A stretch of DNA of 64,000 nt from Magnetovibrio sp. (lineage in GTDB: Bacteria; Pseudomonadota; Alphaproteobacteria; Rhodospirillales; Magnetovibrionaceae). The position numbers and the translations under genes are program-made. Shown in pieces: positions 1 through 64,000 of this stretch (its first letter is position 1; every line of letters begins with the position of its first letter). The DNA lies in NCBI GenBank assembly GCA_026196495.1, contig JAPHSY010000033.1, positions 124,001 to 188,000 on the forward strand, read 5' to 3'. Under the pieces are notes generated by a model, which saw only the letters and a list, made by a program, of their open reading frames with translations, had not been told where the DNA came from and made no database searches.

Positions 1-22
1 TTTACCAAATTGTTTCTTTGTC

Positions 23-50
23 AAAGGTGCTGTCTCAGCGCCTTTTTTTA
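23..50 (+). terminator. Rho-independent terminator of a gene upstream of the window
   Basis: AAAGGTGCTG and CAGCGCCTTT form a 10-bp stem (one G-T pair) around a TCT loop, followed directly by a T-run. It would end a plus-strand transcript entering from the left. A second T-run follows after TTGC. Confidence 0.75.
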
Positions 51-77
51 TTGCTTTTTTGTTCATGTTGACAAGTA

Positions 78-117
78 TTTGCATAAATGATTAATATGCA
101 AATGATAATTATTCGCA
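78..117 (+). promoter_or_regulatory. Fur/iron-box-like palindromes upstream of the DUF2325 gene
   Basis: The stretch from 97 to 117 is a near-perfect 21-bp palindrome: it begins TGCAAATGAT, ends TTATTCGCA, and 16 of 21 positions match its own reverse complement. It resembles alphaproteobacterial Fur boxes. A TTTGCAT half-site at 78-84 pairs with the ATGCAAA at 96-102, so GCAAAT-type half-sites recur three times. A TTGACA at 68-73 with a poor -10 (TTAATA at 91-96) could be the promoter these sites would block. Iron-dependent repression is inferred. Confidence 0.6.
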
Positions 118-152
118 AATGAGTTGGGCTAAAATAGGCAAAGAGCTAAGCG

Positions 153-1424
153 ATGTGTAAGAACTGCGATAAAAACTGTGGTGAATTTGTTGAGAGTCGT
201 TCGCAAATTAAGGGTCGGTTTGCTTTATCCCGTACAAAACCCAAAAAAATAGCAGATTTGAAGCCCGGTTGGATGTGTTCCTTGGTGGGGACATGTTTCA
301 CATTGGAAGAACTGCAAAAGTTAACGCGGCGCCTCAAGCTTGAGTTTGGTAAAGCGAATATTACGGATTATGAGCTTCATGGATATTTTGTGGGTGCAGC
401 TTCCAGCAATCCAAATGTTAGCCGAGCGATGCATTCCATGTTGGTTCGCAAATACCGTCAGATATGGAACAAATTTGCGCAAATCTCCACTGTTGATGAG
501 TTAGAAACGCTCTGGGACACCTCTATGTCAGAAGGTGATGTTGCCGGGCCGTATTGGGCCGTGTTGTCGCATCCGTTGGCAACACTCCAGCTGCAAGAAA
601 AAGCATATGGTGAAGTCCATATGCTGTCGCACTTGGTTGGCGCGACCAATCGTTCAAGCCTAAAAGCATTGCGCAAAAATGAAATTGAAGTTGATCGTAT
701 GCGCGAAGAATTGGATCAAGCGCGTTGTGATATCTGGTCTCGTGACCGAATCATTGCGGGACTACGCAATGAGTTGGATAGCGAAAAGCGTATCCGACAA
801 ATTGATACCTTGGACCGGATTGCCAGCCGTGACGATATGAACACGAATATGGAAACCATATCAGAAAGTTTGCGTGTGGCTCTGGATGATGCTGATCAAA
901 CGAACCAAAAATTACAGGATGCTTTGGCCCGAAAGGCAAAACGTATCGAAGGCCTGGAAATTGAACGTGAACGTCTAAAGCAAGATTTGAAATTACTGGA
1001 AGCAGAAAGCAATCTTTTGGAAAACGTGTCGCCTTCGTTCTTGGGGCAGACTTGTGTAAACGATGGCCAAACTTGTCATGGTGAGGATGAATGCCCGTAT
1101 GACCTTTGCCACAAACGGGTACTCTATGTTGGTGGACGGGCCAAAATGGTCAGCCGTTACCGTGATGTGGTTGAAGGCTGGAACGGTGAATTCCTGCATC
1201 ACGATGGCGGGGTGGAGCAAAGTTATGAGCGCCTTGGTGGTTTGTTGGACCAGGCCGATGTGGTGGTTTTCCCCGCCGATTGTGTAAGTCATTCCGCTGT
1301 TGATCATATCAAAACGCAATGCCGTCAGAGTGGCAAGCGCATGATGCCCGTGCGCACAGCAGGCCTAGGAGCGTTTATGACCGGTTTGCAAGATTTAGCA
1401 AAGCAGGGGCGCTTGGCAAATTGA
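153..1424 (+). CDS. DUF2325 domain protein with central coiled coil
   Basis: The 423-residue protein starts with a Cys-rich tip (MCKNCDKNCGEF), has a helical middle, a charged coiled coil at roughly residues 165-295, and a C-terminal DUF2325 domain (about 320-415) beginning near VLYVGGRAKM and containing VVFPADCVSHSAV. DUF2325 is a small alpha/beta domain whose biochemical role is not established. Four cysteines just before the domain (CVNDGQTCHGEDECPYDLC) could bind a metal. The gene stands alone behind Fur-like half-sites, so an iron-responsive role is a reasonable guess. Its stop lies one base from the stop of the converging HAD gene. Confidence 0.8.
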   Translation: MCKNCDKNCGEFVESRSQIKGRFALSRTKPKKIADLKPGWMCSLVGTCFTLEELQKLTRRLKLEFGKANITDYELHGYFVGAASSNPNVSRAMHSMLVRKYRQIWNKFAQISTVDELETLWDTSMSEGDVAGPYWAVLSHPLATLQLQEKAYGEVHMLSHLVGATNRSSLKALRKNEIEVDRMREELDQARCDIWSRDRIIAGLRNELDSEKRIRQIDTLDRIASRDDMNTNMETISESLRVALDDADQTNQKLQDALARKAKRIEGLEIERERLKQDLKLLEAESNLLENVSPSFLGQTCVNDGQTCHGEDECPYDLCHKRVLYVGGRAKMVSRYRDVVEGWNGEFLHHDGGVEQSYERLGGLLDQADVVVFPADCVSHSAVDHIKTQCRQSGKRMMPVRTAGLGAFMTGLQDLAKQGRLAN

Positions 1425-1425
1425 G

Positions 1426-2103
1426 TTATCTTAAATAATCCAATAAAGACAATGCACTATAGAGGTTGTTAGCGGCAAGAGCCTGATAGCCATCATCTCC
1501 AACGGCGAGTGCGGCTTCGTGCTCGCCGTCTTTGGTTCCATGTCCAGTCATGACATGGACGCCGCCAACCAATCCCGCATTTTTGCCGGCCAACAGGTCC
1601 AAAGAACGATCGCCGACAATCCATGATTGGCTCAAGTCCACCCCCATAAGATCACGCGCATGGTGCAACATGCCGGGGTTTGGTTTGCGTGCTGGGTGAT
1701 CATCGTGGGCCCAAACACCTTGCCCTTTTTTGTGGAATGGGCAGGCGAACACACCATCAATGTGGGCATCTCCATGGGCCAAATCGGATATGATTTGCGC
1801 TTGAACGGCCACGAAATCATTCCAGCCAAAATAACCATATCCAACACCAGCTTGATTGGTCACAAAGATCACCGGGATGTTGCGCTCATTGGCGGCCTTG
1901 ATGGTTTCGGCTGCATTTGGGGTCAAGTTGACGTCTTCGACTTTGTGTAGGTAGTGCGCCTCTTCCACGACAACGCCGTCACGGTCTAAAAACAAGGCCG
2001 GTCGACCTTCGGTTTGGCTGCGGGGGCTCAAGGTTTGGGTCCAAACCCCATCTGTTAGGCGGGCGCCCAGGGGGAAACTCGAAGGTTTAGGATAGTCTGT
2101 CAT
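1426..2103 (-). CDS. HAD-IIIA phosphatase, GmhB/histidinol-phosphatase-like
   Basis: Residues 36-41 (LFLDRDGV) carry the HAD nucleophile Asp motif, TNQAGVG is motif II, RKPNPGM supplies the motif III lysine and VGDRSLD the motif IV acids. This pattern fits heptose-1,7-bisphosphate 7-phosphatase (GmhB) and related HAD-IIIA enzymes. The zinc loop looks altered: the first CPFH pair is present, but the second Cys-x-Cys of canonical GmhB is replaced by HDDHPARKP. The substrate is therefore open. The start overlaps the SDR stop (ATGA), so it is translationally coupled as last gene of the nad operon. Confidence 0.7.
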   Translation of the reverse strand: MTDYPKPSSFPLGARLTDGVWTQTLSPRSQTEGRPALFLDRDGVVVEEAHYLHKVEDVNLTPNAAETIKAANERNIPVIFVTNQAGVGYGYFGWNDFVAVQAQIISDLAHGDAHIDGVFACPFHKKGQGVWAHDDHPARKPNPGMLHHARDLMGVDLSQSWIVGDRSLDLLAGKNAGLVGGVHVMTGHGTKDGEHEAALAVGDDGYQALAANNLYSALSLLDYLR

Positions 2104-2786
2104 GATGTTTTGTTTTCAGTTTCTTCATCGTCTGATTTTAACACGTCTGCCGCAGTGATCAGCGATCCCGTAGCAACTTGTTCCGGCTCGATCGCCAAGC
2201 GGGTGATGGCTTCGGACAGGGCATTGGCATCAACGTTGCGCTCGGTCAACAGGCCGACAATGCGCACCCCTTTGACCAACTCTTGCGATAAAGCGCTCAC
2301 CAGGGTTTTCAACACAGCACCAGAAGCACTGGCGCAGATGTCGTCGGCTTGGGGCTCAGTTGGGGTGTCAATGAGCAACACGATCAAGCCGCGTTCTTCA
2401 TCGTTCATATGTCCAATCATTTCGCGCACCATATTGAGTGGGGCGAATACAGCGGCTTCCCAACTTTTGCGCCAGCGCTCGTCTTCAATGTCTTCCAAGT
2501 TACCGTGCGGCAAATTGCCGGTGCAACTGATGAAGATTTCTGCGTCTGCACAGGCCATACCGATGGCTTCGGCATCAACCGGATTGGCCGGGTTGCCGGA
2601 ATGTTGATTGGCTTCGACGGCATATGTGTTGCGAATGCTGGTGGTGGCTTCGTAGAGTTTGGAAAAGTTCTGTCCCACCAAATGCACGTCACAGCCTGTC
2701 TGTGCCAAGGCTCGTGTCGCCATCAAGCCAATTCCGCCAACAGCGCCTGTAATGAGGGCCGATTTACCAGACAAAGGTCCTTGCAT
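2100..2786 (-). CDS. SDR-family protein lacking the catalytic Tyr/Lys
   Basis: The N-terminus has a Rossmann dinucleotide motif, TGAVGGIG at about residues 14-21, as in classical short-chain dehydrogenases, and a SCTGN segment replacing the usual NNAG. The region expected to carry YxxxK reads ASASGAVLKTL: no tyrosine is present and the lysine position is uncertain. At 228 residues it is near normal SDR length, so this is probably a divergent or non-catalytic nucleotide-binding member. It sits 20 nt after nadB and overlaps the HAD gene by 4 nt, which suggests co-expression with NAD synthesis; its role is unknown. Confidence 0.65.
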   Translation of the reverse strand: MQGPLSGKSALITGAVGGIGLMATRALAQTGCDVHLVGQNFSKLYEATTSIRNTYAVEANQHSGNPANPVDAEAIGMACADAEIFISCTGNLPHGNLEDIEDERWRKSWEAAVFAPLNMVREMIGHMNDEERGLIVLLIDTPTEPQADDICASASGAVLKTLVSALSQELVKGVRIVGLLTERNVDANALSEAITRLAIEPEQVATGSLITAADVLKSDDEETENKTS

Positions 2787-2806
2787 GTAACTGATATTCC
2801 TTGATT

Positions 2807-4438
2807 TTAAGTGCTGGGGAAGCGTTTGGGTGTCAACACTGTGGGTTCAAGCCCCTTGTTATCATTTGCACGGGGGTAATCCAAGGTGTAGTGCAGGCCG
2901 CGGCTTTCTTTGCGCGATTGTGCGGATTGAATAATTAGATCAGCACAAACCGCCAAGTTGCGCAGTTCCAACAAATCGCCATTGACCTGGGCGTTGCCGT
3001 AGTACTCGATAATTTCGGCTTGCAGCATTTCAATACGGTTTTGGGCGCGCTTCAAACGTTTGTCGGTGCGCACAATGCCTACATAATCCCACATGAAGTG
3101 GCGCAATTCTTCCCAATTGTGGGCAATGACCACCTGTTCGTCCGATCCAGTTACTTTACTTTCGTCCCAAGGCGGTGTGGCAGGTGGCAGGGTTTCTTCA
3201 TCGATCTTGGCACGATGAAGACGTTCTTGGATGTCGTTAGCAGCCGCGGTTGAATACACAAAACATTCCAGCAATGAATTGCTGGCCATGCGGTTTGCAC
3301 CGTGTAGGCCCGTGTAGGTCACTTCACCCACGGCATAAAGTCCTGCAACATCGGTGCGTCCACGCTGATCCACGATGATGCCGCCGCAGGTATAATGGGC
3401 TGCTGGCACCACGGGCAGGGGTTCTTTGGTCATGTCAAAACCGAATTCTGTGGTTTTGGCATAAATCATCGGGAAGTGTTCTTTGATGAAGTTTTCACCT
3501 TTATGGGAAATATCGAGATACATACAATCCGCACCCAGGCGCTTCATTTCATAATCGATTGCGCGTGCGACAATGTCGCGGGGGGCCAATTCACCGCGCT
3601 CATCAAAATCATCCATGAAGCGGGTGCCATCTGGACGCTTGAGCAAACCACCTTCACCACGCACTGCTTCTGATACTAAAAACGACTTAGCCTTGGGGTG
3701 GTACAGACACGTTGGGTGGAATTGAGTGAATTCCAAGTTTGCCACACGACAACCCGCACGCCACGCCATGGCGATGCCATCACCGGTACAGATGTCGGGG
3801 TTTGAGGTATAGAGGTACACCTTACTCACACCGCCCGTTGCCATCACCACAAATGGTGCGGAAAAGGCATGAATGTTGCCCGTTTTGGTGTTCAATGCGT
3901 GTAGACCCGTGACGCGCTTGGTGCGACCATGAACATCGCGTTCACACCACAGGTCAACTGCGTTGTGGTGTTCGAAAACAGCAATGTTTTCGTGTTTACG
4001 AACCAATTGTTCCATAGTGGTTTCAATGGCTTGTCCGGTGGCGTCTGCGGCGTGAACAACGCGACGGTGGCTGTGCCCACCTTCACGGGTCAGGTGATAT
4101 TCCGCATTGCCTTCAGGATCGTTCTGAGTGGTGAACTCAACACCATATTTTGCTAAGGTTTCAATGGATTGACGGCCATGCTCAACGATAAAACGGACCA
4201 CGTCTTCATCACATAGACCTGCACCAGCATTCAAAGTGTCGGTGATGTGAGATTCGATACTGTCGTGTTCATCCAATACCGCTGCGATGCCGCCTTGGGC
4301 ATAGAAAGTGTTGCTTTCATGAAGGTCGGCCTTGGTGATCACCGCTACGCGTGCGAAATCTGCCATTTCCAGGGCTAAATTCAGCCCTGAAGCGCCACTG
4401 CCGACCACAAGTACGTCAAATTGATTTTCTGTGCTCAC
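2807..4438 (-). CDS. nadB: L-aspartate oxidase
   Basis: The enzyme oxidises L-aspartate to iminoaspartate with FAD, the first step of de novo NAD synthesis. The FAD-binding [15 protein letters not shown] motif is at residues 11-25, [11 protein letters not shown]-type and RGEGG active-site segments follow, and [13 protein letters not shown] is the family signature near residue 375. The C-terminal helical domain is complete, and 543 residues is normal length. The start codon is GTG, preceded by an AGGGG ribosome site. It follows nadC by 41 nt in nadA-nadC-nadB order. Succinate dehydrogenase flavoprotein is excluded by the nad context and the NadB signatures. Confidence 0.95.
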
Positions 4439-4479
4439 CGTATAACCCCTAGTTTCTGTTCAGAGGTTATAAGGCTTTC

Positions 4480-5337
4480 TCAGCCAGCATTCCAGTCTAG
4501 ACCGATGTCCGTAGCCGGGGCAGATTGGGTAATTCGTCCGATTGAGATGCTATCGACGCCAGTTTCAGCAATGGCGCGAACCGTGTCCAAGGTAACCCCA
4601 CCGGAAGCTTCTGATCGTGCACGACCGGCAATGATGGTTACGGCTTCACGCAGTTCGCGCAGCCCCATGTTGTCGAGCAAAATGGCATCCACATCCAGTG
4701 CAACTGCTTCGCACACTTGATCCAGGGTGTCGCATTCAACCTCAATTTTGCGGTGTCCAGCCTGTTTTGCGCCGTTTACGGCTGCTGTGATAGAGCCTGC
4801 CACGGCAACATGATTGTCTTTGATCAAGACCAGATCATCCAAACGCATCCTGTGATTGGTGGCGCCGCCCATCTTTGCGGCATACTTGGCCAAATCACGA
4901 TACCCAGGAAGGGTTTTGCGTGTGTCCAAAATGGTGGCACCTGTGCCTTCGACGGCATCTACATAGGTCCGTGCTAAGGTTGCAATACCGCTTAAATGTT
5001 GCAGAAAATTCAATGCTGTACGTTCTGCCGTTAACAGTGCCCGTGCGGGGCCTTTGACGACGCCCAAAATGGTTCCTGCTTTGACAGTTGCACCATCTTC
5101 AACTTTGCTGTTCCACTCAATGGCGGGATCAACTTTCTCAAATACAAGATTGGCCAAACCCAAGCCTGCCACCGTCATATCGTGGCGTGCAGCCATGACA
5201 CCACGGAAATGCAAATCAGCCGGGATGGTAGATGCGGATGTGATATCGCCACCCTGGCCGAGGTCTTCAGCCAGCGCCATATCGATCAAGCGATGGGTGG
5301 CATCTGTGTCGATGCCCTGGGGGAGATCCTGCGTCAT
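4480..5337 (-). CDS. nadC: Quinolinate phosphoribosyltransferase (carboxylating)
   Basis: Converts quinolinate plus PRPP to nicotinate mononucleotide. Family motifs are complete: RTALNFLQHLSGIAT near residue 105, LDTRKTLPGYR and KMGGATNHRMRLDD in the middle, LIKDNH for substrate binding, and the C-terminal SGGVTLDTV and GVDSISIGRIT phosphate-binding loops. The 285-residue length is typical. The ATG lies 8 nt after the nadA stop with AGGG upstream, so it is in the nadA-nadC-nadB operon. Confidence 0.96.
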   Translation of the reverse strand: MTQDLPQGIDTDATHRLIDMALAEDLGQGGDITSASTIPADLHFRGVMAARHDMTVAGLGLANLVFEKVDPAIEWNSKVEDGATVKAGTILGVVKGPARALLTAERTALNFLQHLSGIATLARTYVDAVEGTGATILDTRKTLPGYRDLAKYAAKMGGATNHRMRLDDLVLIKDNHVAVAGSITAAVNGAKQAGHRKIEVECDTLDQVCEAVALDVDAILLDNMGLRELREAVTIIAGRARSEASGGVTLDTVRAIAETGVDSISIGRITQSAPATDIGLDWNAG

Positions 5338-5345
5338 GATGAACC

Positions 5346-6362
5346 CTAAGCCGCGTTTTGAGACGGCTTGGCCGCTGGGGCCAATTCCAGCATGCGATCC
5401 AGCGGCTTTTGCGCCCGTGCACGCAGGTCTTCATCCATGGTGATCGCCGGGGTTTCATTGACCATAGCGAGATACATTTTTTCTAATGTATTCAATTCCA
5501 TATAGGGGCAGTTCCCGCAGTTGCAGCCGCCATCTGCACCCGGTGCTGGGTGGAAGATTTTGTTGGGGCTGTCTTTCTCCATCTGGTGGATGATGTTTTT
5601 TTCTGTTGCGACGATGAATTCTTTGGCTGGTGCCTCATGTACGAATTTGAGGATTTGGCTGGTGGAACCGACGTGGTCGGCAACCTCCAAAATACTTTCA
5701 GGGCATTCGGGGTGAGCGGCAACCAAGGCGCCTGGGTGCTGGGTTTTAAGGCGTGAAATTTCGCGTGCAGAAAATTGTTCGTGCACAATACAGGTGCCTG
5801 GCCACAAGACCATGTCACGCCCTGTAACGCGTTCCAGATATGCGCCCAAGTGGCGGTCTGGGGCAAACAGGATTGGTTGGTCTTTGGGTAAGCTCTTGAT
5901 GATGTGTTCAGCACTTGATGAGGTCACAATTACATCGGACAGAGCCTTCACTTCTGCAGAACAGTTGATATAGGTCAGTGAAATGTGATCCGGGTGCGCA
6001 TCGCGCCATTTCTTGAAGGCTTCGGCTTGGCAGCTGTCTTCCAGCGAACAACCGGCTTCGGCATCAGGGATGACCACGGTTTTTTCTGGGCTCAAAATCT
6101 TGGCGACTTCGGCCATGAAGCGGACACCGGAAAAGACAATCATATCTGCATCTGTGGCGGCGGCTTTTCGGGACAAATCTAGGCTGTCACCGACGAAATC
6201 GGCCAGATCTTGGATTTCACCGTCTTGGTAGTAGTGGGCCAAGATAACCGCGTTTTTTTCGCGGCGCAGGCGGTTGATTTCCGCCTGCAAATCCATGTGC
6301 GGGTCTATATCTTGCAAGGTCTTAGACGTGCTGTCTGGCAGAATAACTGTATTGGTCATCAT
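5346..6362 (-). CDS. nadA: Quinolinate synthase A
   Basis: A [4Fe-4S] enzyme that condenses iminoaspartate with dihydroxyacetone phosphate to quinolinate. The three cluster cysteines are visible in NCSAEVKALSD, WPGTCIVHEQF and the GGCNCGNCPYM segment; AHYYQDGEIQDLADFVGDS near the N-terminus is the signature. At 338 residues it is the short NadA class. Two consecutive ATGs (6362 and 6359) are possible starts and neither has a clear Shine-Dalgarno. It is first in the operon; the 230-nt leader holds a 13-bp palindrome. Confidence 0.96.
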   Translation of the reverse strand: MMTNTVILPDSTSKTLQDIDPHMDLQAEINRLRREKNAVILAHYYQDGEIQDLADFVGDSLDLSRKAAATDADMIVFSGVRFMAEVAKILSPEKTVVIPDAEAGCSLEDSCQAEAFKKWRDAHPDHISLTYINCSAEVKALSDVIVTSSSAEHIIKSLPKDQPILFAPDRHLGAYLERVTGRDMVLWPGTCIVHEQFSAREISRLKTQHPGALVAAHPECPESILEVADHVGSTSQILKFVHEAPAKEFIVATEKNIIHQMEKDSPNKIFHPAPGADGGCNCGNCPYMELNTLEKMYLAMVNETPAITMDEDLRARAQKPLDRMLELAPAAKPSQNAA

Positions 6363-6495
6363 TTTGGTGCGGGGTGATCCCGGTATCCGTCTATTTTGTA
6401 AGTTAGGGGATTCTCAAATCGTCGCCATCTTAACCATCTAAATATGGTTGGGAAAGAGGAACTGCACAAGTTTCCCCCTGATTTTCTGATAATAT

Positions 6496-6508
6496 GTTGC
6501 ATTGCAAC
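6496..6508. promoter_or_regulatory. 13-bp palindrome in the nadA leader, possible operator
   Basis: GTTGCA-T-TGCAAC is a perfect 6-1-6 palindrome about 135 nt upstream of nadA. On the minus strand TATTAT lies just downstream and could be a -10. This is a plausible place for a NAD-biosynthesis repressor, but I do not recognise the motif and no regulator is encoded nearby. The rest of 6363-6592 shows no gene. Confidence 0.35.
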
Positions 6509-6592
6509 GGAAAATGAGGGCTCAAAGGCCTTTATCACGCAGGCTGTGAGCTAAAAATGATACCCTATGAAGCTTTTAGCAGGTGTGAACAG

Positions 6593-7033
6593 TTATAGGT
6601 GTGGACTGTGAAACGGCTTTAGCGTTAGGGGCCTGTCGTTCCAATTAAAATTAAATTTATTATCGATTTTGTTAAAACCATTGATGGATGGGTAATGATG
6701 GCCAAGCCACAAGAGACAGAGCATCACCTTGCGTGAATTGTTATCGGCAAAACCGTCCAATAAAATTTGGCCAAGTAAATTCAATGGGGTAGGGTTTGGG
6801 GCTGAGTCTGAGTGTGGGGTGTTGGAGGGTGTCATGCGGGCGGATAAATTGGCTAAGTATTCATCCATGGCAAACAAGCCTTGGTCTTCAAATTCACGCA
6901 GAGATTTTTGAGTCAGGCAAAACTTAAGGTTTACTCCGTCCAACATGACATTAATCGTTCGGGATGATTCCTGCGGGAGGCGTTCGAAGCCTTGCTCAGC
7001 ATCCGTCGCGTTGTTGGGGTGTGGAGTGGTCAT
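6593..7033 (-). CDS. Hypothetical protein, 146 aa
   Basis: I do not recognise this protein. It has a conserved-looking N-terminal block (SSRTINVMLDGVNLKFCL), a Pro/Thr/Ser-rich linker near residues 67-85, and a C-terminal LLGQILLDGF...VMLCLLWLGHHYPSI helix that could be a buried segment. Codon choice looks coding. The ATG at 7033 has no Shine-Dalgarno on the coding strand; the complementary strand carries AGGAGG there instead, so an internal start such as the ATG before LDGVNL is possible. No operon partner is apparent. Confidence 0.5.
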   Translation of the reverse strand: MTTPHPNNATDAEQGFERLPQESSRTINVMLDGVNLKFCLTQKSLREFEDQGLFAMDEYLANLSARMTPSNTPHSDSAPNPTPLNLLGQILLDGFADNNSRKVMLCLLWLGHHYPSINGFNKIDNKFNFNWNDRPLTLKPFHSPHL

Positions 7034-7187
7034 GAGGAGGTCCGTTTATCAGCGTTTTTTCTTAATTAACCCCTCTATTTTCATACATTTACTACTGGCT
7101 CTCAACTGTGCGAAAGCGGTAGAAGCCTTGTCTTAAGTATTACGAGGTATACGAAGGTATGTCAGATTGCTTTACTAAGGCAGTGTC

Positions 7188-8375
7188 TTAGGCGCCAAAA
7201 GCCTGCAGCCCGGTTTGGGCCCGTCCCAAAATAAGGGCATGAATATCGTGTGTGCCTTCGTAAGTGTTTACGGCCTCCAAGTTCATCAAGTGTCGGATCA
7301 CATGAAATTCATCAGATATGCCGTTACCGCCGTGCATATCCCTTGCTTGGCGGGCAATATCTAAGGCTTTGCCGCATGAATTGCGTTTGAGCATGGAAAT
7401 GGATTCGGGTGCACCTTGTCCATCATCAATCATACGCCCTAAACGTAGGCAGGCATTGAGGCCTAAGGTGATTTCGGTTTGCATATCTGCCAGCTTCTTT
7501 TGCACCAATTGCGTGGCCGCTAAGGGGCGGTCGAACTGTTTGCGTTCTAAGGTGTAGTTGAGCGCGGCATGCCAGCAAAACTCTGCCGCACCTAAGGTCC
7601 CCCAGGCAATGCCATAACGAGCCTTGTTGAGGCATCCAAATGGACCTTTAAGTCCTGAAATTTCATGAAAAATATGAGTTTCAGGGACAAAAACCTGATC
7701 CATCACAATTTCACCCGTGATAGAGGCACGAAGTGAGAATTTGCCTTCAATTTTGGGAGTGGAAAGTCCTTCTGCGCCACGCTCCACGACAAATCCACGG
7801 ATAACACCATCCAACTTGGCCCAAACCACGCAAATATCTGCGATGGGAGCGTTGGTGATCCACATCTTTGTCCCTGTCAGGACATAACCACCATCAACCT
7901 TTTCAGCGCGGGCGCGCATGGAGGCGGGGTCTGATCCGGCGTCGGGTTCAGTTAGGCCAAAGCAACCAATCAGTTCACCAGTTGCCAGTCTTGGCAAGTA
8001 TTGGTGCTTCAATTCATCTGTGGCATAGGCATAAATTGGGTACATCACCAATGATGACTGAACGCTCATGGCGGAACGATAACCACTATCGATTCGTTCG
8101 ATTTCGCGTGCCACCAGGCCATAGGCTACATGCGTGACGTTGGCGCAGCCGTAGTCTTCGGGCAGGGTTGGGCCCAATAGACCCAAAGCGCCCATCTCGG
8201 TCATAATTTCTGGATCGAAGGTTTCGTTGCGGTTGGCTTCGATAATGCGCGGCAACAGCTTGTTTTGAGCATAATCGTGAGCCGTGTCGCGGATAAGTCG
8301 TTCGTCTTCAGTGAGTTGATCTTCCAACAAAAGTGGGTCTTGCCATTGAAAATGCGGTTTTGAAGAGTTTGGCAT
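7188..8375 (-). CDS. gcdH: Glutaryl-CoA dehydrogenase-type acyl-CoA dehydrogenase
   Basis: A flavoprotein of the acyl-CoA dehydrogenase family; the closest group is glutaryl-CoA dehydrogenase, which oxidises and decarboxylates glutaryl-CoA to crotonyl-CoA in lysine/tryptophan breakdown. Seen: [12 protein letters not shown] (FAD/substrate loop), [53 protein letters not shown] and the catalytic-base region [10 protein letters not shown]. The ORF track begins at 8435, but the ATG at 8375 (MPNSSKP) has GGAG seven bases upstream and gives normal family length (395 aa). No glutarate-pathway partner is adjacent. Confidence 0.88.
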
Positions 8376-8477
8376 GGGATAGCTCCACCAAGGACATCGA
8401 AACAACTCATCCAGTGTTACCAGTAATGATAACACCTGTCATGTTTAGGCTTATTCCCTGCGATTATGTTTGGGTCA

Positions 8478-9149
8478 CTAGCTTTTTGAGAGAGTTTGAT
8501 GGGTGGTGCTGGTGGCAATGGTTGTCAGGAGGGTATAAATTTTACCGTTGATGTCTTGTTTGCTTTTGATGGTGACTTTCAGTTCGATCCCATCACCACC
8601 CCACCAGCGATAGTTACAGCGCGGTGTATCGCCCATGTGATCGCGTTCGCATTTGGCTTCAATTGGCCGACCATATGCTCGTCCATATATCTTCATCACG
8701 TCTTTTTCCGTGAACTTGGTAAAGAACTGGTCATTGCGCAGACGGAAAATCCGCTTTTCGAAGTTGTTATAAAGTTCCCCATCAACGCGGGTATGTGCCT
8801 TTGGCGTAAAAAATGAAGCGCTAATCATGCCTGATTTGGTCCGCAGGGTGAGCATTTTTTCGCCAGGGCGATTTTCTTGCATTTGAGCATGAGGGTATAG
8901 CTTCTTGACCATTTTTTCAGTCATGCCAATGCGAATGCCAGCAATGTCAAAACGATTATTGATGAAGCGGTCGTTGAGAAAGAAGGATACTTCCGGGTCC
9001 AAATCACCACTTTCATCGTCATCACTGACCACAAGCAAATTTTCCATGGTCGCCTGAGATGCAGAGACATACCAGTTCACGCCAACGAGGGCGATAATCA
9101 TCAACACAGAAATGGTCAGCGTGTGGCGCAAATACATGGGCTGGTTCAC
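8478..9149 (-). CDS. Membrane-anchored protein of a C-x-Y-x-W paralogue family (member A)
   Basis: Unknown function. One N-terminal hydrophobic segment (about residues 8-28) precedes an acidic linker and a soluble domain, likely periplasmic. The domain starts with FDIAGIRIGMTEKMVKKLYP and ends with YGRPIEAKC, ten residues, CNYRWWGGDGIEL. The same order (IRIGM block, then GRP, Cys, about ten residues, C-x-Y-x-W, glycine-rich strand) recurs in the adjacent gene ending at 9165 and in the gene at 48264. The two cysteines would suit a disulfide in the periplasm. It starts 15 nt after the upstream paralogue, so the two are one operon. Confidence 0.7.
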   Translation of the reverse strand: MNQPMYLRHTLTISVLMIIALVGVNWYVSASQATMENLLVVSDDDESGDLDPEVSFFLNDRFINNRFDIAGIRIGMTEKMVKKLYPHAQMQENRPGEKMLTLRTKSGMISASFFTPKAHTRVDGELYNNFEKRIFRLRNDQFFTKFTEKDVMKIYGRAYGRPIEAKCERDHMGDTPRCNYRWWGGDGIELKVTIKSKQDINGKIYTLLTTIATSTTHQTLSKS

Positions 9150-9164
9150 TCTGTCCGTTTCACA

Positions 9165-9929
9165 TCAATACTGGTTGGAATTGCCGATTGTGGTGGACAA
9201 GTTGGCCCGGCGGATGCGGCCTTCTAGACGGGTGTCGGTGGCCATCATGGTAACGTTAATATCTGCATTGGGGATGGATGGGTCGCGACGACTGATCATG
9301 TCTAAACGCAACTCTCCGGGCATCCACCAGCTATATTGGCATTCCTGCATGGCATCCGTTAAACGACGGTTGCATGATGTGACCGAAGGGCCACCGTAAC
9401 GCTTAGATACATTACGCACGAACTCCTCTTCACTCAAATCGGTTACGGTGTGATTGCGTCGTGCTTTGTATGCGATATGGTAGGGACCATCTTCGCCGTA
9501 CCAAACGGTATAATCGCCATCTGTATCGTTATAAGACAGGGTCACCGCCCCATTTGCAGCCATGGCTTTATGAGCATCGGGATGATCTTTGCGCAGAACA
9601 TCCATAGTGGTCCCCAGTTTGACATTGCCAAGTTGATAACCGGTTCGTTCTTTCATGCCAGCCATGGAAAAGAATGTGCTGATTTTGAATTCCATACCTG
9701 GGGTCATTTTGATCATGACAAAGGAACCCAAAATCAAGAAAGCGAACAAGCACATCAAAACCAATGTTTTGATATCATTGTCCTTTTCCTGGCGTTTTAA
9801 GCCTGCTGTGGGGCGTGTTTTGGGTTTCGATTTGGTTTTGGAGGATTGGTAGTACAAGATATCGTCGCCAAAATCGTACTCTGGCGTTTTATCTTTCTTG
9901 TGTATGCGATTGGCAGGCGTATAAGCCAT
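9165..9929 (-). CDS. Membrane-anchored protein of a C-x-Y-x-W paralogue family (member B)
   Basis: Unknown function; paralogue of the next gene in the operon. A Lys/Arg-rich cytoplasmic tail of about 50 residues (DKTPEYDFGDDILYY then KTKSKPKTRPTAG) is followed by one membrane segment (about 53-74, LVLMCLFAFLILGSFVMI). The outer domain carries YQLGNVKLGTTMDVLRKDHPDA, then YGGPSVTSC, ten residues, CQYSWWMPGELRL. Glycine and cysteine positions match member A. The long tail is absent from members A and C and may contact a cytoplasmic partner. First gene of a two-gene operon. Confidence 0.7.
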   Translation of the reverse strand: MAYTPANRIHKKDKTPEYDFGDDILYYQSSKTKSKPKTRPTAGLKRQEKDNDIKTLVLMCLFAFLILGSFVMIKMTPGMEFKISTFFSMAGMKERTGYQLGNVKLGTTMDVLRKDHPDAHKAMAANGAVTLSYNDTDGDYTVWYGEDGPYHIAYKARRNHTVTDLSEEEFVRNVSKRYGGPSVTSCNRRLTDAMQECQYSWWMPGELRLDMISRRDPSIPNADINVTMMATDTRLEGRIRRANLSTTIGNSNQY

Positions 9930-9998
9930 TATTTAATCCTCAAAACCACCTGTTAACTCGGCCTTTCACTGAGGATACGAATAATTTCAATCTGAAGC

Positions 9999-10014
9999 TG
10001 TGTTGTTCGTCACA
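9999..10014. promoter_or_regulatory. CRP-type half-perfect site upstream of paralogue pair
   Basis: TGTGT-TGTTCG-TCACA matches the CRP consensus TGTGA-N6-TCACA at nine of ten fixed positions. It sits 70 nt upstream of the member B start, between it and the pabBC stop. It is weaker than the perfect site at 18223 and may be chance. Confidence 0.3.
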
Positions 10015-10029
10015 CCTAGGGTAAGTATA

Positions 10030-11814
10030 TTAGGATTTTATAGGGATAGCCTTCATCATGCCGCGCACAGAGTTCCCCAGCCAGATTTGATTGCAAGTCG
10101 TTAGGTCTTTGGCAAACAATACTTTTTCTGTTGCTTTTTTGGTTCTGATCCATTCGGACCTTAAGGTTCCAGGTAGTAATCCTGAACGCAATGGTGGAGT
10201 GAACGTTTGCCCATCTTGTTCAATAAACAGATTGGTGAACGAGCCTTCGGTGAGTTCGCCGTCAAGATTGAGGAAGATGACCTCATCACAACCGTATTGT
10301 TGGTGAAGGCGGGTGCGTTCGTCATCATAAAATGCGCGGTGGGTGGTCTTGTGATAGATGAACGGATTATTAGGGTCGATTGGTTTGGGGCTGAGGCTAT
10401 AGGTGAGTGTGTTATTGTTTCCAATCGGGGTGAGGTCAGCAGTTTCAATGCTTACCTTACCATCAATATTCAAAAGAAGGCGTAGGCGCTGTGGTGTTTC
10501 AGTCTGTTCAACAGCATGGTTTAGGTTCGACATCACAACATCGCGATCAAACAGATAGCCAAATGATGCCGCACTGGCCTGAAGACGATCTAGATGAAGA
10601 TCCAAATAAGCAAAACCAGTGAGAGGTTCCCACAAGATTGTTTCCAGCAGGTCAAATTCTGTATGAGGATGGGTGAGGAAGCGGGCTTTGACATGGCATT
10701 CATCCCATTCTGCCGCTGGGTCTGAATCGTAAACAATGCCACTGCCAATTCCCAGTTCACCGCGATCATTTTCCACACGCAATGTGCGAATGGCAACGTT
10801 GTAGCGGTGTTGTCCCCCCGGTCCGCTGTAGCCCACGGCTCCGGTGTAAACGCCGCGGGGTGTTGGTTCTAAATTATTGATCAACTCCATGGCCTTGACC
10901 TTAGGTGCACCTGTGACGGAGCCGCATGGAAATAGGGCGTGGACGAAATGATTGAACGTGGTTCCCGGGCGTAGTTTTGCTTCGATGGTAGATGTCATTT
11001 GATGCACGGTGGGGTACGTCTCAACCGTAAACAATTCAGAGACATTGACGGAACCAACCAAGGCGATACGTCCTAAATCGTTGCGCAACAAATCCACAAT
11101 CATCAGGTTTTCTGCACGGGATTTTTCGTCGTGGCATAGCCATTGGCGCTCAGTTTCATCATCGATGGGGCTTGGTTGTCTTGGGGCGGTGCCTTTCATC
11201 GGACGGGTACGCATAATACCGTCCTGACTTTCTACGAACAGTTCCGGGGAAAGTGACAGGATGTGATAATCACCGGTGGTGATCAGGGCGCCATATTGTG
11301 CGCGCTGTGTTTTGCGCAGATGGGCATAAAGCGCATAAGGGCTGCCGGAAAATTCAAAGTGTTGTTTAAATGTGTGATTGATCTGATAAACATCGCCTGC
11401 GCGGATGTGGTCGCGGATGCGTTCGACTTGGGCCATATAGTCATCGCGACTGAGATCGTGTTTCAGTTCTCCGACGCTGTAATCGTCATTTTCCCAAACC
11501 TTGAACAGTGAATCGTCAACTGGGTGTGGTTCATCAAATACCCCCATCCAGATTAACGGCGCGTCCAAGCCATCGTGGAGCAAAGGACGCAGTTTGCTTT
11601 CTAACACCAATCCTAACTCATAGGCTAAGTAGCCCGCTACGTAACGCCTACCAGAGATTGCTTCGTCAATGTGGGCCAAAGCGTCTGTGACATCATCTGG
11701 TGTGTGTGCCGTGATGATTTCTTTGGGATTGGTGAACAGCAGTGCGCCGCCCGGTTTTTGGGCATCATCAATCAGGACGAATGGAGGTTGGGCTAAGGGC
11801 GACGTGTTGCTCAT
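10030..11814 (-). CDS. pabBC: Fused aminodeoxychorismate synthase component I / aminodeoxychorismate lyase
   Basis: A two-domain enzyme that turns chorismate into p-aminobenzoate for folate. Residues 1 to about 345 are PabB-like: PMKGTAPR, LRNDLGRIA, and FPCGSVTGAPKVKAMELI with GVYTGAVGY. Residues about 365-594 are PabC-like (PLP fold IV): FIYHKTTHRAFYDD supplies the PLP lysine, and GELTEGSFTNLF and PPLRSGLLPGTLR bind substrate/cofactor. Such PabB-PabC fusions are known in proteobacteria. A glutaminase (PabA) is not in the window. It lies 38 nt after the thioesterase gene in the same orientation. Confidence 0.92.
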   Translation of the reverse strand: MSNTSPLAQPPFVLIDDAQKPGGALLFTNPKEIITAHTPDDVTDALAHIDEAISGRRYVAGYLAYELGLVLESKLRPLLHDGLDAPLIWMGVFDEPHPVDDSLFKVWENDDYSVGELKHDLSRDDYMAQVERIRDHIRAGDVYQINHTFKQHFEFSGSPYALYAHLRKTQRAQYGALITTGDYHILSLSPELFVESQDGIMRTRPMKGTAPRQPSPIDDETERQWLCHDEKSRAENLMIVDLLRNDLGRIALVGSVNVSELFTVETYPTVHQMTSTIEAKLRPGTTFNHFVHALFPCGSVTGAPKVKAMELINNLEPTPRGVYTGAVGYSGPGGQHRYNVAIRTLRVENDRGELGIGSGIVYDSDPAAEWDECHVKARFLTHPHTEFDLLETILWEPLTGFAYLDLHLDRLQASAASFGYLFDRDVVMSNLNHAVEQTETPQRLRLLLNIDGKVSIETADLTPIGNNNTLTYSLSPKPIDPNNPFIYHKTTHRAFYDDERTRLHQQYGCDEVIFLNLDGELTEGSFTNLFIEQDGQTFTPPLRSGLLPGTLRSEWIRTKKATEKVLFAKDLTTCNQIWLGNSVRGMMKAIPIKS

Positions 11815-11852
11815 GTCTTGGATTTAGCCGCGTCCGATCGAAAAAGAAAGGA

Positions 11853-12281
11853 TCAAGAACGTGCGCGCAGGCCTTTTTCTTTCACCTTGGCGCTAAATTT
11901 GTCGCGATTGATGATGAAACGTTCATGTGTTCCACGACCGATGATGTCTTCGCCATCGTGCCCCTCAACCGTAAAGACCAATCGTTTGCCGTCAACTTTG
12001 ATCAGTTCGACATCCGCCTTAACGGTCATCCCGGGTGGCGTTGCGGCTTCATGGCTGAGATTGACGTGGGTGCCAACGGTCATTTCTTCGGGCCAGTTTA
12101 AGTGGGGTTCAATGGCTTTGATGCAGGCCCATTCCATGAAACCCACCATAAAGCCGGTGGCGAACACTTCTGGCATTTCTTGTAGTTCGGGGGCGTCTGG
12201 ATATAGTGCCGGAACGGTTTTGTTGTCGGGCACCGTATAGGTGTGGGTATACCGAATACCGGGTTTTAAGGTGTCTTTCAT
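11853..12281 (-). CDS. Hotdog-fold thioesterase, FlK-like
   Basis: The 142-residue protein resembles the fluoroacetyl-CoA thioesterase (FlK) family: EVFATGFMVGFMEWACIKAI matches the substrate/CoA helix, and VGTHVNLSHEAATPPGMTV is the characteristic strand pair with the conserved histidine. Most FlK relatives are general acyl-CoA thioesterases, so fluoroacetate is not implied. The start overlaps the GGDEF stop by 4 nt, and pabBC follows, giving a GGDEF-thioesterase-pabBC gene order. Confidence 0.8.
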   Translation of the reverse strand: MKDTLKPGIRYTHTYTVPDNKTVPALYPDAPELQEMPEVFATGFMVGFMEWACIKAIEPHLNWPEEMTVGTHVNLSHEAATPPGMTVKADVELIKVDGKRLVFTVEGHDGEDIIGRGTHERFIINRDKFSAKVKEKGLRARS

Positions 12282-13729
12282 AAGACTTCCGTACGATCAC
12301 GTCCGTTTTCTTTGGCCTTATACATGGCACTATCTGTACGCCCAACCAAGCTGTCTTTGGTATCATCGGTCAGGCATTCGCTAATGCCGATGCTGAGTGT
12401 CAGTTTATAGTCAGGCGCCTTTTTAAAGATAGTTCTGTTGCGCACGCCATCTCGGATGCTATCGGCCAAGCGGCGGGCTTCGTCTGCGGTGCAGGCTGGT
12501 GCCATTATCACAAACTCTTCGCCCCCCCAGCGACACAAGGTGTCACTTTCACGCGTGTGTGAACGAATGACATCCGCAATATGCTGAATGGCTTTGTCGC
12601 CCGCCAAGTGGCCCATGGTGTCATTAACCGGCTTGAAGTGGTCAATGTCCAACACCAGTAATGAGAAGGTCTGTTGATCGCGTTTGAAACGCTTAATGGC
12701 TTGTTCCAGCATCACGTCGAAGTGCTGTCGGTTGCTCAGTCCCGTTAGCTTGTCGGTGATGGCCAGGGTTTCCAAGCGTCGTTGGAAAATGTTGATGGTG
12801 TAGACGATCATCAACAAGGTCATCAAGATTACAGCCGGGCCAATGACCAAGTTGCGAATAAAGCCTTCGCGGATCTTGGCGAGAGCCTGAGATTCCGGCA
12901 TCTCAATAAACAAGTGCCATTTAAGCTCGGGGATGTAGCGAGTTGTGAGCAACATGCGTTCTGAGCCGAAATCGTAAGCGTGCGAGCCACGGTTTTGACT
13001 GAGTACTTCATCAGTAATGTCACCGAGACCATCGATATTCTTAATGTTGATTTTGCCGCTTATTTCGGGATCTGCGTGAACTTGGATGACGCCATCATTA
13101 TCGACAAAGTAAACGTTACGCCGAAACTGTTTTTCGTAGGTTTTGACCAGATCTGCAACGGATCCCAAACCCAATCCAACACCGGTTATTCCAATAAATT
13201 TTCCAAATCGATCTTCAACACGGTAGTTGATGAAAATCGTGATGTTGTCATCAATTTGATAGTTGTTGTCGACGTTGATTGTATAAGGTTCTTTCAACGC
13301 GCTGGCCTCAAAAAACCAAATGTCTTCTGGGTTGGTCCTGCTGAGTTCACGTCCAACGCCGCTGTAATGGTAATAGCGCAAAGTATTGGCTGAAATAAAA
13401 TAAGAAGTCGTGGCGTTATAGCGGCTGCGGATTTGTTCCAAATACCGCACCATACGATCAGGGTCCATTTCTCCTTCGCCGATCCAATCGTGGACGAAGG
13501 TGTCATTCGCCATCAGCGACGAAATAAAGATTGGGCGCAATAGATCGGATTGAATTTCAGAATAGACGTTGTTGCTGGATAGTGGCAGTTCATTTTCCAA
13601 AATGGTGACACGCATGGCGTTTTTAGAAACTTCATAGTTCATGAAGTTGGTCGCACCAAAGCCAGTCACCAAAATCAATGTCACCAAAGAAATTAATTTT
13701 GTGCGTAAGGAAAATGTAAATATCGCCAT
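12278..13729 (-). CDS. Diguanylate cyclase with periplasmic Cache sensor
   Basis: Two membrane segments (about residues 10-30 and 285-308) flank a dCache-type sensor with the typical YFISANTLRYYHYSGVG and DNNITIFINYRV segments. The cytoplasmic C-terminus is a GGDEF domain with RWGGEEF at the active site, so c-di-GMP synthesis is likely. No RxxD inhibitory site is seen five residues before GGEEF. No EAL domain. It is first of the operon with the thioesterase and pabBC; the ligand sensed is unknown. Confidence 0.9.
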   Translation of the reverse strand: MAIFTFSLRTKLISLVTLILVTGFGATNFMNYEVSKNAMRVTILENELPLSSNNVYSEIQSDLLRPIFISSLMANDTFVHDWIGEGEMDPDRMVRYLEQIRSRYNATTSYFISANTLRYYHYSGVGRELSRTNPEDIWFFEASALKEPYTINVDNNYQIDDNITIFINYRVEDRFGKFIGITGVGLGLGSVADLVKTYEKQFRRNVYFVDNDGVIQVHADPEISGKINIKNIDGLGDITDEVLSQNRGSHAYDFGSERMLLTTRYIPELKWHLFIEMPESQALAKIREGFIRNLVIGPAVILMTLLMIVYTINIFQRRLETLAITDKLTGLSNRQHFDVMLEQAIKRFKRDQQTFSLLVLDIDHFKPVNDTMGHLAGDKAIQHIADVIRSHTRESDTLCRWGGEEFVIMAPACTADEARRLADSIRDGVRNRTIFKKAPDYKLTLSIGISECLTDDTKDSLVGRTDSAMYKAKENGRDRTEVL

Positions 13730-13853
13730 TTGGCCTACTCATGTGTATTTAGTATTTTATAAACAACCACCTTAGGTGAGTATCTGGCCTGTGTCACCCT
13801 TCCTCAAAGGGATCGGCGGTGTTAGTTTTAGTAAAACGAATCATGAGGATGCA

Positions 13854-14363
13854 ATGGTCAACAAACTCACATTAGAGCAATTACAAGAACGTCTCGGACA
13901 AATCAAGTTGTTATCTCTGGATGTGGATGGTGTGATGACCGACGGCGGGCTTTATTATACCGATGATGGTACCCAATTTCGTAAATTCAACGTTAAAGAT
14001 GGCCTGGGGATAAAGCGTGCGATGCAGGCGGGCATGCAGATTTGCATCATTTCAGCCAGCAAGCAGACCTCAACTTTGACCCGTGCGGAACATCTTGGCA
14101 TTCAGCATGTTCGCATTGGCGCAGAAACCAAAATTACGCATTTAAATGAAATTGCGGGCGAACTGGGAATCAGCCTCGACCAAGTTGCGCATATGGGGGA
14201 CGATTTGACAGATGTTCCGGTGATGGAGGCCGTGGGATTGGCTTTGAGCATTGCAGATGGCGTTGAAGAAGCACTTGCGGTTGCCGATTACGTGACTTCA
14301 AAGGCTGGCGGCAAAGGGGCCGTGCGTGAAATCTGTGATGTCATTGTGCGCGTCCAGGGTTAA
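13854..14363 (+). CDS. kdsC: KdsC-like HAD phosphatase (KDO 8-phosphate phosphatase)
   Basis: Small HAD family I phosphatase without a cap, which hydrolyses KDO-8-phosphate in lipopolysaccharide synthesis. Motifs: LSLDVDGVMTDGGLYY near the N-terminus, ISASKQ, and HMGDDLTDVPVMEAVGLALSIADG for Mg2+ binding. The start at 13854 (MVNKLTL) has GAGG seven bases upstream and is preferred over the track start at 13776. kdsA/kdsB/kdsD are not adjacent, so another nine-carbon-sugar phosphatase role is possible. It diverges from the GGDEF gene. Confidence 0.82.
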   Translation: MVNKLTLEQLQERLGQIKLLSLDVDGVMTDGGLYYTDDGTQFRKFNVKDGLGIKRAMQAGMQICIISASKQTSTLTRAEHLGIQHVRIGAETKITHLNEIAGELGISLDQVAHMGDDLTDVPVMEAVGLALSIADGVEEALAVADYVTSKAGGKGAVREICDVIVRVQG

Positions 14364-14453
14364 TCTTCTGAGATAATCTCCAGGGCCAATTCTACATAGG
14401 GGGTTGAGTTTGAGCTTGAAAATGATCATCTCTAGGGGGAAGGGACGATCTTG

Positions 14454-15389
14454 ATGAAGCTTCACAATCTCTTCCATACTATCTTGATGTTGATCGCTAT
14501 GGCGGCTTTATTGGCCGTTATTGGCTACATCTTGGCTGGTCGTGATGGCCTGATTATTTCCACCGCATTTGCCATATCGTTTATGGTATTTGGGCGAGGG
14601 CATTCAACGCGTTTGATGTTGCGTGCCATTGGGGCGGTGCGTCTCCGCCCGGACCAAGCCCCGGTTCTACATGCCATTGCCGAAGAACTCAGCGTGCGCG
14701 CAGGTCTTCACAAAGTGCCTGCTCTTCACGTCATTGACGCAAATAGCATGTTGGGCTTTTCAGCAGGGCTATCGCACCAAGATGCCTCTATTGTTTTGAG
14801 TGCACCGTTGGTGCAGCGTTTGAGTGCGCGTGAGATCGCCGGGGTGTTGGCTCATGAAATCAGCCATATTGTCAGTGGGGATTTGGCGGTTATGGCGATG
14901 GCCGACACATTTACACGGATGACGCGGATGCTGTCACTGTTGGGTTTGATGTTGTTCTTATTCAATATCCCGCTTGCAGTATCTGGGGAGGTTGGGGTGC
15001 CCTGGGGGGTGATTTTATTGCTGGCAACCGCACCGTTGATGAGCTTCGTAATGCAAATGACATTGTCACGGTTGCGTGAATTCGAAGCCGATCACAGCGC
15101 CGTAAATATCAGTGGAGACCCTGAGGGCCTGATTCGTGCGCTGGAGAAGTTGGAAACTCAAAACAATGGCTTTTTGCGCCATGCCTATTTTCCCCACCGC
15201 TCAGAGATGGAACCGTCACTCTTAAGGTCACATCCAATCACGCAGGAAAGGGTGCGACGACTTGCAAATGAAGTCCCAACCACGGCACCATTACCGGATG
15301 AATTAATCGGTCAGCATCACGGTTATCCTGGTCAGGATGAAGTGCAGCTCACCATCCCCATTCGATGGCTATTGCGGTGGTGGCGTTAA
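14454..15389 (+). CDS. M48-family membrane zinc metalloprotease, HtpX-like
   Basis: Two N-terminal hydrophobic segments (about residues 5-45), the HEISH zinc motif near residue 140 within GVLAHEISHIVSGD, two more hydrophobic segments, and a third zinc ligand in REFEADHSAV give the standard HtpX/M48B layout. The C-terminal SHPITQERVRRL segment is also typical. HtpX-type proteases remove misfolded membrane proteins. The track starts at a TTG immediately before the ATG at 14454. Its stop overlaps the stop of the convergent hemerythrin gene. Confidence 0.87.
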   Translation: MKLHNLFHTILMLIAMAALLAVIGYILAGRDGLIISTAFAISFMVFGRGHSTRLMLRAIGAVRLRPDQAPVLHAIAEELSVRAGLHKVPALHVIDANSMLGFSAGLSHQDASIVLSAPLVQRLSAREIAGVLAHEISHIVSGDLAVMAMADTFTRMTRMLSLLGLMLFLFNIPLAVSGEVGVPWGVILLLATAPLMSFVMQMTLSRLREFEADHSAVNISGDPEGLIRALEKLETQNNGFLRHAYFPHRSEMEPSLLRSHPITQERVRRLANEVPTTAPLPDELIGQHHGYPGQDEVQLTIPIRWLLRWWR

Positions 15390-15781
15390 GTTTCACCGTG
15401 CTGACGGGCAAACTGGGCGGTCGCTGTGTCCATGGTGTTGAGGTGATTGATGAACCATTCGGGGACGGTTTCTTCAACGTATTTACGCACTTCGGCAATT
15501 TCGCCTGCATCTAATTTTTCTTTAAATGACTGCATTTCGGCTAAGACGCGATCGTGTTCGCCTTTATGGACTTCGATGGCAAAGAATCTAATTCGTACCA
15601 TCAGTTCATTTTCGCGGTCCAGGTGTTCTTTGGTATGGCTGTGCAGTTGATCGAACAGAGCAGGGAGTTCTTCGTCTGTACAAGTTTGCAGGGCATTCAT
15701 GACTTTGACAGCTTCTTCGTGGTCGTCATCTTGAAAACCGATGCCGCGTTTGAGTTCGTCACTCCAAGTTATAAGGGTCAT
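15386..15781 (-). CDS. Bacteriohemerythrin
   Basis: Non-haem di-iron O2-binding protein of 131 residues. The expected ligands are present in order: DDDHEE, HTKEHLDREN (His and Glu), HKGEHDRV (two His) and INHLNTMD (His and Asp). The start at 15781 (MTLITWSDEL) is the classic hemerythrin beginning; the track's 39-residue extension is unlikely to be translated. Likely role is O2 storage or sensing in a micro-oxic organism. It is 98 nt from ubiX in the same orientation. Confidence 0.9.
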   Translation of the reverse strand: MTLITWSDELKRGIGFQDDDHEEAVKVMNALQTCTDEELPALFDQLHSHTKEHLDRENELMVRIRFFAIEVHKGEHDRVLAEMQSFKEKLDAGEIAEVRKYVEETVPEWFINHLNTMDTATAQFARQHGET

Positions 15782-15879
15782 TTTTTGATCTTCATTATAA
15801 ATATGGTTTTGGGGAGGAATAATCACAAATTGACCTGGATCAAATTCTGTCGCCTTGACCACGGTCAGGTGAAATGCAA

Positions 15880-16473
15880 TTACCCTTGACCGTGCCAACG
15901 ATCAATGCGGTCATGTTCAATATCAAACAAATCGAGGGCCCTACCAACGGTATGACGCACCATGTCTTCGATGGTTTTCGGCTTGGTATAAAATGCGGGC
16001 ATGGGCGGCATAATGTGACAGCCCAGATCAATGGCGTGGCCCATCAATTTCAAATGGCCTTTATGAAGTGGCGTCTCGCGTACCATCAGCACAACGGGGC
16101 GATGTTCTTTGAGGCATACGTCGGCTGCTCTGATCATCAAGTTATGAGAAAATGATCCGGCAATGCCCGATAATGTTTTGATGGAACAGGGTGCAACGAT
16201 CATACCGCGTGCTTTGAATGATCCGCTGGCTACGGTCGCGCCAATGTCTTTGTTGGGATAGGTCTCTGTCGCTAAAGCTTTGACATCTTCTATGCTTAAA
16301 TCTGTTTCCAGATTAAGTGCACGCACCCCGGCATCCGTGATGATCAAGTGTGCAGGTACGTTTAAGTCACGACATGCGCGTAAGGTCTCAACGCCCAATG
16401 CCGCGCCTGTGGCACCGCTGATGCCGACGATGAGAGGTGGTTGTGTGTGCTCAGTGTTCATGGCGCGGATCAT
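15880..16473 (-). CDS. ubiX: Flavin prenyltransferase UbiX
   Basis: Makes prenylated FMN, the cofactor of UbiD decarboxylases used in ubiquinone synthesis. Signatures: LIVGISGATGAALGVETLR near the N-terminus, VAPCSIKTLSGIAGSFSHNLMIRAADVCLKE, VLMVRETPLHKGHL, and HIMPPMPAFYTKP. Normal length. The start could be 16473 or the ATG at 16461 (MNTEHTQ); neither has a strong ribosome site. No ubiD in the window. The alpha/beta-hydrolase gene diverges from it. Confidence 0.93.
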   Translation of the reverse strand: MIRAMNTEHTQPPLIVGISGATGAALGVETLRACRDLNVPAHLIITDAGVRALNLETDLSIEDVKALATETYPNKDIGATVASGSFKARGMIVAPCSIKTLSGIAGSFSHNLMIRAADVCLKEHRPVVLMVRETPLHKGHLKLMGHAIDLGCHIMPPMPAFYTKPKTIEDMVRHTVGRALDLFDIEHDRIDRWHGQG

Positions 16474-16542
16474 GACGTGTTGGTGTGGCTCTGTCCAGCC
16501 TTAGAGGGGTGTGCTATAGGCTGTAGCAAAGGAGCAACCCAA

Positions 16543-17385
16543 ATGCGCAAAGGGGCATTTTCTGCCATGATCAATGTGTTTGTCGCCGCAGGCGTCATGT
16601 ATTTGGCCGTTGTGGCCTACATGTATGTGTCCCAACGCAAAATGATGTATTTTCCGGGGGACCCGCGCCCAACCATCGCCACTAGCCAAGTGCCGGAGAT
16701 GTCGGAAGTCAATTTCACCACTGAAGATGGTTTGGATTTGTTTGCATGGGTTTCTCCACCATCCGACCCAGATAAACCCACGGTGGTTATTTTCCATGGC
16801 AATGCGGGCACCTTGGCCGACAGAGATCACAAGGCACGCCATTTTTTGGATGCTGGATTTGGTGTGATGTTGGCGGAATATCGTGTTTACAGCGAAAACC
16901 CCGGTAGCTTAAGCGAGGAAGGCCTCTATGCCGATGCCCGGGCGGCACTGGGGTATCTCCGGGACCAAGGCCTTAAGCCTAAGGATATTGTGTTGTATGG
17001 CGAATCTTTGGGCACCGGGGTGGTGACTAAGATGGCACACGAATTTGAACAAAAGGGCCTGGGGACTATTGCTGCTTTGGTGTTGGAAGCTCCCTTTACC
17101 TCCACCGTGGATGTGGGGGCTAACATCTATCCTTTTTTGCCGGTGAGGCTGTTGATGAAGGATCAATATGACAGCCTGTCGCGGATCGGAGCCATTACGG
17201 CACCAATTTTTGTGGTACATGGCGAACAGGACCGAACCGTGCCCATCAAGTTTGGCCGTCAGTTGTTTGAGGCCGCCCATGAACCCAAACAATCCCTATG
17301 GATTGTCCAAGCACAGCATAATGATTTGTATGATTTTGGTGTTGGTGAAGCCGTGGTTGAGTTTTTGAACAACCATACCCGTTGA
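16543..17385 (+). CDS. Membrane-anchored alpha/beta hydrolase (BEM46-like)
   Basis: An N-terminal anchor (about residues 9-28) precedes an alpha/beta hydrolase fold facing the periplasm. VIFHGNAG is the oxyanion strand, YGESLGTGV holds the nucleophile serine, VHGEQDRTVP the acid region, and QHNDLYDFG the catalytic histidine. These fit serine hydrolases related to BEM46/ABHD13; the substrate is unknown. The ATG at 16543 has AAGGAG eight bases upstream, which settles the start over the track's 16441. Confidence 0.85.
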   Translation: MRKGAFSAMINVFVAAGVMYLAVVAYMYVSQRKMMYFPGDPRPTIATSQVPEMSEVNFTTEDGLDLFAWVSPPSDPDKPTVVIFHGNAGTLADRDHKARHFLDAGFGVMLAEYRVYSENPGSLSEEGLYADARAALGYLRDQGLKPKDIVLYGESLGTGVVTKMAHEFEQKGLGTIAALVLEAPFTSTVDVGANIYPFLPVRLLMKDQYDSLSRIGAITAPIFVVHGEQDRTVPIKFGRQLFEAAHEPKQSLWIVQAQHNDLYDFGVGEAVVEFLNNHTR

Positions 17386-17390
17386 ACGTT

Positions 17391-17412
17391 TAGGGGTAAT
17401 GTGTAGCCCCTA
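17391..17412 (+). terminator. Hairpin after the alpha/beta hydrolase gene
   Basis: TAGGGG and CCCCTA form a 6-bp stem six bases after the hydrolase stop, with a 10-nt loop. There is no proper T-run after it, so termination is only possible. Confidence 0.35.
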
Positions 17413-17536
17413 TATATGTGGTTCAGAAAAACTTCTAGCACAACCCACTGATTTTTTAGTATAATTTTAACCGTAATCATAGGGCTTGTGCAGAAGTACA
17501 GGTGACCTTTGATCCTAGAAAAGGAAATTCCCGGTC

Positions 17537-17740
17537 TTGAGCCCAGAAGGGGTTGGTCATGACCGAGGCATTTTTGCGTTTAAGTTCTTGATATTTCAGG
17601 GGCTTTTGCACCGCTCGTTATCCGAGTCTTGGCCGCTGTTTGTGTCAGATGTTGGGCAAGTGGTGTACGTAAAGACGAACGAAAAGAGCCTTGGTTCCAG
17701 CCGCTGGGAAGTGGAAGGCATCACATTTGTGGTGCGTTGA
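17537..17740 (+). CDS. Possible small protein (67 aa) upstream of orphan flagellar genes
   Basis: Not recognised. The TTG start has AAGGAAA nine bases upstream, and the TGA overlaps an in-line ATG (TGATG). The C-terminal half (VSDVGQVVYVKT...SRWEVEGITFVV) looks like beta strands of a real protein, and codon use is compatible with coding. It could be a small flagellar accessory protein given its place, but that is only inference from neighbours. Confidence 0.4.
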   Translation: MSPEGVGHDRGIFAFKFLIFQGLLHRSLSESWPLFVSDVGQVVYVKTNEKSLGSSRWEVEGITFVVR

Positions 17741-17757
17741 TGAAACGAGGACCGGTC

Positions 17758-18189
17758 ATGGCACTTTCAGCCAGACCAATGAGTGCGCCCTCAGGGCCCA
17801 ACGTGGCTTCCGCCCATTTGTCGGCGGGGGGACGTAATGTTGCGTCTGCAACATACGGTCCAGTCGACGAAATCAGTCCCAAAGCCGAAGTCTTTGCCGA
17901 TCCTCAATACAACTTCCAAGGATTTACCGAATGGGGGCCGTCACAGCGCCCTGACGTTGCCAAGCCCCCCTCTAACCCGTCTTCGAATTTTCAAACCAAT
18001 TCGACAACGTTTTTGCATCTGTTGACCCAACATCAACGTGATGTGGACCCTACGGCTGTGAACGGTGTGCACGAAGGGCCCGGATTCCACATGGCGCTGA
18101 ACAAGGCGGTTTCGGCTTACGAAACCATTGCGGAAGTGATTTCCAACCCGCGGCGCAAATTGGGTGGCAGTTATTCTGCGACGCTTTAA
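17758..18189 (+). CDS. Hypothetical protein upstream of flagellar rod/hook-like gene
   Basis: Not recognised. Starting at MALSARPMSAP (GAGG eight bases upstream) it is 143 residues. The first two thirds are rich in Pro, Ser, Ala and Asn and probably disordered; the last 50 residues (HMALNKAVSAYETIAEVISNPR) form an amphipathic helix like those of export-apparatus substrates. With the flagellar protein 130 nt downstream, a flagellar accessory role is inferred. The ATG at 17740 is an alternative start. Confidence 0.6.
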   Translation: MALSARPMSAPSGPNVASAHLSAGGRNVASATYGPVDEISPKAEVFADPQYNFQGFTEWGPSQRPDVAKPPSNPSSNFQTNSTTFLHLLTQHQRDVDPTAVNGVHEGPGFHMALNKAVSAYETIAEVISNPRRKLGGSYSATL

Positions 18190-18222
18190 CGTTAACCCAT
18201 TGATATTTTAAATGAATACGCC

Positions 18223-18242
18223 TCTGTGACGAGGGTCACAGA
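18223..18242. promoter_or_regulatory. Perfect CRP-type palindrome
   Basis: TCTGTGAC-GAGG-GTCACAGA is a perfect 8-4-8 palindrome containing TGTGA-N6-TCACA, the CRP-family consensus. It lies 77 nt before the start of the flagellar gene at 18320, a suitable position for activation by a CRP/FNR-family regulator. No such regulator is in the window. Confidence 0.6.
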
Positions 18243-18319
18243 ATTATCCCCTTGTCTGTGGGATACTCAGTCGAGTGCAATCGCGCCTGTTGCGTTGTTG
18301 TTCGTTTGAGGAAATGGTC

Positions 18320-19153
18320 ATGGCTTCGAGCATTTTACAATCTGCTGTATCCGGGTTGCATTTAAACGCCCAACGCGTTGGTGCTGCCGCAGATAACATC
18401 GCCAATGTGTCGACCAATGGCTACAAAGATACGCAGATCCTGGCTCGCTCTGTCACCACAGCACAAGGCACATCTCCGACCTACGCACCGGGTGGGGTGC
18501 AAGCAATTTCCCGCCAATTGGCCGATGTGCAAGGTTTGCTGGCACCCAGCGCAACCTCAACGGACTTGGCCCTGTCGGGGGCGGGTTTTTTTGCAGTCTC
18601 GCGCACGTCTGATCCAGTGTCCATCCAAGATGCAAGTGCAGGCAAGGCCCTGTTCACCCGTGACGGTTCATTTGCCCCTGACAGCGAAGGTTTTTTGGTC
18701 AACTCATCCGGTTTTTATTTGTTGGGTCAAAAAAGTAGCGGTGCGAATGGGGTGTTGTCTGCTGTGAATGTATCGCGGGTTGGTGATGGTGCTGATGGCA
18801 ACGTCACCGGGGTATCCGTGAGTGCCGAGGGCCGCGTGACCGCATTATTCGACAATGGCAACACCAGCACCATTTCCGATATTCCTGTGGCCGTGTTCAC
18901 TCATCCTGCAGGCCTGGCGGCTGAAACCGGTGGTGTGTTCCATGCCACGGACTTTTCTGGTAGGGCGACATTTTTCAAAGCCGGGAGTGACCGCGCCGGG
19001 GCCATTCAAAGTGGTGCGTTGGAGCTTTCCACCACGGATATTGGCACTGAATTTAGCAATATGATCATGGCTCAAAGTGCATACAAAGCAAGCCTGTCAG
19101 TGATCAAAGTGGCCGATGAAATGTCACGCCAACTGCTTGATGAAACCGCTTGA
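18320..19153 (+). CDS. Flagellar basal-body rod/hook family protein (orphan)
   Basis: The N-terminus (SILQSAVSGLHLNAQRVG, then AADNIANVSTNGYKD) is the rod-domain signature shared by FlgB/C/E/F/G. The C-terminus (EFSNMIMAQSAYKASLSVIKVADEM) is the matching C-terminal helix. The middle contains the SGAGFFAV and FTRDGSFAPDSEGFLVNSSGFYLLG segments of FlgE/F/G. It is 277 residues and cannot be assigned to one of these from sequence alone. The ATG at 18320 has TGAGG ahead. It is not in a standard flagellar operon; only two small unknown genes precede it. Confidence 0.82.
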   Translation: MASSILQSAVSGLHLNAQRVGAAADNIANVSTNGYKDTQILARSVTTAQGTSPTYAPGGVQAISRQLADVQGLLAPSATSTDLALSGAGFFAVSRTSDPVSIQDASAGKALFTRDGSFAPDSEGFLVNSSGFYLLGQKSSGANGVLSAVNVSRVGDGADGNVTGVSVSAEGRVTALFDNGNTSTISDIPVAVFTHPAGLAAETGGVFHATDFSGRATFFKAGSDRAGAIQSGALELSTTDIGTEFSNMIMAQSAYKASLSVIKVADEMSRQLLDETA

Positions 19154-19250
19154 GTGTTAACCTTTTAAAACCCATCTCATGCTAGAGTGAGCATTAAATC
19201 CACAAGAATCCGGCCTTTGGGCGCGGAGCTTAAGTCTCAGGCTTTACGAA

Positions 19251-19796
19251 ATGACTTTCGCTGTTAAATCCACGTTCGATGTTGCAATTTGGTTTGCTGA
19301 TCAAGCTTTGAACGAAAACGAATATCTCCAGCCTATGAAGCTGCATCGCCTGCTGTTTTTGTCGCAGGCGTTTTATGCCATTGCGTATGATGGTCGTAAG
19401 CTGATGCCTGCGGTGTTTGTTGCAGATGAACAAGGCCCGATTGAGCCCACGGTCTATCATGCCTTTTCCCGTGGTCGTCCCGATGTGGATGTTGAACTGT
19501 TTCTGCCGCCAGAAGTCGAAGTCTATTTGACCAGTATTTGGCGTCGTTTTGGCCATCAAAAGCCGGATCAGCTATCACGGATGATTGCTGCCAATCAGGC
19601 ATACTCAATCTCATTGCGCAAAGGCAATCGCACCGAAATCCCATTGGAAGCCATGGTCACAGCGTTTAAAGCACAGTCGGAAAAGAAAGACACCAGTGTG
19701 TCACGACAGTTCCGCGATCTGGATGGTCAACGTGTGATGCGCACCCAGCACGGTTCACCTGTGAAGGTGAAATCTTGGATGCCGGGTACTAAGTAG
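19251..19796 (+). CDS. SocA/Panacea (DUF4065)-type protein
   Basis: The first 95 residues match the Panacea/SocA domain pattern: TFDVAIWFADQAL, MKLHRLLFLSQAFYAI, AVFVADEQGPIEPTVYHAF. Related domains act as antitoxins or proteolytic adaptors, for example SocA with ClpXP in Caulobacter. The basic C-terminal part (HGSPVKVKSWMPG) is outside the domain. No toxin-like partner is adjacent on the same strand: the next gene converges from the antiporter operon. That favours a stand-alone adaptor or regulatory role. Confidence 0.65.
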   Translation: MTFAVKSTFDVAIWFADQALNENEYLQPMKLHRLLFLSQAFYAIAYDGRKLMPAVFVADEQGPIEPTVYHAFSRGRPDVDVELFLPPEVEVYLTSIWRRFGHQKPDQLSRMIAANQAYSISLRKGNRTEIPLEAMVTAFKAQSEKKDTSVSRQFRDLDGQRVMRTQHGSPVKVKSWMPGTK

Positions 19797-19798
19797 AC

Positions 19799-20011
19799 CT
19801 AGCTTTCAATGTGGTCAGACGGCGCACGTAGTGCCCAGACCAATGCAATTACCCAACCGATAACTGTCCATCCCAAAAAGAGATTCCAGTTAAAGACTGT
19901 AAATGCGCGCAACGGAATGCGTTTGTGCGCGACCAAGGTGGGGGCGAAATAGATCACCAAGCCCATCGTCGCTTTGAGCGCAAAGATCAAGAATTCAAGG
20001 ACGGCATCCAT
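19799..20011 (-). CDS. Superinfection-immunity-family small membrane protein
   Basis: A 70-residue protein with two membrane helices. YFAPTLVAHKRI and VFNWNLFLGWTVIGWVIALVWAL match the family named after phage T4 Imm, which blocks DNA injection by a second phage; chromosomal members have no proven role. Its ATG overlaps the stop of the antiporter subunit gene (TGATG), making it the coupled last gene of the Mrp operon. No phage genes are near, so a membrane or antiporter-related function is as likely as phage defence. Confidence 0.75.
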   Translation of the reverse strand: MDAVLEFLIFALKATMGLVIYFAPTLVAHKRIPLRAFTVFNWNLFLGWTVIGWVIALVWALRAPSDHIES

Positions 20012-21705
20012 CAGATGAACAGGTACATAACCAAATAGGCCAGCAGCACCACGACCACCCAGAACACCATGATGCCCGCAGGCGTGGTGCGTGCCAGCAC
20101 CCCTTTGGGGTTGTGATGATGGGAAGCGATGTCGATCACGGTATTAACCAAGATACCCTTCATCCATCCAAAGCCACTGATTAGCTTGGATGTAGCTTTC
20201 GCCAGACCGGACGCTGTATCCACCGCCAGCTTGCGATAGAACCAGTCGAAATCCAACGTGATGGTCAGCTTGCGTTTCATCAATGGCAGCAGCACGAAGA
20301 ACGCCAAACCCGAGTACAACAACAATTGCAACATCTCGTAGACGTGGGCATCCGTGTAGGGCTCATACTCTGTCGGATAGGGCAGTAGTTCATACAATGG
20401 ACCCGGCTGTACCCCCAGCCAGATGCACAGAAATGAGAACAACACCATTGCCGCTTTCATGTTCCAAGGTGGATCTTTGGGGCGTAGACCACTGTCTTTT
20501 TGGAAGAACACAAACCAGGGGAACTTGATCCCCGCGTGCAGGAAAACACCAGCAGAGGCAGCCATCAGGCACAGCCACACAATCATCATGCCTTCGTCAT
20601 AGGACGCTTGATTGGTCATGGACTTGGACACAAAACCGCTGGTCCATGGGAACGAACTAATGGCCAAGGCACCGATGATGCCCGCGAATGCGGTTAATGG
20701 CATGGTGCGGAACAGTCCACCCAAATCGGTACATTTGCGCTTGCCACCGGTCATGTACATGACTGAACCTGCACTCATCAGCAACAAGGCTTTGTAGATG
20801 ATGTGGGTAAAGGCGTGGGAGGCGGCACCGTTGATGGCCATTTCCGTGCCGATCCCGGCACCGACGACCATAAAGCCCACTTGGTTGATAATCGAATAAG
20901 ATAAAATCCGACGCATGTCGTTTTCCAGCAGCGCATAAACGATGCCGTAAAAAATCATATAAACGCCGATCCAGATCAGGACTTGTTCTCCGGCAAAGCC
21001 CACCAGCAATACGTATACTGCCGTCTTGGTGGTGAAGGCCGATAGGAACACCGTGCCCGACCAACTGGCTTCGGGATAGGCATCTGGCAACCACGCAGAC
21101 AGAGGTGGGGCACCTGTGTTGATCAAGAAGCCGATCAAGATGGCCCAAGTAGCAAAGCTGTTGGCCCCCATCAATGTAAAGTCGATGGAGCCCGTTTCTT
21201 GGATGTAAGCCACCACGCCGACCATCAACACGACGCCACCGAACAAGTGGACCAGGGCATAGCGCATGGCGGCGCGACCGGACGATAACGTCCCCGCAGC
21301 CCACAGCACAATGGTGGAGCCCACAGCCATCAGTTCCCAATACATGAACACGGTGATGAGATCGCCAGCAAGTGCGACACCGATGGCGCTACCCGCATAG
21401 GCAAAGGCGGCTACCAACTCAATCACGTTCTTTTGGTTCAATGAGAACAGGCCACCGGCAAATGCCATAATGGCAAAGATCGTGGCAAAGATGCGTGACA
21501 GATTTGATCCTTCGACCAGTTCCAGTTGATAATCCAGGAAGGGTACGGTCATCTGCACACCATCACCCACTTGCCAAATCAGGCCCAGCGTGATGAGTGG
21601 TAAAATCAAAACCAAAGCGCTGCGTGCCCAGCCGTGGAATATGGGTAGGATAAATGCACCAATAATCAATATGAAGGACGGGGAGATCAGTAAATCACTG
21701 GTCAT
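20011..21705 (-). CDS. MrpD/NuoL-type Na+/H+ antiporter subunit (third D paralogue)
   Basis: A 564-residue polytopic protein of the proton-translocating subunit family (MrpD/NuoL/M/N). Family marks: FMYWELMAVGST (the glutamate of TM5), NTGAPPLSAWLPDAYPEAS (TM7 region), DMRRILSYSIINQVGFM, and HAFTHIIYKALLLMSAGSV with the conserved lysine. It has a longer C-terminal tail (DFDWFYRKLAVD, then a final helix) reminiscent of NuoL/MrpA ends. It overlaps the preceding 109-aa gene and is the most divergent of three D-type subunits here. Confidence 0.87.
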   Translation of the reverse strand: MTSDLLISPSFILIIGAFILPIFHGWARSALVLILPLITLGLIWQVGDGVQMTVPFLDYQLELVEGSNLSRIFATIFAIMAFAGGLFSLNQKNVIELVAAFAYAGSAIGVALAGDLITVFMYWELMAVGSTIVLWAAGTLSSGRAAMRYALVHLFGGVVLMVGVVAYIQETGSIDFTLMGANSFATWAILIGFLINTGAPPLSAWLPDAYPEASWSGTVFLSAFTTKTAVYVLLVGFAGEQVLIWIGVYMIFYGIVYALLENDMRRILSYSIINQVGFMVVGAGIGTEMAINGAASHAFTHIIYKALLLMSAGSVMYMTGGKRKCTDLGGLFRTMPLTAFAGIIGALAISSFPWTSGFVSKSMTNQASYDEGMMIVWLCLMAASAGVFLHAGIKFPWFVFFQKDSGLRPKDPPWNMKAAMVLFSFLCIWLGVQPGPLYELLPYPTEYEPYTDAHVYEMLQLLLYSGLAFFVLLPLMKRKLTITLDFDWFYRKLAVDTASGLAKATSKLISGFGWMKGILVNTVIDIASHHHNPKGVLARTTPAGIMVFWVVVVLLAYLVMYLFI

Positions 21706-22021
21706 AGTATGTGTCCTTCTTCGAGAGGAATAAGCCCAGCAACTTGGCGAAAATCACCATGGCAACGCAGGTGATGAAGCCGTACCAAGAATAGAACCCA
21801 AGGGATGCTTCGATGCCGAATTGTGCGTGCGGATGCACAGTGGTGCCCAGCCATGTGACGAATCCCAGCAATGCAAGCCCTAAGACCCACATCAGCTTGA
21901 TGGTACCGGGTTTGACCAGCCAGTGTTGTGGCTGTCCGTTGACGTCCAGAAGAGGAGCATCCTTTTCAGGAGCTTCTTGTTTGGGTGTTTCTGTAGGGGC
22001 TTGTTTAGGGGTATCGGACAT
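21695..22021 (-). CDS. Unknown two-helix membrane protein within the Mrp operon
   Basis: Not recognised. From the ATG at 22021, which overlaps the upstream stop (TAATG), it is 108 residues: a Pro/Glu/Lys-rich cytoplasmic head (about 1-38), a helix (about 43-60), a short TTVHPHAQFGI loop with two His, and a second helix (about 72-98) ending SKKDTYYDQ. It sits between two MrpD-type subunits with overlaps on both sides, so it is probably an accessory subunit of the complex. Confidence 0.7.
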   Translation of the reverse strand: MSDTPKQAPTETPKQEAPEKDAPLLDVNGQPQHWLVKPGTIKLMWVLGLALLGFVTWLGTTVHPHAQFGIEASLGFYSWYGFITCVAMVIFAKLLGLFLSKKDTYYDQ

Positions 22022-23526
22022 TACCAACCTCCCACTAATGCACGACCCAGGGCTAATGGCACATCTGGGTAGAAGAACAAAACAATGGTGCCAAGCGCGG
22101 TAAAGCTCAAGGCTAGGACAACAGCTAACGGTGCTTCGCCGTGGTTGTCGTACTTGGCATAGGGATCATCTGCGGGACGCGGTTTTTCTTCTTTGAAGAA
22201 TGCGGCATAAATAATTGGCAGGAAGTAACCAGCATTGAGCAAAGTTGATGCAACGATGATCAACACCGCAAAGGCTTCACCTGTTTCTAAGGCGCCGGAC
22301 AGAATAAACCACTTCGATATGAACCCTGCTGTTGGCGGTATCCCGATCATTGAAAGTGCACCAATACCAAATGCGATCATCGTGAACGGCATACGTTTGC
22401 CAATGCCGTCAAGCTGGCTGATCTCGGTCTTGTGGGCGGCTGTGTAGATTGAGCCAGCCGCGAAGAACAATGTGATCTTGCCAAATGCGTGTGCGGCAAT
22501 GTGCATCGCTGCCCCCGCCATTGAAATGGGGGCCAAGATGGCGGTTGCCAAAATGACGTAGCTTAGCTGCGAAACGGTGGAGTAAGCCAACCGACGTTTC
22601 AAGTTGTCTTGGCGCAGCGCAATGATGGATGCGGCGATGATGGTGAATCCTGCCATAAACAGCAGCCAGTCGTCGGACTTTTCAGCTGTCAGCAAATCCA
22701 AGCCGAAGATGTAAACCACGACTTTAACGACGGAGAACACGCCTGCCTTCACAACCGCGACGGCGTGCAGCAATGCAGATACTGGTGTCGGTGCAACCAT
22801 TGCTGCGGGCAACCAACGGTGTACCGGCATCAAGGCGGCTTTACCGATGCCGTACATGTACAAGAACATCAAGATTGCAAGTTCGGGTCCTTGAACTTGG
22901 CCTGCCAAGATACCGCCTTCAACGAAGTCCAGCGTGCCTGTGATGTTGTAGGTCCACAACATGGCGAGGAGCAAGAAGCCGATGGACGTTGCCATCAAGA
23001 TACCCAAATATGTACGACCACCGCGAATGGCTTCGTCTTTGCCAGAATGGGTAACCAACGGATAAGTCGAAATCGTCATGACTTCGTAGAACAAGAATAA
23101 CGTCAGCAAGTTGCCTGCGTAGGCGATGCCGACAGCAGCAGAAATGGCGATGGCAAAGCAGACATAGAAGCGCGTTTGGTTGCCTTCTTTGTTGCCGCGC
23201 ATGTAACCGATGGAATAGACCGTGTTGACGATCCAAAGCCCCGACGCAATCAGGGCAAAGAGTTGGCCCAAAGGCTCAACCGTCAATGTGATGGCAAGGC
23301 CCGGCAGCATTTCAAACAAGTCAACAGATGGGCGTGCACCATCCAACACTTCGCCCGTCAAGCTAGCAACCAAAATGAATTCCAGCACTGCGGTGGTGAG
23401 TGAAACAGTTTCGCGTAAATTGCGATTGCGCTCACCCATCCAAGCAATGAGAAGTCCTCCGATTAATGGAAGGATGACAGCCAGTTGAATGGCTTGGGCT
23501 TCGCTGAGATAATCAAACAGCATCAA
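22021..23526 (-). CDS. Monovalent cation/H+ antiporter subunit D-like (second D paralogue)
   Basis: A 501-residue polytopic subunit of the MrpD/NuoM/N family. LFLFYEVMTISTYPLVTHSGKDEA has the TM5 glutamate, AALMPVHRWLPAAMVAPTPVSALLHAVAVVKAG is the TM7 to TM8 signature, and DNLKRRLAYSTVSQLSYV and HAFGKITLFFAAGSIY hold the conserved Lys/His residues of the proton path. ISKWFILSGALE near residue 405 is standard. It overlaps the upstream mrpD by 4 nt and the downstream small gene by 1 nt. Confidence 0.9.
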   Translation of the reverse strand: MMLFDYLSEAQAIQLAVILPLIGGLLIAWMGERNRNLRETVSLTTAVLEFILVASLTGEVLDGARPSVDLFEMLPGLAITLTVEPLGQLFALIASGLWIVNTVYSIGYMRGNKEGNQTRFYVCFAIAISAAVGIAYAGNLLTLFLFYEVMTISTYPLVTHSGKDEAIRGGRTYLGILMATSIGFLLLAMLWTYNITGTLDFVEGGILAGQVQGPELAILMFLYMYGIGKAALMPVHRWLPAAMVAPTPVSALLHAVAVVKAGVFSVVKVVVYIFGLDLLTAEKSDDWLLFMAGFTIIAASIIALRQDNLKRRLAYSTVSQLSYVILATAILAPISMAGAAMHIAAHAFGKITLFFAAGSIYTAAHKTEISQLDGIGKRMPFTMIAFGIGALSMIGIPPTAGFISKWFILSGALETGEAFAVLIIVASTLLNAGYFLPIIYAAFFKEEKPRPADDPYAKYDNHGEAPLAVVLALSFTALGTIVLFFYPDVPLALGRALVGGW

Positions 23527-25010
23527 AAGCCCTCCATCAGTTGTCGTGCAGACGTGACCGCCAAATCAAGTGTGAAAGTACCGTTAGCGCCGAAGTATAC
23601 AGCAATGAGGGCTAGGCTCCAGGTGGGCACCAACATGGACATGGGAACTTCTGACACGTCAGTGCGTTTCGGTTCGCGTAGGTACGCCACTTCAAACACA
23701 CGCCAAACGTAAATGACAGCCAGAAGACTGGACAGCAAAATCAATGCCGCCAGTGGCCACATGTCGACTTCCAGCGATGCCATAATCAACTGCCATTTAC
23801 TGATAAAGCCCGGTGTAAGCGGAACACCGATCAAACCAAGCCCCGCGACCACAAATGCGCCCATGGTGATGGGCATTTGTTTGCCGATGCCTTCTAGGTC
23901 ACGCAGCGTTACGGCACCTGTTGCAAACACCACGGCACCAATGGCCATAAATGCGGTGCCCTTCATCATGGCGTGGTTAAACATGTGCACAATACCACCC
24001 GCGATCCCGGCTTCTGTTGTGAGGGCGATACCTAAAACGATGTAGCCGATTTGTGCTACGGATGAATAGGCCAACATACGTTTGATGTTTTGTTGCCAGA
24101 TGGCGGACAAGCTGGCCAAGAACATCGCAGCCAACGCCATAGCGATGAGCACAGGTTGTAGTGGGAAGACATCAAACAAATGGACTTCACCAAAGACCGT
24201 GAGCATGATGCGCAGTAGGATGTAAGCAGATACCTTAGTCGCTGTCGCGGCCAAAAATACAGTGACAACGCTGGGAGCAAAGGTATAGGCATTGGGTAAC
24301 CACATATGCAGCGGGAACAATGCCAGTTTCAAGCTGATGCCAACGGTTAGGAACGCCAACGCTGCCATGATGGTGCGGGTGTCTGCCACAGCGGGCATAA
24401 TGGTTTTCAGATCGGCCATGTTGAGCGTACCGGTCATCTGATACATCAAGCCCACACCGATGATGTAGAAGGTTGCACCGATGGTGCCCATGATCAGGTA
24501 ACGGAATGCTGCTGTAAGAGCACGGCGGTCTTGGCCCAGCGATATCAGAACGTAGCTGGACAGGCTGGAAATTTCCAAAAACACAAACAGATTGAATGCA
24601 TCACCCGTGACCGTAATGCCCAACAGGCCCGACAGGCATAAAAGCAACATGGTATAGAACAGATAGATGCGATCATGACGAATTTCTTTCAGTACGCTTT
24701 GTTTGGCGTAGGGCAAAACAAGTGCACCGATGATGGCGACGATCAACACCACAAAGGCACCGACGGTATCAAGCCTGTATTCAATTCCCCAAGGTGCATC
24801 CCAGCCGCCAATACGGTATACCACTTCGCCTTTTTCAAGAACGGTCATCAATAACTTGATGGCAATTCCCAGAACAGCCCAGGACACGGCTGTGGCAATG
24901 GACCATGCACCGCCCGCACTGCGTAACAAAACACACACAGGTGCCGCCAATAAAGGCACCACGACCAACAATAGCAGCCATGGATCGGACATCACTTCAG
25001 CACCGCTCAT
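23523..25010 (-). CDS. mrpD: Na+/H+ antiporter subunit D (MrpD/MnhD)
   Basis: The most canonical D subunit here. LFVFLEISSLSSYVLISLG carries the TM5 glutamate, KLALFPLHMWLPNAYTFAPSVVTVFLAATATKV the TM7/TM8 motif, and NIKRMLAYSSVAQIGYI and HAMMKGTAFMAIGAVVF follow. Length (495 aa) and about 14 membrane helices are as expected. Together with MrpB, C, E, F and G it forms a cation/proton exchanger in the inner membrane used for Na+ and pH homeostasis. Either the ATG at 25010 or the one at 24992 could be the start. It overlaps mrpC by 4 nt. Confidence 0.93.
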   Translation of the reverse strand: MSGAEVMSDPWLLLLVVVPLLAAPVCVLLRSAGGAWSIATAVSWAVLGIAIKLLMTVLEKGEVVYRIGGWDAPWGIEYRLDTVGAFVVLIVAIIGALVLPYAKQSVLKEIRHDRIYLFYTMLLLCLSGLLGITVTGDAFNLFVFLEISSLSSYVLISLGQDRRALTAAFRYLIMGTIGATFYIIGVGLMYQMTGTLNMADLKTIMPAVADTRTIMAALAFLTVGISLKLALFPLHMWLPNAYTFAPSVVTVFLAATATKVSAYILLRIMLTVFGEVHLFDVFPLQPVLIAMALAAMFLASLSAIWQQNIKRMLAYSSVAQIGYIVLGIALTTEAGIAGGIVHMFNHAMMKGTAFMAIGAVVFATGAVTLRDLEGIGKQMPITMGAFVVAGLGLIGVPLTPGFISKWQLIMASLEVDMWPLAALILLSSLLAVIYVWRVFEVAYLREPKRTDVSEVPMSMLVPTWSLALIAVYFGANGTFTLDLAVTSARQLMEGF

Positions 25011-25396
25011 GCGATGTCCTCCTCTTCATGTTCGATAGATTGAATCTCATCTTCTTCGATGGTGCCGTAGCTGTGATTGATGCGTACCACCAACGCCAAT
25101 GCCAATGCCGTCGTTGCCACACCCACCACAATGGCGGTCAGAATCAGGACGTGGGGTAGTGGGTTGGAATAAATCTCAATTCCTTCTTTGAGGATGGGTG
25201 CTGAACCACCATCAATCTTGCCCATGGAAATATAAAAAACGAACACCGCCACTTGGAATACGTTCAGACCAACAACTTTTTTGACCAAGTTGTCTTGGGC
25301 TATGACAATGTAAAAGCCCGACATCATCAACACGATTGCAACCCAATAATTCGTCAGACCCAACAGGTCTTTGATGCTATCCCAATCCATAATCAA
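25007..25396 (-). CDS. mrpC: Na+/H+ antiporter subunit C (NuoK-like)
   Basis: A 129-residue, three-helix subunit homologous to NuoK. NYWVAIVLMMSGFYIVIAQDNLVKKVVGLNVFQ and DPLPHVLILTAIVVGVA-type residues (here NPLPHVLILTAIVVGVATTALALALVVRI) are the family marks. An acidic C-terminal tail (TIEEDEIQSIEHEEEDIA) extends into the cytoplasm. Overlaps both neighbours by 4 nt. Confidence 0.93.
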   Translation of the reverse strand: MIMDWDSIKDLLGLTNYWVAIVLMMSGFYIVIAQDNLVKKVVGLNVFQVAVFVFYISMGKIDGGSAPILKEGIEIYSNPLPHVLILTAIVVGVATTALALALVVRINHSYGTIEEDEIQSIEHEEEDIA

Positions 25397-25890
25397 CGAT
25401 CCTCAGTCGATTTTGGGGTTGGGGCAGGGGCGTCAACGTGCATACCGTCACCACGGCGAAATGTCAGTTGTGAACTGGAATGACCGGCGAAGGTGTAAAA
25501 GATCGTGATCATCGCGCCTGCGACGGTCATGCCGACACCAAACTCGACAACGAAGATGCCCAAGTGCTGAGCACCGTGAACGGTGTCGGCAAGGACGTTG
25601 TAGCTTAAGAACTCACCACCCATCAGCATGGTTGCCACACCTGTGCCACCGTAGACCAGTACACCCAACGCCAACAGATTGCGGCTCATGGATGCAGAAA
25701 TCGCTTGGCGGGCGACACGAACACCGAAAATGAGGGCATACAAGATGAAAGCCACGGCAAAGATAACACCGGCTTGGAAACCACCACCGGGGCCAAAGTC
25801 GCCGTGGAATTGAACATAAAATGCAAACAACATAATCAGGGGGATTAGTAATTTGGCAATGACGCGCAACAGGACCTTTTCGACCATCAT
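25393..25890 (-). CDS. mrpB: Na+/H+ antiporter subunit B (MnhB)
   Basis: A 165-residue, four-helix MnhB protein. The signature FHGDFGPGGGFQAGVIFAVAFIL is at about residues 28-50, and HLGIFVVEFGVGMTVAGAMITIFYTFAG is the C-terminal helix pair. The gene overlaps its upstream neighbour (DUF4040-type) and mrpC by 4 nt each. Confidence 0.93.
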   Translation of the reverse strand: MMVEKVLLRVIAKLLIPLIMLFAFYVQFHGDFGPGGGFQAGVIFAVAFILYALIFGVRVARQAISASMSRNLLALGVLVYGGTGVATMLMGGEFLSYNVLADTVHGAQHLGIFVVEFGVGMTVAGAMITIFYTFAGHSSSQLTFRRGDGMHVDAPAPTPKSTEDR

Positions 25891-26462
25891 GATGGTGTGT
25901 CCTCCTGCTCTTGCCGTTCATCTTCTCGACGGCGTCGTGCTTGTGAGGAACTGGGCATAAATGTACCCTTCGACCGACCAATAATGACAAGAACGCCAAC
26001 CGCAGCGGTAAATACAACAGCCGTTTCGCCTAAAGTGTCATAGCCGCGATAGCTGGCCAGTACGGATGTGACCATATTGGGGGGACCGACTTCATCGCCA
26101 GACTTTTCAATATAGCGATTGGCGACGTGTTGATGGATTGGTGCGTTGATGTCGCCATAACGTGGCATATCGAAGGTGCCGTAAACCAGAACACCACCTG
26201 TCATTAAAACCAACACAAGTGCCATTAGTGACGGCTTTTTGTGAACCTTTTCTTTATCTGTGGTCAACGACAAGGTTCCCAACATCAACACGGTGGAAAT
26301 ACCAGCACCAACGGCTGCTTCGGTAAAGGCCACATCAACGGCATCCATCACCAAATAAAGTGCGGCGGCAAACAGTGAATAAATGCCCGTCAGCATCACG
26401 ACGGCAAACAAATTGCGCAGGCGCACCAGCCAAAAGGCGGTAACAGCCATAAACAGCAACAA
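25887..26462 (-). CDS. DUF4040/MbhD-MbhE-type antiporter subunit (replaces MrpA C-terminus)
   Basis: Residues 1-70 (VRLRNLFAVVMLTGIYSLFAAALYLVMDAVDVAFTEAAVGAG) match the DUF4040/MbhD module found at the C-terminus of MrpA in other bacteria; the second half (GYDTLGETAVVFTAAVGVLVI) matches the MbhE-type module. Splitting these from a giant MrpA is typical of group 3-like Mrp systems and membrane-bound hydrogenases. The start is odd: the track uses TTG at 26462, but AGGAG precedes an in-frame ATC GAA CAC about 30 nt upstream where no ATG/GTG/TTG exists. Confidence 0.85.
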   Translation of the reverse strand: MLLFMAVTAFWLVRLRNLFAVVMLTGIYSLFAAALYLVMDAVDVAFTEAAVGAGISTVLMLGTLSLTTDKEKVHKKPSLMALVLVLMTGGVLVYGTFDMPRYGDINAPIHQHVANRYIEKSGDEVGPPNMVTSVLASYRGYDTLGETAVVFTAAVGVLVIIGRSKGTFMPSSSQARRRREDERQEQEDTPS

Positions 26463-26473
26463 AGAAATGACGA

Positions 26474-26857
26474 TTACGTGTTCGATGACGTCGTCTCCTG
26501 TTTTGCTGTTTTATGTGGCTCATCGGCCTTTGGGCCAGGATTAACACCGCCGTGGATGGCCGCACGGGCCAAAGCGAAGGTGGTGGTGGGGGATGTGAAG
26601 AAGATGAACAGCAATATCAATCCCAGTTTTACAATCACGATCCATTCATCAGCCTGAAACATCAAACCGACCAAAATCATGTTGATGCCCATAGTATCGA
26701 CCATGCCAGCACCGTGCATACGCGAAAAGACGTCAGGAAAGCGTACAATCCCCACGGCCCCGACAATGGCGAAAAATGCACCGATGACGATGCAGATCCA
26801 ACTGATCCAATCAGCAAGAGGTAGTGGGCCCACAGGGGTTTGGAGAAACTCAAACAT
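26474..26857 (-). CDS. mrpG: Na+/H+ antiporter subunit G (MnhG)
   Basis: A 127-residue, three-helix subunit. GAVGIVRFPDVFSRMHGAGMVDTMG is the MnhG signature, followed by LGLILLFIFFTSPTTTFALARAAIHGGV. The hydrophilic C-terminus is Lys/Pro-rich. The ATG overlaps the last base of the mrpF stop. Confidence 0.94.
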   Translation of the reverse strand: MFEFLQTPVGPLPLADWISWICIVIGAFFAIVGAVGIVRFPDVFSRMHGAGMVDTMGINMILVGLMFQADEWIVIVKLGLILLFIFFTSPTTTFALARAAIHGGVNPGPKADEPHKTAKQETTSSNT

Positions 26858-27150
26858 TACACGTCCCCCTCATCCGGGCCATCAATGGGGTGACCCAGGT
26901 CACGGAACTTCATGTATTTACTCACAGCAATAGTGGCGATGAAGTTGATCAAGCCATAGAGCAGGGCAATGTCCAAGAAATCTGGGCGGCCATCTAAGAA
27001 GCCATAGACTGAAATCAGCACAACCGTCAGCGTGCCAGAGACATTTACGGCCAAGATACGGTCAAATACAGTCGGCCCAATAAAGGCACGAACCATACTC
27101 AGCGCCATGGAAACCAGGACGGCAATCGCAGCGACGGCAAACATAGTCAT
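26857..27150 (-). CDS. mrpF: Na+/H+ antiporter subunit F (MnhF)
   Basis: A 97-residue, three-helix protein. RAFIGPTVFDRILAVN is the family signature in the first loop, and DIALLYGLINFIATIAVSKYM is the third helix. A short acidic tail follows. It overlaps mrpE by 4 nt. Confidence 0.93.
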   Translation of the reverse strand: MTMFAVAAIAVLVSMALSMVRAFIGPTVFDRILAVNVSGTLTVVLISVYGFLDGRPDFLDIALLYGLINFIATIAVSKYMKFRDLGHPIDGPDEGDV

Positions 27151-27740
27151 GACTTGCCCCCTTTAGGTACAGCGGTTTTTTTCATGCCTTCCATGGCCGT
27201 ACAACGACGATCCATTTCGCCAGATTCGACACCTTCGCGGGCGGCATCTGTCAGTGCGTGGATTTCGAAGGAGTTATCCATTTCCATGGTGATGGTCACA
27301 GTGCCAGGTGTCAGCGTTATTGAGTTGGCGTAAGTGGTTAGCCCCACGTCGCTCAATTGCGATGCCTTGGTTTTGAAAATATGTGGCTGTATTTTCATTT
27401 TCGGGCTGAGGATGATTTTTGCCACATCCCAGTTGGATTTGATGATTTCCCACACCAGCCAAGGGAAGTATATAACAGAACGGGGTCCCAAGTGGATTGG
27501 GTGGCCTTCGTGATCAACCACATCCATACGGTGCGCAATCCACACGGTAACGATAATGGATGCGAGGCCTAGCCCCAATAAAAGAGGCTCGAACATGCCG
27601 GAAAGCAGCGCCCATAAAATGGCCAATGCTGCGCCCATGGATATGGCATGTAACACGTATGAATGCTCCGCGTGATGAATGTCTGGCTCAAGTTGGTTTT
27701 GAGAATATGTTGCAGGTGAGCTTGAGGCAACCCCGAACAC
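27147..27740 (-). CDS. mrpE: Na+/H+ antiporter subunit E (MnhE)
   Basis: First gene of the operon. Helices near residues 33-68 are followed by YFPWLVWEIIKSNWDVAKIILSPKMKI and ANSITLTPGTVTITME, the MnhE signatures; the C-terminal soluble domain is complete. The ORF has about 30 residues ahead of the first helix, so the start could be internal, for example at the ATG before GAALAI. The 87-nt gap to the divergent DUF192 gene must hold the operon promoter. Confidence 0.92.
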   Translation of the reverse strand: MFGVASSSPATYSQNQLEPDIHHAEHSYVLHAISMGAALAILWALLSGMFEPLLLGLGLASIIVTVWIAHRMDVVDHEGHPIHLGPRSVIYFPWLVWEIIKSNWDVAKIILSPKMKIQPHIFKTKASQLSDVGLTTYANSITLTPGTVTITMEMDNSFEIHALTDAAREGVESGEMDRRCTAMEGMKKTAVPKGGKS

Positions 27741-27827
27741 ACGGAAAGTAGGCAGTTTTCTGGTGATATTTCTCTAAAAGTCATTGTCTAACGACAGAAT
27801 GGGTAGGGCGGGTTATGATCCTTCGTT

Positions 27828-28343
27828 ATGAGCTTGCTTTTTGTAAGATTAATCCTGCTACCCGTTGGGGTGTGTTTTGCGCTTCTCACGCTTTCGGTGT
27901 TCGCTTACGCCGAAATCCACGCAGCCATGGCAGCGGATTCGCAAAGCTCATCTTTGCGCCTACAGCCGAATTTTACCACAGCACCGCTTTCCATCACGAC
28001 CCAGGATGGGAAACGCCATGATTTTGAGGTCGAGCTGGCGATAACGCTGAAAGAACAGCGTCATGGCCTGATGTATCGCAAGCATTTGCCTCAAGACCGG
28101 GGCATGTTGTTTGAAAACCGACCACCCAAACGTGCAATTATGTGGATGAAGAATACCCTCATCCCCCTAGATATGCTGTTTATCCACGCAGATGGGCGGA
28201 TTGTTTATATGGCTGAAAACACCAAACCCATGTCTGAAAAGTTGATTAAATCACCATTTATGGTTCGTTATGTTTTGGAACTGGCGGGCGGGACAGTTGC
28301 TCGCTTAGGGCTCAGTTTGGGTGATCGTGTTACTTTAGAGTAA
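27828..28343 (+). CDS. DUF192 family secreted protein
   Basis: A signal peptide or anchor (about residues 5-28) precedes a DUF192 domain (about 55-168): LAITLKEQRHGLMYRKHLPQDRGMLF and IMWMKNTLIPLDMLFIHADGRIV are the signatures. The family forms a small beta barrel of unknown function, often exported. A stand-alone gene followed by tRNA-Pro. Confidence 0.85.
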   Translation: MSLLFVRLILLPVGVCFALLTLSVFAYAEIHAAMAADSQSSSLRLQPNFTTAPLSITTQDGKRHDFEVELAITLKEQRHGLMYRKHLPQDRGMLFENRPPKRAIMWMKNTLIPLDMLFIHADGRIVYMAENTKPMSEKLIKSPFMVRYVLELAGGTVARLGLSLGDRVTLE

Positions 28344-28399
28344 CGATTTGCGTTTTAGGGCTTGCGTAAACTTGGGCGAGGACTTAAGAAACCCTCAGT

Positions 28400-28479
<80 letters not shown>

Positions 28480-28525
28480 CATCAAGTCTGCCCCTCTGGG
28501 GGCTGCTGGATTGAGGATTAAGACG

Positions 28526-28822
28526 ATGGCAACAGCACGCATTTATCGCCCTGCACGCAATGCAATGCAGTCGGGCAACCCCACCAAAGCCAAATGGGTT
28601 GTTGAATATGCGCCGTCTGAAGCCAAAACGCTTGATCCTCTCATGGGGTGGGTTGGTTCTGGCGATACCCAAGCTCAAGTCAAACTGCGCTTCGATTCTC
28701 AAGAAGATGCTGTTGCCTATGCTGAACGCGTAGGCTTGGACGCCCAAGTGATCGCAGCGAAAGAGCCAAAACTCATTACCAAATCCTACGCCGACAAATT
28801 TGCTTTTGATAGAGTGCGCTAA
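28526..28822 (+). CDS. NDUFS4-like complex I accessory subunit
   Basis: A 98-residue protein of the ETC complex I subunit family, the bacterial counterpart of mitochondrial NDUFS4, found almost only in alphaproteobacteria. [57 protein letters not shown] and [13 protein letters not shown] are the diagnostic stretches. The ATG at 28526 has GAGG upstream; the track's longer ORF runs back through the tRNA and is not real. It lies between tRNA-Pro and tRNA-Arg. Confidence 0.92.
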
Positions 28823-28862
28823 CGCGCTTAAGCCCCACTATCAAACGATCGGGGCGCACAAC

Positions 28863-28939
28863 GGCCCCGTAGCTCAGCTGGATAGAGCACCAGATTTCTA
28901 ATCTGACGGTCACAGGTTCGAATCCTGTCGGGGTCGCCA
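28863..28939 (+). tRNA. tRNA-Arg (anticodon UCU)
   Basis: A 77-nt tRNA: GGCCCCG pairs with CGGGGTC (one G-U), the 3' end is GCCA, the D-arm is GCTCAGCTGGATAGAGC, and the anticodon loop TTTCTAA sits in the CCAGA/TCTGA stem, giving TCT. T-arm CAGGTTCGAATCCTG. Confidence 0.95.
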
Positions 28940-29039
28940 TTTCCCCTACAAACATTTCAAAACTCAGCGGTGCTTATTTCGTTTGACGCCCTGTACTTTT
29001 GCACCTTCTGTGTAGAGGGGATAAACGAGAAAGTGCGAT

Positions 29040-29813
29040 ATGATACTTGAATTACTGCTCTTATTTGTTGCCGGTTTTTTTGGGGGCATATTGAACTCCA
29101 TCGCCGGGGGCGGCACGTTTATTACATTTCCTGCCTTGTTGTTTGTTGGTGTGCCACCGATCAGTGCCAACGCAACCAACACTTTTGCATCCTGTTCGGG
29201 CTATCTCAGTGGAACTTATGCGTTTCGCAAGGATTTGCAGGAACACAAGCACGAACTGCCTAAGTTTATTGTCGTTAGCCTCATTGGGGGCATTTTGGGG
29301 GCATGGTTGCTGTTGCAAACGCCAGAGGCTGTGTTTCAAGAAATCATTCCCTGGCTTTTGTTATTTGCCACCGTCTTGTTTACTTTTGGTACGCGCCTAA
29401 ACGAGGGCCTCAGAAAACTCACGTCACGTCATAAACATGCCACCAAAGTCGGGGCCGTATTGGCATTGGTTTTACTGATGGGGGTTTGTGTCTATGGTGG
29501 CTTTTTCAATGCCGGTTTGGGGATTATCTCGCTTAGCTACTTGGCTGTAGCCGGTTATACCAACATCAATGCTATGAATGGCTTGAAGTTGCTGATTTCG
29601 TCATGCGTATCTTTGATCGCCATTGTTCTTTTTGCATATAACGACACCATTGCATGGATTCCTGGGATGGCTGTGTTGGTGGGAAGTTTGGTAGGCGGGT
29701 ATATGGCTGCGCTGATTTCGCGTCAACTACCTCAAATATATGTGAGGGGATTTGTGGTGTTGGTGAGCATTTCAATAACCACTTATTTTTTCTGTGATTT
29801 TTACGCAATTTAG
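29040..29813 (+). CDS. TauE/SafE (TSUP) family membrane permease
   Basis: About eight membrane helices in 257 residues, with the family signature GFFGGILNSIAGGGTFITFPAL at residues 13-34 and the second repeat VYGGFFNAGLGIISLSYLAVAG near 155. TSUP proteins move sulfite, sulfoacetate, taurine or related anions; the substrate is not predictable here. No sulfur-metabolism gene is next to it. Confidence 0.87.
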   Translation: MILELLLLFVAGFFGGILNSIAGGGTFITFPALLFVGVPPISANATNTFASCSGYLSGTYAFRKDLQEHKHELPKFIVVSLIGGILGAWLLLQTPEAVFQEIIPWLLLFATVLFTFGTRLNEGLRKLTSRHKHATKVGAVLALVLLMGVCVYGGFFNAGLGIISLSYLAVAGYTNINAMNGLKLLISSCVSLIAIVLFAYNDTIAWIPGMAVLVGSLVGGYMAALISRQLPQIYVRGFVVLVSISITTYFFCDFYAI

Positions 29814-29929
29814 AATTGAATTTATCGTTAAGATTAGTGCTTTGCACAGAACGCTTATTTGCATCATCCATCTGTACGATACCCGGAATGATCGTGGTTC
29901 GTTAGAATTATAGTTGAGGGAACAATGCT

Positions 29930-29947
29930 GTATCCAGTGTTGGATAC
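29930..29947. promoter_or_regulatory. Inverted repeat before the response regulator
   Basis: GTATCCA-GTGT-TGGATAC is a perfect 7-4-7 inverted repeat ending 27 nt before the ATG at 29975 and just ahead of AGGAG. It could be an operator or a leader hairpin. Confidence 0.35.
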
Positions 29948-29974
29948 GAAAGCTAATAGGAGTCAGTGCTCACC

Positions 29975-30370
29975 ATGTGCCGTGTCTTGGTTATCGATGA
30001 TGATAAGTTTGTTCGCACGTCCATCTGTGCTGTTTTGCAAGGAGCAGGGCATGAGGTGGAAGATACAGGTGATGCAGATACAGGGATCGGCTATCAGCAT
30101 GAGGCACCGTTTGATTTGGTCATTGTTGATTTGGTGATGCCGCAAAAAGAAGGCCTGGAAACCATTCGTGAGCTCAAAGGGGAATACCCAGACCTACCCA
30201 TCATTGCGATATCCGGCGGTGGCGACATTGTGCGTAAAAACTTTACTCAGGTGGCAGAGCTTTTTGGCGCGTCTGCGACCTTGGAAAAGCCTTTCGGTGG
30301 TGATGAATTGCTCTCTGTTTTGGCAAAAGCCGTGAATTGCAACGCCCCATCCACAGACAACGCGGCCTAG
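29975..30370 (+). CDS. Single-domain response regulator (CheY-like)
   Basis: A receiver domain only. VLVIDDDKFVR has the acidic pocket, LVIVDLVMPQKEG the phosphoacceptor Asp, IIAISGG the Thr/Ser position and LEKPF the conserved lysine. No output domain; the tail (NAPSTDNAA) is disordered. No kinase in the neighbourhood. The ATG at 29975 (MCRVLVID) is preferred, though GTG at 29966, three bases after AGGAG, is possible. Confidence 0.88.
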   Translation: MCRVLVIDDDKFVRTSICAVLQGAGHEVEDTGDADTGIGYQHEAPFDLVIVDLVMPQKEGLETIRELKGEYPDLPIIAISGGGDIVRKNFTQVAELFGASATLEKPFGGDELLSVLAKAVNCNAPSTDNAA

Positions 30371-30386
30371 TTTCCTCTAAGCCGCG
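30361..30386. terminator. Hairpin between convergent genes
   Basis: CGCGGC and GCCGCG form a perfect 6-bp stem around a 14-nt loop spanning the response-regulator stop. No T-run follows, so it is a weak candidate for transcript end protection between the convergent genes. Confidence 0.35.
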
Positions 30387-30410
30387 CTATTCAATGCCTG
30401 AGTATGTTTA

Positions 30411-31799
30411 CTACTTACATGCTGGGCGTGCCATCACATAGCCATAACCATAAACCGAATCTTTACCGGGTTTGCCCAAATCTCGGGTGGTTTTGCTGAG
30501 TGTTTTGCGCAAATCAGTAGCGGTTGGTGTTTTGCCTGCCTTGCTGAGAATTGCTGCCATCGCCGTAATGTAAGGTGTGGCAAAAGAAGTCCCACTTTGG
30601 GCTTTGCCGCCACCGCCGGGTTGGGCTGTGTATATGCCAACACCTGGGGCTGCAAAGTCCACGTACTTGCCTTGGTTGGCGTGTGAGTAAATCAATTCAG
30701 TACCCTTGGTTGCCGTTACGGCAACGACATGTTCGTAAGCGGCGGGGTAGGCTGGTTTGTCGTTACGTCCCCAGTTGCCCACAGCAGCGATCATCAACAA
30801 GTTTGCGCGTTTGGCCAAATCGAAGGCTTTGCGCACCACTTTGTTGTCACCGCCGGCAATGGATAGGTTCACCGCGTGGACATTCTTGGTGGCAAGCCAG
30901 TCTATGGATTTCATCAACCCCACGGCGGAACCGACTTTTTTGCCTTTTTCGTTTATTTCAAACATATTGGCGGCGTACAAGGAAGCACCGGGTAGCAATC
31001 CACCCCATTCCACATTACCCACCAACATCGACGCAACAGCCGTGCCGTGTTGTTTCGGGCCGGGTTTGCGACCAGATTTGGTGAAGGCTTTGTATTCGAC
31101 TTTTTGCCCAACAAGGGCAGGGTGTTGTGTGTCTACTCCACTGTCAATTTGCCCCAAGATTAGACCTTTACCGCAAGACGGCGACAATTTGTGCCAACCC
31201 GCCATAAGGCGGGCGTTGGAGCCTGCAGTTCCCGGTGACAATGCACTTGCTTCGAATTGATGGTTGGCGTCAATGGTTACACCCGGCAGGATCGTCCCCA
31301 GTTTTTTGACGGCATCAGGAACGGACATTCTTGGCGGTGTTGAGACGCGAACAACTTTCAGGCCCAACTTGCCAAGACTAATGTGCTCTTTTACTTGAAA
31401 ACCAGCAGGACGAATTCGGTCTTCAAAATCAGCAGGTGGGGCAGCAATGATGACCTCGCCTGGTTCGTAAGCTCTGTCTGGATTAAAAGTTGAACGTTGC
31501 CCTTCATAAGCTTTGAAGCTGTCGCGGACATCTGGTGGTAATGCCATCGTCGACATTGATGCGGTTTGCATGTCTGTCGCTTTTGTTGAATTGACTTGAG
31601 CTGTAACCGTCTTTTTTGGCTTTTCAGGTTCGGTGAGATACGTAAATAAACCAACCCCACCAACAAGGATAACAACAACGGCCCCTAGACCGCCCATAAT
31701 GGTGGTCAGCGTTTTGGTGTCAGAATCCATCTTCTTGTGTTTTTTCTTTTTCTTTTTGCCAACTGCCGGCATTTTTTTTGCTGTTGCTTTCGCGACCAT
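30411..31799 (-). CDS. Membrane-anchored S8 (subtilisin-like) serine protease
   Basis: From the ATG at 31799: a lysine-rich cytoplasmic start (VGKKKKKKHKKMDSD), one membrane helix (about residues 33-55), a linker of about 130 residues, then the S8 catalytic domain. The Asp is in GQIDSGVDTQHP, the His in HGTAVASMLVG, and the Ser in SGTSFATPYITAMAA. Active site outward (periplasmic) is inferred from the basic N-terminus. The linker holds no recognised inhibitor domain. The track start at 31820 is a TTG and less likely. Confidence 0.87.
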   Translation of the reverse strand: MVAKATAKKMPAVGKKKKKKHKKMDSDTKTLTTIMGGLGAVVVILVGGVGLFTYLTEPEKPKKTVTAQVNSTKATDMQTASMSTMALPPDVRDSFKAYEGQRSTFNPDRAYEPGEVIIAAPPADFEDRIRPAGFQVKEHISLGKLGLKVVRVSTPPRMSVPDAVKKLGTILPGVTIDANHQFEASALSPGTAGSNARLMAGWHKLSPSCGKGLILGQIDSGVDTQHPALVGQKVEYKAFTKSGRKPGPKQHGTAVASMLVGNVEWGGLLPGASLYAANMFEINEKGKKVGSAVGLMKSIDWLATKNVHAVNLSIAGGDNKVVRKAFDLAKRANLLMIAAVGNWGRNDKPAYPAAYEHVVAVTATKGTELIYSHANQGKYVDFAAPGVGIYTAQPGGGGKAQSGTSFATPYITAMAAILSKAGKTPTATDLRKTLSKTTRDLGKPGKDSVYGYGYVMARPACK

Positions 31800-32065
31800 A
31801 GCCCTGTTATCCGTTCTCAATTCTTATTCTTGAAGTACATTTGGTGCAGGTTTAGAAAAAAACGTTACAGCATAACAATACCAACACACGTTATCATTTT
31901 GAGCTTTTGAAAAGCACTAAATGGGCCGTGTGCTATGGTTCGAATCACGCTGTATTTATAATCTGATTATCGCCGATAAGCTTTGATCACACCATTCCAC
32001 AGAGGGACTGTATGTTTCATCCGTTTGGATTAGTTCTAAAAAATATATGGTGAGCAAATAATGGA
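31800..32065. other. Intergenic region without gene
   Basis: About 266 nt between the protease start and the modC stop. It contains a GCTTTT-G-AAAAGC dyad near 31905 and otherwise AT-rich sequence; it must hold the protease promoter. No credible ORF, tRNA or T-tailed terminator was seen. Confidence 0.5.
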
Positions 32066-33217
32066 TTACGAGCGTTTCGTGCCGCGTCCGTGCCCCCCCA
32101 GACTATGCCGGTCAATTGCAACTGACTTGATCATCGCCCAAACTGTAACGCCATTTTGTAAGTTCATGTCTTGCAAGGATTTTTTGGTGATGCGTGCCAA
32201 AATGGTTTGGTCTTGGGGTTGATCTGTATTGGCAGGGGTTCCCTGAACTTTGATTGCGACCGTGGCATGGGGGCCATCATCTTGATCAATTTCATGAATT
32301 TGACCTGGAACCATGTTGAGAACAGAGGTTCCTTGGGGGCGTTCCAAGGCCAAAGATACATCCCGTGCGCGTACGCGAAGGCGAATGGCAGTATCGGGTG
32401 TAATGGGGACTGCGGGAACGAACAGGTTATGTCCCAGCAAGTTCAATTGCGTTAGATTTAGGTCCGTTAGATGCTCTGACACTATTGGTGTGAGTACGGC
32501 GCCAGCTTCGTATCGCCCAGTGATGGGGCTGAGGTCAATACGGCTCATCAACGCTTCAACCGTACCTTGGGCAGCAACGTGACCTTCGGAAATCAGCACC
32601 AAGCTGTCTGACAGGCGGACCACTTCCTCAACCGCATGCGAGACATAGATAATCGGCAGTGCAAATTCCTGAGCCAGATTTTCGATGAAAGGCAAAATTT
32701 CGCTTTTACGGGCTGCATCCAAGGATGCCAAAGGTTCATCCATGAGCAGTACAGCCGGGTTGCTGAGCAAGGCACGGCCGATGGCGACGCGTTGTTTTTC
32801 TCCGCCAGATAGCTTCAGCGGTTTGCGTGTCAATAAGTTTTCCAGGCCTAAAAGAGTGACCACAGCATCGAATTGTGGTTGACGTTGGTCTGCTTCCATA
32901 CGTCCCAGGCCATAACTGAGGTTCTGGCGCACATTCATGTGTGGAAATAGGCGGGCATCTTGGAACACGTAGCCAATGTTGCGGTTTTCTGGGGCTCGGT
33001 TGATATTTTGGCTACTGTCGAATAGGACCTCTTCCCCGATGGTGATGCGTCCGCTGTCGGGCTGAACCAACCCGGCAATCATGGAAATAATGGAACTTTT
33101 CCCTGCACCTGACTTGCCAAATAATGTTGTGATGCCCGGTTGGGCCTCAATCTTGGCTTTGATGCCAAAGTCCCCAGCTTTGTGCCGAATATCAATTTTA
33201 AGTGTGTTTTCGATCAT
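32066..33217 (-). CDS. modC: Molybdate ABC transporter ATP-binding protein
   Basis: Energises molybdate uptake. Walker A is GKSGAGKSS near residue 37, the ABC signature LSGGEKQRVAIGRAL, Walker B LLMDEPLAS, and switch His YVSHA. The C-terminal 120 residues carry a TOBE/MOP-type domain (RLRVRARDVSLALERPQGTS), as in ModC. It overlaps modB by 4 nt. Confidence 0.94.
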   Translation of the reverse strand: MIENTLKIDIRHKAGDFGIKAKIEAQPGITTLFGKSGAGKSSIISMIAGLVQPDSGRITIGEEVLFDSSQNINRAPENRNIGYVFQDARLFPHMNVRQNLSYGLGRMEADQRQPQFDAVVTLLGLENLLTRKPLKLSGGEKQRVAIGRALLSNPAVLLMDEPLASLDAARKSEILPFIENLAQEFALPIIYVSHAVEEVVRLSDSLVLISEGHVAAQGTVEALMSRIDLSPITGRYEAGAVLTPIVSEHLTDLNLTQLNLLGHNLFVPAVPITPDTAIRLRVRARDVSLALERPQGTSVLNMVPGQIHEIDQDDGPHATVAIKVQGTPANTDQPQDQTILARITKKSLQDMNLQNGVTVWAMIKSVAIDRHSLGGHGRGTKRS

Positions 33218-33918
33218 GCCGCGTCCTCTCCTGTGAGATGACGGGCTCTGCGTGCCAAATATTCGCTGGCCATCAAAGCAATCAAGGCAACACCAACCGA
33301 TAATACGGCGAGGCGCAGGGCGCTGGCTTCACCGCCTGGAACTTGGGTGAAGTTGTACAATGCCAACGGCAGGGTTTGGGTGGCGCCGGGAATATTAGAC
33401 ACAAACGTGATGGTGGCGCCAAATTCGCCCAATGCCCGGGCAAAGGCCAACACTAACCCGGTCACAATGCCGGGCAACATTAACGGCAGGGTGATGGTGA
33501 AAAACACCCGAAAAGGATTGGCACCTAATGTACGTGCGGCTTGTTCAAGCCCGGGGTCCTGGCTTTCCAGGCTCAGGCGCATGGCACGTACCATTAAGGG
33601 AAATGCCATCACTGCGGCGGCAATGGCGGCGCCCTTCCAATTAAATGCGAAACTCAGTCCAAAAACGTCATAAGCCCAAGCCCCGATCATTCCAGTGCGA
33701 CCAAAGGTGACCAACAAGGCATAGCCAACCACTACGGGCGGTACCACCAAGGGCAGATGCACCACAGCGTTCAAAAGCCCATGGCCGAAAAAGCGTTTGC
33801 GCGCCAGGAGCCAAGCAACACCAAGCCCCAAAGGAAGGCTGGCAAAGCTTGCCCACAGCCCCACTTTGAGGCTGAGGCTCAGGGCTTGCCATTCCATGGG
33901 ACTAATGGACCAGTTCAC
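33214..33918 (-). CDS. modB: Molybdate ABC transporter permease
   Basis: A 234-residue permease with five membrane helices. PLVVPPVVVGYALLVTFGRTG is the ModB signature, and EQAARTLGANPFRVFFTITLPLMLPGIVTG is the EAA loop that docks ModC. Overlaps modA and modC by 4 nt each. Confidence 0.95.
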   Translation of the reverse strand: MNWSISPMEWQALSLSLKVGLWASFASLPLGLGVAWLLARKRFFGHGLLNAVVHLPLVVPPVVVGYALLVTFGRTGMIGAWAYDVFGLSFAFNWKGAAIAAAVMAFPLMVRAMRLSLESQDPGLEQAARTLGANPFRVFFTITLPLMLPGIVTGLVLAFARALGEFGATITFVSNIPGATQTLPLALYNFTQVPGGEASALRLAVLSVGVALIALMASEYLARRARHLTGEDAA

Positions 33919-34688
33919 GGGGCCTCTCTAAATCCGGCATCAACAAATGCAGTTTGGCCTTTGGGGCCTTGCATAAACTCAAGAACTTGTAGCACGCCTG
34001 GGTGGGATTTGCCTTTGATAATACTGACAAGATAGTGAATTGGGCTATGGGTGCTGGGTGGAATGGGTGCGAAGACATGGACTTGATCGCTCCGCCTTGC
34101 ATCCGACGCATAAACGATGCCCAATCGTGCCTGCCCGCGTGCCACCTGCATCAATGCACCTGTGGCATCGCGGGCAGGGGCGATGCGGTCTTGAACTTGG
34201 TCCCATAGCTTCATGCTGGTTAAGGCTTCTTTGGCGTAAATTCCTGCTGGGACATGGTTAGGGTCCGCTAAAGCTAAGTGCTCCTCATGAAGGAGGGAGC
34301 CCAAAGGATAGCCTTCACCGAATATCATCATTGGGGCCGGAAATGGCTGTGGTCCCGCAATCACCACCAGGGTGTTTTGTGCCACCGTATACGTATGGCG
34401 GCTTTCTATTAACTTTTTTTCAGTTAAGTAGTCTATCCATTTGGGGTTGGCGGACAGATAAATATCTGCCGGGGCACCGTGCTCGATTTGGCGTGCCAAT
34501 GTGGAACTGGCGCCATAGACCATGCGCACATCAATTCCATCTAATTTCAATTGCTTGGCTATGACATCCATCACAGCTTGGGTACTTGAGGCGGCATATA
34601 TTGTGACGGCTTCACTGGCCCAAGTCGGAGAAACCAAGAAGACAAATGAGATTACGATGGCAAGAGTTGGGCGCAATGAGCGAAACAC
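33915..34688 (-). CDS. modA: Molybdate-binding periplasmic protein
   Basis: Signal peptide (about residues 1-24, ending TWASEA) followed by a ModA-type domain: TIYAASSTQAVMDVIAKQL, YGASSTLARQIEHGAPADIYLSANPKWIDYL, and LADPNHVPAGIYAKEAL hold the oxyanion-binding serines and the usual motifs. The start is GTG at 34688 with AAGGA upstream. First gene of modABC. A weak ATATTATAACGG dyad upstream could be a Mo-box remnant, but I am not confident. Confidence 0.93.
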   Translation of the reverse strand: MFRSLRPTLAIVISFVFLVSPTWASEAVTIYAASSTQAVMDVIAKQLKLDGIDVRMVYGASSTLARQIEHGAPADIYLSANPKWIDYLTEKKLIESRHTYTVAQNTLVVIAGPQPFPAPMMIFGEGYPLGSLLHEEHLALADPNHVPAGIYAKEALTSMKLWDQVQDRIAPARDATGALMQVARGQARLGIVYASDARRSDQVHVFAPIPPSTHSPIHYLVSIIKGKSHPGVLQVLEFMQGPKGQTAFVDAGFREAP

Positions 34689-34836
34689 AAAGGAATCCTT
34701 CGATATTATAACGGTTGTGCGGAAAAGTGATTAATATTTCCGATTTGTGAAATAATGTGACAATATACGCACGCATTGTTGATGAAAATTAATATAAGCA
34801 CGATTGGCCCACTCAATCTATCTGAGAACTGTGCAT

Positions 34837-35181
34837 ATGAATCAAGAGTTTAATGCAGAGCGACGCAAGCATGCCCGCCATGGAAGGATGGGGCTAATTG
34901 TGCGTGTGGGTGGACTAAAGTATGAAGTCAGCAATTGGAGTATGGGCGGCTTTCTTCTTGAAGAATATGATGGCTCACTGTCGACAGGTGCCTTGGTTAC
35001 CGTAGAAGAAATTGGTTGTGCTAAAACCCAAATGTATCAGGTTCAAATACCCGCCCGTGTTGTGCGTTTAGATGATAGAACCATGGCGGTAAACTACCTA
35101 AGCTTGGATATTCAGGCTTATGAATTCCTAACGAATGCTTTGACCCAATGTGGTGAAGTTCGCTCACTTGTCGAAGGTTGA
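34837..35181 (+). CDS. PilZ-domain protein
   Basis: A 114-residue single PilZ domain. The c-di-GMP-binding RxxxR (RKHAR at about residue 10) and N-x-S-x-x-G (NWSMGG, about residue 36) are both present, so binding is plausible. The target is unknown. The ATG at 34837 places RxxxR near the N-terminus as usual. The GGDEF cyclase at 12278 is the only cyclase in the window. Confidence 0.82.
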   Translation: MNQEFNAERRKHARHGRMGLIVRVGGLKYEVSNWSMGGFLLEEYDGSLSTGALVTVEEIGCAKTQMYQVQIPARVVRLDDRTMAVNYLSLDIQAYEFLTNALTQCGEVRSLVEG

Positions 35182-35207
35182 GCCTGTCCCCTTCGAAATT
35201 GAATACT

Positions 35208-36944
35208 TTAATCTTTGCTGACCAGAAACGGCCCAATCGCAAGGTGTCGTAGACCTGAATTAACCAAGGTATCCAAGGCCTGAACGGGTGTGGCTGCTAA
35301 GGGTTTGCCGTGTCTGTTCAAGCTGGTGTTGAGTACGGCACCAATTCCAGTTTTGGCCTCAAATCGTTGGATTAGATCGTAATAATCGGCATTGGCCTCA
35401 GGCGTTAAGACCTGAGGTCGTAAAGTGCCGTCACCACGATGTAGGGCAGCCGTTAGTTCTTTGCGGCCCAGTTCTGTGGACTGGAAAGCCGTGATCATAA
35501 ACGGGGCAGGGGTACGTTCCATGGTCCAGTTCTCTAGATACTTATCGGCAGCGGTGTCCAAAACGCTGGGTGCAAATGGCATCCAGAAATCGCGACATTT
35601 GATCTGATCGTTGACGGTGAAAAAACTTTCCATCCGTCCGGGATGGGCCAAGATGGCGCGATTGCCTAAGGATCGTGCACCCCATTCGTTGCCATCTGCA
35701 AAACGTGCAACCACTTGTCCATCCGCCAACAAATCGGCAATGGTTTCGTTCAAGTTGTCTGGACGGGTGTAGTTCAATCCATATTCTTTGAGATGGCCTT
35801 CGATCTCTTCGGGTGAATAACTTAACCCGACATAAAGGTTCTTAAGTGGCTGAACGGGCCCCATTTCCAAGGCTACGTCATAGGCCGCACCCAAGGCGTT
35901 GCTTTCATCACCACAAGACGGCATGAAGTGGGCACTGTTCAGACAGTCGAGTTCCTGAATCCGTTTGTTGAGTTTAACGTTCATGAACAAGCCGCCGCCA
36001 AAGTAGGCGTGGTGCACACCGGATTCGGCAACCGAACGCTCTACCCACTGGACGGTTTGCTCCTCAATCAGGCGTTGGGCTGCTGCTGCAATATTGTCGA
36101 AACGCTCACCTACGGCCGTTTTAGCAAGATGGTCGTAAAATTTACGGCTGTCGACGGTACTTTCAAAACAATAGGGATTGTTTGGGGAAACTTGAATTGT
36201 TTTGGCAAAGGCACGCTCGTAAATGTCATCTGCATAGGACTTGGCATAAGGCGCCAGCCCCATGACTTTGTATTCATGTTCGAGCGGGCGCATGCCCAAA
36301 AAACGGGTGGTGGCTGAATAGATCCCACCAATTGATGCATGTTCAGGTGTTTCGCCTAGGCGTGTCCAATGGCCTTGATCGTCGACTTTGATGACGGTGG
36401 CGCTGATACCATCACCGCTGCCGTCTGCTGTGAAGATCAACGCGGGTTTCGTTCCGCCTAAACTGCAATAAGCGGCGCGGGCATGGCATATGTGATGATC
36501 GACGTATGTGCAGGGGGTTTGGCCTAACCCTAAATCGGAGAGGTTTTGGCTGAGTTCTTTTCGCCCTTGTGTGAGGCGTTGTTTATGACGATGTGCACGT
36601 AAGGGCCCGAATATAATGGAAGCCAGCGCTGTTGGCATAATAGCTTCAAGTTTGAGCGCTAAACCAACTGCACCGGATCTGGTATGTCCATCTGTGGGTT
36701 TGTTTTGAAACAAATAGTCATAGCTGCGTCGGGGTAGGATTTGATTTCCGGCAATGGCAACATGATCAATACCATCAGTACTGAGTTGGGCTTGGTTGAG
36801 AATTGCACGGATGGCATCGGCAGGAAAATCGGCAGAGTTTTTAATATCGTCGCACTTTTCTTGCGAGAGACCTGCAATGACGGCACCGTCTTGGAGCAAA
36901 AAAGCAGAGGCGTTATGGCCGATGTGAATGCCGAGAATGTTCAT
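35208..36944 (-). CDS. NodU/CmcH-family carbamoyltransferase
   Basis: A 578-residue O-carbamoyltransferase-like enzyme, using carbamoyl phosphate. The N-terminal Kae1-like half has MNILGIHIGHNASAFLL and the metal-binding DHHICHARAAY; GGLFMNVKLNKRI is in the middle; the C-terminal half has FADGNEWGARSLGNRAIL and GAVLNTSLNRHGKPL. The substrate is unknown. It starts 19 nt after the cobW stop and so is probably the last gene of the Zur-controlled znuA-hisI-cobW operon, an unusual position. The ATG at 36944 is chosen; the track start is a TTG upstream. Confidence 0.87.
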   Translation of the reverse strand: MNILGIHIGHNASAFLLQDGAVIAGLSQEKCDDIKNSADFPADAIRAILNQAQLSTDGIDHVAIAGNQILPRRSYDYLFQNKPTDGHTRSGAVGLALKLEAIMPTALASIIFGPLRAHRHKQRLTQGRKELSQNLSDLGLGQTPCTYVDHHICHARAAYCSLGGTKPALIFTADGSGDGISATVIKVDDQGHWTRLGETPEHASIGGIYSATTRFLGMRPLEHEYKVMGLAPYAKSYADDIYERAFAKTIQVSPNNPYCFESTVDSRKFYDHLAKTAVGERFDNIAAAAQRLIEEQTVQWVERSVAESGVHHAYFGGGLFMNVKLNKRIQELDCLNSAHFMPSCGDESNALGAAYDVALEMGPVQPLKNLYVGLSYSPEEIEGHLKEYGLNYTRPDNLNETIADLLADGQVVARFADGNEWGARSLGNRAILAHPGRMESFFTVNDQIKCRDFWMPFAPSVLDTAADKYLENWTMERTPAPFMITAFQSTELGRKELTAALHRGDGTLRPQVLTPEANADYYDLIQRFEAKTGIGAVLNTSLNRHGKPLAATPVQALDTLVNSGLRHLAIGPFLVSKD

Positions 36945-36963
36945 GTTCGATCCCAATATGCGT

Positions 36964-37986
36964 TCAATCCATCAGTTGTCCTGGTAGATGAGCGTTAAAG
37001 GTATCGCGCACTGCCTGTTCACTGAGGTTCTGAGTGATAAACACCAGACGGGTGCGTTTGTCCATACCATCCCAAGATGCCAAGGCAGCCGGGGGGTGGA
37101 AAATGTGCTGGACACCATGTATGGCAACCGGTCGGTCAACGTCTTTGACGTCCATAATGCCTTTGATACGTAATAGATTTGTCCCTTGCGTTGCCAATAG
37201 GGTCTCTAGCCAATCTTGGAATGCCATGAAGTCGATAGGTCCCTCGGCTTCCAGAACGAACGTCTGAATACTGGCATCGTGATTGTGGTTATGAACATGG
37301 CGGTGATGGTGCTTAATCTCATGGTCACCCATCCAGCGATCCACGTGGGGGGTAAAGTTTTTGTCAAACAATCCAGCGTCTATGAGTTTCTTGGCGGGCA
37401 CATAGCCATGCTTAGCCTGTATTTTTGGTGCGGATGGGTTGAGGTCCGACAGTCGATTTTTCAGTGCGGCGAGGTCGGTCGCCATGTCGCATTTGCTCAG
37501 GACGAGGCGATCAGCAATGGCGACTTGTTTGATGGCTTCTGGATGAATGTCCAGTGTTGCCATGCCCAATACGCTGTCCACCACCGTAACCAAGCCATCT
37601 AAACGGAACTGTCCTGCGATGATGGGGTCAGACATCAGTGTGTGGACAATGGGGGCGGGATCAGCTAGTCCCGTTGTTTCAATCACCAAGCGTTCAAATT
37701 TCGGTACGCGTCCGTCGGCACGTTTAGTGATCAGCTCTTTCATCGCTTCGACCAAGTCAGAGCGTACCGAACAACAGATGCAGCCACTGTCCAACAGTAC
37801 CGTGGTCTCGTCAATGTGTTCGACCAACAGGTGGTCGATGGATATATCCCCAAACTCGTTAATCAAGATGGCGGCTTGGCCTAAGTCCGGATCATTCACC
37901 AGATGATTGAGAAGGGTGGTTTTGCCACTGCCGAGAAAGCCGGTGAGGACCGTTACACCAACGGCGACGGGCAGCTCATTAGCCAT
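36964..37986 (-). CDS. COG0523 (CobW/ZNG1-like) GTP-binding metallochaperone
   Basis: Walker A TGFLGSGKTTL near residue 15, the metal-binding CICC, INEFGDISIDH and the VLSKCDM guanine motif define the COG0523 G3E GTPase family. A His-rich linker (HEIKHHHRHVHNHNHD, about residue 210) precedes the CobW C-terminal domain (VHGVQHIF-type end). With znuA, zur and hisI beside it, a zinc-allocation role (ZNG1/YeiR-like) is much more likely than cobalamin synthesis. The start overlaps the hisI stop by 8 nt. Confidence 0.9.
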   Translation of the reverse strand: MANELPVAVGVTVLTGFLGSGKTTLLNHLVNDPDLGQAAILINEFGDISIDHLLVEHIDETTVLLDSGCICCSVRSDLVEAMKELITKRADGRVPKFERLVIETTGLADPAPIVHTLMSDPIIAGQFRLDGLVTVVDSVLGMATLDIHPEAIKQVAIADRLVLSKCDMATDLAALKNRLSDLNPSAPKIQAKHGYVPAKKLIDAGLFDKNFTPHVDRWMGDHEIKHHHRHVHNHNHDASIQTFVLEAEGPIDFMAFQDWLETLLATQGTNLLRIKGIMDVKDVDRPVAIHGVQHIFHPPAALASWDGMDKRTRLVFITQNLSEQAVRDTFNAHLPGQLMD

Positions 37987-38410
37987 AGAGATCGTCCGGA
38001 GAAATTTCGACATCGGCAATAATTTGAACTTTGCCGTCGCGCACCGCGTTGAAGAAGCAGTTGTGGCGTCCGGTGTGACAGGCCACGCCTTTTTGTTCCA
38101 CCAACATTACAACCGTGTCTTGATCACAGTCCCAACGGAAATCGATGAGGGACTGTTCCTGGCCGGAGCTTTCCCCTTTACGCCAAAGCTTTTGGCGTGA
38201 GCGGGAATAGTAGCAAACCCGAGCATTGGTTAAGGTTTCGACCACGGCCTCGCGGTTCATCCACGCCATCATCAAAATCTCACCACCTTTGCCATCGGCC
38301 GTATTTTGTTGGGCGATGGCAGGTATTAAGCCGTCTGTGTTGTAGTTCAGTTGGTCTGCGACCTCTGCGGCCAGTTCGGGGGTGGTGGGGTAGTGTGTCG
38401 CTGTGCTCAT
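37979..38410 (-). CDS. hisI: Phosphoribosyl-AMP cyclohydrolase
   Basis: Third step of histidine synthesis, a zinc enzyme. The zinc cysteines are intact in DFRWDCDQDTVVMLVEQ and ACHTGRHNCFF; MMAWMNREAVVETL and YYSRSRQKLWRKGESSG are the substrate signatures. It overlaps znuA by 4 nt and cobW by 8 nt, so it is part of the zinc-starvation operon. This may be the cell's only hisI or a stress-induced second copy; the window has no other his genes. Confidence 0.94.
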   Translation of the reverse strand: MSTATHYPTTPELAAEVADQLNYNTDGLIPAIAQQNTADGKGGEILMMAWMNREAVVETLTNARVCYYSRSRQKLWRKGESSGQEQSLIDFRWDCDQDTVVMLVEQKGVACHTGRHNCFFNAVRDGKVQIIADVEISPDDLYG

Positions 38411-39390
38411 TTTGGGTCCTGTTCGTGTGCTTCTTTACCATCACCAGGAAGATGTGGGTCGAGACACGATTGCATCGTCAATACTATGCCCTGGATGATG
38501 CGCACATATGTGGTGTCGGACAAGGATAAATCTGTCCCCATGGGGTCAATTTCGCGTAAAGACAAACCATGTTCCTGTCCCAAGCGTTTGGCCAGCTTTG
38601 GTGTGAACTGCGGTTCGTGGAACAAACATTTCACATTTCGAGCTTTGATGGTCTCAATCAACTGGGATATGTGTTTGGCACCGGGTTCGCGCCCAGGGTG
38701 GGTTTGTATGAATCCAGCCTCTTGGAAACCGAACGCTTGGGCCAGATAACCAAAACCATCATGTTGAACCAAGTAGGGCTTGTCGTGCATGTGCTCCGTA
38801 AATTTATTGGTTTTATTGATCAAGATAGAAATCCGACGCTTTGCTTTTTTAGCATTGGCCGCATATTCCGGTGCGTTGGGAGGGTCCACGGCGATGAGGG
38901 TTTGTTCGATATGCGCCAACATCACCTTTGCATTTGTAGGTGAAAGCCAGATATGGGGGTCAATGGCTTCGTTATGGGCTTTATCATCTGTGTGCTCATG
39001 ACCGTCGGTGTCGGTGCGATTGATCAGGCTTAGTTCCGGAATGTTCAATAATGAAATTACCCGGGCGTTTTTAGCCAACTTATCCAGCGGGCCCTCCAAT
39101 GTGGTTTCCAAGGTTGGGCCAATCCAAAATACCACATCGGCTTGTTCCAGTTTTTTGGCTTGGGATGGTTTTAGTGAAAACACATGGGGTGATGCCGTGG
39201 CGGGAACAATCAAGTCCGGTGTTCCAATTGGACCCATAACCATTTTTACCAACGCCTGTATCGGTTTAATTGATGCCACCACTGTGGGGGGAGCAGCCAG
39301 CGTGGTTGTTGGGAAAAAAGACACACTTATTAGAACAGCAAGTGCCGTCCAAATCGTGGCATGGAAAAAGGGTAGGCGGGCCATAAACAT
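38407..39390 (-). CDS. znuA: Zinc ABC transporter periplasmic binding protein
   Basis: A signal peptide (about 1-32, ending TTLAAPP) precedes a cluster A-I metal-binding protein. Likely zinc ligands are the His of ASPHVFSLKPSQ, DPHIWLSP and LVQHDGFGYLAQAFG plus a C-terminal acid. The flexible loop DTDGHEHTDDKAH is His/Asp-rich as in zinc-specific members. Start at 39390, with an in-frame ATG at 39384 as alternative. Divergent from zur across the Zur box. Confidence 0.94.
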   Translation of the reverse strand: MFMARLPFFHATIWTALAVLISVSFFPTTTLAAPPTVVASIKPIQALVKMVMGPIGTPDLIVPATASPHVFSLKPSQAKKLEQADVVFWIGPTLETTLEGPLDKLAKNARVISLLNIPELSLINRTDTDGHEHTDDKAHNEAIDPHIWLSPTNAKVMLAHIEQTLIAVDPPNAPEYAANAKKAKRRISILINKTNKFTEHMHDKPYLVQHDGFGYLAQAFGFQEAGFIQTHPGREPGAKHISQLIETIKARNVKCLFHEPQFTPKLAKRLGQEHGLSLREIDPMGTDLSLSDTTYVRIIQGIVLTMQSCLDPHLPGDGKEAHEQDPK

Positions 39391-39461
39391 GGTTGGGAGA
39401 TCCTAATGCGTTTACCTGTTTGAAACACTGTGCAGGGAACGCAATTGCAGGTCAAGTAAAT

Positions 39462-39478
39462 ATGTTATAACATAACAT
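39462..39478. promoter_or_regulatory. Zur box between znuA and zur
   Basis: ATGTTATAACATAACAT is a perfect 7-3-7 palindrome, with flanking AAAT and TTC matching the proteobacterial Zur-box pattern (GAAATGTTATA core). It lies 25 nt before zur and 72 nt before znuA, suited to repress both divergent operons when zinc is plentiful. Confidence 0.85.
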
Positions 39479-39502
39479 TTCAATTTTCTTGAGGTGAGCA
39501 CC

Positions 39503-40045
39503 ATGGCCCCGTCGTATCGATACACTGAAACGTCCAAATCGTCCTCTGCGTCAACGATGTTTCCAGACCATGAGCATGACCATGGAAAGTGTGTGTCTTC
39601 TGCAATGCAACGTGCCGAGGACTTGTGTGCGGAACGTTCTGTACGTCTGACAGACATTCGTCGCCAAGTGTTGGAATTGGTGTGGCAGAGCCACAATCCC
39701 GTTGGTGCGTATGATTTACTGGACAACCTACATGGAATTGGTAAGAGAGCTCAGCCTCCCACGGTCTATCGTGCTTTGGAATTTTTAATGGACCAAGGCT
39801 TAATCCATCGTATTGAAAGTCTCAACGCCTACATCGGTTGTCGCGACCCGGGTGAAGATCATGCCGGACAATTTTTGATTTGTCGTGATTGCGGCGCAGC
39901 AGCGGAGTTGGTGGACAAACGTATTGATGCGGCCATCGGGCAAGGGGCCAAGGCGGCCGGGTTCAGTGTGGAACACCCCACCGTAGAATTGGAAGGGGTG
40001 TGTGCAAATTGCCGCCCAGAACACAAAGGCACCAAGCATGGCTGA
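39503..40045 (+). CDS. zur: Zinc uptake regulator Zur (Fur family)
   Basis: A winged-helix Fur-family repressor. [25 protein letters not shown] and [22 protein letters not shown] form the DNA-binding domain; structural zinc cysteines are in CRDCGAA and CANCRPEH. A His-rich N-terminal extension (DHEHDHGKC) is unusual for length. The ATG at 39503 has GAGG eight bases upstream (GTG at 39494 is the track start). It overlaps znuC by 8 nt, and gene context supports Zur rather than Fur. Confidence 0.93.
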
Positions 40046-40805
40046 TGATAACCAATTGATCACAGCCCAAGGGGTTGAGGTTGCGTTTGGAGACAACGTG
40101 GTGCTCAGCGGTGCCAATGTGAATGTCCGTAAAGGTGAGATCGTGACGCTGATCGGACCCAATGGGGCCGGAAAGACCACCTTGGTGCGGGTGATGTTGG
40201 GCTTGATGAAGCCAACCACCGGGACTGTATGGCGCAAACCGGGCTTGCGGGTGGGGTATATGCCCCAACGTCTCAGTATTGATCCGGCCTTGCCAATCAC
40301 TGTGAAACGTTTCTTACGCCTAGGTGTACCTGAAAAGGTGACGACAAATGCCTGTATGCAAGTCCTGGAAGAAACGGGTGCCATCGATATATTGAACAAT
40401 CCCATGCAATCCATTTCTGGTGGAGAATTACAGCGTGTCCTTTTGGCCCGTGCGTTGTTACGCCAACCTGAATTGCTGGTATTGGATGAACCTGTTCAAG
40501 GCGTGGATATAACGGGGCAGGCTGATCTCTATCGATTGATCCAAAGCATTCGCCAAAACCGTCAGGTCGGTGTGGTGATGGTGTCGCATGATCTTCATGT
40601 GGTGATGGCGCAAACCGATCATGTCGTGTGTTTGAACCAGCATGTGTGCTGCGCAGGCCATCCCAGTCAAGTCAGTCGCCATCCTGAATTTGTTGCCCTA
40701 TTTGGGGACGAGGTTGCATCCACCTTGGCAGTGTATGCCCATGACCATGACCACCAACACGGCCTGGATGGTCATGTCCATGGGGAGCACTGTGATCATG
40801 GATGA
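40038..40805 (+). CDS. znuC: Zinc ABC transporter ATP-binding protein
   Basis: Walker [10 protein letters not shown], signature [15 protein letters not shown], Walker [13 protein letters not shown], switch MVSHDLHVV. The C-terminal tail ([22 protein letters not shown]) is strongly His-rich and could buffer zinc at the inner face of the transporter. The start overlaps the end of zur (ATGGCTGATGA) and the stop overlaps znuB by 8 nt. Confidence 0.95.
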
Positions 40806-41583
40806 TTTCATTCTACGGGCTCTCCTGGCCGGTGTGGCCGTGGCTATTGTTGCGGGGCCTTTGGGTGCCTTTGTGGTGTGGCGGCGGATGGCGTATTTTG
40901 GTGGGGCTTTATCACACACGGCCTTGCTGGGTGTGGCATTGGGTTTCTTAATCGGTGTTGAACCTGCTGTTGGCGTGACCTTGGTTGTCGTTGTTGCCGC
41001 AGTGTTGCTGGGTGGTCTTCAAAACATACGTGGATTGTCATTGGATACATTGCTCGGCATTGTTGCGCATGCAGCGTTGGCTTTGGGGTTAATCATTGCT
41101 TCCACCCTGGACAGTGTACGCATAGATTTGATGGCCTATTTATTCGGGGACATTTTATCCGTTGGCTGGGGAGATGTAATTTGGATTTGGGGTGCGACGG
41201 TGCTTATCGTGGCCGTGCTGATGAAGCTATGGCATGGGTTATTGAATGCCACAGTTCATTCTGATCTCGCTGCGGTGGAAGGCACCAATGTGCGCCAAAT
41301 GGATGTGATGTTTATGGTGGTGTTGGCTTTAGTTGTTGCACTTTCGATGCAGGTGGTGGGGATATTGCTGGTTACGGCCTTGTTGATTATCCCCGCTTCA
41401 GGTGCGCGGGCTTGGTCCAAAACACCTGAGACCATGGCGGTGCTTGCTGCAGGCATTGGAGTGATTGCGGTGGGGGCTGGTTTGTGGTCATCCTATCAAT
41501 ACGACATGCCTGCAGGGCCGAGCATTGTCGTATGTACGACCGCAGTGTTTGTTTTAAGCCTACTTAAGCTGCCACGCGTGTAA
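40798..41583 (+). CDS. znuB: Zinc ABC transporter permease
   Basis: A 261-residue ABC-3 family permease. [45 protein letters not shown] is the classic ZnuB start; [23 protein letters not shown] is another signature. The track start lies inside znuC; the ATG at 40798 is chosen by homology. Its 3' end overlaps the convergent Cys-rich gene by 20 nt. Confidence 0.94.
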
Positions 41584-41875
41584 TTTCAGTCGTTTGTGGC
41601 TTCCATGATTTTAATGTCTGTGCAGCTTTGAGCACGATGCAATCTGCGTTCAATGGTGTTTGCTCATACAGGTTGAGGGTGCGTAAATTGCCCTCAAGAC
41701 AAGATGCACATTTGACTGTTGTGGCGTTGCCTCCATACATGCATTGGAGCATGCAATTTCTATGTTGAGACATGCGTTCATACCACTGCGATATTCCATC
41801 CTCGACCCCATCTTTGAGAATGGTTTCTGAAACGCTACACATGAATTTTAATGTATTTGAACTTACCTTGATCAT
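41564..41875 (-). CDS. Cys-rich hypothetical protein
   Basis: Not recognised. From the ATG at 41875, with AAGGGG seven bases upstream, it is 103 residues. A four-cysteine cluster, C-x3-C-x10-C-x2-C (CMLQC then CASC), sits mid-protein, with further Cys near each end. It could bind a metal or form disulfides; no signal peptide is evident. It converges on znuB, overlapping its last 20 nt, so it is not part of that operon. The good ribosome site argues for a real gene. Confidence 0.55.
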   Translation of the reverse strand: MIKVSSNTLKFMCSVSETILKDGVEDGISQWYERMSQHRNCMLQCMYGGNATTVKCASCLEGNLRTLNLYEQTPLNADCIVLKAAQTLKSWKPQTTEITRVAA

Positions 41876-42060
41876 CACTGACCCCTTTGATTACTGTCGT
41901 TTAAGGGGAAAATAGCGATCCGAAGTTACAGTAATGCTGCAACTGCACGATCATTTGCATGACAATTCATAAATAGCATTTAAAGATGTTAACACCTCTC
42001 AAAACTGTCGCAGTCATCAATTTTATCGGACTGCTTTATCAGCCTGATCGGTTGCGGTCC

Positions 42061-43251
42061 TTAAGCTGTTAAAAGCTTAAGACCCTTATCAAGGTCAGAA
42101 ATCAGATCGTCGGGGTCTTCCAGCCCTGCATGGATGCGCAAAACAGGTTGTCCATAAGGCCAGTTATAAGTCGTGCGCATGGTACGTGGGTCGGATGGGA
42201 TGATCAGGCTTTCATACCCGCCCCAACTGTAGCCCATGGCAAACAGTTCTAGATTGTCGAGCATGCGGGCCATATCGCCATGAGAAGGACCGTCTTTCAA
42301 CACAAAACCGAACAGACCGGATGCGCCCGTAAAGTCACGCTTCCAAATATCGTGGCCGGGGCAGGTTGTGAGTGCAGGGTGTAAAACGGTTTCGACAGCG
42401 GGGTGCCCGGCCAGCCATTCCGCTAATTTTAAGCCTGTTTTTTCATGACGGGGCAGGCGAGTGGCTAAGGTCCGTAATCCACGCAAACCTAAATAGGCAT
42501 CATCTGGAGCTGTGGAATAGCCCATCCCCACTTGGACGGTTTTTACGTGTTCGTAGAGATCGCGGTCATTCAATGTGATACTGCCCAGCATGGCATCGGA
42601 GTGTCCGACGATATACTTCGTAGCAGCCTGTATGGATATATCCACGCCATGCTCAAACGGTTTAAAGTAATACCCTGCTGACCACGTATTATCCATCATG
42701 ACCAAGGCACCATGTGCATGGGCAATATCGGCGATCATGGCGATATCTTGAACTTCAAACGTAATGGAGCCCGGTGCTTCTGTGAAAACCACTTTTGTAT
42801 TGGGTCGTATCTGGGCTTTGAGCTCTTCAGCCGTGGCCATGGGGGCGAAATAGCTGATCTCAACCCCGAATTTTTTCAAAAATGTATTGCAGTATTTTAC
42901 CGTTGGAAAATAGGCACTATCGGTGATGAGCGCATGGTCCCCAGATTTTAAAGTTGCGGCCAACGACACTGCGATTGCAGCCATACCTGATGGTACAGAT
43001 ATGCAGTGCTCAGCTCCTTCTAAATCGGCCACAGCTTCTTCAAAAGCAAATGTGGTTGGAGTGCCATAGCGCCCATAATAGACCCGATCAAATCGATGTT
43101 GCTCTGCTTCCTTTAACGCATCAACTGTTTCAAAAGTCACTGTCGATGCATGGTAGACGGGTGGGTTGACGATACCGAAATTGGTCTTGGGAGAGCGCCC
43201 CGCTGTGGTGATGCGGGTGTCGGCATGCTTCGACTTGTCGTTGGTGGTCAT
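42061..43251 (-). CDS. metC: Cystathionine beta-lyase
   Basis: A PLP enzyme of the Cys/Met metabolism family that cleaves cystathionine to homocysteine. FDRVYYGRYGTPTTFAFEEAVADLEGAEHCISVPSGMAAI-type residues and the PLP lysine in QAATKYIVGHSDAMLG are present; SWGGYESLIIP and LRIHAGLEDPDDLISDL are typical of MetC. The ATG at 43251 (MTTNDK) gives standard length; the track start at 43287 adds 12 residues and cannot be excluded. No methionine riboswitch is recognisable upstream. Confidence 0.91.
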   Translation of the reverse strand: MTTNDKSKHADTRITTAGRSPKTNFGIVNPPVYHASTVTFETVDALKEAEQHRFDRVYYGRYGTPTTFAFEEAVADLEGAEHCISVPSGMAAIAVSLAATLKSGDHALITDSAYFPTVKYCNTFLKKFGVEISYFAPMATAEELKAQIRPNTKVVFTEAPGSITFEVQDIAMIADIAHAHGALVMMDNTWSAGYYFKPFEHGVDISIQAATKYIVGHSDAMLGSITLNDRDLYEHVKTVQVGMGYSTAPDDAYLGLRGLRTLATRLPRHEKTGLKLAEWLAGHPAVETVLHPALTTCPGHDIWKRDFTGASGLFGFVLKDGPSHGDMARMLDNLELFAMGYSWGGYESLIIPSDPRTMRTTYNWPYGQPVLRIHAGLEDPDDLISDLDKGLKLLTA

Positions 43252-43353
43252 TATATTAGCTCTATCTTTTTTAAAGTTGGGGTGCATTTTTTGCTCGTAA
43301 CGGGGGGAACAAACCCCAAGTAGATCAACAGAGTGTGACGCGAAATGGTTTTT

Positions 43354-43377
43354 ATTTCCAGAGAAGAGCCTGGAAAT
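43354..43377. promoter_or_regulatory. Inverted repeat in the metC-aapJ intergenic region
   Basis: ATTTCCAG-AGAAGAGC-CTGGAAAT is a perfect 8-8-8 inverted repeat about 100 nt before metC and 245 nt before aapJ. It could regulate either gene. The rest of 43252-43622 holds a GGGG/CCCC dyad next to the possible metC start and no convincing gene. Confidence 0.4.
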
Positions 43378-43622
43378 GTGGATTTTTCGTGAAACTAATG
43401 CATATGGCGTACTGCACTTGTGGATTGTTTCGGTACAATTCAGCTTGAGGGGCTTGAAACATTTGTGTTACGCCTTGAACCATCTGATGCGAGATGGGTG
43501 CCCGTACAATTGTACAAACGGTTGGGGAACCGGGGGCTCATCTTCAAAAATATCGCAAGTGCATGAGGTAGTGCGCTTGTGTTGACATAAAAACTGAATT
43601 GGGAATTTCGGAGGAAACTACC

Positions 43623-44636
43623 GTGAAAAAAACATTTACCGTATTGGGTGTAGTGGCTGCAGCCATGCTTGCTACGTCCGCTTCAGCAGGTACTTTAGAA
43701 GACGTCAAAAAACGCGGCACATTGTCTTGTGGCGTGAGCACCGGTCTTCCGGGCTTCTCTATCCAAGATGAAAAAGGTAACTGGACGGGTCTCGATGTTG
43801 ATACCTGCCGTGCTGTTGCTGCTGCAGTTTTGGCTGATGCCAACAAAGTGCGCTTTGTTCCGCTGACCGCCAAAGAACGTTTCACCGCGTTGCAATCTGG
43901 TGAAATCGACATTCTTTCGCGCAACACGACTTGGACGCACACCCGTGATACGTCCTTGGGCCTGAACTTTGCCGGCGTAAACTACTACGATGGTCAAGGT
44001 TTCTTGGTGCAAAAAGCTCTTGGTGTGAAAAGTGCTCTGGAACTGGACGGTGCATCTGTCTGTATCCAAGCTGGTACCACCACTGAGCTGAACTTAGCTG
44101 ACTATTTCCGTGAACATGGCATGAAGTACTCTGCTGTTGTGTTTGATACGTCGGACCAAACCCGCGAAGGTTTTGAAGCCGCACGTTGCGACATTCTGAC
44201 CTCTGATCAATCTCAGCTCTATGCAATCCGTTCTAAACTGGGTAATCCCGGCAGCGCTATGGTGTTGCCAGAAGTCATTTCCAAAGAACCGTTGGGCCCT
44301 GTTGTCCGTCAAGGCGACGATGCTTGGTTTAATATTGTGAAATGGACCCTGAACGCATTGATCAATGCTGATGAAATGGGTGTTACTTCTGCAAACGCAA
44401 AAGACATGTCCATGGGTACCAACCCAGGCATCAAGCGTCTGCTGGGTACCGAAGGTGATGCAGGTGCTAAATTGGGCCTCAGCGCAGATTGGGCAATGAA
44501 CGCCGTTATCCAAGTTGGTAACTATGGCGAAATGTTTGATCGAAACGTTGGTCCAAAAACGCCTCTGGCCATCTCTCGTGGTTTGAATGCTCTGTGGAAC
44601 AAAGGCGGCATCTTGTATGCCCCGCCAGTCCGCTAA
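43623..44636 (+). CDS. aapJ: General L-amino acid ABC transporter binding protein
   Basis: The start is GTG at 43623 with GGAGG nine bases upstream; a signal peptide (KKTFTVLGVVAAAMLATSASA) follows. The mature part is the AapJ type: KRGTLSCGVSTGLPGFS, GLDVDTCRAVAAAVL, RFTALQSGEIDILSRNTTWT, CIQAGTTTELNLADYF. Broad-range amino-acid uptake is known for the rhizobial Aap system. Two conserved Cys pairs are typical. First gene of aapJQMP. Confidence 0.95.
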   Translation: MKKTFTVLGVVAAAMLATSASAGTLEDVKKRGTLSCGVSTGLPGFSIQDEKGNWTGLDVDTCRAVAAAVLADANKVRFVPLTAKERFTALQSGEIDILSRNTTWTHTRDTSLGLNFAGVNYYDGQGFLVQKALGVKSALELDGASVCIQAGTTTELNLADYFREHGMKYSAVVFDTSDQTREGFEAARCDILTSDQSQLYAIRSKLGNPGSAMVLPEVISKEPLGPVVRQGDDAWFNIVKWTLNALINADEMGVTSANAKDMSMGTNPGIKRLLGTEGDAGAKLGLSADWAMNAVIQVGNYGEMFDRNVGPKTPLAISRGLNALWNKGGILYAPPVR

Positions 44637-44650
44637 GTCTTGAAACTGAT

Positions 44651-44690
44651 CCGGCCATGTCCATGAGGGCGTGGCCGGTTTGGTTTTTAC
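44651..44690 (+). terminator. Intercistronic hairpin after aapJ
   Basis: CCGGCCA and TGGCCGG form a perfect 7-bp GC-rich stem followed by TTTGGTTTTT. In transporter operons such a structure commonly limits read-through and stabilises the binding-protein mRNA, giving more AapJ than permease. Confidence 0.7.
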
Positions 44691-44749
44691 CTGTATGAAT
44701 AATTGCGTTTTCTAATGGAAAGCGTACAGGGGACGGGAGAGATGGGCTC

Positions 44750-45931
44750 ATGGCGGACCCAGTAAAAACTCAAAGTAAAACGGCGATATGGAATGATCCT
44801 ACGTTCCGTTCTATTGCCTTTCAGGTAATTGCTGGTGTCGCAATTGTCTGGACCTTCTGGGCACTTTTTGACAATACAATGACGAACATGGAGCGCCGTG
44901 GGATTACCACTGGTTTTGCTTTCCTGAACGAAACTTCTGGTTTCGGTATATTGATGTCCCTCATTGAATACGATGAAACACATACGTATGGACGTACGTT
45001 CCTTGTCGGTTTGCTCAACACATTACTCATTTCTGTACTTGGGATTTTCGCAGCCACAATTTTGGGCTTTATCCTGGGTGTTGCTCGGCTTTCCCGCAAC
45101 TGGTTGATTTCCAAAATCGCTGCTGTGTACGTTGAAATCCTGCGCAACATCCCCTTGCTGCTTCAAATTTTCTTCTGGTACATCGCCGTGTTGCAGACTT
45201 TGCCGCATCCGCGCAAAAGCTTTAATTTTGCGGACAGCTTCTTCCTCAATGCTCGGGGCTTTTACGTTCCTGGTCCTGTGCCGGAAAGTGGCTTCAATAT
45301 TGTGTTGGTGCTGTTCTTTACAGCTATTATTGCGACGGTGTTTATTGCGCGTTGGGCGCGTAAACGTCAGGACCTGACGGGCCAACAGTTCCCGGTATTC
45401 TTAACAGGGTTCGGATTGATTATTGGTGTGCCTGTTGTCATATTCTTCATTTTGGGTGCGCCGATGTCTTTTGACTATCCGGCGTTGAAGGGGTTCAACT
45501 TCCAAGGCGGAATTACCGTAATTCCAGAATTGATTGCGCTTTGGTTGGCGTTGTCGATGTACACAGCAGCCTTTATTGGTGAAATTGTGCGGGCCGGTAT
45601 TCAAGGGGTGAGCCACGGTCAAACCGAAGCAGCCCATGCTTTGGGTATTCGCCACAACCCGACGCTTCGTTTGGTGATTGTTCCCCAAGCGATGCGGATT
45701 ATTATTCCACCGCTGACTTCACAATATTTGAACTTGGCGAAAAACTCATCATTGGCCACGGCTATTGGATATCCGGATTTGGTGGGTGTGTTTATGGGCA
45801 CAACTCTCAACCAAACAGGTCAAGCTTTGGAAATTGTTGCCATGACGATGGCGGTTTACTTGGTTATGAGCTTGTTGATCTCAGCGTTTATGAACTGGTT
45901 CAACAACCGCATGGCGTTGGTCGAAAGATAA
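44750..45931 (+). CDS. aapQ: General L-amino acid ABC transporter permease
   Basis: A 393-residue inner-membrane permease of the polar amino-acid family with the AapQ-specific large insert. LLNTLLISVLGIFAATILGFILGVARLS starts the BPD domain and EIVRAGIQGVSHGQTEAAHALGI is the EAA loop. TSQYLNLAKNSSLATAIGYPDLV is highly typical. It begins 113 nt after aapJ and ends 13 nt before aapM. Confidence 0.95.
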   Translation: MADPVKTQSKTAIWNDPTFRSIAFQVIAGVAIVWTFWALFDNTMTNMERRGITTGFAFLNETSGFGILMSLIEYDETHTYGRTFLVGLLNTLLISVLGIFAATILGFILGVARLSRNWLISKIAAVYVEILRNIPLLLQIFFWYIAVLQTLPHPRKSFNFADSFFLNARGFYVPGPVPESGFNIVLVLFFTAIIATVFIARWARKRQDLTGQQFPVFLTGFGLIIGVPVVIFFILGAPMSFDYPALKGFNFQGGITVIPELIALWLALSMYTAAFIGEIVRAGIQGVSHGQTEAAHALGIRHNPTLRLVIVPQAMRIIIPPLTSQYLNLAKNSSLATAIGYPDLVGVFMGTTLNQTGQALEIVAMTMAVYLVMSLLISAFMNWFNNRMALVER

Positions 45932-45944
45932 GGGGAGTGAGATT

Positions 45945-47045
45945 ATGAGAGATTTTAAAGCGCTTCCCGATCTTGCTCCGCCACTTGTTGCCAGAGGTGT
46001 GATTGGCTGGGCTCGGGAAAATCTGTTTTCGACACCTTTGAATTCAGTGATGAGTTTGATCGTCATTTACATTTTGTATCTGACGTTGGTCCCGATCATT
46101 GATTGGGTGTTTGTCTCATCCGTGTTTTTAGGAGATGACAAAACAGCTTGTGAAGGCATAACAGGAGCATGTTGGGCGTTTATTGGTAATCGTTTGCCGA
46201 TCTTTGCCTATGGCAGCTATCCGGCTGCTGAATATTGGCGTTTGGAAACTTGTTTCGTCTTGTTGCTGTTTTCATTTGGGCCTCAGTTCTTTGAGAAGTT
46301 TCCGTACAAATTGCCATTAGGGATTTTCTCTCTGACGCTGTTCCCTGTGATTTGTTACTTCCTTATCGCAGGCGGCTACTTTGGCCTTGAACATGTTGAG
46401 ACCGAAAAATGGGGCGGATTGGCACTGACCTTGATGATTGCCTATGTCGGCATTGTTGCGGCTTTGCCGTTTGGAGTTGTGTTGGCATTGGGGCGTCGAT
46501 CTGACATGCCCGTGATCCGCACATTCTGTATTGCCTTCATCGAACTGTGGCGCGGTGTACCGCTGATTTCAGTGCTGTTCATGTCATCCGTGATGTTGCC
46601 GTTGTTTTTGCCTGATGGCATGAACTTCGACAAGCTCCTTCGGGCTTTGATTGGAATTACGATGTTCCAGTCAGCCTATATGGCAGAGGTAATCCGTGGT
46701 GGCTTGCAAGCCATTCCACGTGGGCAGTACGAAGCCGCCAAAGCCTTGGGGTTGAGTTACTGGAAAAGCATGTCACTGATTATTTTGCCACAAGCCTTAA
46801 AATTGGTGATTCCGGGTATTGTGAATACCTTCATCGCTTTATTTAAAGACACCACCTTGGTGTTGATCATTGGCCTGTTGGATATCTTGGCAACGGTACA
46901 AGCCGCTATCACCGATCCGGCATGGGGTGCCGTTGCGACGGAAGGCTACGTTTTTGCAGCCGCTTGTTTCTGGGTGTTCTGTTTTGGGATGTCTCGTTAC
47001 TCGATTAAGTTGGAGCAAAAACTTCACACAGGTCATAAACGCTAA
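45945..47045 (+). CDS. aapM: General L-amino acid ABC transporter permease
   Basis: The partner permease of AapQ, 366 residues. LALTLMIAYVGIVAALPFGVVLALGRRSDMPVIR, IELWRGVPLISVLFMSSVMLPLF and EVIRGGLQAIPRGQYEAAKALGL are the family features; KDTTLVLIIGLLDIL is also conserved. RBS GGGGAG lies ahead of the ATG. Confidence 0.95.
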   Translation: MRDFKALPDLAPPLVARGVIGWARENLFSTPLNSVMSLIVIYILYLTLVPIIDWVFVSSVFLGDDKTACEGITGACWAFIGNRLPIFAYGSYPAAEYWRLETCFVLLLFSFGPQFFEKFPYKLPLGIFSLTLFPVICYFLIAGGYFGLEHVETEKWGGLALTLMIAYVGIVAALPFGVVLALGRRSDMPVIRTFCIAFIELWRGVPLISVLFMSSVMLPLFLPDGMNFDKLLRALIGITMFQSAYMAEVIRGGLQAIPRGQYEAAKALGLSYWKSMSLIILPQALKLVIPGIVNTFIALFKDTTLVLIIGLLDILATVQAAITDPAWGAVATEGYVFAAACFWVFCFGMSRYSIKLEQKLHTGHKR

Positions 47046-47063
47046 GCAGTAGGAAATTGGTTC

Positions 47064-47819
47064 ATGGAAAACGCAAACACTAACGAACTGGCTGTCCAAC
47101 TGTCGGGCGTCAATAAATGGTATGGTGAGTTTCATGTCTTGAAAGACATCAATCTCAACGTTACGCCGGGTGAACGGATTGTTATTTGCGGGCCTTCGGG
47201 TTCGGGTAAGTCGACGATGATCCGTTGCATCAACCGCTTGGAAGAACATCAAGCCGGACAAATCATTGTCAATGGGATCGAGCTGACTGAAGATGTGAAA
47301 CGTATTGATGAAGTCCGCCGCGAAGTCGGCATGTGCTTCCAACACTTCAATTTGTTTCCACACCTTACGGTTTTGGAAAATTGTACCTTGGCCCCCATCT
47401 GGGTGCGCAAGATGCCAAAGAAAGAAGCTGAAGAAATCGCCATGCATTATCTGGAGCGAGTTAAAATTCCAGAACAGGCAGGCAAGTTCCCAGGACAGCT
47501 TTCCGGTGGTCAGCAACAGCGTGTGGCAATTGCGCGCTCACTGTGCATGGCACCGAAAATCATGCTGTTTGATGAGCCGACCTCCGCTCTTGATCCAGAA
47601 ATGATCAAAGAGGTTTTGGATGTCATGGTCGAATTGGCAGAAGAAGGTATGACCATGTTGTGTGTGACCCATGAAATGGGTTTCGCCAAGTTGGTTGCCA
47701 ATCGCGTAATCTTTATGGATGCGGGACAAATTGTTGAAGAAAACGAACCGCATGAATTCTTTGACAACCCACAAAATGACCGCACCAAATTGTTCTTGAG
47801 CCAAATTCTGAACCACTAA
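47064..47819 (+). CDS. aapP: General L-amino acid ABC transporter ATP-binding protein
   Basis: Walker [19 protein letters not shown], signature [16 protein letters not shown], Walker [14 protein letters not shown], switch [11 protein letters not shown]: the polar amino-acid type (GlnQ/AapP). Begins 18 nt after aapM and ends 15 nt before the small gene that follows. Confidence 0.95.
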
Positions 47820-47834
47820 GCGGGGAGTGGCATT

Positions 47835-48110
47835 ATGTCACCAGCACACAAAAGCCTACGTGATCGCGCTGAAGCTACCAAGACGAAGATGTTGGAAATT
47901 CTTGGTGTGCCAAGTGATGGGCATGATGAGGAAATGGTGAAAGCCATTGAGGCAACCATTATTGATGCGTTGTTGGAAGAACGTGAACGTTGTGCCTCAG
48001 TTGCGTTTGATCATGTTCTTCCTGAAGACCGAGATCGCGCCCACAAGGTTTCAGAAGAAATCAAACGGGTCCGCAATGCTTTGGCTGCGAACTTGGGTAG
48101 CTTGCGATAG
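47835..48110 (+). CDS. Small helical protein at the end of the aap operon
   Basis: Not recognised. It has 91 residues, no membrane segment, and is mostly helical: a short basic start, then IEATIIDALLEERERCASVAFDHV and DRDRAHKVSEEIKRVRNALAANL. GGGGAG precedes the ATG and only 15 nt separate it from aapP, so it is co-transcribed; a terminator follows. The single mid-protein Cys and charged helices suggest a small cytoplasmic binding protein, function unknown. Confidence 0.7.
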   Translation: MSPAHKSLRDRAEATKTKMLEILGVPSDGHDEEMVKAIEATIIDALLEERERCASVAFDHVLPEDRDRAHKVSEEIKRVRNALAANLGSLR

Positions 48111-48136
48111 CTTTCGCAATGAAAAATTGATTTTGG

Positions 48137-48171
48137 AAACGGACAGCATTGATTGTGTTGTCCGTTTTTTT
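48137..48171 (+). terminator. Rho-independent terminator of the aap operon
   Basis: AAACGGACA and TGTCCGTTT form a perfect 9-bp stem, 13-nt loop, followed by TTTTA. It closes aapJQMP and its small trailing gene. Confidence 0.85.
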
Positions 48172-48263
48172 ATGTCCAGGGATCACCAATTTGCGCTAAG
48201 CGGCATATTGTGTAATCAGTTATGCTGGGCTCATTTACTCCGTATAAGAGCCTCTCGAGATGG

Positions 48264-48902
48264 ATGAGCACCGACATGGACCGCGACATACTTAAAATTA
48301 TAACCTGGATACTCTTGGTCATGGCCATGGTGCTGGGGGCGTATTGGCTCAATGCTGACAATACGGGCTTTGATTTGAAGTGGGGTGCCTTGTGGAAAAA
48401 GGATGAGCCGGAACCGATCTTCATGGGTGTGGTCTTTTCCCGCAGTGACAAAACAAATATTCAGTTTTCCGGCGTGCGGATTGGTATGAATGTTTCGGAT
48501 TTAAAAATCCCGTACACCCAAAAGACCAGTTCTATCGGCAATCCGTATATTGAGTACAGGGCTCAAGATGGGCAGCTCTATCAATCACGTGTGGTGGAAA
48601 CCAACCAAGGGCCCCAAATTCTTGATGTGCGATTTAAGAAAATGACGGGGCCAATGCATTACGATGCGCTGGAACGCAAGCTAGCAATCACGTTTGGGAG
48701 GCCACTGTCTGTATCTTGTCAAAAACTTATCGGTGAGCGCCGCACATGTTCCTACACCTGGCATGGCGGTAATGGTGTGCGTGTTGTCGGTACGTTGACG
48801 CAACATGAAAGGGGCGCGTGGACCATTGATGTTTTTGCTTTGGATGCTGTGGCGGCAGGGCGTATCAAACGGCGTGCTGGGGAAGGGCCTTTAAACCCCT
48901 GA
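48264..48902 (+). CDS. Membrane-anchored protein of the C-x-Y-x-W paralogue family (member C)
   Basis: A third relative of the tandem pair near 8.5-9.9 kb, lying 38 kb away. From the ATG at 48264: a short cytoplasmic start, one helix (about residues 8-28, IITWILLVMAMVLGAYWL), then IQFSGVRIGMNVSDLK, FGRPLSVSC, nine residues, CSYTWHGGNGVRVVG. The aromatic after Tyr-x-Trp is His instead of Trp. It has its own leader after the aap terminator. Start could also be 48276. Function unknown. Confidence 0.68.
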   Translation: MSTDMDRDILKIITWILLVMAMVLGAYWLNADNTGFDLKWGALWKKDEPEPIFMGVVFSRSDKTNIQFSGVRIGMNVSDLKIPYTQKTSSIGNPYIEYRAQDGQLYQSRVVETNQGPQILDVRFKKMTGPMHYDALERKLAITFGRPLSVSCQKLIGERRTCSYTWHGGNGVRVVGTLTQHERGAWTIDVFALDAVAAGRIKRRAGEGPLNP

Positions 48903-49045
48903 AGACGATGAGTTCGTTTGCTTAAACACATACAGCCCAATGGCATATTGACTGAATGGCAGCGTGTTTTGGGGCTTCGATATGTTTTTTGGTATTTTTA
49001 CTACATACATATGTATTGCGGCCAATTTTGGGTATGATTGTGTCT

Positions 49046-49798
49046 ATGAGCTCTAAATTCCAAATACTCTCAGTCTTCGTTGTCGTCTTTTGCTTAAGTG
49101 TTGCCGGTGGCGTAAAGGCTCAAGATCAGTCCCCACAAGGCGATCGCAATCTTTTGCGATTTGGCATTATGGCGCTAGCCCCTTATGGGTTTCAGGACAA
49201 CAACGGCAATTGGGTTGGCAATCTGTATGAGATTGCAGATGCGATCATTGCCGAAGGGGGATTTGAGGGCTATTCCCAAGTTGTTCCACTGAAGCGTTTG
49301 TTTCAAAAAGATCGATTGGATTGCTCCATTGCAGGGGCAGTTCCTTTTATGGAGAAGAATTACGCCCGTGTTGCTAGTTTGGGGCAAGAGCTTGTGTTCG
49401 GAATCATGCCGTTGAAACAAGTAACCCTGAATGCATATGAAGATTTAAAGGAGCTTGTGATCGCGGTGCCACTTGGCGTCAATGTTGGGTTGCCATTTGA
49501 TGAAGATGAGCGTTTGAAAAAAATTGAGGTTCGCGACTATTCAGCAAGTATGCGAATGCTTGAGAGAGAGCGTGTGGATGCTGCAGCAGGGGTTATCAAC
49601 TCTCTTTTGTTCAGTGCCAGAATTTATGATGTGGATGAGGATAAATTTGGAGAGCCATTGGTCTTTAGTAGTTTGCCTTTGAATGTTTACTGTGAGCGAG
49701 AGTCTATTACGCGTGGGTACTGGGACCAGATTGATGCTGCAGTTGAGGCTCTTAAGTCCAAAGGTGAAATTGACCGAATCATGAAGAAGTATCAGTAA
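49046..49798 (+). CDS. Periplasmic solute-binding-like protein (SBP_bac_3 type)
   Basis: A signal peptide (SSKFQILSVFVVVFCLSVAGGVKA) and a type 3 binding fold: LLRFGIMALAPYGFQDNNGNWVGNLYEIADAII, KDRLDCSIAGAVPFMEK, LKELVIAVPLGVN, DYSASMRMLERERVDAAAGVI, and a C-terminal ALKSKGEIDRIMKKY typical of extracellular solute-binding proteins. No transporter genes adjoin, so it is an orphan binding or sensory protein. ATG at 49046 is chosen because the signal peptide then begins properly; 49034 is possible. Confidence 0.75.
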   Translation: MSSKFQILSVFVVVFCLSVAGGVKAQDQSPQGDRNLLRFGIMALAPYGFQDNNGNWVGNLYEIADAIIAEGGFEGYSQVVPLKRLFQKDRLDCSIAGAVPFMEKNYARVASLGQELVFGIMPLKQVTLNAYEDLKELVIAVPLGVNVGLPFDEDERLKKIEVRDYSASMRMLERERVDAAAGVINSLLFSARIYDVDEDKFGEPLVFSSLPLNVYCERESITRGYWDQIDAAVEALKSKGEIDRIMKKYQ

Positions 49799-49868
49799 GC
49801 TAATATTAGTTGCATTCAACGCGCTGTGCTAAGATTCCATTTGCGCCAATATGTTAAGGGGGAAGAAC

Positions 49869-51347
49869 ATGTTCGAAGCTGCAGAATTGGGCCATAAAGT
49901 CAGCAAAGCCACCTACAAAACCGAAGTTCCGAAATTGCGTGAGCAATTGCTGGATGCACAGTTTGAACTGGGAGAAAAGAAGCCGTTTCCTGTGGTCATC
50001 ATCGTTTCCGGTGTCGATGGGGCCGGTAAAGGTGAGGCCGTCAATACACTGAACTTTTGGATGGATCCGCGCAACATCCATGCCCATGCGCTGGGTGATC
50101 CCACCGACGAAGAATTGGAACGCCCGGCCATGTGGCGTTATTGGCGTAAGTTGCCGCCCAAGGGGGCCATCGGGTTCTTCTTTGGTTCTTGGTACAGCCA
50201 CCCCATGCGCATGCACATCGACGGCGGTAAGAGCCGTGATTATTTAGACAGTTACCTAGACGATTTTTTGCGCTTTGAACGCATGCTGGCGGACGAGGGA
50301 GCCCTGGTCTTGAAGTTTTGGCTCCACCTGTCCAAGGACGCGCTTAAGGACCGTCTGACGCAATTGGAGGGCGATAAGGCCACCAATTGGCGCGTGACCA
50401 AGAAGGACTGGGAACGCTATGAGCGTTATGACGATCTGATGCCCGTTGCCGAACATGTCCTGCGCCGCACCTCTACAGGCCATGCACCGTGGATTGTGGT
50501 GGAAAGCACGGATGAAAAATATCGCAATTTGACGGTCGGGCGCACGCTGTTGAAGGCTGTTAAGGCGCGCTTAGCCGAACAAGGCAAACCCGCCACCGCC
50601 TCAGTCCCCGTTCAGGCCTTGGATCATGCCGATGACATCAATTTGTTGGATGCTTTGGACTATACCAAGACGTTAGAGAAAAAAGCCTACAAGAAAGAGT
50701 TGGAAAAATACCAAGGTCGCTTGAATAAGCTGACACGGTCCAAAGCATTCCGTGATCGTGGCATGGTTTTGGTGTTTGAAGGCAACGATGCCGCCGGGAA
50801 GGGCGGTTCAATTCGCCGTGCTTGTGCCGCCATGGATAGCCGTTTTTACGACATCATCCCCATTGCCGCACCAACGGATGAGGAAAAGGCTCAACCCTAC
50901 CTCTGGCGGTTCTGGCGCCATCTGCCTGGGATTGGCAAAACCGCGATCTTTGATCGGTCTTGGTATGGTCGTGTGTTGGTGGAACGGGTTGAAGGCTTTT
51001 GTTCCGAAGCCGACTGGCTTAGGGCTTATGGCGAAATCAACGATTTTGAAGAAGAAATGGCACGCCATGGCATCATTGTTCAAAAATTCTGGCTGTCGAT
51101 TACTGCGGACGAGCAGCTTCACCGCTTCAATGAACGCGAAGCCACAGGCTACAAACGCTTTAAGCTGACCGACGAAGATTGGCGCAACCGCGACAAGTGG
51201 AGTGAATATTCCAACGCTGTTTGTGACATGGTGGAACGCACCTCAACCGAAATCGCACCGTGGACCTTGGTGGAAGCCAACTCCAAGTACTACGCGCGCA
51301 TTAAGGTACTGAAGACCTTGTGCAAGCGGTTGGAGGAAGAGCTTTAA
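49869..51347 (+). CDS. pap: Polyphosphate:AMP phosphotransferase (two-domain PPK2)
   Basis: Transfers phosphate from polyphosphate to AMP, giving ADP. Two tandem PPK2 domains: the first has Walker A VSGVDGAGKGEA, the second EGNDAAGKGGSIRRAC near residue 305. Only the C-terminal domain keeps the lid/catalytic DRSWYGRVLVERVEG; the N-terminal equivalent is FFGSWYSHPMRM, lacking DR, as expected for an inactive first domain. 492 residues is family length. The ATG has GGGGGAAG seven bases upstream. Confidence 0.93.
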   Translation: MFEAAELGHKVSKATYKTEVPKLREQLLDAQFELGEKKPFPVVIIVSGVDGAGKGEAVNTLNFWMDPRNIHAHALGDPTDEELERPAMWRYWRKLPPKGAIGFFFGSWYSHPMRMHIDGGKSRDYLDSYLDDFLRFERMLADEGALVLKFWLHLSKDALKDRLTQLEGDKATNWRVTKKDWERYERYDDLMPVAEHVLRRTSTGHAPWIVVESTDEKYRNLTVGRTLLKAVKARLAEQGKPATASVPVQALDHADDINLLDALDYTKTLEKKAYKKELEKYQGRLNKLTRSKAFRDRGMVLVFEGNDAAGKGGSIRRACAAMDSRFYDIIPIAAPTDEEKAQPYLWRFWRHLPGIGKTAIFDRSWYGRVLVERVEGFCSEADWLRAYGEINDFEEEMARHGIIVQKFWLSITADEQLHRFNEREATGYKRFKLTDEDWRNRDKWSEYSNAVCDMVERTSTEIAPWTLVEANSKYYARIKVLKTLCKRLEEEL

Positions 51348-51408
51348 ATTTATGCGCTAGATTAAACAGTTTAAAGCCAACATAGCTTTGGGTGTGGGGA
51401 GGTGATTT

Positions 51409-52248
51409 ATGGCTAAAAAACTTAAATCAATATTATGTTTATCAACAATTACAATAGCTGTGACAAGCTGCCAAACAACACAAACTACAGTATCGAAAGA
51501 GGCGCAAGCGTTTAAGTACCTTGCCTCAAAACATTGTGTTGTCAGTCTTGAAGGACAAGTATCGAGCAGGAAAAAAATCAATACAGAGCTCACACATGTG
51601 TACTCCATTTCACCTCGAAGAGATGGATGGCTTGCTGCTGATGTTAGCTCTCCGGGGGGGAATGGAAGAGTTGTTCGTGACAATATTTACTTTAACCCCA
51701 AAACAAAAGAATTTGCATGTGGAACGAAAGCCTGGCGTAGAGGTAATTACTCAGTAACCTCAAACGTGAATATAAATAACAAAAGAGAAACGACCCTGAT
51801 TCTTTCAGACATTAAAATGCTTAAGGGACAGAAAGTTCAAAACGTAAGCGTTGAGCATAATGGAATATTTGATAGCGGTTATTTTTTCAATCAGGGCGAG
51901 GTTCATTTGAAGATAAAAATGGATGGCTATTTCAAGTTAGATAATGAGTTTATCAATAATTTTTACCAAAACCGAGTAGCAGCATCAGGTGGCGATATTA
52001 CTAACATATCAAAGTTGACTAAAACGTCGGTTCCTGCAGGTGTGTTTGGTTTTATGACTTACCAAGATAAAGGACGGAATTGCTTTGAGTTTATTACAGC
52101 TGCATATGGTGTTCGCAAGACAGTTAAAATAATCGAAGGGAAACTGTGTGAACAAGATAACGAGTATATAAGGGCAGATGGGTTAAGTTTTTTGTCCGAT
52201 CTACATCACATGAATGCAATATATTACAAGCATCATCGTGTTAAGTGA
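51409..52248 (+). CDS. AT-rich predicted lipoprotein of unknown function
   Basis: Not recognised. Residues 1-20 form a lipoprotein signal ending in the lipobox VTSC, so the mature protein begins at Cys21. The remainder (VSSPGGNGRVVRDNIYFNPK, then MTYQDKGRNCFEF) looks beta-rich with four further cysteines. Codons are much more A/T-rich than in neighbouring genes (frequent AAA, TTA, ATA), which suggests horizontal acquisition. No partner gene. A short ACAAGC/GCTTGT hairpin overlaps the end. Confidence 0.7.
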   Translation: MAKKLKSILCLSTITIAVTSCQTTQTTVSKEAQAFKYLASKHCVVSLEGQVSSRKKINTELTHVYSISPRRDGWLAADVSSPGGNGRVVRDNIYFNPKTKEFACGTKAWRRGNYSVTSNVNINNKRETTLILSDIKMLKGQKVQNVSVEHNGIFDSGYFFNQGEVHLKIKMDGYFKLDNEFINNFYQNRVAASGGDITNISKLTKTSVPAGVFGFMTYQDKGRNCFEFITAAYGVRKTVKIIEGKLCEQDNEYIRADGLSFLSDLHHMNAIYYKHHRVK

Positions 52249-52404
52249 CAAGCTCGCTTGTAATAGCTGTTTTCTTACCTTAACAAGCTTACCCACAGCT
52301 ATATTTTTTAGTTTTACTTATTTTTAATGATTTCCATGCTCTAAAGAATCGAGGGCTAGAATTTGTCCTCAGTGTGTCCAAACGACCGGGGAGAAGACTT
52401 GGTC

Positions 52405-52752
52405 ATGGGGTTAGCTCGTGAACTCAAGGTTCGCGCAAAACAGATTCTCGGACCCGTCATCGGGGTGAGCATGGTGGTGTACTTTGCTTATCACGCGGTG
52501 CAAGGAGACCGGGGGCTATTAGCGCTAGGTAAGCTGCGTGGTGAGGTGGAAACGCTTCAGGCGCAGGTTCTTGATGTGCGTGAAGCCCGCTTTGAATTGG
52601 ACAAAAAGGTGCAGATGTTACGCGCAGAGTCCCTTGATCCAGATTTGTTGGATGAACGTGCTCGCATTCAGCTGGGCTATGGCAAAGCTGATGAGCTGGT
52701 GGTCATTTTCCACGAAAATGACACAGGTATGCGTGAGCTTGCGTCATATTAA
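52405..52752 (+). CDS. ftsB: Cell-division protein FtsB/DivIC
   Basis: A single membrane segment (about residues 14-32), then a coiled coil (LGKLRGEVETLQAQVLDVREARFELDKKVQML) and the short DPDLLDERARIQLGYGKADELVV region shared by FtsB/DivIC proteins. It would form the FtsQLB divisome subcomplex. A potential start at TTG 52399 is nearer the GGGGAG site. pdhA follows further down, a common neighbourhood for this gene in alphaproteobacteria. Confidence 0.9.
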   Translation: MGLARELKVRAKQILGPVIGVSMVVYFAYHAVQGDRGLLALGKLRGEVETLQAQVLDVREARFELDKKVQMLRAESLDPDLLDERARIQLGYGKADELVVIFHENDTGMRELASY

Positions 52753-52832
52753 GTCATTTTTCCTTTCTTTGAACTGCCCCACTATAGAGATACTATGTTC
52801 TGCATGTGGTGAGCCGCAGGCAGGAGGTCTCT

Positions 52833-53159
52833 ATGAGTGGTGAAGTATCCCGAACGGGGCAGTATGCAGTCATTTTCCCCAATCAACGCACAAGTGAAGA
52901 TGGGGAGGGGTATGGTGCCATGGCTGAACGCATGGTGGAGCTGGCTGCCGAGCAGCCGGGGTTTTGTGGTATCGACAGCACCCGTGGTGAAGACGGTTTT
53001 GGCATCACGGTCTCCTACTGGGATAGTTTAGAGGCTATCGAGGCTTGGCGCGATCAGGCTGAACATTTAGAGGCTCAGCGTTTGGGGCGCAAGCGGTGGT
53101 ACCACAGCTTTGATGTTCACATTGCCAAAATTGACAGGTCTTACACATTTTCCAAATAA
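52833..53159 (+). CDS. ABM-type (antibiotic-biosynthesis-monooxygenase-like) protein
   Basis: A 108-residue ferredoxin-like fold protein. MAERMVELAAEQPGFCGIDS, FGITVSYWDSLEAIEAWRDQAEHLEAQRLGRKRWY match the ABM superfamily. Such proteins include haem-degrading enzymes and quinol monooxygenases, but many have no known activity. The start at 52833 has AGGAGG six bases upstream; the longer track start is rejected. Confidence 0.8.
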   Translation: MSGEVSRTGQYAVIFPNQRTSEDGEGYGAMAERMVELAAEQPGFCGIDSTRGEDGFGITVSYWDSLEAIEAWRDQAEHLEAQRLGRKRWYHSFDVHIAKIDRSYTFSK

Positions 53160-53242
53160 CGAACTTGTAAGTTTCGGGCATCCTACTCATTTAATATTTC
53201 GAGTACGTTGCTTGCTTTTTGGCGAGTTATTTTCATGTGCAA

Positions 53243-53281
53243 AATTAACCTATATTAGCGTTAATCAAATATAGGTTAATT
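53243..53281. promoter_or_regulatory. Perfect 14-bp inverted repeat upstream of pdhA
   Basis: AATTAACCTATATT and AATATAGGTTAATT are exact reverse complements, separated by 11 nt, about 210 nt upstream of pdhA in an AT-rich 330-nt intergenic region (53160-53489). No T-run follows, so an operator or structured leader is more likely than a terminator. I do not recognise the motif. Nothing else in the region resembles a gene. Confidence 0.5.
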
Positions 53282-53489
53282 CAAAATAAATAAATTAATT
53301 CAATGCATTACATCGTTGTAATTTTCTTGATTTGTCGATTCTGTACGAGTATAGTTGTCGTTATCAAATGCATAAGAAGACCCGCAATACCCAACGCGTG
53401 TGAATGAAATGCGCAGATGCATCTAAGGGTCCACCAAGCCTGTCGCCAAATGAGCAGGAGCATGCCTAACCGTCTTGGAGTTTCCCGAC

Positions 53490-54536
53490 ATGGCTAAGTC
53501 TGCCAAAAACACGCCTGCTAAGAAGCCTGCGCCCAAAGCACCTCGTCGTCGTCCTACCAAAGCCCAGCCGGCTCCTTCTGCGGAAGAGTTGTTGGGCTTT
53601 TATCGTGAAATGTTGCTGATCCGTCGATTTGAAGAAAAATCCGGTCAGTTGTACGGCATGGGCTTGATTGGTGGTTTTTGTCACCTTTACATCGGTCAAG
53701 AAGCTGTGGTTACGGGCGTTCACGCGAATGCCCAGCCCCAAGACAGTGTGATCACGTCATATCGTGATCATGGTCATATGTTGGCTTGCGGAATGGACCC
53801 CAACGGTGTGATGGCGGAACTCACGGGGCGTGCTGGTGGATTGTCCAAGGGGAAGGGCGGTTCTATGCACATGTTTAGCACCGAAAAGAATTTCTACGGC
53901 GGCCACGGTATCGTTGGTGCACAGGTGCCATTGGGTACCGGCTTGGCATTTGCTCACAAGTACAACGAAGACAACGGCGTCTGTTATGCCTACTTCGGTG
54001 ACGGTTCAGTTAACCAAGGTCAGGTTTACGAAAGCTTCAACATGGCGCAGCTGTGGTCGCTTCCGGTGATCTACATCATTGAAAACAACAAATACGGTAT
54101 GGGGACGTCCATTGACCGTGCGTCTTCCACGACTGAGCTTTATCAACGTGGTTCTGCTCACGGAATTCCGGGTGAGCAAGTCGATGGTATGGATGTTATT
54201 GCGGTGCGTGATGCCACGGCCTCGGCCCTGGAACATGTGCGTGGTGGCAAAGGTCCCTACATTCTGGAAATGCTGACGTACCGCTACCGCGGTCACTCCA
54301 TGTCTGATCCAGCCAAGTACCGTTCCAAAGACGAAGTGTCGAAAGTGCGCTCAGAACAAGACCCCATCGACAACTTGCGCCAATTAATCATTAAGACCAA
54401 AGCCGCTGATGAAGCGCAGCTCAAAGAGATTGATGGTGAGATTAAAGCCATCGTTACCGAAGCTGCCGACTTTGCAAAATCGAGCCCCGAGCCCGATCCG
54501 GCTGAGCTCTACACCGACATTTTGGTCGAAGCATAA
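53490..54536 (+). CDS. pdhA: Pyruvate dehydrogenase E1 component, alpha subunit
   Basis: The TPP-binding decarboxylase subunit of pyruvate dehydrogenase. [20 protein letters not shown] with [13 protein letters not shown] is the TPP motif; [15 protein letters not shown] is the phosphorylation-loop region. A basic, Pro/Ala-rich extension ([15 protein letters not shown]) of about 30 residues precedes the domain. The ATG at 53490 has GGAG nine bases upstream. It is first in pdhA-pdhB-pdhC-lpdA, with a 20-nt gap to pdhB. Confidence 0.95.
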
Positions 54537-54556
54537 GGGCAGGGAGGAGATACATC

Positions 54557-55936
54557 ATGCCTATTCAAGTACTCATGCCCGCCCTGTCGCCGACCATGAC
54601 CGAAGGCAATCTTGCCAAGTGGTCTGTGGCTGAAGGTGACACCGTTGCCGCTGGTGACGTAATTTGTGAAATCGAAACTGACAAAGCCACCATGGAAGTT
54701 GAAGCCGTGGACGAAGGTGTTCTCGGCAAAATTTTAGTGCCCGCCGGAACCGAAGCTGTGGCCGTGAATTCCGTGATCGCGTTGATTTTGGAAGAGGGCG
54801 AAGACAAAGGCGCTTTGGACTTGGTTGAGATCGAAGCGCAAACGCCGAAGTCTGAGCCTGCACCGATTGCATCTGACATGCCCGCCGAAGCGGAACATGC
54901 AGCACCAGCCCCCGCAGCGGCACCAGAAATTTTGGAACCCGAATATGACGGCCCGATGATCAATCAGACGGTTCGTGAAAGTCTGCGCGATGCCATGGCC
55001 GAAGAAATGCGCCGTGACGAAAAGGTCTTTTTGATGGGTGAGGAAGTTGCCCAATATCAAGGCGCCTATAAAGTATCCCAAGGTCTGTTGGAAGAGTTTG
55101 GTGATAAGCGCATCATTGACACACCGATCACCGAATACGGTTTTACCGGTTTGGCGTCTGGTGCTGCGTTTGCGGGCTTGAAACCAATTGTTGAATTCAT
55201 GACCTTCAACTTTTCTATGCAAGCGATTGATCACATCGTCAACTCATCGGCCAAGACGCTGTATATGTCTGGCGGTCAGATGGGCAGCTCCATCGTGTTT
55301 CGTGGTGCCAACGGTGCTGCATCGCGTGTTGGTGCACAGCACTCCCAATGTTTTGCGGCATGGTACGGCCAAGTGCCGGGCTTGAAGGTGCTTTCACCGT
55401 GGTCCGGTGCGGATGCCAAGGGTTTGTTGAAAGCAGCTATCCGCGATCCGAACCCGGTTGTGTTCTTGGAAAATGAATTGATGTATGGCGTTAGCTTTGA
55501 CGTACCGGAAAGCGATGATTTTGTTATTCCGATTGGGAAAGCCAAAGTCGAGCGTGCAGGTGCCGACGTTACCATCACCGCATTTTCGCGCATGGTTGGG
55601 TTCGCTTTGGAAGCGGCTGAGAAGTTGGCCGAAGAAGGCATCAGTGCTGAAGTCATCAACCTGCGCACCATTCGCCCGTTAGATCGCGCAACCATCATCA
55701 ACTCGGTGCAAAAAACAAATCGCATTGTATCGGTCGAAGAAGGTTGGCCACAATCTGGCATCGGTTCTGAAATCTCTGCCGTGGTGATGGAACAAGCGTT
55801 TGATTATCTCGATGCTCCGGTCACACGTGTTACGGGCGAAGACGTACCCATGCCATATGCCGCGAACTTGGAATCGTTGGCCTTGCCAACACCTGAAAAA
55901 ATTGCAGCAGCGGCTAAAGCCGTTTGCTACGCCTAA
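54557..55936 (+). CDS. pdhB: Pyruvate dehydrogenase E1 component, beta subunit with lipoyl domain
   Basis: An N-terminal lipoyl domain (residues 1-80; the lipoylated lysine is in ETDKATMEV), a Pro/Ala linker (about 90-130), then the E1-beta domain ([52 protein letters not shown]). This arrangement is characteristic of many alphaproteobacteria. The lipoyl domain is almost identical to that of E2 next door (72 of 83 residues by my count). Ends 17 nt before pdhC. Confidence 0.95.
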
Positions 55937-55953
55937 GGGAAGGGAGAACCATC

Positions 55954-57252
55954 ATGCCCATCGAAATATTGATGCCCGCCCTGTCACCCACCATGACCGA
56001 AGGCAACTTGGCCGTATGGTCCGTGGCCGAAGGCGACAGTGTTGCCGCTGGTGACGTGATTTGTGAAATCGAAACCGACAAAGCCACCATGGAAGTTGAA
56101 GCCGTGGACGAAGGCGTGATCGGTAAAATTTTGGTCGCCGCTGGTACCGCTGGCGTGGCTGTAAACTCAACAATTGCTTTGCTGTTGGAAGACGGCGAAG
56201 ACGCTTCGAGCTTGGAAGGCTTTACGCCGTCTGCAGGTGGGGCAGCCCCCGCCGAGGCACCTTCCGAAGCATCGGTTACTGCGTCCGCAGGTGCATCCCC
56301 CACAATGGCACCTGCGGCCAGTGACTCCTCTTCTGTTGCTAAAGGCGCCACGTCTGGAAATCGTGTTTTTGCATCGCCGTTGGCGCGCCGCATTGCTGCG
56401 GACAAAGGTTTGGATTTATCGGCTGTTGCCGGTTCCGGCCCGCGTGGTCGTATTGTCAAACGTGATGTTGAAAATGCTGTGCCAGGTGTTAAACCTGCTG
56501 CTGCTTCAGCTCCTGCTGCGCAAGCTGCACCGATCACGGTGGACGATCCGGTCTTCGCCAATATGCCGGAATTTGAAGCTGTCCCCAATTCTTCCATGCG
56601 CAAAATTATTGCTTCGCGTTTGACGGATTCAGCACGCGACATTCCACACTTCAACCTCACCGTTGATGTGGAAATCGACAAGCTGTTGGCGATGCGCAAA
56701 GAACTGAATGGTCATGAAGGTGCGGACTACAAAATCTCCGTCAATGACTTCATTGTCAAAGCCACGGCTTTGGCGTTGACCCGTGTGCCCGAATGCAATG
56801 TTGCTTACACCGATGATGCCATCTTGCAGTTCAAGCAAGTGGATATGTCCATCGCCGTTGCGGTTGAGGGTGGCCTGATCACCCCGATTGTCAAAGATGC
56901 AGCTTCCAAAGGTTTGGCGACCCTGTCCAACGAGATCAAAGAGCTGGCAGGCAAAGCCCGTGATGGCAAGTTGGCGCCTGAAGAATTTCAAGGCGGAACC
57001 TTCACCATTTCCAACCTCGGCATGTTCGGGGTGAAGGGCTTCAATTCCATCATCAACCCACCCCAAGGCGGCATTCTGTCCGTCGGGGCTGGCGAACAGC
57101 GTCCGGTGGTTAAAGATGGTGCACTTGCTATCGCGACTGTGGTCACGCTGACCGTGGCCGTGGATCACCGTTGTATCGATGGCACCACGGGTGCGGCTTT
57201 GATCAAAGAGCTCAAAGCCATTATCGAAAACCCAATCTCGATGATGTTGTGA
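55954..57252 (+). CDS. pdhC: Pyruvate dehydrogenase E2, dihydrolipoyl acetyltransferase
   Basis: Order: one lipoyl domain (1-80, lysine in ETDKATMEV), Ala/Pro linker, E3/E1-binding domain ([29 protein letters not shown]), second linker, and catalytic core with [19 protein letters not shown] and the active-site [11 protein letters not shown]. 432 residues is normal. The ATG at 55954 with GGGAGA upstream is chosen; the track begins 30 nt earlier inside pdhB. Confidence 0.95.
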
Positions 57253-57263
57253 GGATCTGAAAA

Positions 57264-58664
57264 ATGAGTGACACAAACTTTGACGTCATCGTCGTTGGTG
57301 GTGGCCCGGGTGGCTATGTGGCTGCGATCCGTGCGGCGCAACTGAAAATGAAAGTGGCTTTGGTGGAAGCCAACCATTTGGGTGGCATTTGCTTGAACTG
57401 GGGCTGTATCCCGACCAAAGCCCTGTTGCGTTCGGCTGAAATATTTCACCAAATGAAACATGCTAAAGATTACGGTCTTGTGGCGAATGGCATTGATTAT
57501 AACCTCAAGGCTATTGTTGATCGTTCGCGTAAAGTGTCCAAACAACTCAACGGCGGCGTCGGACACTTGCTTAAGAAAAATAAAGTTACCGTGTTTGATG
57601 GCTTTGCCAAACTGAGCGGTGCGGGCAAACTGCATGTTGAAAAAGATGGTAAAGCGGTTGCTGATCTGACATCCAAAAACATCATTTTGGCGACGGGTGC
57701 ACGCGCACGTATCTTGCCGGGGATGGAACCGGATGGAAAACTAATCTGGTACTACAAGGATGCTTTGGTTCCCGACATGGTTCCTGAACGCCTATTGGTG
57801 ATCGGATCTGGCGCCATCGGGATCGAGTTTGCCAGTTTCTTCAACACGCTAGGGGCCAAAACCACCGTGGTGGAAATGGTCGATCGTATTGTTCCGGCTG
57901 AAGACGCTGAAATTTCCGCATTCTTGGAAAAATCTTTGACCAAAGACGGTATGGAAATTCTGACGTCCGCAGGTGTCAAAGGCCTCAAGAAAAACAAAAA
58001 CACGGTTACGGCGACCCTTGAAGTGAAGGGCAAGGCTGAGGAACGTGAATTTGACCGTGTCATCGTTGCGGCAGGTATCGTCGGCAATGTCGAAAACATC
58101 GGCTTGGAAGGCACCAAAGTTAAAGTTGAAGGCACACACATCATCACCAATGAATGGCTGGAAACGGGTGAACCCGGTGTCTATGCCATCGGTGATGTCG
58201 CGGGTGCACCGTGGTTGGCGCACAAAGCATCGCACGAAGGCATCTTGTGCATTGAACGCATTGCCGGAACCAAGGGCCTGCACCCCATGAACCCGGATCG
58301 TATTCCCGGTTGCACTTACTGCCATCCCCAGATCGCATCTGTTGGTCTGACGGAAGCCCAAGCCGGTGAACGCGGTCTTAAAGTTAAAGTCGGTCGCTTC
58401 CCATTCCAAGCCAACGGCAAAGCCATTGCGCTGGGTGAACCGGAAGGCATGATCAAAGTGATCTTTGATGACAAAACGGGCGAACTTTTGGGCGCCCACA
58501 TGATCGGCGCCGAAGTGACTGAAATGATCCAGGGCTATGGCATTGCCATGGAACTTGAAACCACAGAGGCCGAGCTGATGCATACGGTCTTTGCGCACCC
58601 GACACTTTCTGAAATGATGCACGAAAGTGTGCTCGACGCGTTCAATCGCGCGATCCACTTTTAG
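57264..58664 (+). CDS. lpdA: Dihydrolipoamide dehydrogenase (E3)
   Basis: FAD motif VIVVGGGPGGYVAAIRAAQL, redox-active disulfide in GGICLNWGCIPTKALL, NAD motif VIGSGAIGIEFASFF, and the catalytic HPTLSEMMHE near the C-terminus. 466 residues. It ends the pyruvate dehydrogenase operon, 11 nt after pdhC. Confidence 0.96.
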   Translation: MSDTNFDVIVVGGGPGGYVAAIRAAQLKMKVALVEANHLGGICLNWGCIPTKALLRSAEIFHQMKHAKDYGLVANGIDYNLKAIVDRSRKVSKQLNGGVGHLLKKNKVTVFDGFAKLSGAGKLHVEKDGKAVADLTSKNIILATGARARILPGMEPDGKLIWYYKDALVPDMVPERLLVIGSGAIGIEFASFFNTLGAKTTVVEMVDRIVPAEDAEISAFLEKSLTKDGMEILTSAGVKGLKKNKNTVTATLEVKGKAEEREFDRVIVAAGIVGNVENIGLEGTKVKVEGTHIITNEWLETGEPGVYAIGDVAGAPWLAHKASHEGILCIERIAGTKGLHPMNPDRIPGCTYCHPQIASVGLTEAQAGERGLKVKVGRFPFQANGKAIALGEPEGMIKVIFDDKTGELLGAHMIGAEVTEMIQGYGIAMELETTEAELMHTVFAHPTLSEMMHESVLDAFNRAIHF

Positions 58665-58689
58665 GGATCATTTTTAGAAAGGGTGAGGC

Positions 58690-59136
58690 ATGGCCGTCTC
58701 GATCCGTGAGATAAAAAAACAAGACAAACCCCGTTGGTTAGAATTGTGGGATGGGTATTGCACATTCTACGAAGCCAAAGTCCACCGTGAGGTGACGGAA
58801 GAGACTTGGCAGCGGGTTCTCAATTCGGATCGGGACGACATGTTTTCCTTGGTGGCTGAAGTTGACGGAAAAATCGTTGGCTTTGTGATATGTGTTGTCC
58901 ATCCCGGTACGTGGACGGATAAGGATATCTGCTATCTCGAAGACCTTTATGTTGATGATGCCGCGCGCGGGCAGGGGGCTGGTCGGGCTTTGATTGAGGC
59001 CGTTTATGCCAAAGCCAAGGAACTTGATCACCATCGTGTTTACTGGCGCACCAAAGCCGAAAACGCAACGGCGCGTGCCCTTTATGAGAAAGTGGCCGAC
59101 GACAATGACTGGGTCATGTACGAAAAAATGATCTAG
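58690..59136 (+). CDS. GNAT family N-acetyltransferase
   Basis: A 148-residue GNAT fold: VAEVDGKIVGFVICVVHPG (beta 4), LEDLYVDDAARGQGAGRALIEAVYAKAKE (acetyl-CoA-binding motif A, R-x-x-G-x-G/A) and RALYEKVAD. The substrate is unknown. It follows lpdA by 25 nt and may be in the same transcript. Confidence 0.87.
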   Translation: MAVSIREIKKQDKPRWLELWDGYCTFYEAKVHREVTEETWQRVLNSDRDDMFSLVAEVDGKIVGFVICVVHPGTWTDKDICYLEDLYVDDAARGQGAGRALIEAVYAKAKELDHHRVYWRTKAENATARALYEKVADDNDWVMYEKMI

Positions 59137-59142
59137 AGCTTG

Positions 59143-59169
59143 TTGACAGGCCGATAATATTTCTATAAT
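59143..59169 (+). promoter_or_regulatory. Predicted arsR promoter
   Basis: TTGACA (59143-59148) and TATAAT (59164-59169) are both consensus, separated by 15 nt instead of 17. The expected transcription start lies within a few bases of the arsR ATG at 59179, implying a leaderless or near-leaderless mRNA. Confidence 0.6.
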
Positions 59170-59180
59170 TCTAGAAATAT
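59157..59180. promoter_or_regulatory. ArsR-type operator palindrome over the -10 and start codon
   Basis: ATATTTCTA-TAATTC-TAGAAATAT is a perfect 9-6-9 palindrome covering the -10 box and the arsR start codon. Its position suits autorepression by the ArsR-family protein encoded directly behind it. Confidence 0.65.
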
Positions 59181-59484
59181 GGAAAAACAAATAGCCATAT
59201 CGGCCCTTGCGGCGCTTGCTCACGACACCCGTATCGATATTTATCGCATGTTGGTGGAGGCTGGACCGGATGGTCTGGCTGTTGGAGAGATCGGCGACGC
59301 CTTGAGCGTCCCTCCGGCAACACTTAACCATCATTTGGTTCAGTTGAAGCAAGCAGGGCTTGTGAGTGTGGAACGCCAGGGGCGCAAATTGATCCATAGT
59401 GCTGACTATACGCAAATGGACAAGTTGCTGAGCTATTTGACGGAAAATTGCTGCCAGGGCCAATCTTGTGGACCCAATTGCTAG
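59179..59484 (+). CDS. arsR: ArsR-family metalloregulator
   Basis: A 101-residue winged-helix repressor: LAALAHDTRIDIYRMLVEAG, LSVPPATLNHHLVQLKQAGLVSVERQGRKLIH. The C-terminus is NCCQGQSCGPNC, with the vicinal Cys91-Cys92 and Cys97 (plus Cys101), close to the C-terminal arsenite site of the AfArsR type. The ATG has no Shine-Dalgarno because the promoter sits there. It precedes arsM by 11 nt, so it most likely controls arsenite methylation. Confidence 0.88.
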   Translation: MEKQIAISALAALAHDTRIDIYRMLVEAGPDGLAVGEIGDALSVPPATLNHHLVQLKQAGLVSVERQGRKLIHSADYTQMDKLLSYLTENCCQGQSCGPNC

Positions 59485-59495
59485 GAAATTAGAAA

Positions 59496-60356
59496 ATGAC
59501 CGACAACGCCTCTCAAGATCATCATGACGTTCGCAAAACCGTACGCGACAACTATGCCCAAATCGCTGAAAGTGGTGGGAATTCAGGTTGTTGTGGTCCA
59601 GCAGACAGTTCTTCAGGCTGCTGTGGTCCGGCTGACGATGTGGAAATCCCGTCAGCCGAAGCCATGAGCGCCTTTTTCGGTTATTCCGATGAAGAAATGG
59701 CGGCTGTTCCTGAAGGCGCCAATCTGGGGCTTGGTTGCGGCAATCCCCAGGCCATTGCCGATATGAAGGCTGGTGAAGTGGTCGTTGATCTGGGCGCAGG
59801 TGCAGGTTTTGATGCGTTCTTGGCTGCTGGCAAAGTTGGCCCCACGGGTCATGTGATCGGCATTGATATGACCCATGAAATGCTCAACAAGGCGCGCGGA
59901 AATGCCCAAAAGGGCGGCTACACCAACACCGAGTTTCGTTTGGGTGAAATTGAGTTCCTGCCCATCGCCAATGACACGGCGGATGTGATTATCTCCAACT
60001 GTGTGGTGAACTTGTCACCCAACAAACCCCAGGTTTTGCGCGAAGCCTATCGCGTGTTGAAGCCGGGTGGGCGGGTTGCAATCTCTGACGTTGTGGCGAC
60101 GGCTCCGTTCCCGGATGATTTTAAGGATGATGACCACCTGCTGTCCGGTTGTGTTACCGGGGCAAGCATGGTTGATGACCTGCAATCTTGGTTGGAAGAA
60201 GCCGGTTTCACCAAAATCGATATTGATATCAAAGAAGAAAGCCGCGAAGGCATTGCCGATTGGGCACCCGGTCGCGGGATTGAGAAATATGTGGTTTCCG
60301 CCATCATCACGGCCCAAAAGCCCGGTGGATGCGGATGTGGCGGCGGGACCTGCTAA
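59496..60356 (+). CDS. arsM: Arsenite S-adenosylmethionine methyltransferase
   Basis: SAM-binding [20 protein letters not shown] and the three ArsM cysteines ([27 protein letters not shown]) support methylation of As(III) to volatile or less retained products. An N-terminal GCCGPAD element occurs twice (about residues 31 and 40), and the C-terminus is GGCGCGGGTC, both potential arsenite-binding additions. Co-transcribed with arsR. No arsenate reductase or efflux pump is adjacent. Confidence 0.92.
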
Positions 60357-60412
60357 GCCCCACATATAAGAAAACTTGCTTGGGGGGGCACAAAAGGGAT
60401 AAACCGACGCTT

Positions 60413-61384
60413 ATGGATACTGCAAAAACACATGGCGAAAAACCAAAACACCGCCATCCGGAAAAACGCAACAACCCGGATAACCCCAGCCCGCGTAAGC
60501 CCAAGTGGATCCGTGTCAAAGCACCGACGTCGAAAGAGTATGGCGAAACGCGCAAGCTGATTAAGGAAAAGAACCTTCACACCGTGTGTGAAGAGGCTGC
60601 GTGCCCCAACATCGGTGAATGCTGGTCGGCGAAGCACGCCACGGTGATGATTTTGGGCGATACTTGCACCCGTGCCTGTGCGTTTTGCAACGTGGCCACG
60701 GGCAAACCCAATGCGGTTGACCCGATGGAACCGGAAAATACAGGCATTGCAGCCCGCGAAATGGGCTTGAAGCATATGGTGATCACCTCGGTAGACCGTG
60801 ATGACCTGGATGATGGCGGTGCTAACCAGTTTGCTCAATCCATCTTGAAGGTGCGCGAATTGTCGCCGAATACCACGGTTGAGGTTCTCACCCCTGATTT
60901 CCGTCACAAAGACGGTGCCTTGGAAGTGGTGATTGAGGCCAAGCCCGACGTGTTCAACCATAACCTGGAAACGGTACCGAGCCTGTACACCTCCATCCGT
61001 CCTGGGGCGCGCTATTTCCATTCTCTGCGCATTTTGGACCGTGCCAAAGAACTCGATCCCGGCATTTTTACCAAATCCGGTGTGATGGTTGGTTTGGGGG
61101 AAACCCGCGAACAGATTATGCAGGTGATGGATGATATGCGTTCGGCCAACATCGACTTCATGACCATTGGCCAATACCTCCAACCAACACCGAAACACGC
61201 ACCCATTGATCGCTTCGTAACGCCGGATGAGTTTGAAGAATACAAGAAGATTGGCCTCTCCAAAGGTTTCTTGCATGTGGCATCCTCGCCCATGACCCGG
61301 TCAAGCTATCACGCGGATAAGGACTTTGCCGCGCTGAAGGCCGCGCGTAACGCACAGCTTGCCAAACAAAAGGCTGGCGCATAA
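60413..61384 (+). CDS. lipA: Lipoyl synthase
   Basis: A radical-SAM enzyme that inserts two sulfurs into octanoyl-lysine. The auxiliary-cluster cysteines are in [13 protein letters not shown], the radical-SAM C-x3-C-x2-C in [10 protein letters not shown], and the C-terminal [11 protein letters not shown] holds the auxiliary-cluster serine. A basic 35-residue N-terminal extension ([13 protein letters not shown]) is common in this group. It serves the two lipoyl domains of the pdh operon upstream. The ribosome site (AAAGGG) is rather far from the ATG at 60413. Confidence 0.95.
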
Positions 61385-61393
61385 AAGAGTTAC

Positions 61394-61843
61394 ATGCCGA
61401 CACACAAAGAAACTCAACTTCTGCCTTTCACACCCCAACAGATGTTTGATCTGGTTTTGGACGTGGAAAAGTATCCGGAGTTCTTACCCTGGTGTGTGGC
61501 CTTGCGTGTAAAACGCCGGGGTGAAAGTGAAATGTTCGCTGATATGGCTGTGGGTTTTAAGATGCTGCGTGAACGCTATTCATCGCACATCACTTGGAAC
61601 GACCTGCCGATCGAGGAGGGTGGGGGCTATCACATCCACATTAAGGATGCGGGCGGGCCGTTCAAGTTCCTGGAAACCGACTGGAAGTTCCATCCCAAAG
61701 GCGACGATGTTGAGCTAAATTTCCGCATCGATTTTGAGTTCAGCTCAGCCCTTTTGGAAAAAGTCATGGGTGCGGTCTTCACCGAAGCCGCGCACAAAAT
61801 GATGAAGGCTTTTGTTAGTCGGGCAAATAATATTTATTCTTAA
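61394..61843 (+). CDS. Coq10/RatA family START-like protein
   Basis: 149 residues of the polyketide-cyclase/START type: LPFTPQQMFDLVLDVEKYPEFLPWCVALRV, FADMAVGFKMLRERYSSHIT and MGAVFTEAAHKMMKAFVSRA. Bacterial members are annotated RatA, but alphaproteobacterial ones are generally closer to mitochondrial Coq10, a ubiquinone-binding chaperone. It begins 9 nt after lipA, in one transcript. Confidence 0.88.
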   Translation: MPTHKETQLLPFTPQQMFDLVLDVEKYPEFLPWCVALRVKRRGESEMFADMAVGFKMLRERYSSHITWNDLPIEEGGGYHIHIKDAGGPFKFLETDWKFHPKGDDVELNFRIDFEFSSALLEKVMGAVFTEAAHKMMKAFVSRANNIYS

Positions 61844-61861
61844 ATAACAGAATATTATTCA
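61828..61861. terminator. AT-rich inverted repeat between convergent genes
   Basis: AATAATATT and AATATTATT are exact reverse complements around a 16-nt loop that includes the stop codon of the Coq10-like gene and reaches the pncC end. All-A/T pairing makes it a weak bidirectional terminator candidate. Confidence 0.35.
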
Positions 61862-62343
61862 GCATTCATAAGAAGTAACTTTAACCCGCTTTCCACCGTC
61901 TGAATACGCACACGGTCGCGATCTCCGTTGAAAATATGGCATTGATGTACGGTGTCTTGGCCTTCACGGGCGCAGGCCATATGCACCAAGCCCACGGGCT
62001 TTTCATCCGTGCCGCCACCGGGACCTGCGATGCCTGTGACAGATAGGCTGATCTGGGCATCGGAATTCATCAGCGCTCCTTCGGCCATCGCAATGGCGAC
62101 CTCTTCACTGACGGCGCCATGGGTCTCAATCAGGTCTTCATCCACCCCCAGCATTTCAGATTTGGCGTCGTTGGAGTAGGTGACGAAGCCACGATCCAGG
62201 ACTTCGCTCGATCCTGCGACGGAGGTTACGCATCCGGCAATCAATCCGCCTGTGCAGGATTCTGCTAGCGCGAGTTTGAGGTTCTGTTCCCGGCAGGTTT
62301 CAAACAGGTCTTCGACCATGACATAGAGGATTTCGGGATACAT
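61855..62343 (-). CDS. pncC: CinA-family nicotinamide-nucleotide amidohydrolase
   Basis: The stand-alone CinA C-terminal domain that deamidates NMN to nicotinate mononucleotide, recycling NAD by-products. LALAESCTGGLIAGCVTSVAGSSEVLDRGFVTYSNDAK and SVTGIAGPGGGTDEKPVGLVH are the signatures. The ATG at 62343 has GGAGG just upstream and lies one base past the pgpA stop; the track's 62379 start overlaps pgpA. It connects functionally with nadABC elsewhere in the window. Confidence 0.92.
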   Translation of the reverse strand: MYPEILYVMVEDLFETCREQNLKLALAESCTGGLIAGCVTSVAGSSEVLDRGFVTYSNDAKSEMLGVDEDLIETHGAVSEEVAIAMAEGALMNSDAQISLSVTGIAGPGGGTDEKPVGLVHMACAREGQDTVHQCHIFNGDRDRVRIQTVESGLKLLLMNAE

Positions 62344-62344
62344 C

Positions 62345-62860
62345 TTATCCTCCCAGGCTCGGTAGATAGGGGGCGGCATAGATGCTGATCAGGTAATACA
62401 CCCCAAGACCTGCTAATCCGGCCAAAACATCGTCCACCATGACGCCCATGGCCCCGCCGATTTTATGATCTGCCCAGGAAATGGGCCAGGGCTTGGTTAC
62501 GTCGAAAAGTCTAAATAAAATAAAGCCTAAGGCGTAAGCTGTGGGGTCCAGTGGGGCCGCTAGTAGAACGATCCATTGGCCCGCGACCTCATCAATGACG
62601 ATGGCGCCGGGATCGTGCGCCCCGGTCATGTCCATATAGACCTTTGATGCCCACAAACCGATGACAAATACGATCACAGAAGCAATGCCCAGTGCCCAGT
62701 AGCCACCAAATTGAACGATCCCCCAGGCAAAGGGCAGGGCGGCCAGTGACCCCCAGGTGCCAGGGGCTTTGGGGAGATAGCCGGAGCCAAACCATGTGGC
62801 AAGCAGAACGCCAGGATTGGAGAGACTCGGCCTTGAAATCGGAAATTTGATTGGTGGCAT
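62345..62860 (-). CDS. pgpA: Phosphatidylglycerophosphatase A
   Basis: Dephosphorylates phosphatidylglycerophosphate to phosphatidylglycerol. GSGYLPKAPGTWGSLAALP, DPGAIVIDEVAGQWIVLLAAP, FRLFDVTKPWPISWAD and GGAMGVMVDDVLAGL are the PgpA signatures; three to four membrane helices. The stop precedes pncC directly. Confidence 0.93.
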   Translation of the reverse strand: MPPIKFPISRPSLSNPGVLLATWFGSGYLPKAPGTWGSLAALPFAWGIVQFGGYWALGIASVIVFVIGLWASKVYMDMTGAHDPGAIVIDEVAGQWIVLLAAPLDPTAYALGFILFRLFDVTKPWPISWADHKIGGAMGVMVDDVLAGLAGLGVYYLISIYAAPYLPSLGG

Positions 62861-63192
62861 GGTTAAATTGAGACTCTTAAAGGTGATTTTGATCGATATT
62901 GAAGCTTACAGGGGTTCCTTTCAACCATTGAACCATTATTAGTTCTGGGTGTGAAATATGATTTGTTGACAACGTTAGGTAGAGACACTGAGTCTAAGGT
63001 GTTGAAACGATGCAACTATAGCTCTTGGATGTAAAATATGAGTTCATTAATCCTGTAGTTAACAAATGCTGAATTCGCTTGCTCCAAAGCGCTTAGACCT
63101 ATAGTTTTTTTCCACGCTGTAAGACGATTGAGGTACACGCATACAATAACCGGCCGATGAGTGTTGGGAGCGCGTGAGGGGAAACGAAGTTC
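62861..63192. other. Intergenic region between divergent pgpA and M23 peptidase
   Basis: 332 nt with no credible ORF. It must contain promoters for both divergent genes. A TTGACA occurs near 62965 but without a good -10; a TTAA-N8-TTAAC pair at 63047-63063 is near, but not at, CtrA-box spacing. Confidence 0.5.
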
Positions 63193-64000
63193 ATGACCGC
63201 TGAGAAGCGTCACAAAGACACAAATAACGCTGGTGCGAAACGACCATCTGTCGTCAGTAAAATCCTCCATTGGGGGGATGAGCGTTTGCGTGTGTTTTTC
63301 CCATACAAACAGTTCGTCTACCGCACCCAAGGTCGTGTGAAATGCCTGAACCTGACGCCGCGTATCCAAGGTGGGATGGCAGGCGTCGTGATGATCATTG
63401 GCGGCTGGGTGGCCTTTACCTCTGGGTCCATGATGCTTCATGAAATGGAGTTGGCAGCCAAAGACGCACAAATTGCCGATGTCCGCGTTGCGTATCGTTC
63501 TTTGATGAGCGAAGTCGCGGATTATCAAAAGCGTTTTTCCGGTGTTGTGCACAACCTGGAACAAAACCACGCCATGATGTTGGAGCTGGCGGGGCAAAAC
63601 AACAAGCTTCAAAAAGACCTTAAAACCCTAACAAAATCACGCAAAGCCCGGGCTGAAATTGAATCATCCCGTGCGGCTATGACGGCGCGTTTGGGGGATG
63701 TCGAAAGCCAGATGCAGTCTTTGGCACAGCGTAATTTCTCGCTCAAAGACGATATGACGACCATCGAAAGCGATTTGCAAGATGCGCTAAGCCAGCGCAA
63801 TACAGCCCTGATGGAAAGCACGCAAATGCGGCGTGATATCAGAGTGTTGGAAAATAAACTTGTGAATTTGGAAGAGAAAGAAAATACCACGGTTGAACGC
63901 CTTACGGACCAAGCTGAAGTGTTTATTACCAATCTGGAGCAGCTGATTGAAATGGCTGGTTTGGATGTTGAAGACCTGATGGCTGGTGATGATGACTTGG
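63193..64000 (+). CDS. M23 peptidase-type envelope protein with long coiled coil, N-terminal part (DUF5930-like)
   Basis: This gene runs off the end and is absent from the ORF track. From the ATG at 63193: a basic cytoplasmic region with ERLRVFFPYKQFVYRTQGRV, a membrane segment (about residues 59-78, MAGVVMIIGGWVAF), and then at least 180 residues of coiled coil (LEQNHAMMLELAGQNNKLQ, LENKLVNLEEKENTTVERL). This N-terminal layout is typical of alphaproteobacterial DUF5930/M23 cell-wall endopeptidases; the catalytic LytM domain would lie beyond the window, so the assignment is inferred. 269 codons are visible. Confidence 0.7.
   Translation, partial: MTAEKRHKDTNNAGAKRPSVVSKILHWGDERLRVFFPYKQFVYRTQGRVKCLNLTPRIQGGMAGVVMIIGGWVAFTSGSMMLHEMELAAKDAQIADVRVAYRSLMSEVADYQKRFSGVVHNLEQNHAMMLELAGQNNKLQKDLKTLTKSRKARAEIESSRAAMTARLGDVESQMQSLAQRNFSLKDDMTTIESDLQDALSQRNTALMESTQMRRDIRVLENKLVNLEEKENTTVERLTDQAEVFITNLEQLIEMAGLDVEDLMAGDDDL

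Follow-up and report, generated by a model that had tools for sequence, protein, structure and literature searches.

What are the three membrane proteins, here called A, B and C, that are encoded in a 64,000-nucleotide stretch of a Magnetovibrio genome (the window), and what might they do? An initial annotation, made from the letters of the DNA, had taken them for an undescribed family of three single-pass proteins with a C-x-Y-x-W signature, two of them forming an operon, and had suggested a paralogous envelope sensor or assembly system. The features of the window to which we refer are the following, the anchors and the outer domain being predictions.

9165-9929, minus strand: protein B, 254 aa, the founder copy, found across the whole range of the family (ORF, homologues, synteny, tree)
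9849-9884, minus strand: conserved stretch PEYDFGDDILYY in the cytoplasmic tail of B, present in seven B proteins from genera g1 and g3
9711-9767, minus strand: transmembrane anchor of B, about residues 55-73 (hydropathy 2.68; helix 45-75 in the model)
9234-9638, minus strand: outer domain of B, residues 98-232, alpha-beta4-alpha-beta4 (pLDDT mostly >90)
9372-9374, minus strand: Cys186 of B, invariant in 57/57 members
9339-9341, minus strand: Cys197 of B, invariant in 57/57 members
8478-9149, minus strand: protein A, 223 aa, paralogue in tandem with B and 15 bases downstream of it
9066-9122, minus strand: transmembrane anchor of A, about residues 10-28
8649-8651, minus strand: Cys167 of A (alignment)
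8616-8618, minus strand: Cys178 of A (alignment)
48222-48902, plus strand: protein C, 226 aa, dispersed and fast-diverging paralogue, nearest to the A type
48288-48344, plus strand: transmembrane anchor of C, about residues 23-41 (evidence includes the model)
48717-48719, plus strand: Cys166 of C (evidence includes the model)
48747-48749, plus strand: Cys176 of C (evidence includes the model)
7188-8435, minus strand: gcdH-like acyl-CoA dehydrogenase (Pfam), a conserved downstream neighbour outside the family, given for context

Gene layout

The reading frames lie where the initial annotation had placed them. C has two possible starts, 48222 and an in-frame ATG at 48264 (residue 15 of the longer ORF), the latter being the position given initially; the start codon of A is GTG. 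Each of the three proteins has a single hydrophobic helix, in agreement with the proposed single anchor. On the minus strand the order is B, a 15-base gap, A and then the gcdH-like gene. A scan of a kind that gives weak evidence found no terminator-like site between these genes on their strand, and in promoter and terminator scans sites were no commoner than in shuffles. B and A could be one transcription unit. Of the proposed operon, the tandem arrangement on one strand is real and cotranscription is only possible. Between nadA and gcdH lies a 146-aa ORF (6593-7033) that has no Pfam match and is kept in Magnetovibrio relatives (~40-48% identity).

A, B and C form one family

A profile from which the A-type sequences and C had been left out detected A with E=4e-29 and C with E=4.5e-15, while the best of 9,000 shuffles of A, B and C reached 2.2 with the same profile. 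Therefore, the shared pattern is real and chance is excluded. On this sequence evidence, A, B and C are homologous and constitute one family, as the proposed paralogy had it. Pairwise BLASTP connects A with C (3e-07) and A with B (7e-07), and in the order-wide search C matched the family profile with E=6.6e-42. When 60 relatives were searched, query A recovered 20 genomes, query B 27 and query C 7; query C retrieved A-type proteins in relatives, and no clear C orthologue was found among the 60.

The family is restricted to one order in the samples searched

The profile search proposed with the initial annotation found further members, all in one order, and what had been described as a family of three proteins has at least 57. 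Within the order, 317 genomes of 115 genera were searched, and 56 of these genomes, representing 23 genera, have a member. Among named records, close relatives come from Magnetovibrio species, of which M. blakemorei MV-1 is one, and from Rhodospirillaceae/Thalassospiraceae MAGs; B itself is present in Magnetovibrio blakemorei. Because of these named records, and because NCBI places Magnetovibrio in Rhodospirillales, Magnetovibrionaceae, we take the surveyed order to be Rhodospirillales.

Outside the order, nothing convincing was found in class samples of 387 and 385 genomes (largely overlapping) or in a phylum sample of 399, searches in which a first-look filter scored at most seven candidates per genome and rare diverged members could be missed. 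The out-of-order matches were marginal, most of them over the anchor helix, and were rejected as members; the best (in G859) is a type IV pilin. In the samples searched, the family was thus found only in Rhodospirillales.

A mobile-element origin was also considered and rejected: relatives of A were absent from plasmids, those of B from phage records and those of C from viral contigs.

Conserved residues and membrane topology

In an alignment of 57 members (residues are numbered as in B), mean column identity is 18% and only the two cysteines are invariant (57/57). The next-best conserved positions are G106 and W201 (56/57 each), G179 (55/57), P181 (54/57), and P117 and D232 (51/57 each); E167 is conserved in 45/57. 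Wherever the anchor was located (56 members), exactly two cysteines follow it. L127 was left out of this count because its called start lies past the anchor, so that the hydropathy rule chose the wrong stretch; both cysteines are present in its aligned sequence. The conserved cysteine pair of the initial annotation is therefore a property of the whole family, with spacing C-x10-C in A and B and C-x9-C in C. Its C-x-Y-x-W signature survives in part: both cysteines and the Trp are kept, the Tyr and the second Trp/His vary, and the family-wide motif is the looser G-x-P-x4-C-x(about 10)-C-x3-W. Together with the cysteines, G106, P117, G179, P181, W201 and D232 look like structural-type positions, and no set of His, Ser or acidic residues typical of a catalytic site was found at the strongly conserved positions of the 57 members.

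The mean charge is +3.2 before the anchor and -0.2 after it (positive-inside), the bias for an inward N-terminus being seen in only 40/57 members. The outer domain probably lies on the periplasmic side, with the N-terminus inside. In-frame stops reported for two members, L028 (G001) and L031 (G008), are the natural protein ends, and these genes are intact.

Predicted fold and cysteine pair

AlphaFold2 models of B and C were made from a 15-sequence alignment, and since the same sequences entered both, the two models are not fully independent. The pLDDT of the outer domain is mostly >90 in B and mostly ~90 in C. Both models have one element order, alpha-beta4-alpha-beta4-alpha, with a first helix that is short in B and very short in C. 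Unrelated folds, or matches to different known families, had been named initially as evidence against kinship; B and C share one predicted fold, and none of A, B and C matches a known family.

In the models, Cys186 and Cys197 of B sit on strands 183-188 and 195-203, and Cys166 and Cys176 of C on strands 163-168 and 174-181. The hairpin register sums agree (B, 186+197=188+195, or 383; C, 166+176=168+174, or 342), and therefore the cysteines are predicted to face each other across the hairpin in both proteins. By alignment, the hairpin loop of A is longer (~12 residues). The invariance of the pair and its register in the models agree with a disulfide, which would staple one beta-hairpin.

Searches of family and structure libraries

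A, B and C all score below the cut-offs of the Pfam and NCBIfam models. Across the 34 members that made up the first alignment, no Pfam/NCBIfam family appears repeatedly, and the PDB sequences that matched the first profile did so by chance, for example cytochrome b at the anchor helix. The family, rightly called undescribed, is uncatalogued in the libraries searched and was missed by automatic annotation. One Pfam candidate, DUF7256 (PF23917), was rejected at 16.7 bits against a cut-off of 27, with 2 of the 34 members matching, weakly. No DUF7256 members were found in 40 genomes of the order, where control searches were also silent, and a literature search on DUF7256 found nothing.

Foldseek comparison of the models with solved and viral structures gave no match with E<0.001, and TM-scores of the listed matches to solved structures were mostly near or below 0.4. 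With both models, Mog1/PsbP-type domains turn up repeatedly at this weak level: PsbP, CyanoP and Tsi3, the last of which we take to be a member of this fold group. These matches have probabilities up to 0.99, E >0.001 and TM ~0.4 or below; PA1624 is also among the weak matches of the C model. The N-domain of PA1624 is distantly Mog1p/PsbP-like, and DcrB is a membrane-anchored periplasmic member of the group (PMC7716261). Because no match has E<0.001 and TM-scores are mostly ~0.4 or below, the modelled PsbP-like resemblance is only a lead to a mode of action and not a claim of membership.

Gene neighbourhood and duplication history

The family gene lies upstream of gcdH (>=67% identity), on the same strand, across five families (f1, f6, f9, f21, f27); of the 46 loci fetched, 16 have the two genes no more than ~210 bases apart. 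kdsC is often found upstream on the other strand, and in the window's family the B site follows pabBC and precedes gcdH or nadA. The conserved neighbours (gcdH, nadA, pabBC, kdsC) are metabolic and look like the product of inherited gene order; other neighbours vary by lineage and thus point to no single partner.

B, a positional orthologue, is the ancestral copy and occupies the syntenic site kdsC-family gene-gcdH; A is a tandem duplicate of B. Orthologues of A adjoin B in four genomes (G001, G002, G003, G007). In the tree, A-type genes from four relatives form a group with A, and C is placed among them (support 64/99), the exact place of C being unsure because its branch is very long (2.94). 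A separate, second tandem pair occurs in f27 (G451, G455, G457, G459). The family gene has thus duplicated independently at least twice, giving A in the window's family and the tandem pair in f27. For 30 relatives that lack the family, a search for diverged hidden copies covered 20 gcdH loci and their flanks and found none; therefore, absence there means loss or non-gain at the site. The family has perhaps been lost in many relatives.

Several other surroundings were recorded. Around C (43599-51347), an Aap-type amino-acid ABC operon is followed by C, a second family-3 solute-binding protein and a PPK2 polyphosphate kinase gene. In f17 (L128, L129), the family gene comes directly after an AcrB/HlyD pair of the same strand; a protein with an adenylate/guanylate cyclase domain is encoded upstream of this pair. 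In f27 (genus g306; L132, L135), nitrile hydratase genes and gcdH lie downstream of a tandem pair of family genes, and the beta subunit of the nitrile hydratase is divided between two ORFs, one for its N part and one for its C part. Molybdenum hydroxylase subunits (MoCoBD, FAD-binding, 2Fe-2S) lie near the family gene in f10 and f14 (L109, L110) and partly in f16 (L111), and in f6 the gene order makes a branched-chain amino-acid ABC transporter apparent nearby.

Possible functions

The best explanation, which we put forward tentatively and at somewhat less than an even chance, is that the family provides a non-catalytic, disulfide-stapled periplasmic binding or adaptor domain on an inner-membrane anchor. 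A, B and C would each have the N-terminus inside, one inner-membrane helix and a compact alpha/beta domain held in the periplasm, where the oxidised cysteine pair would staple one beta-hairpin. The outer domain might then bind a partner or a small ligand at the membrane surface, without catalysis, in an accessory or adaptor role in the manner of DcrB/PsbP-like domains. Duplication of an ancestral single-copy B would have given A beside it and C elsewhere, and A and C may serve different partners. The adaptor reading is supported by the invariant cysteine pair, the paired hairpin positions, the positive-inside charge, the structural type of the conserved residues and the recurring Mog1/PsbP-type matches.

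The tail of B bears on another explanation, a transmembrane sensor in which the outer domain senses a ligand or redox state and the cytoplasmic stretch relays the signal to a partner. The long basic/aromatic tail described initially is found in B only, and it includes a short conserved stretch whose motif, (P)[DE][YLI]D[FY]GD, is common to seven B proteins of two genera (g1, g3). The cysteine pair could be redox-sensitive, and in the genus a gene for a diguanylate cyclase is found three genes upstream. However, the motif is missing from A, C and the B-type proteins of other families, most tails being merely basic, and a structural disulfide accounts for the cysteines. The neighbour survey and Pfam scans found no signalling domain and no kinase, cyclase or sigma-factor partner conserved across the range; outside the genus, the conserved neighbours include no regulator. 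We regard the envelope sensor of the initial annotation as unlikely.

Its other suggestion, an assembly system, fares no better, since no dedicated partner was found and no relationship to BamE-like factors was detectable with hhalign. A BamE/SmpA/BLIP-type factor, in which two alpha-beta repeats scaffold outer-membrane or cell-wall machinery, would fit the '[IV]xxG[MT]T' block and following helix, which hhalign aligns with the BamE block in the same register, and the two alpha-beta4 halves of the model. Yet membership of BamE/SmpA/OmlA (PF04355) was rejected (hhalign P 0.1-0.34, not significant; no Pfam match), as was an internal repeat of the two halves (half against half, P 0.05-0.1). BamE/BLIP structures are absent from the 50 best Foldseek matches listed, and a real BamE exists in nearly all genomes searched, including the window's own. 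Such a role is improbable.

An accessory subunit that docks on neighbouring ABC or RND systems and aids substrate capture is suggested by the position of C between the Aap-type operon and a solute-binding protein, by the AcrB/HlyD pair that the gene follows in f17, and by the branched-chain amino-acid ABC layout near it in f6 and one f1 genome (from gene order and sizes; one ATPase matches the window's ABC ATPase). The transporter is a different one each time, however, most loci have no adjacent transporter, and C has no clear orthologue in the relatives searched, which leaves this explanation a slim chance. A bolder form of the adaptor reading, in which the outer domain is a fold unrepresented among solved structures, A, B and C are paralogous periplasmic adaptors and the YDFGD stretch of B docks a cytoplasmic partner across the inner membrane, we consider a long shot. 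As conserved polar residues, D232 (51/57) and E167 (45/57) could be functional, but a periplasmic enzyme of unknown chemistry is very improbable, given that no constellation of catalytic or metal-binding side chains is conserved and that the hotdog-thioesterase matches in Foldseek are weak and local.

Relation to known systems

The analysis defines a protein family limited to one order, which has a clear signature and is overlooked by automatic annotation. B is a useful test case: it is a single-copy gene at a syntenic site, has been duplicated on at least two independent occasions and is missing from many relatives. If the DcrB/PsbP-like adaptor reading is true, the recurrent duplication would hint at new envelope partners in Rhodospirillales, the order of the magnetotactic genus Magnetovibrio. 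The general kind, a small membrane-tethered periplasmic domain, is known and common; the family itself is new.

Three known systems can be set beside it. With DUF7256 (PF23917), the likeness is a 35-residue stretch of A around FDIAGIRIGMT that aligns with E=0.006. With BamE/SmpA/OmlA and the BLIP fold, the family shares a helix after the G-[MT]-T block and tandem alpha-beta halves, whereas a true BamE is encoded separately in nearly all genomes searched. The Mog1p/PsbP-like domains (DcrB, PsbP/CyanoP, the PA1624 N-domain) resemble it in their antiparallel sheet with helices and in being periplasmic or lumenal, often membrane-associated and accessory in role. Unlike them, the A/B/C family has no sequence or Pfam match to the group and a fold score that is not significant, is anchored by a helix rather than a lipid, and carries an invariant cysteine pair in its hairpin.
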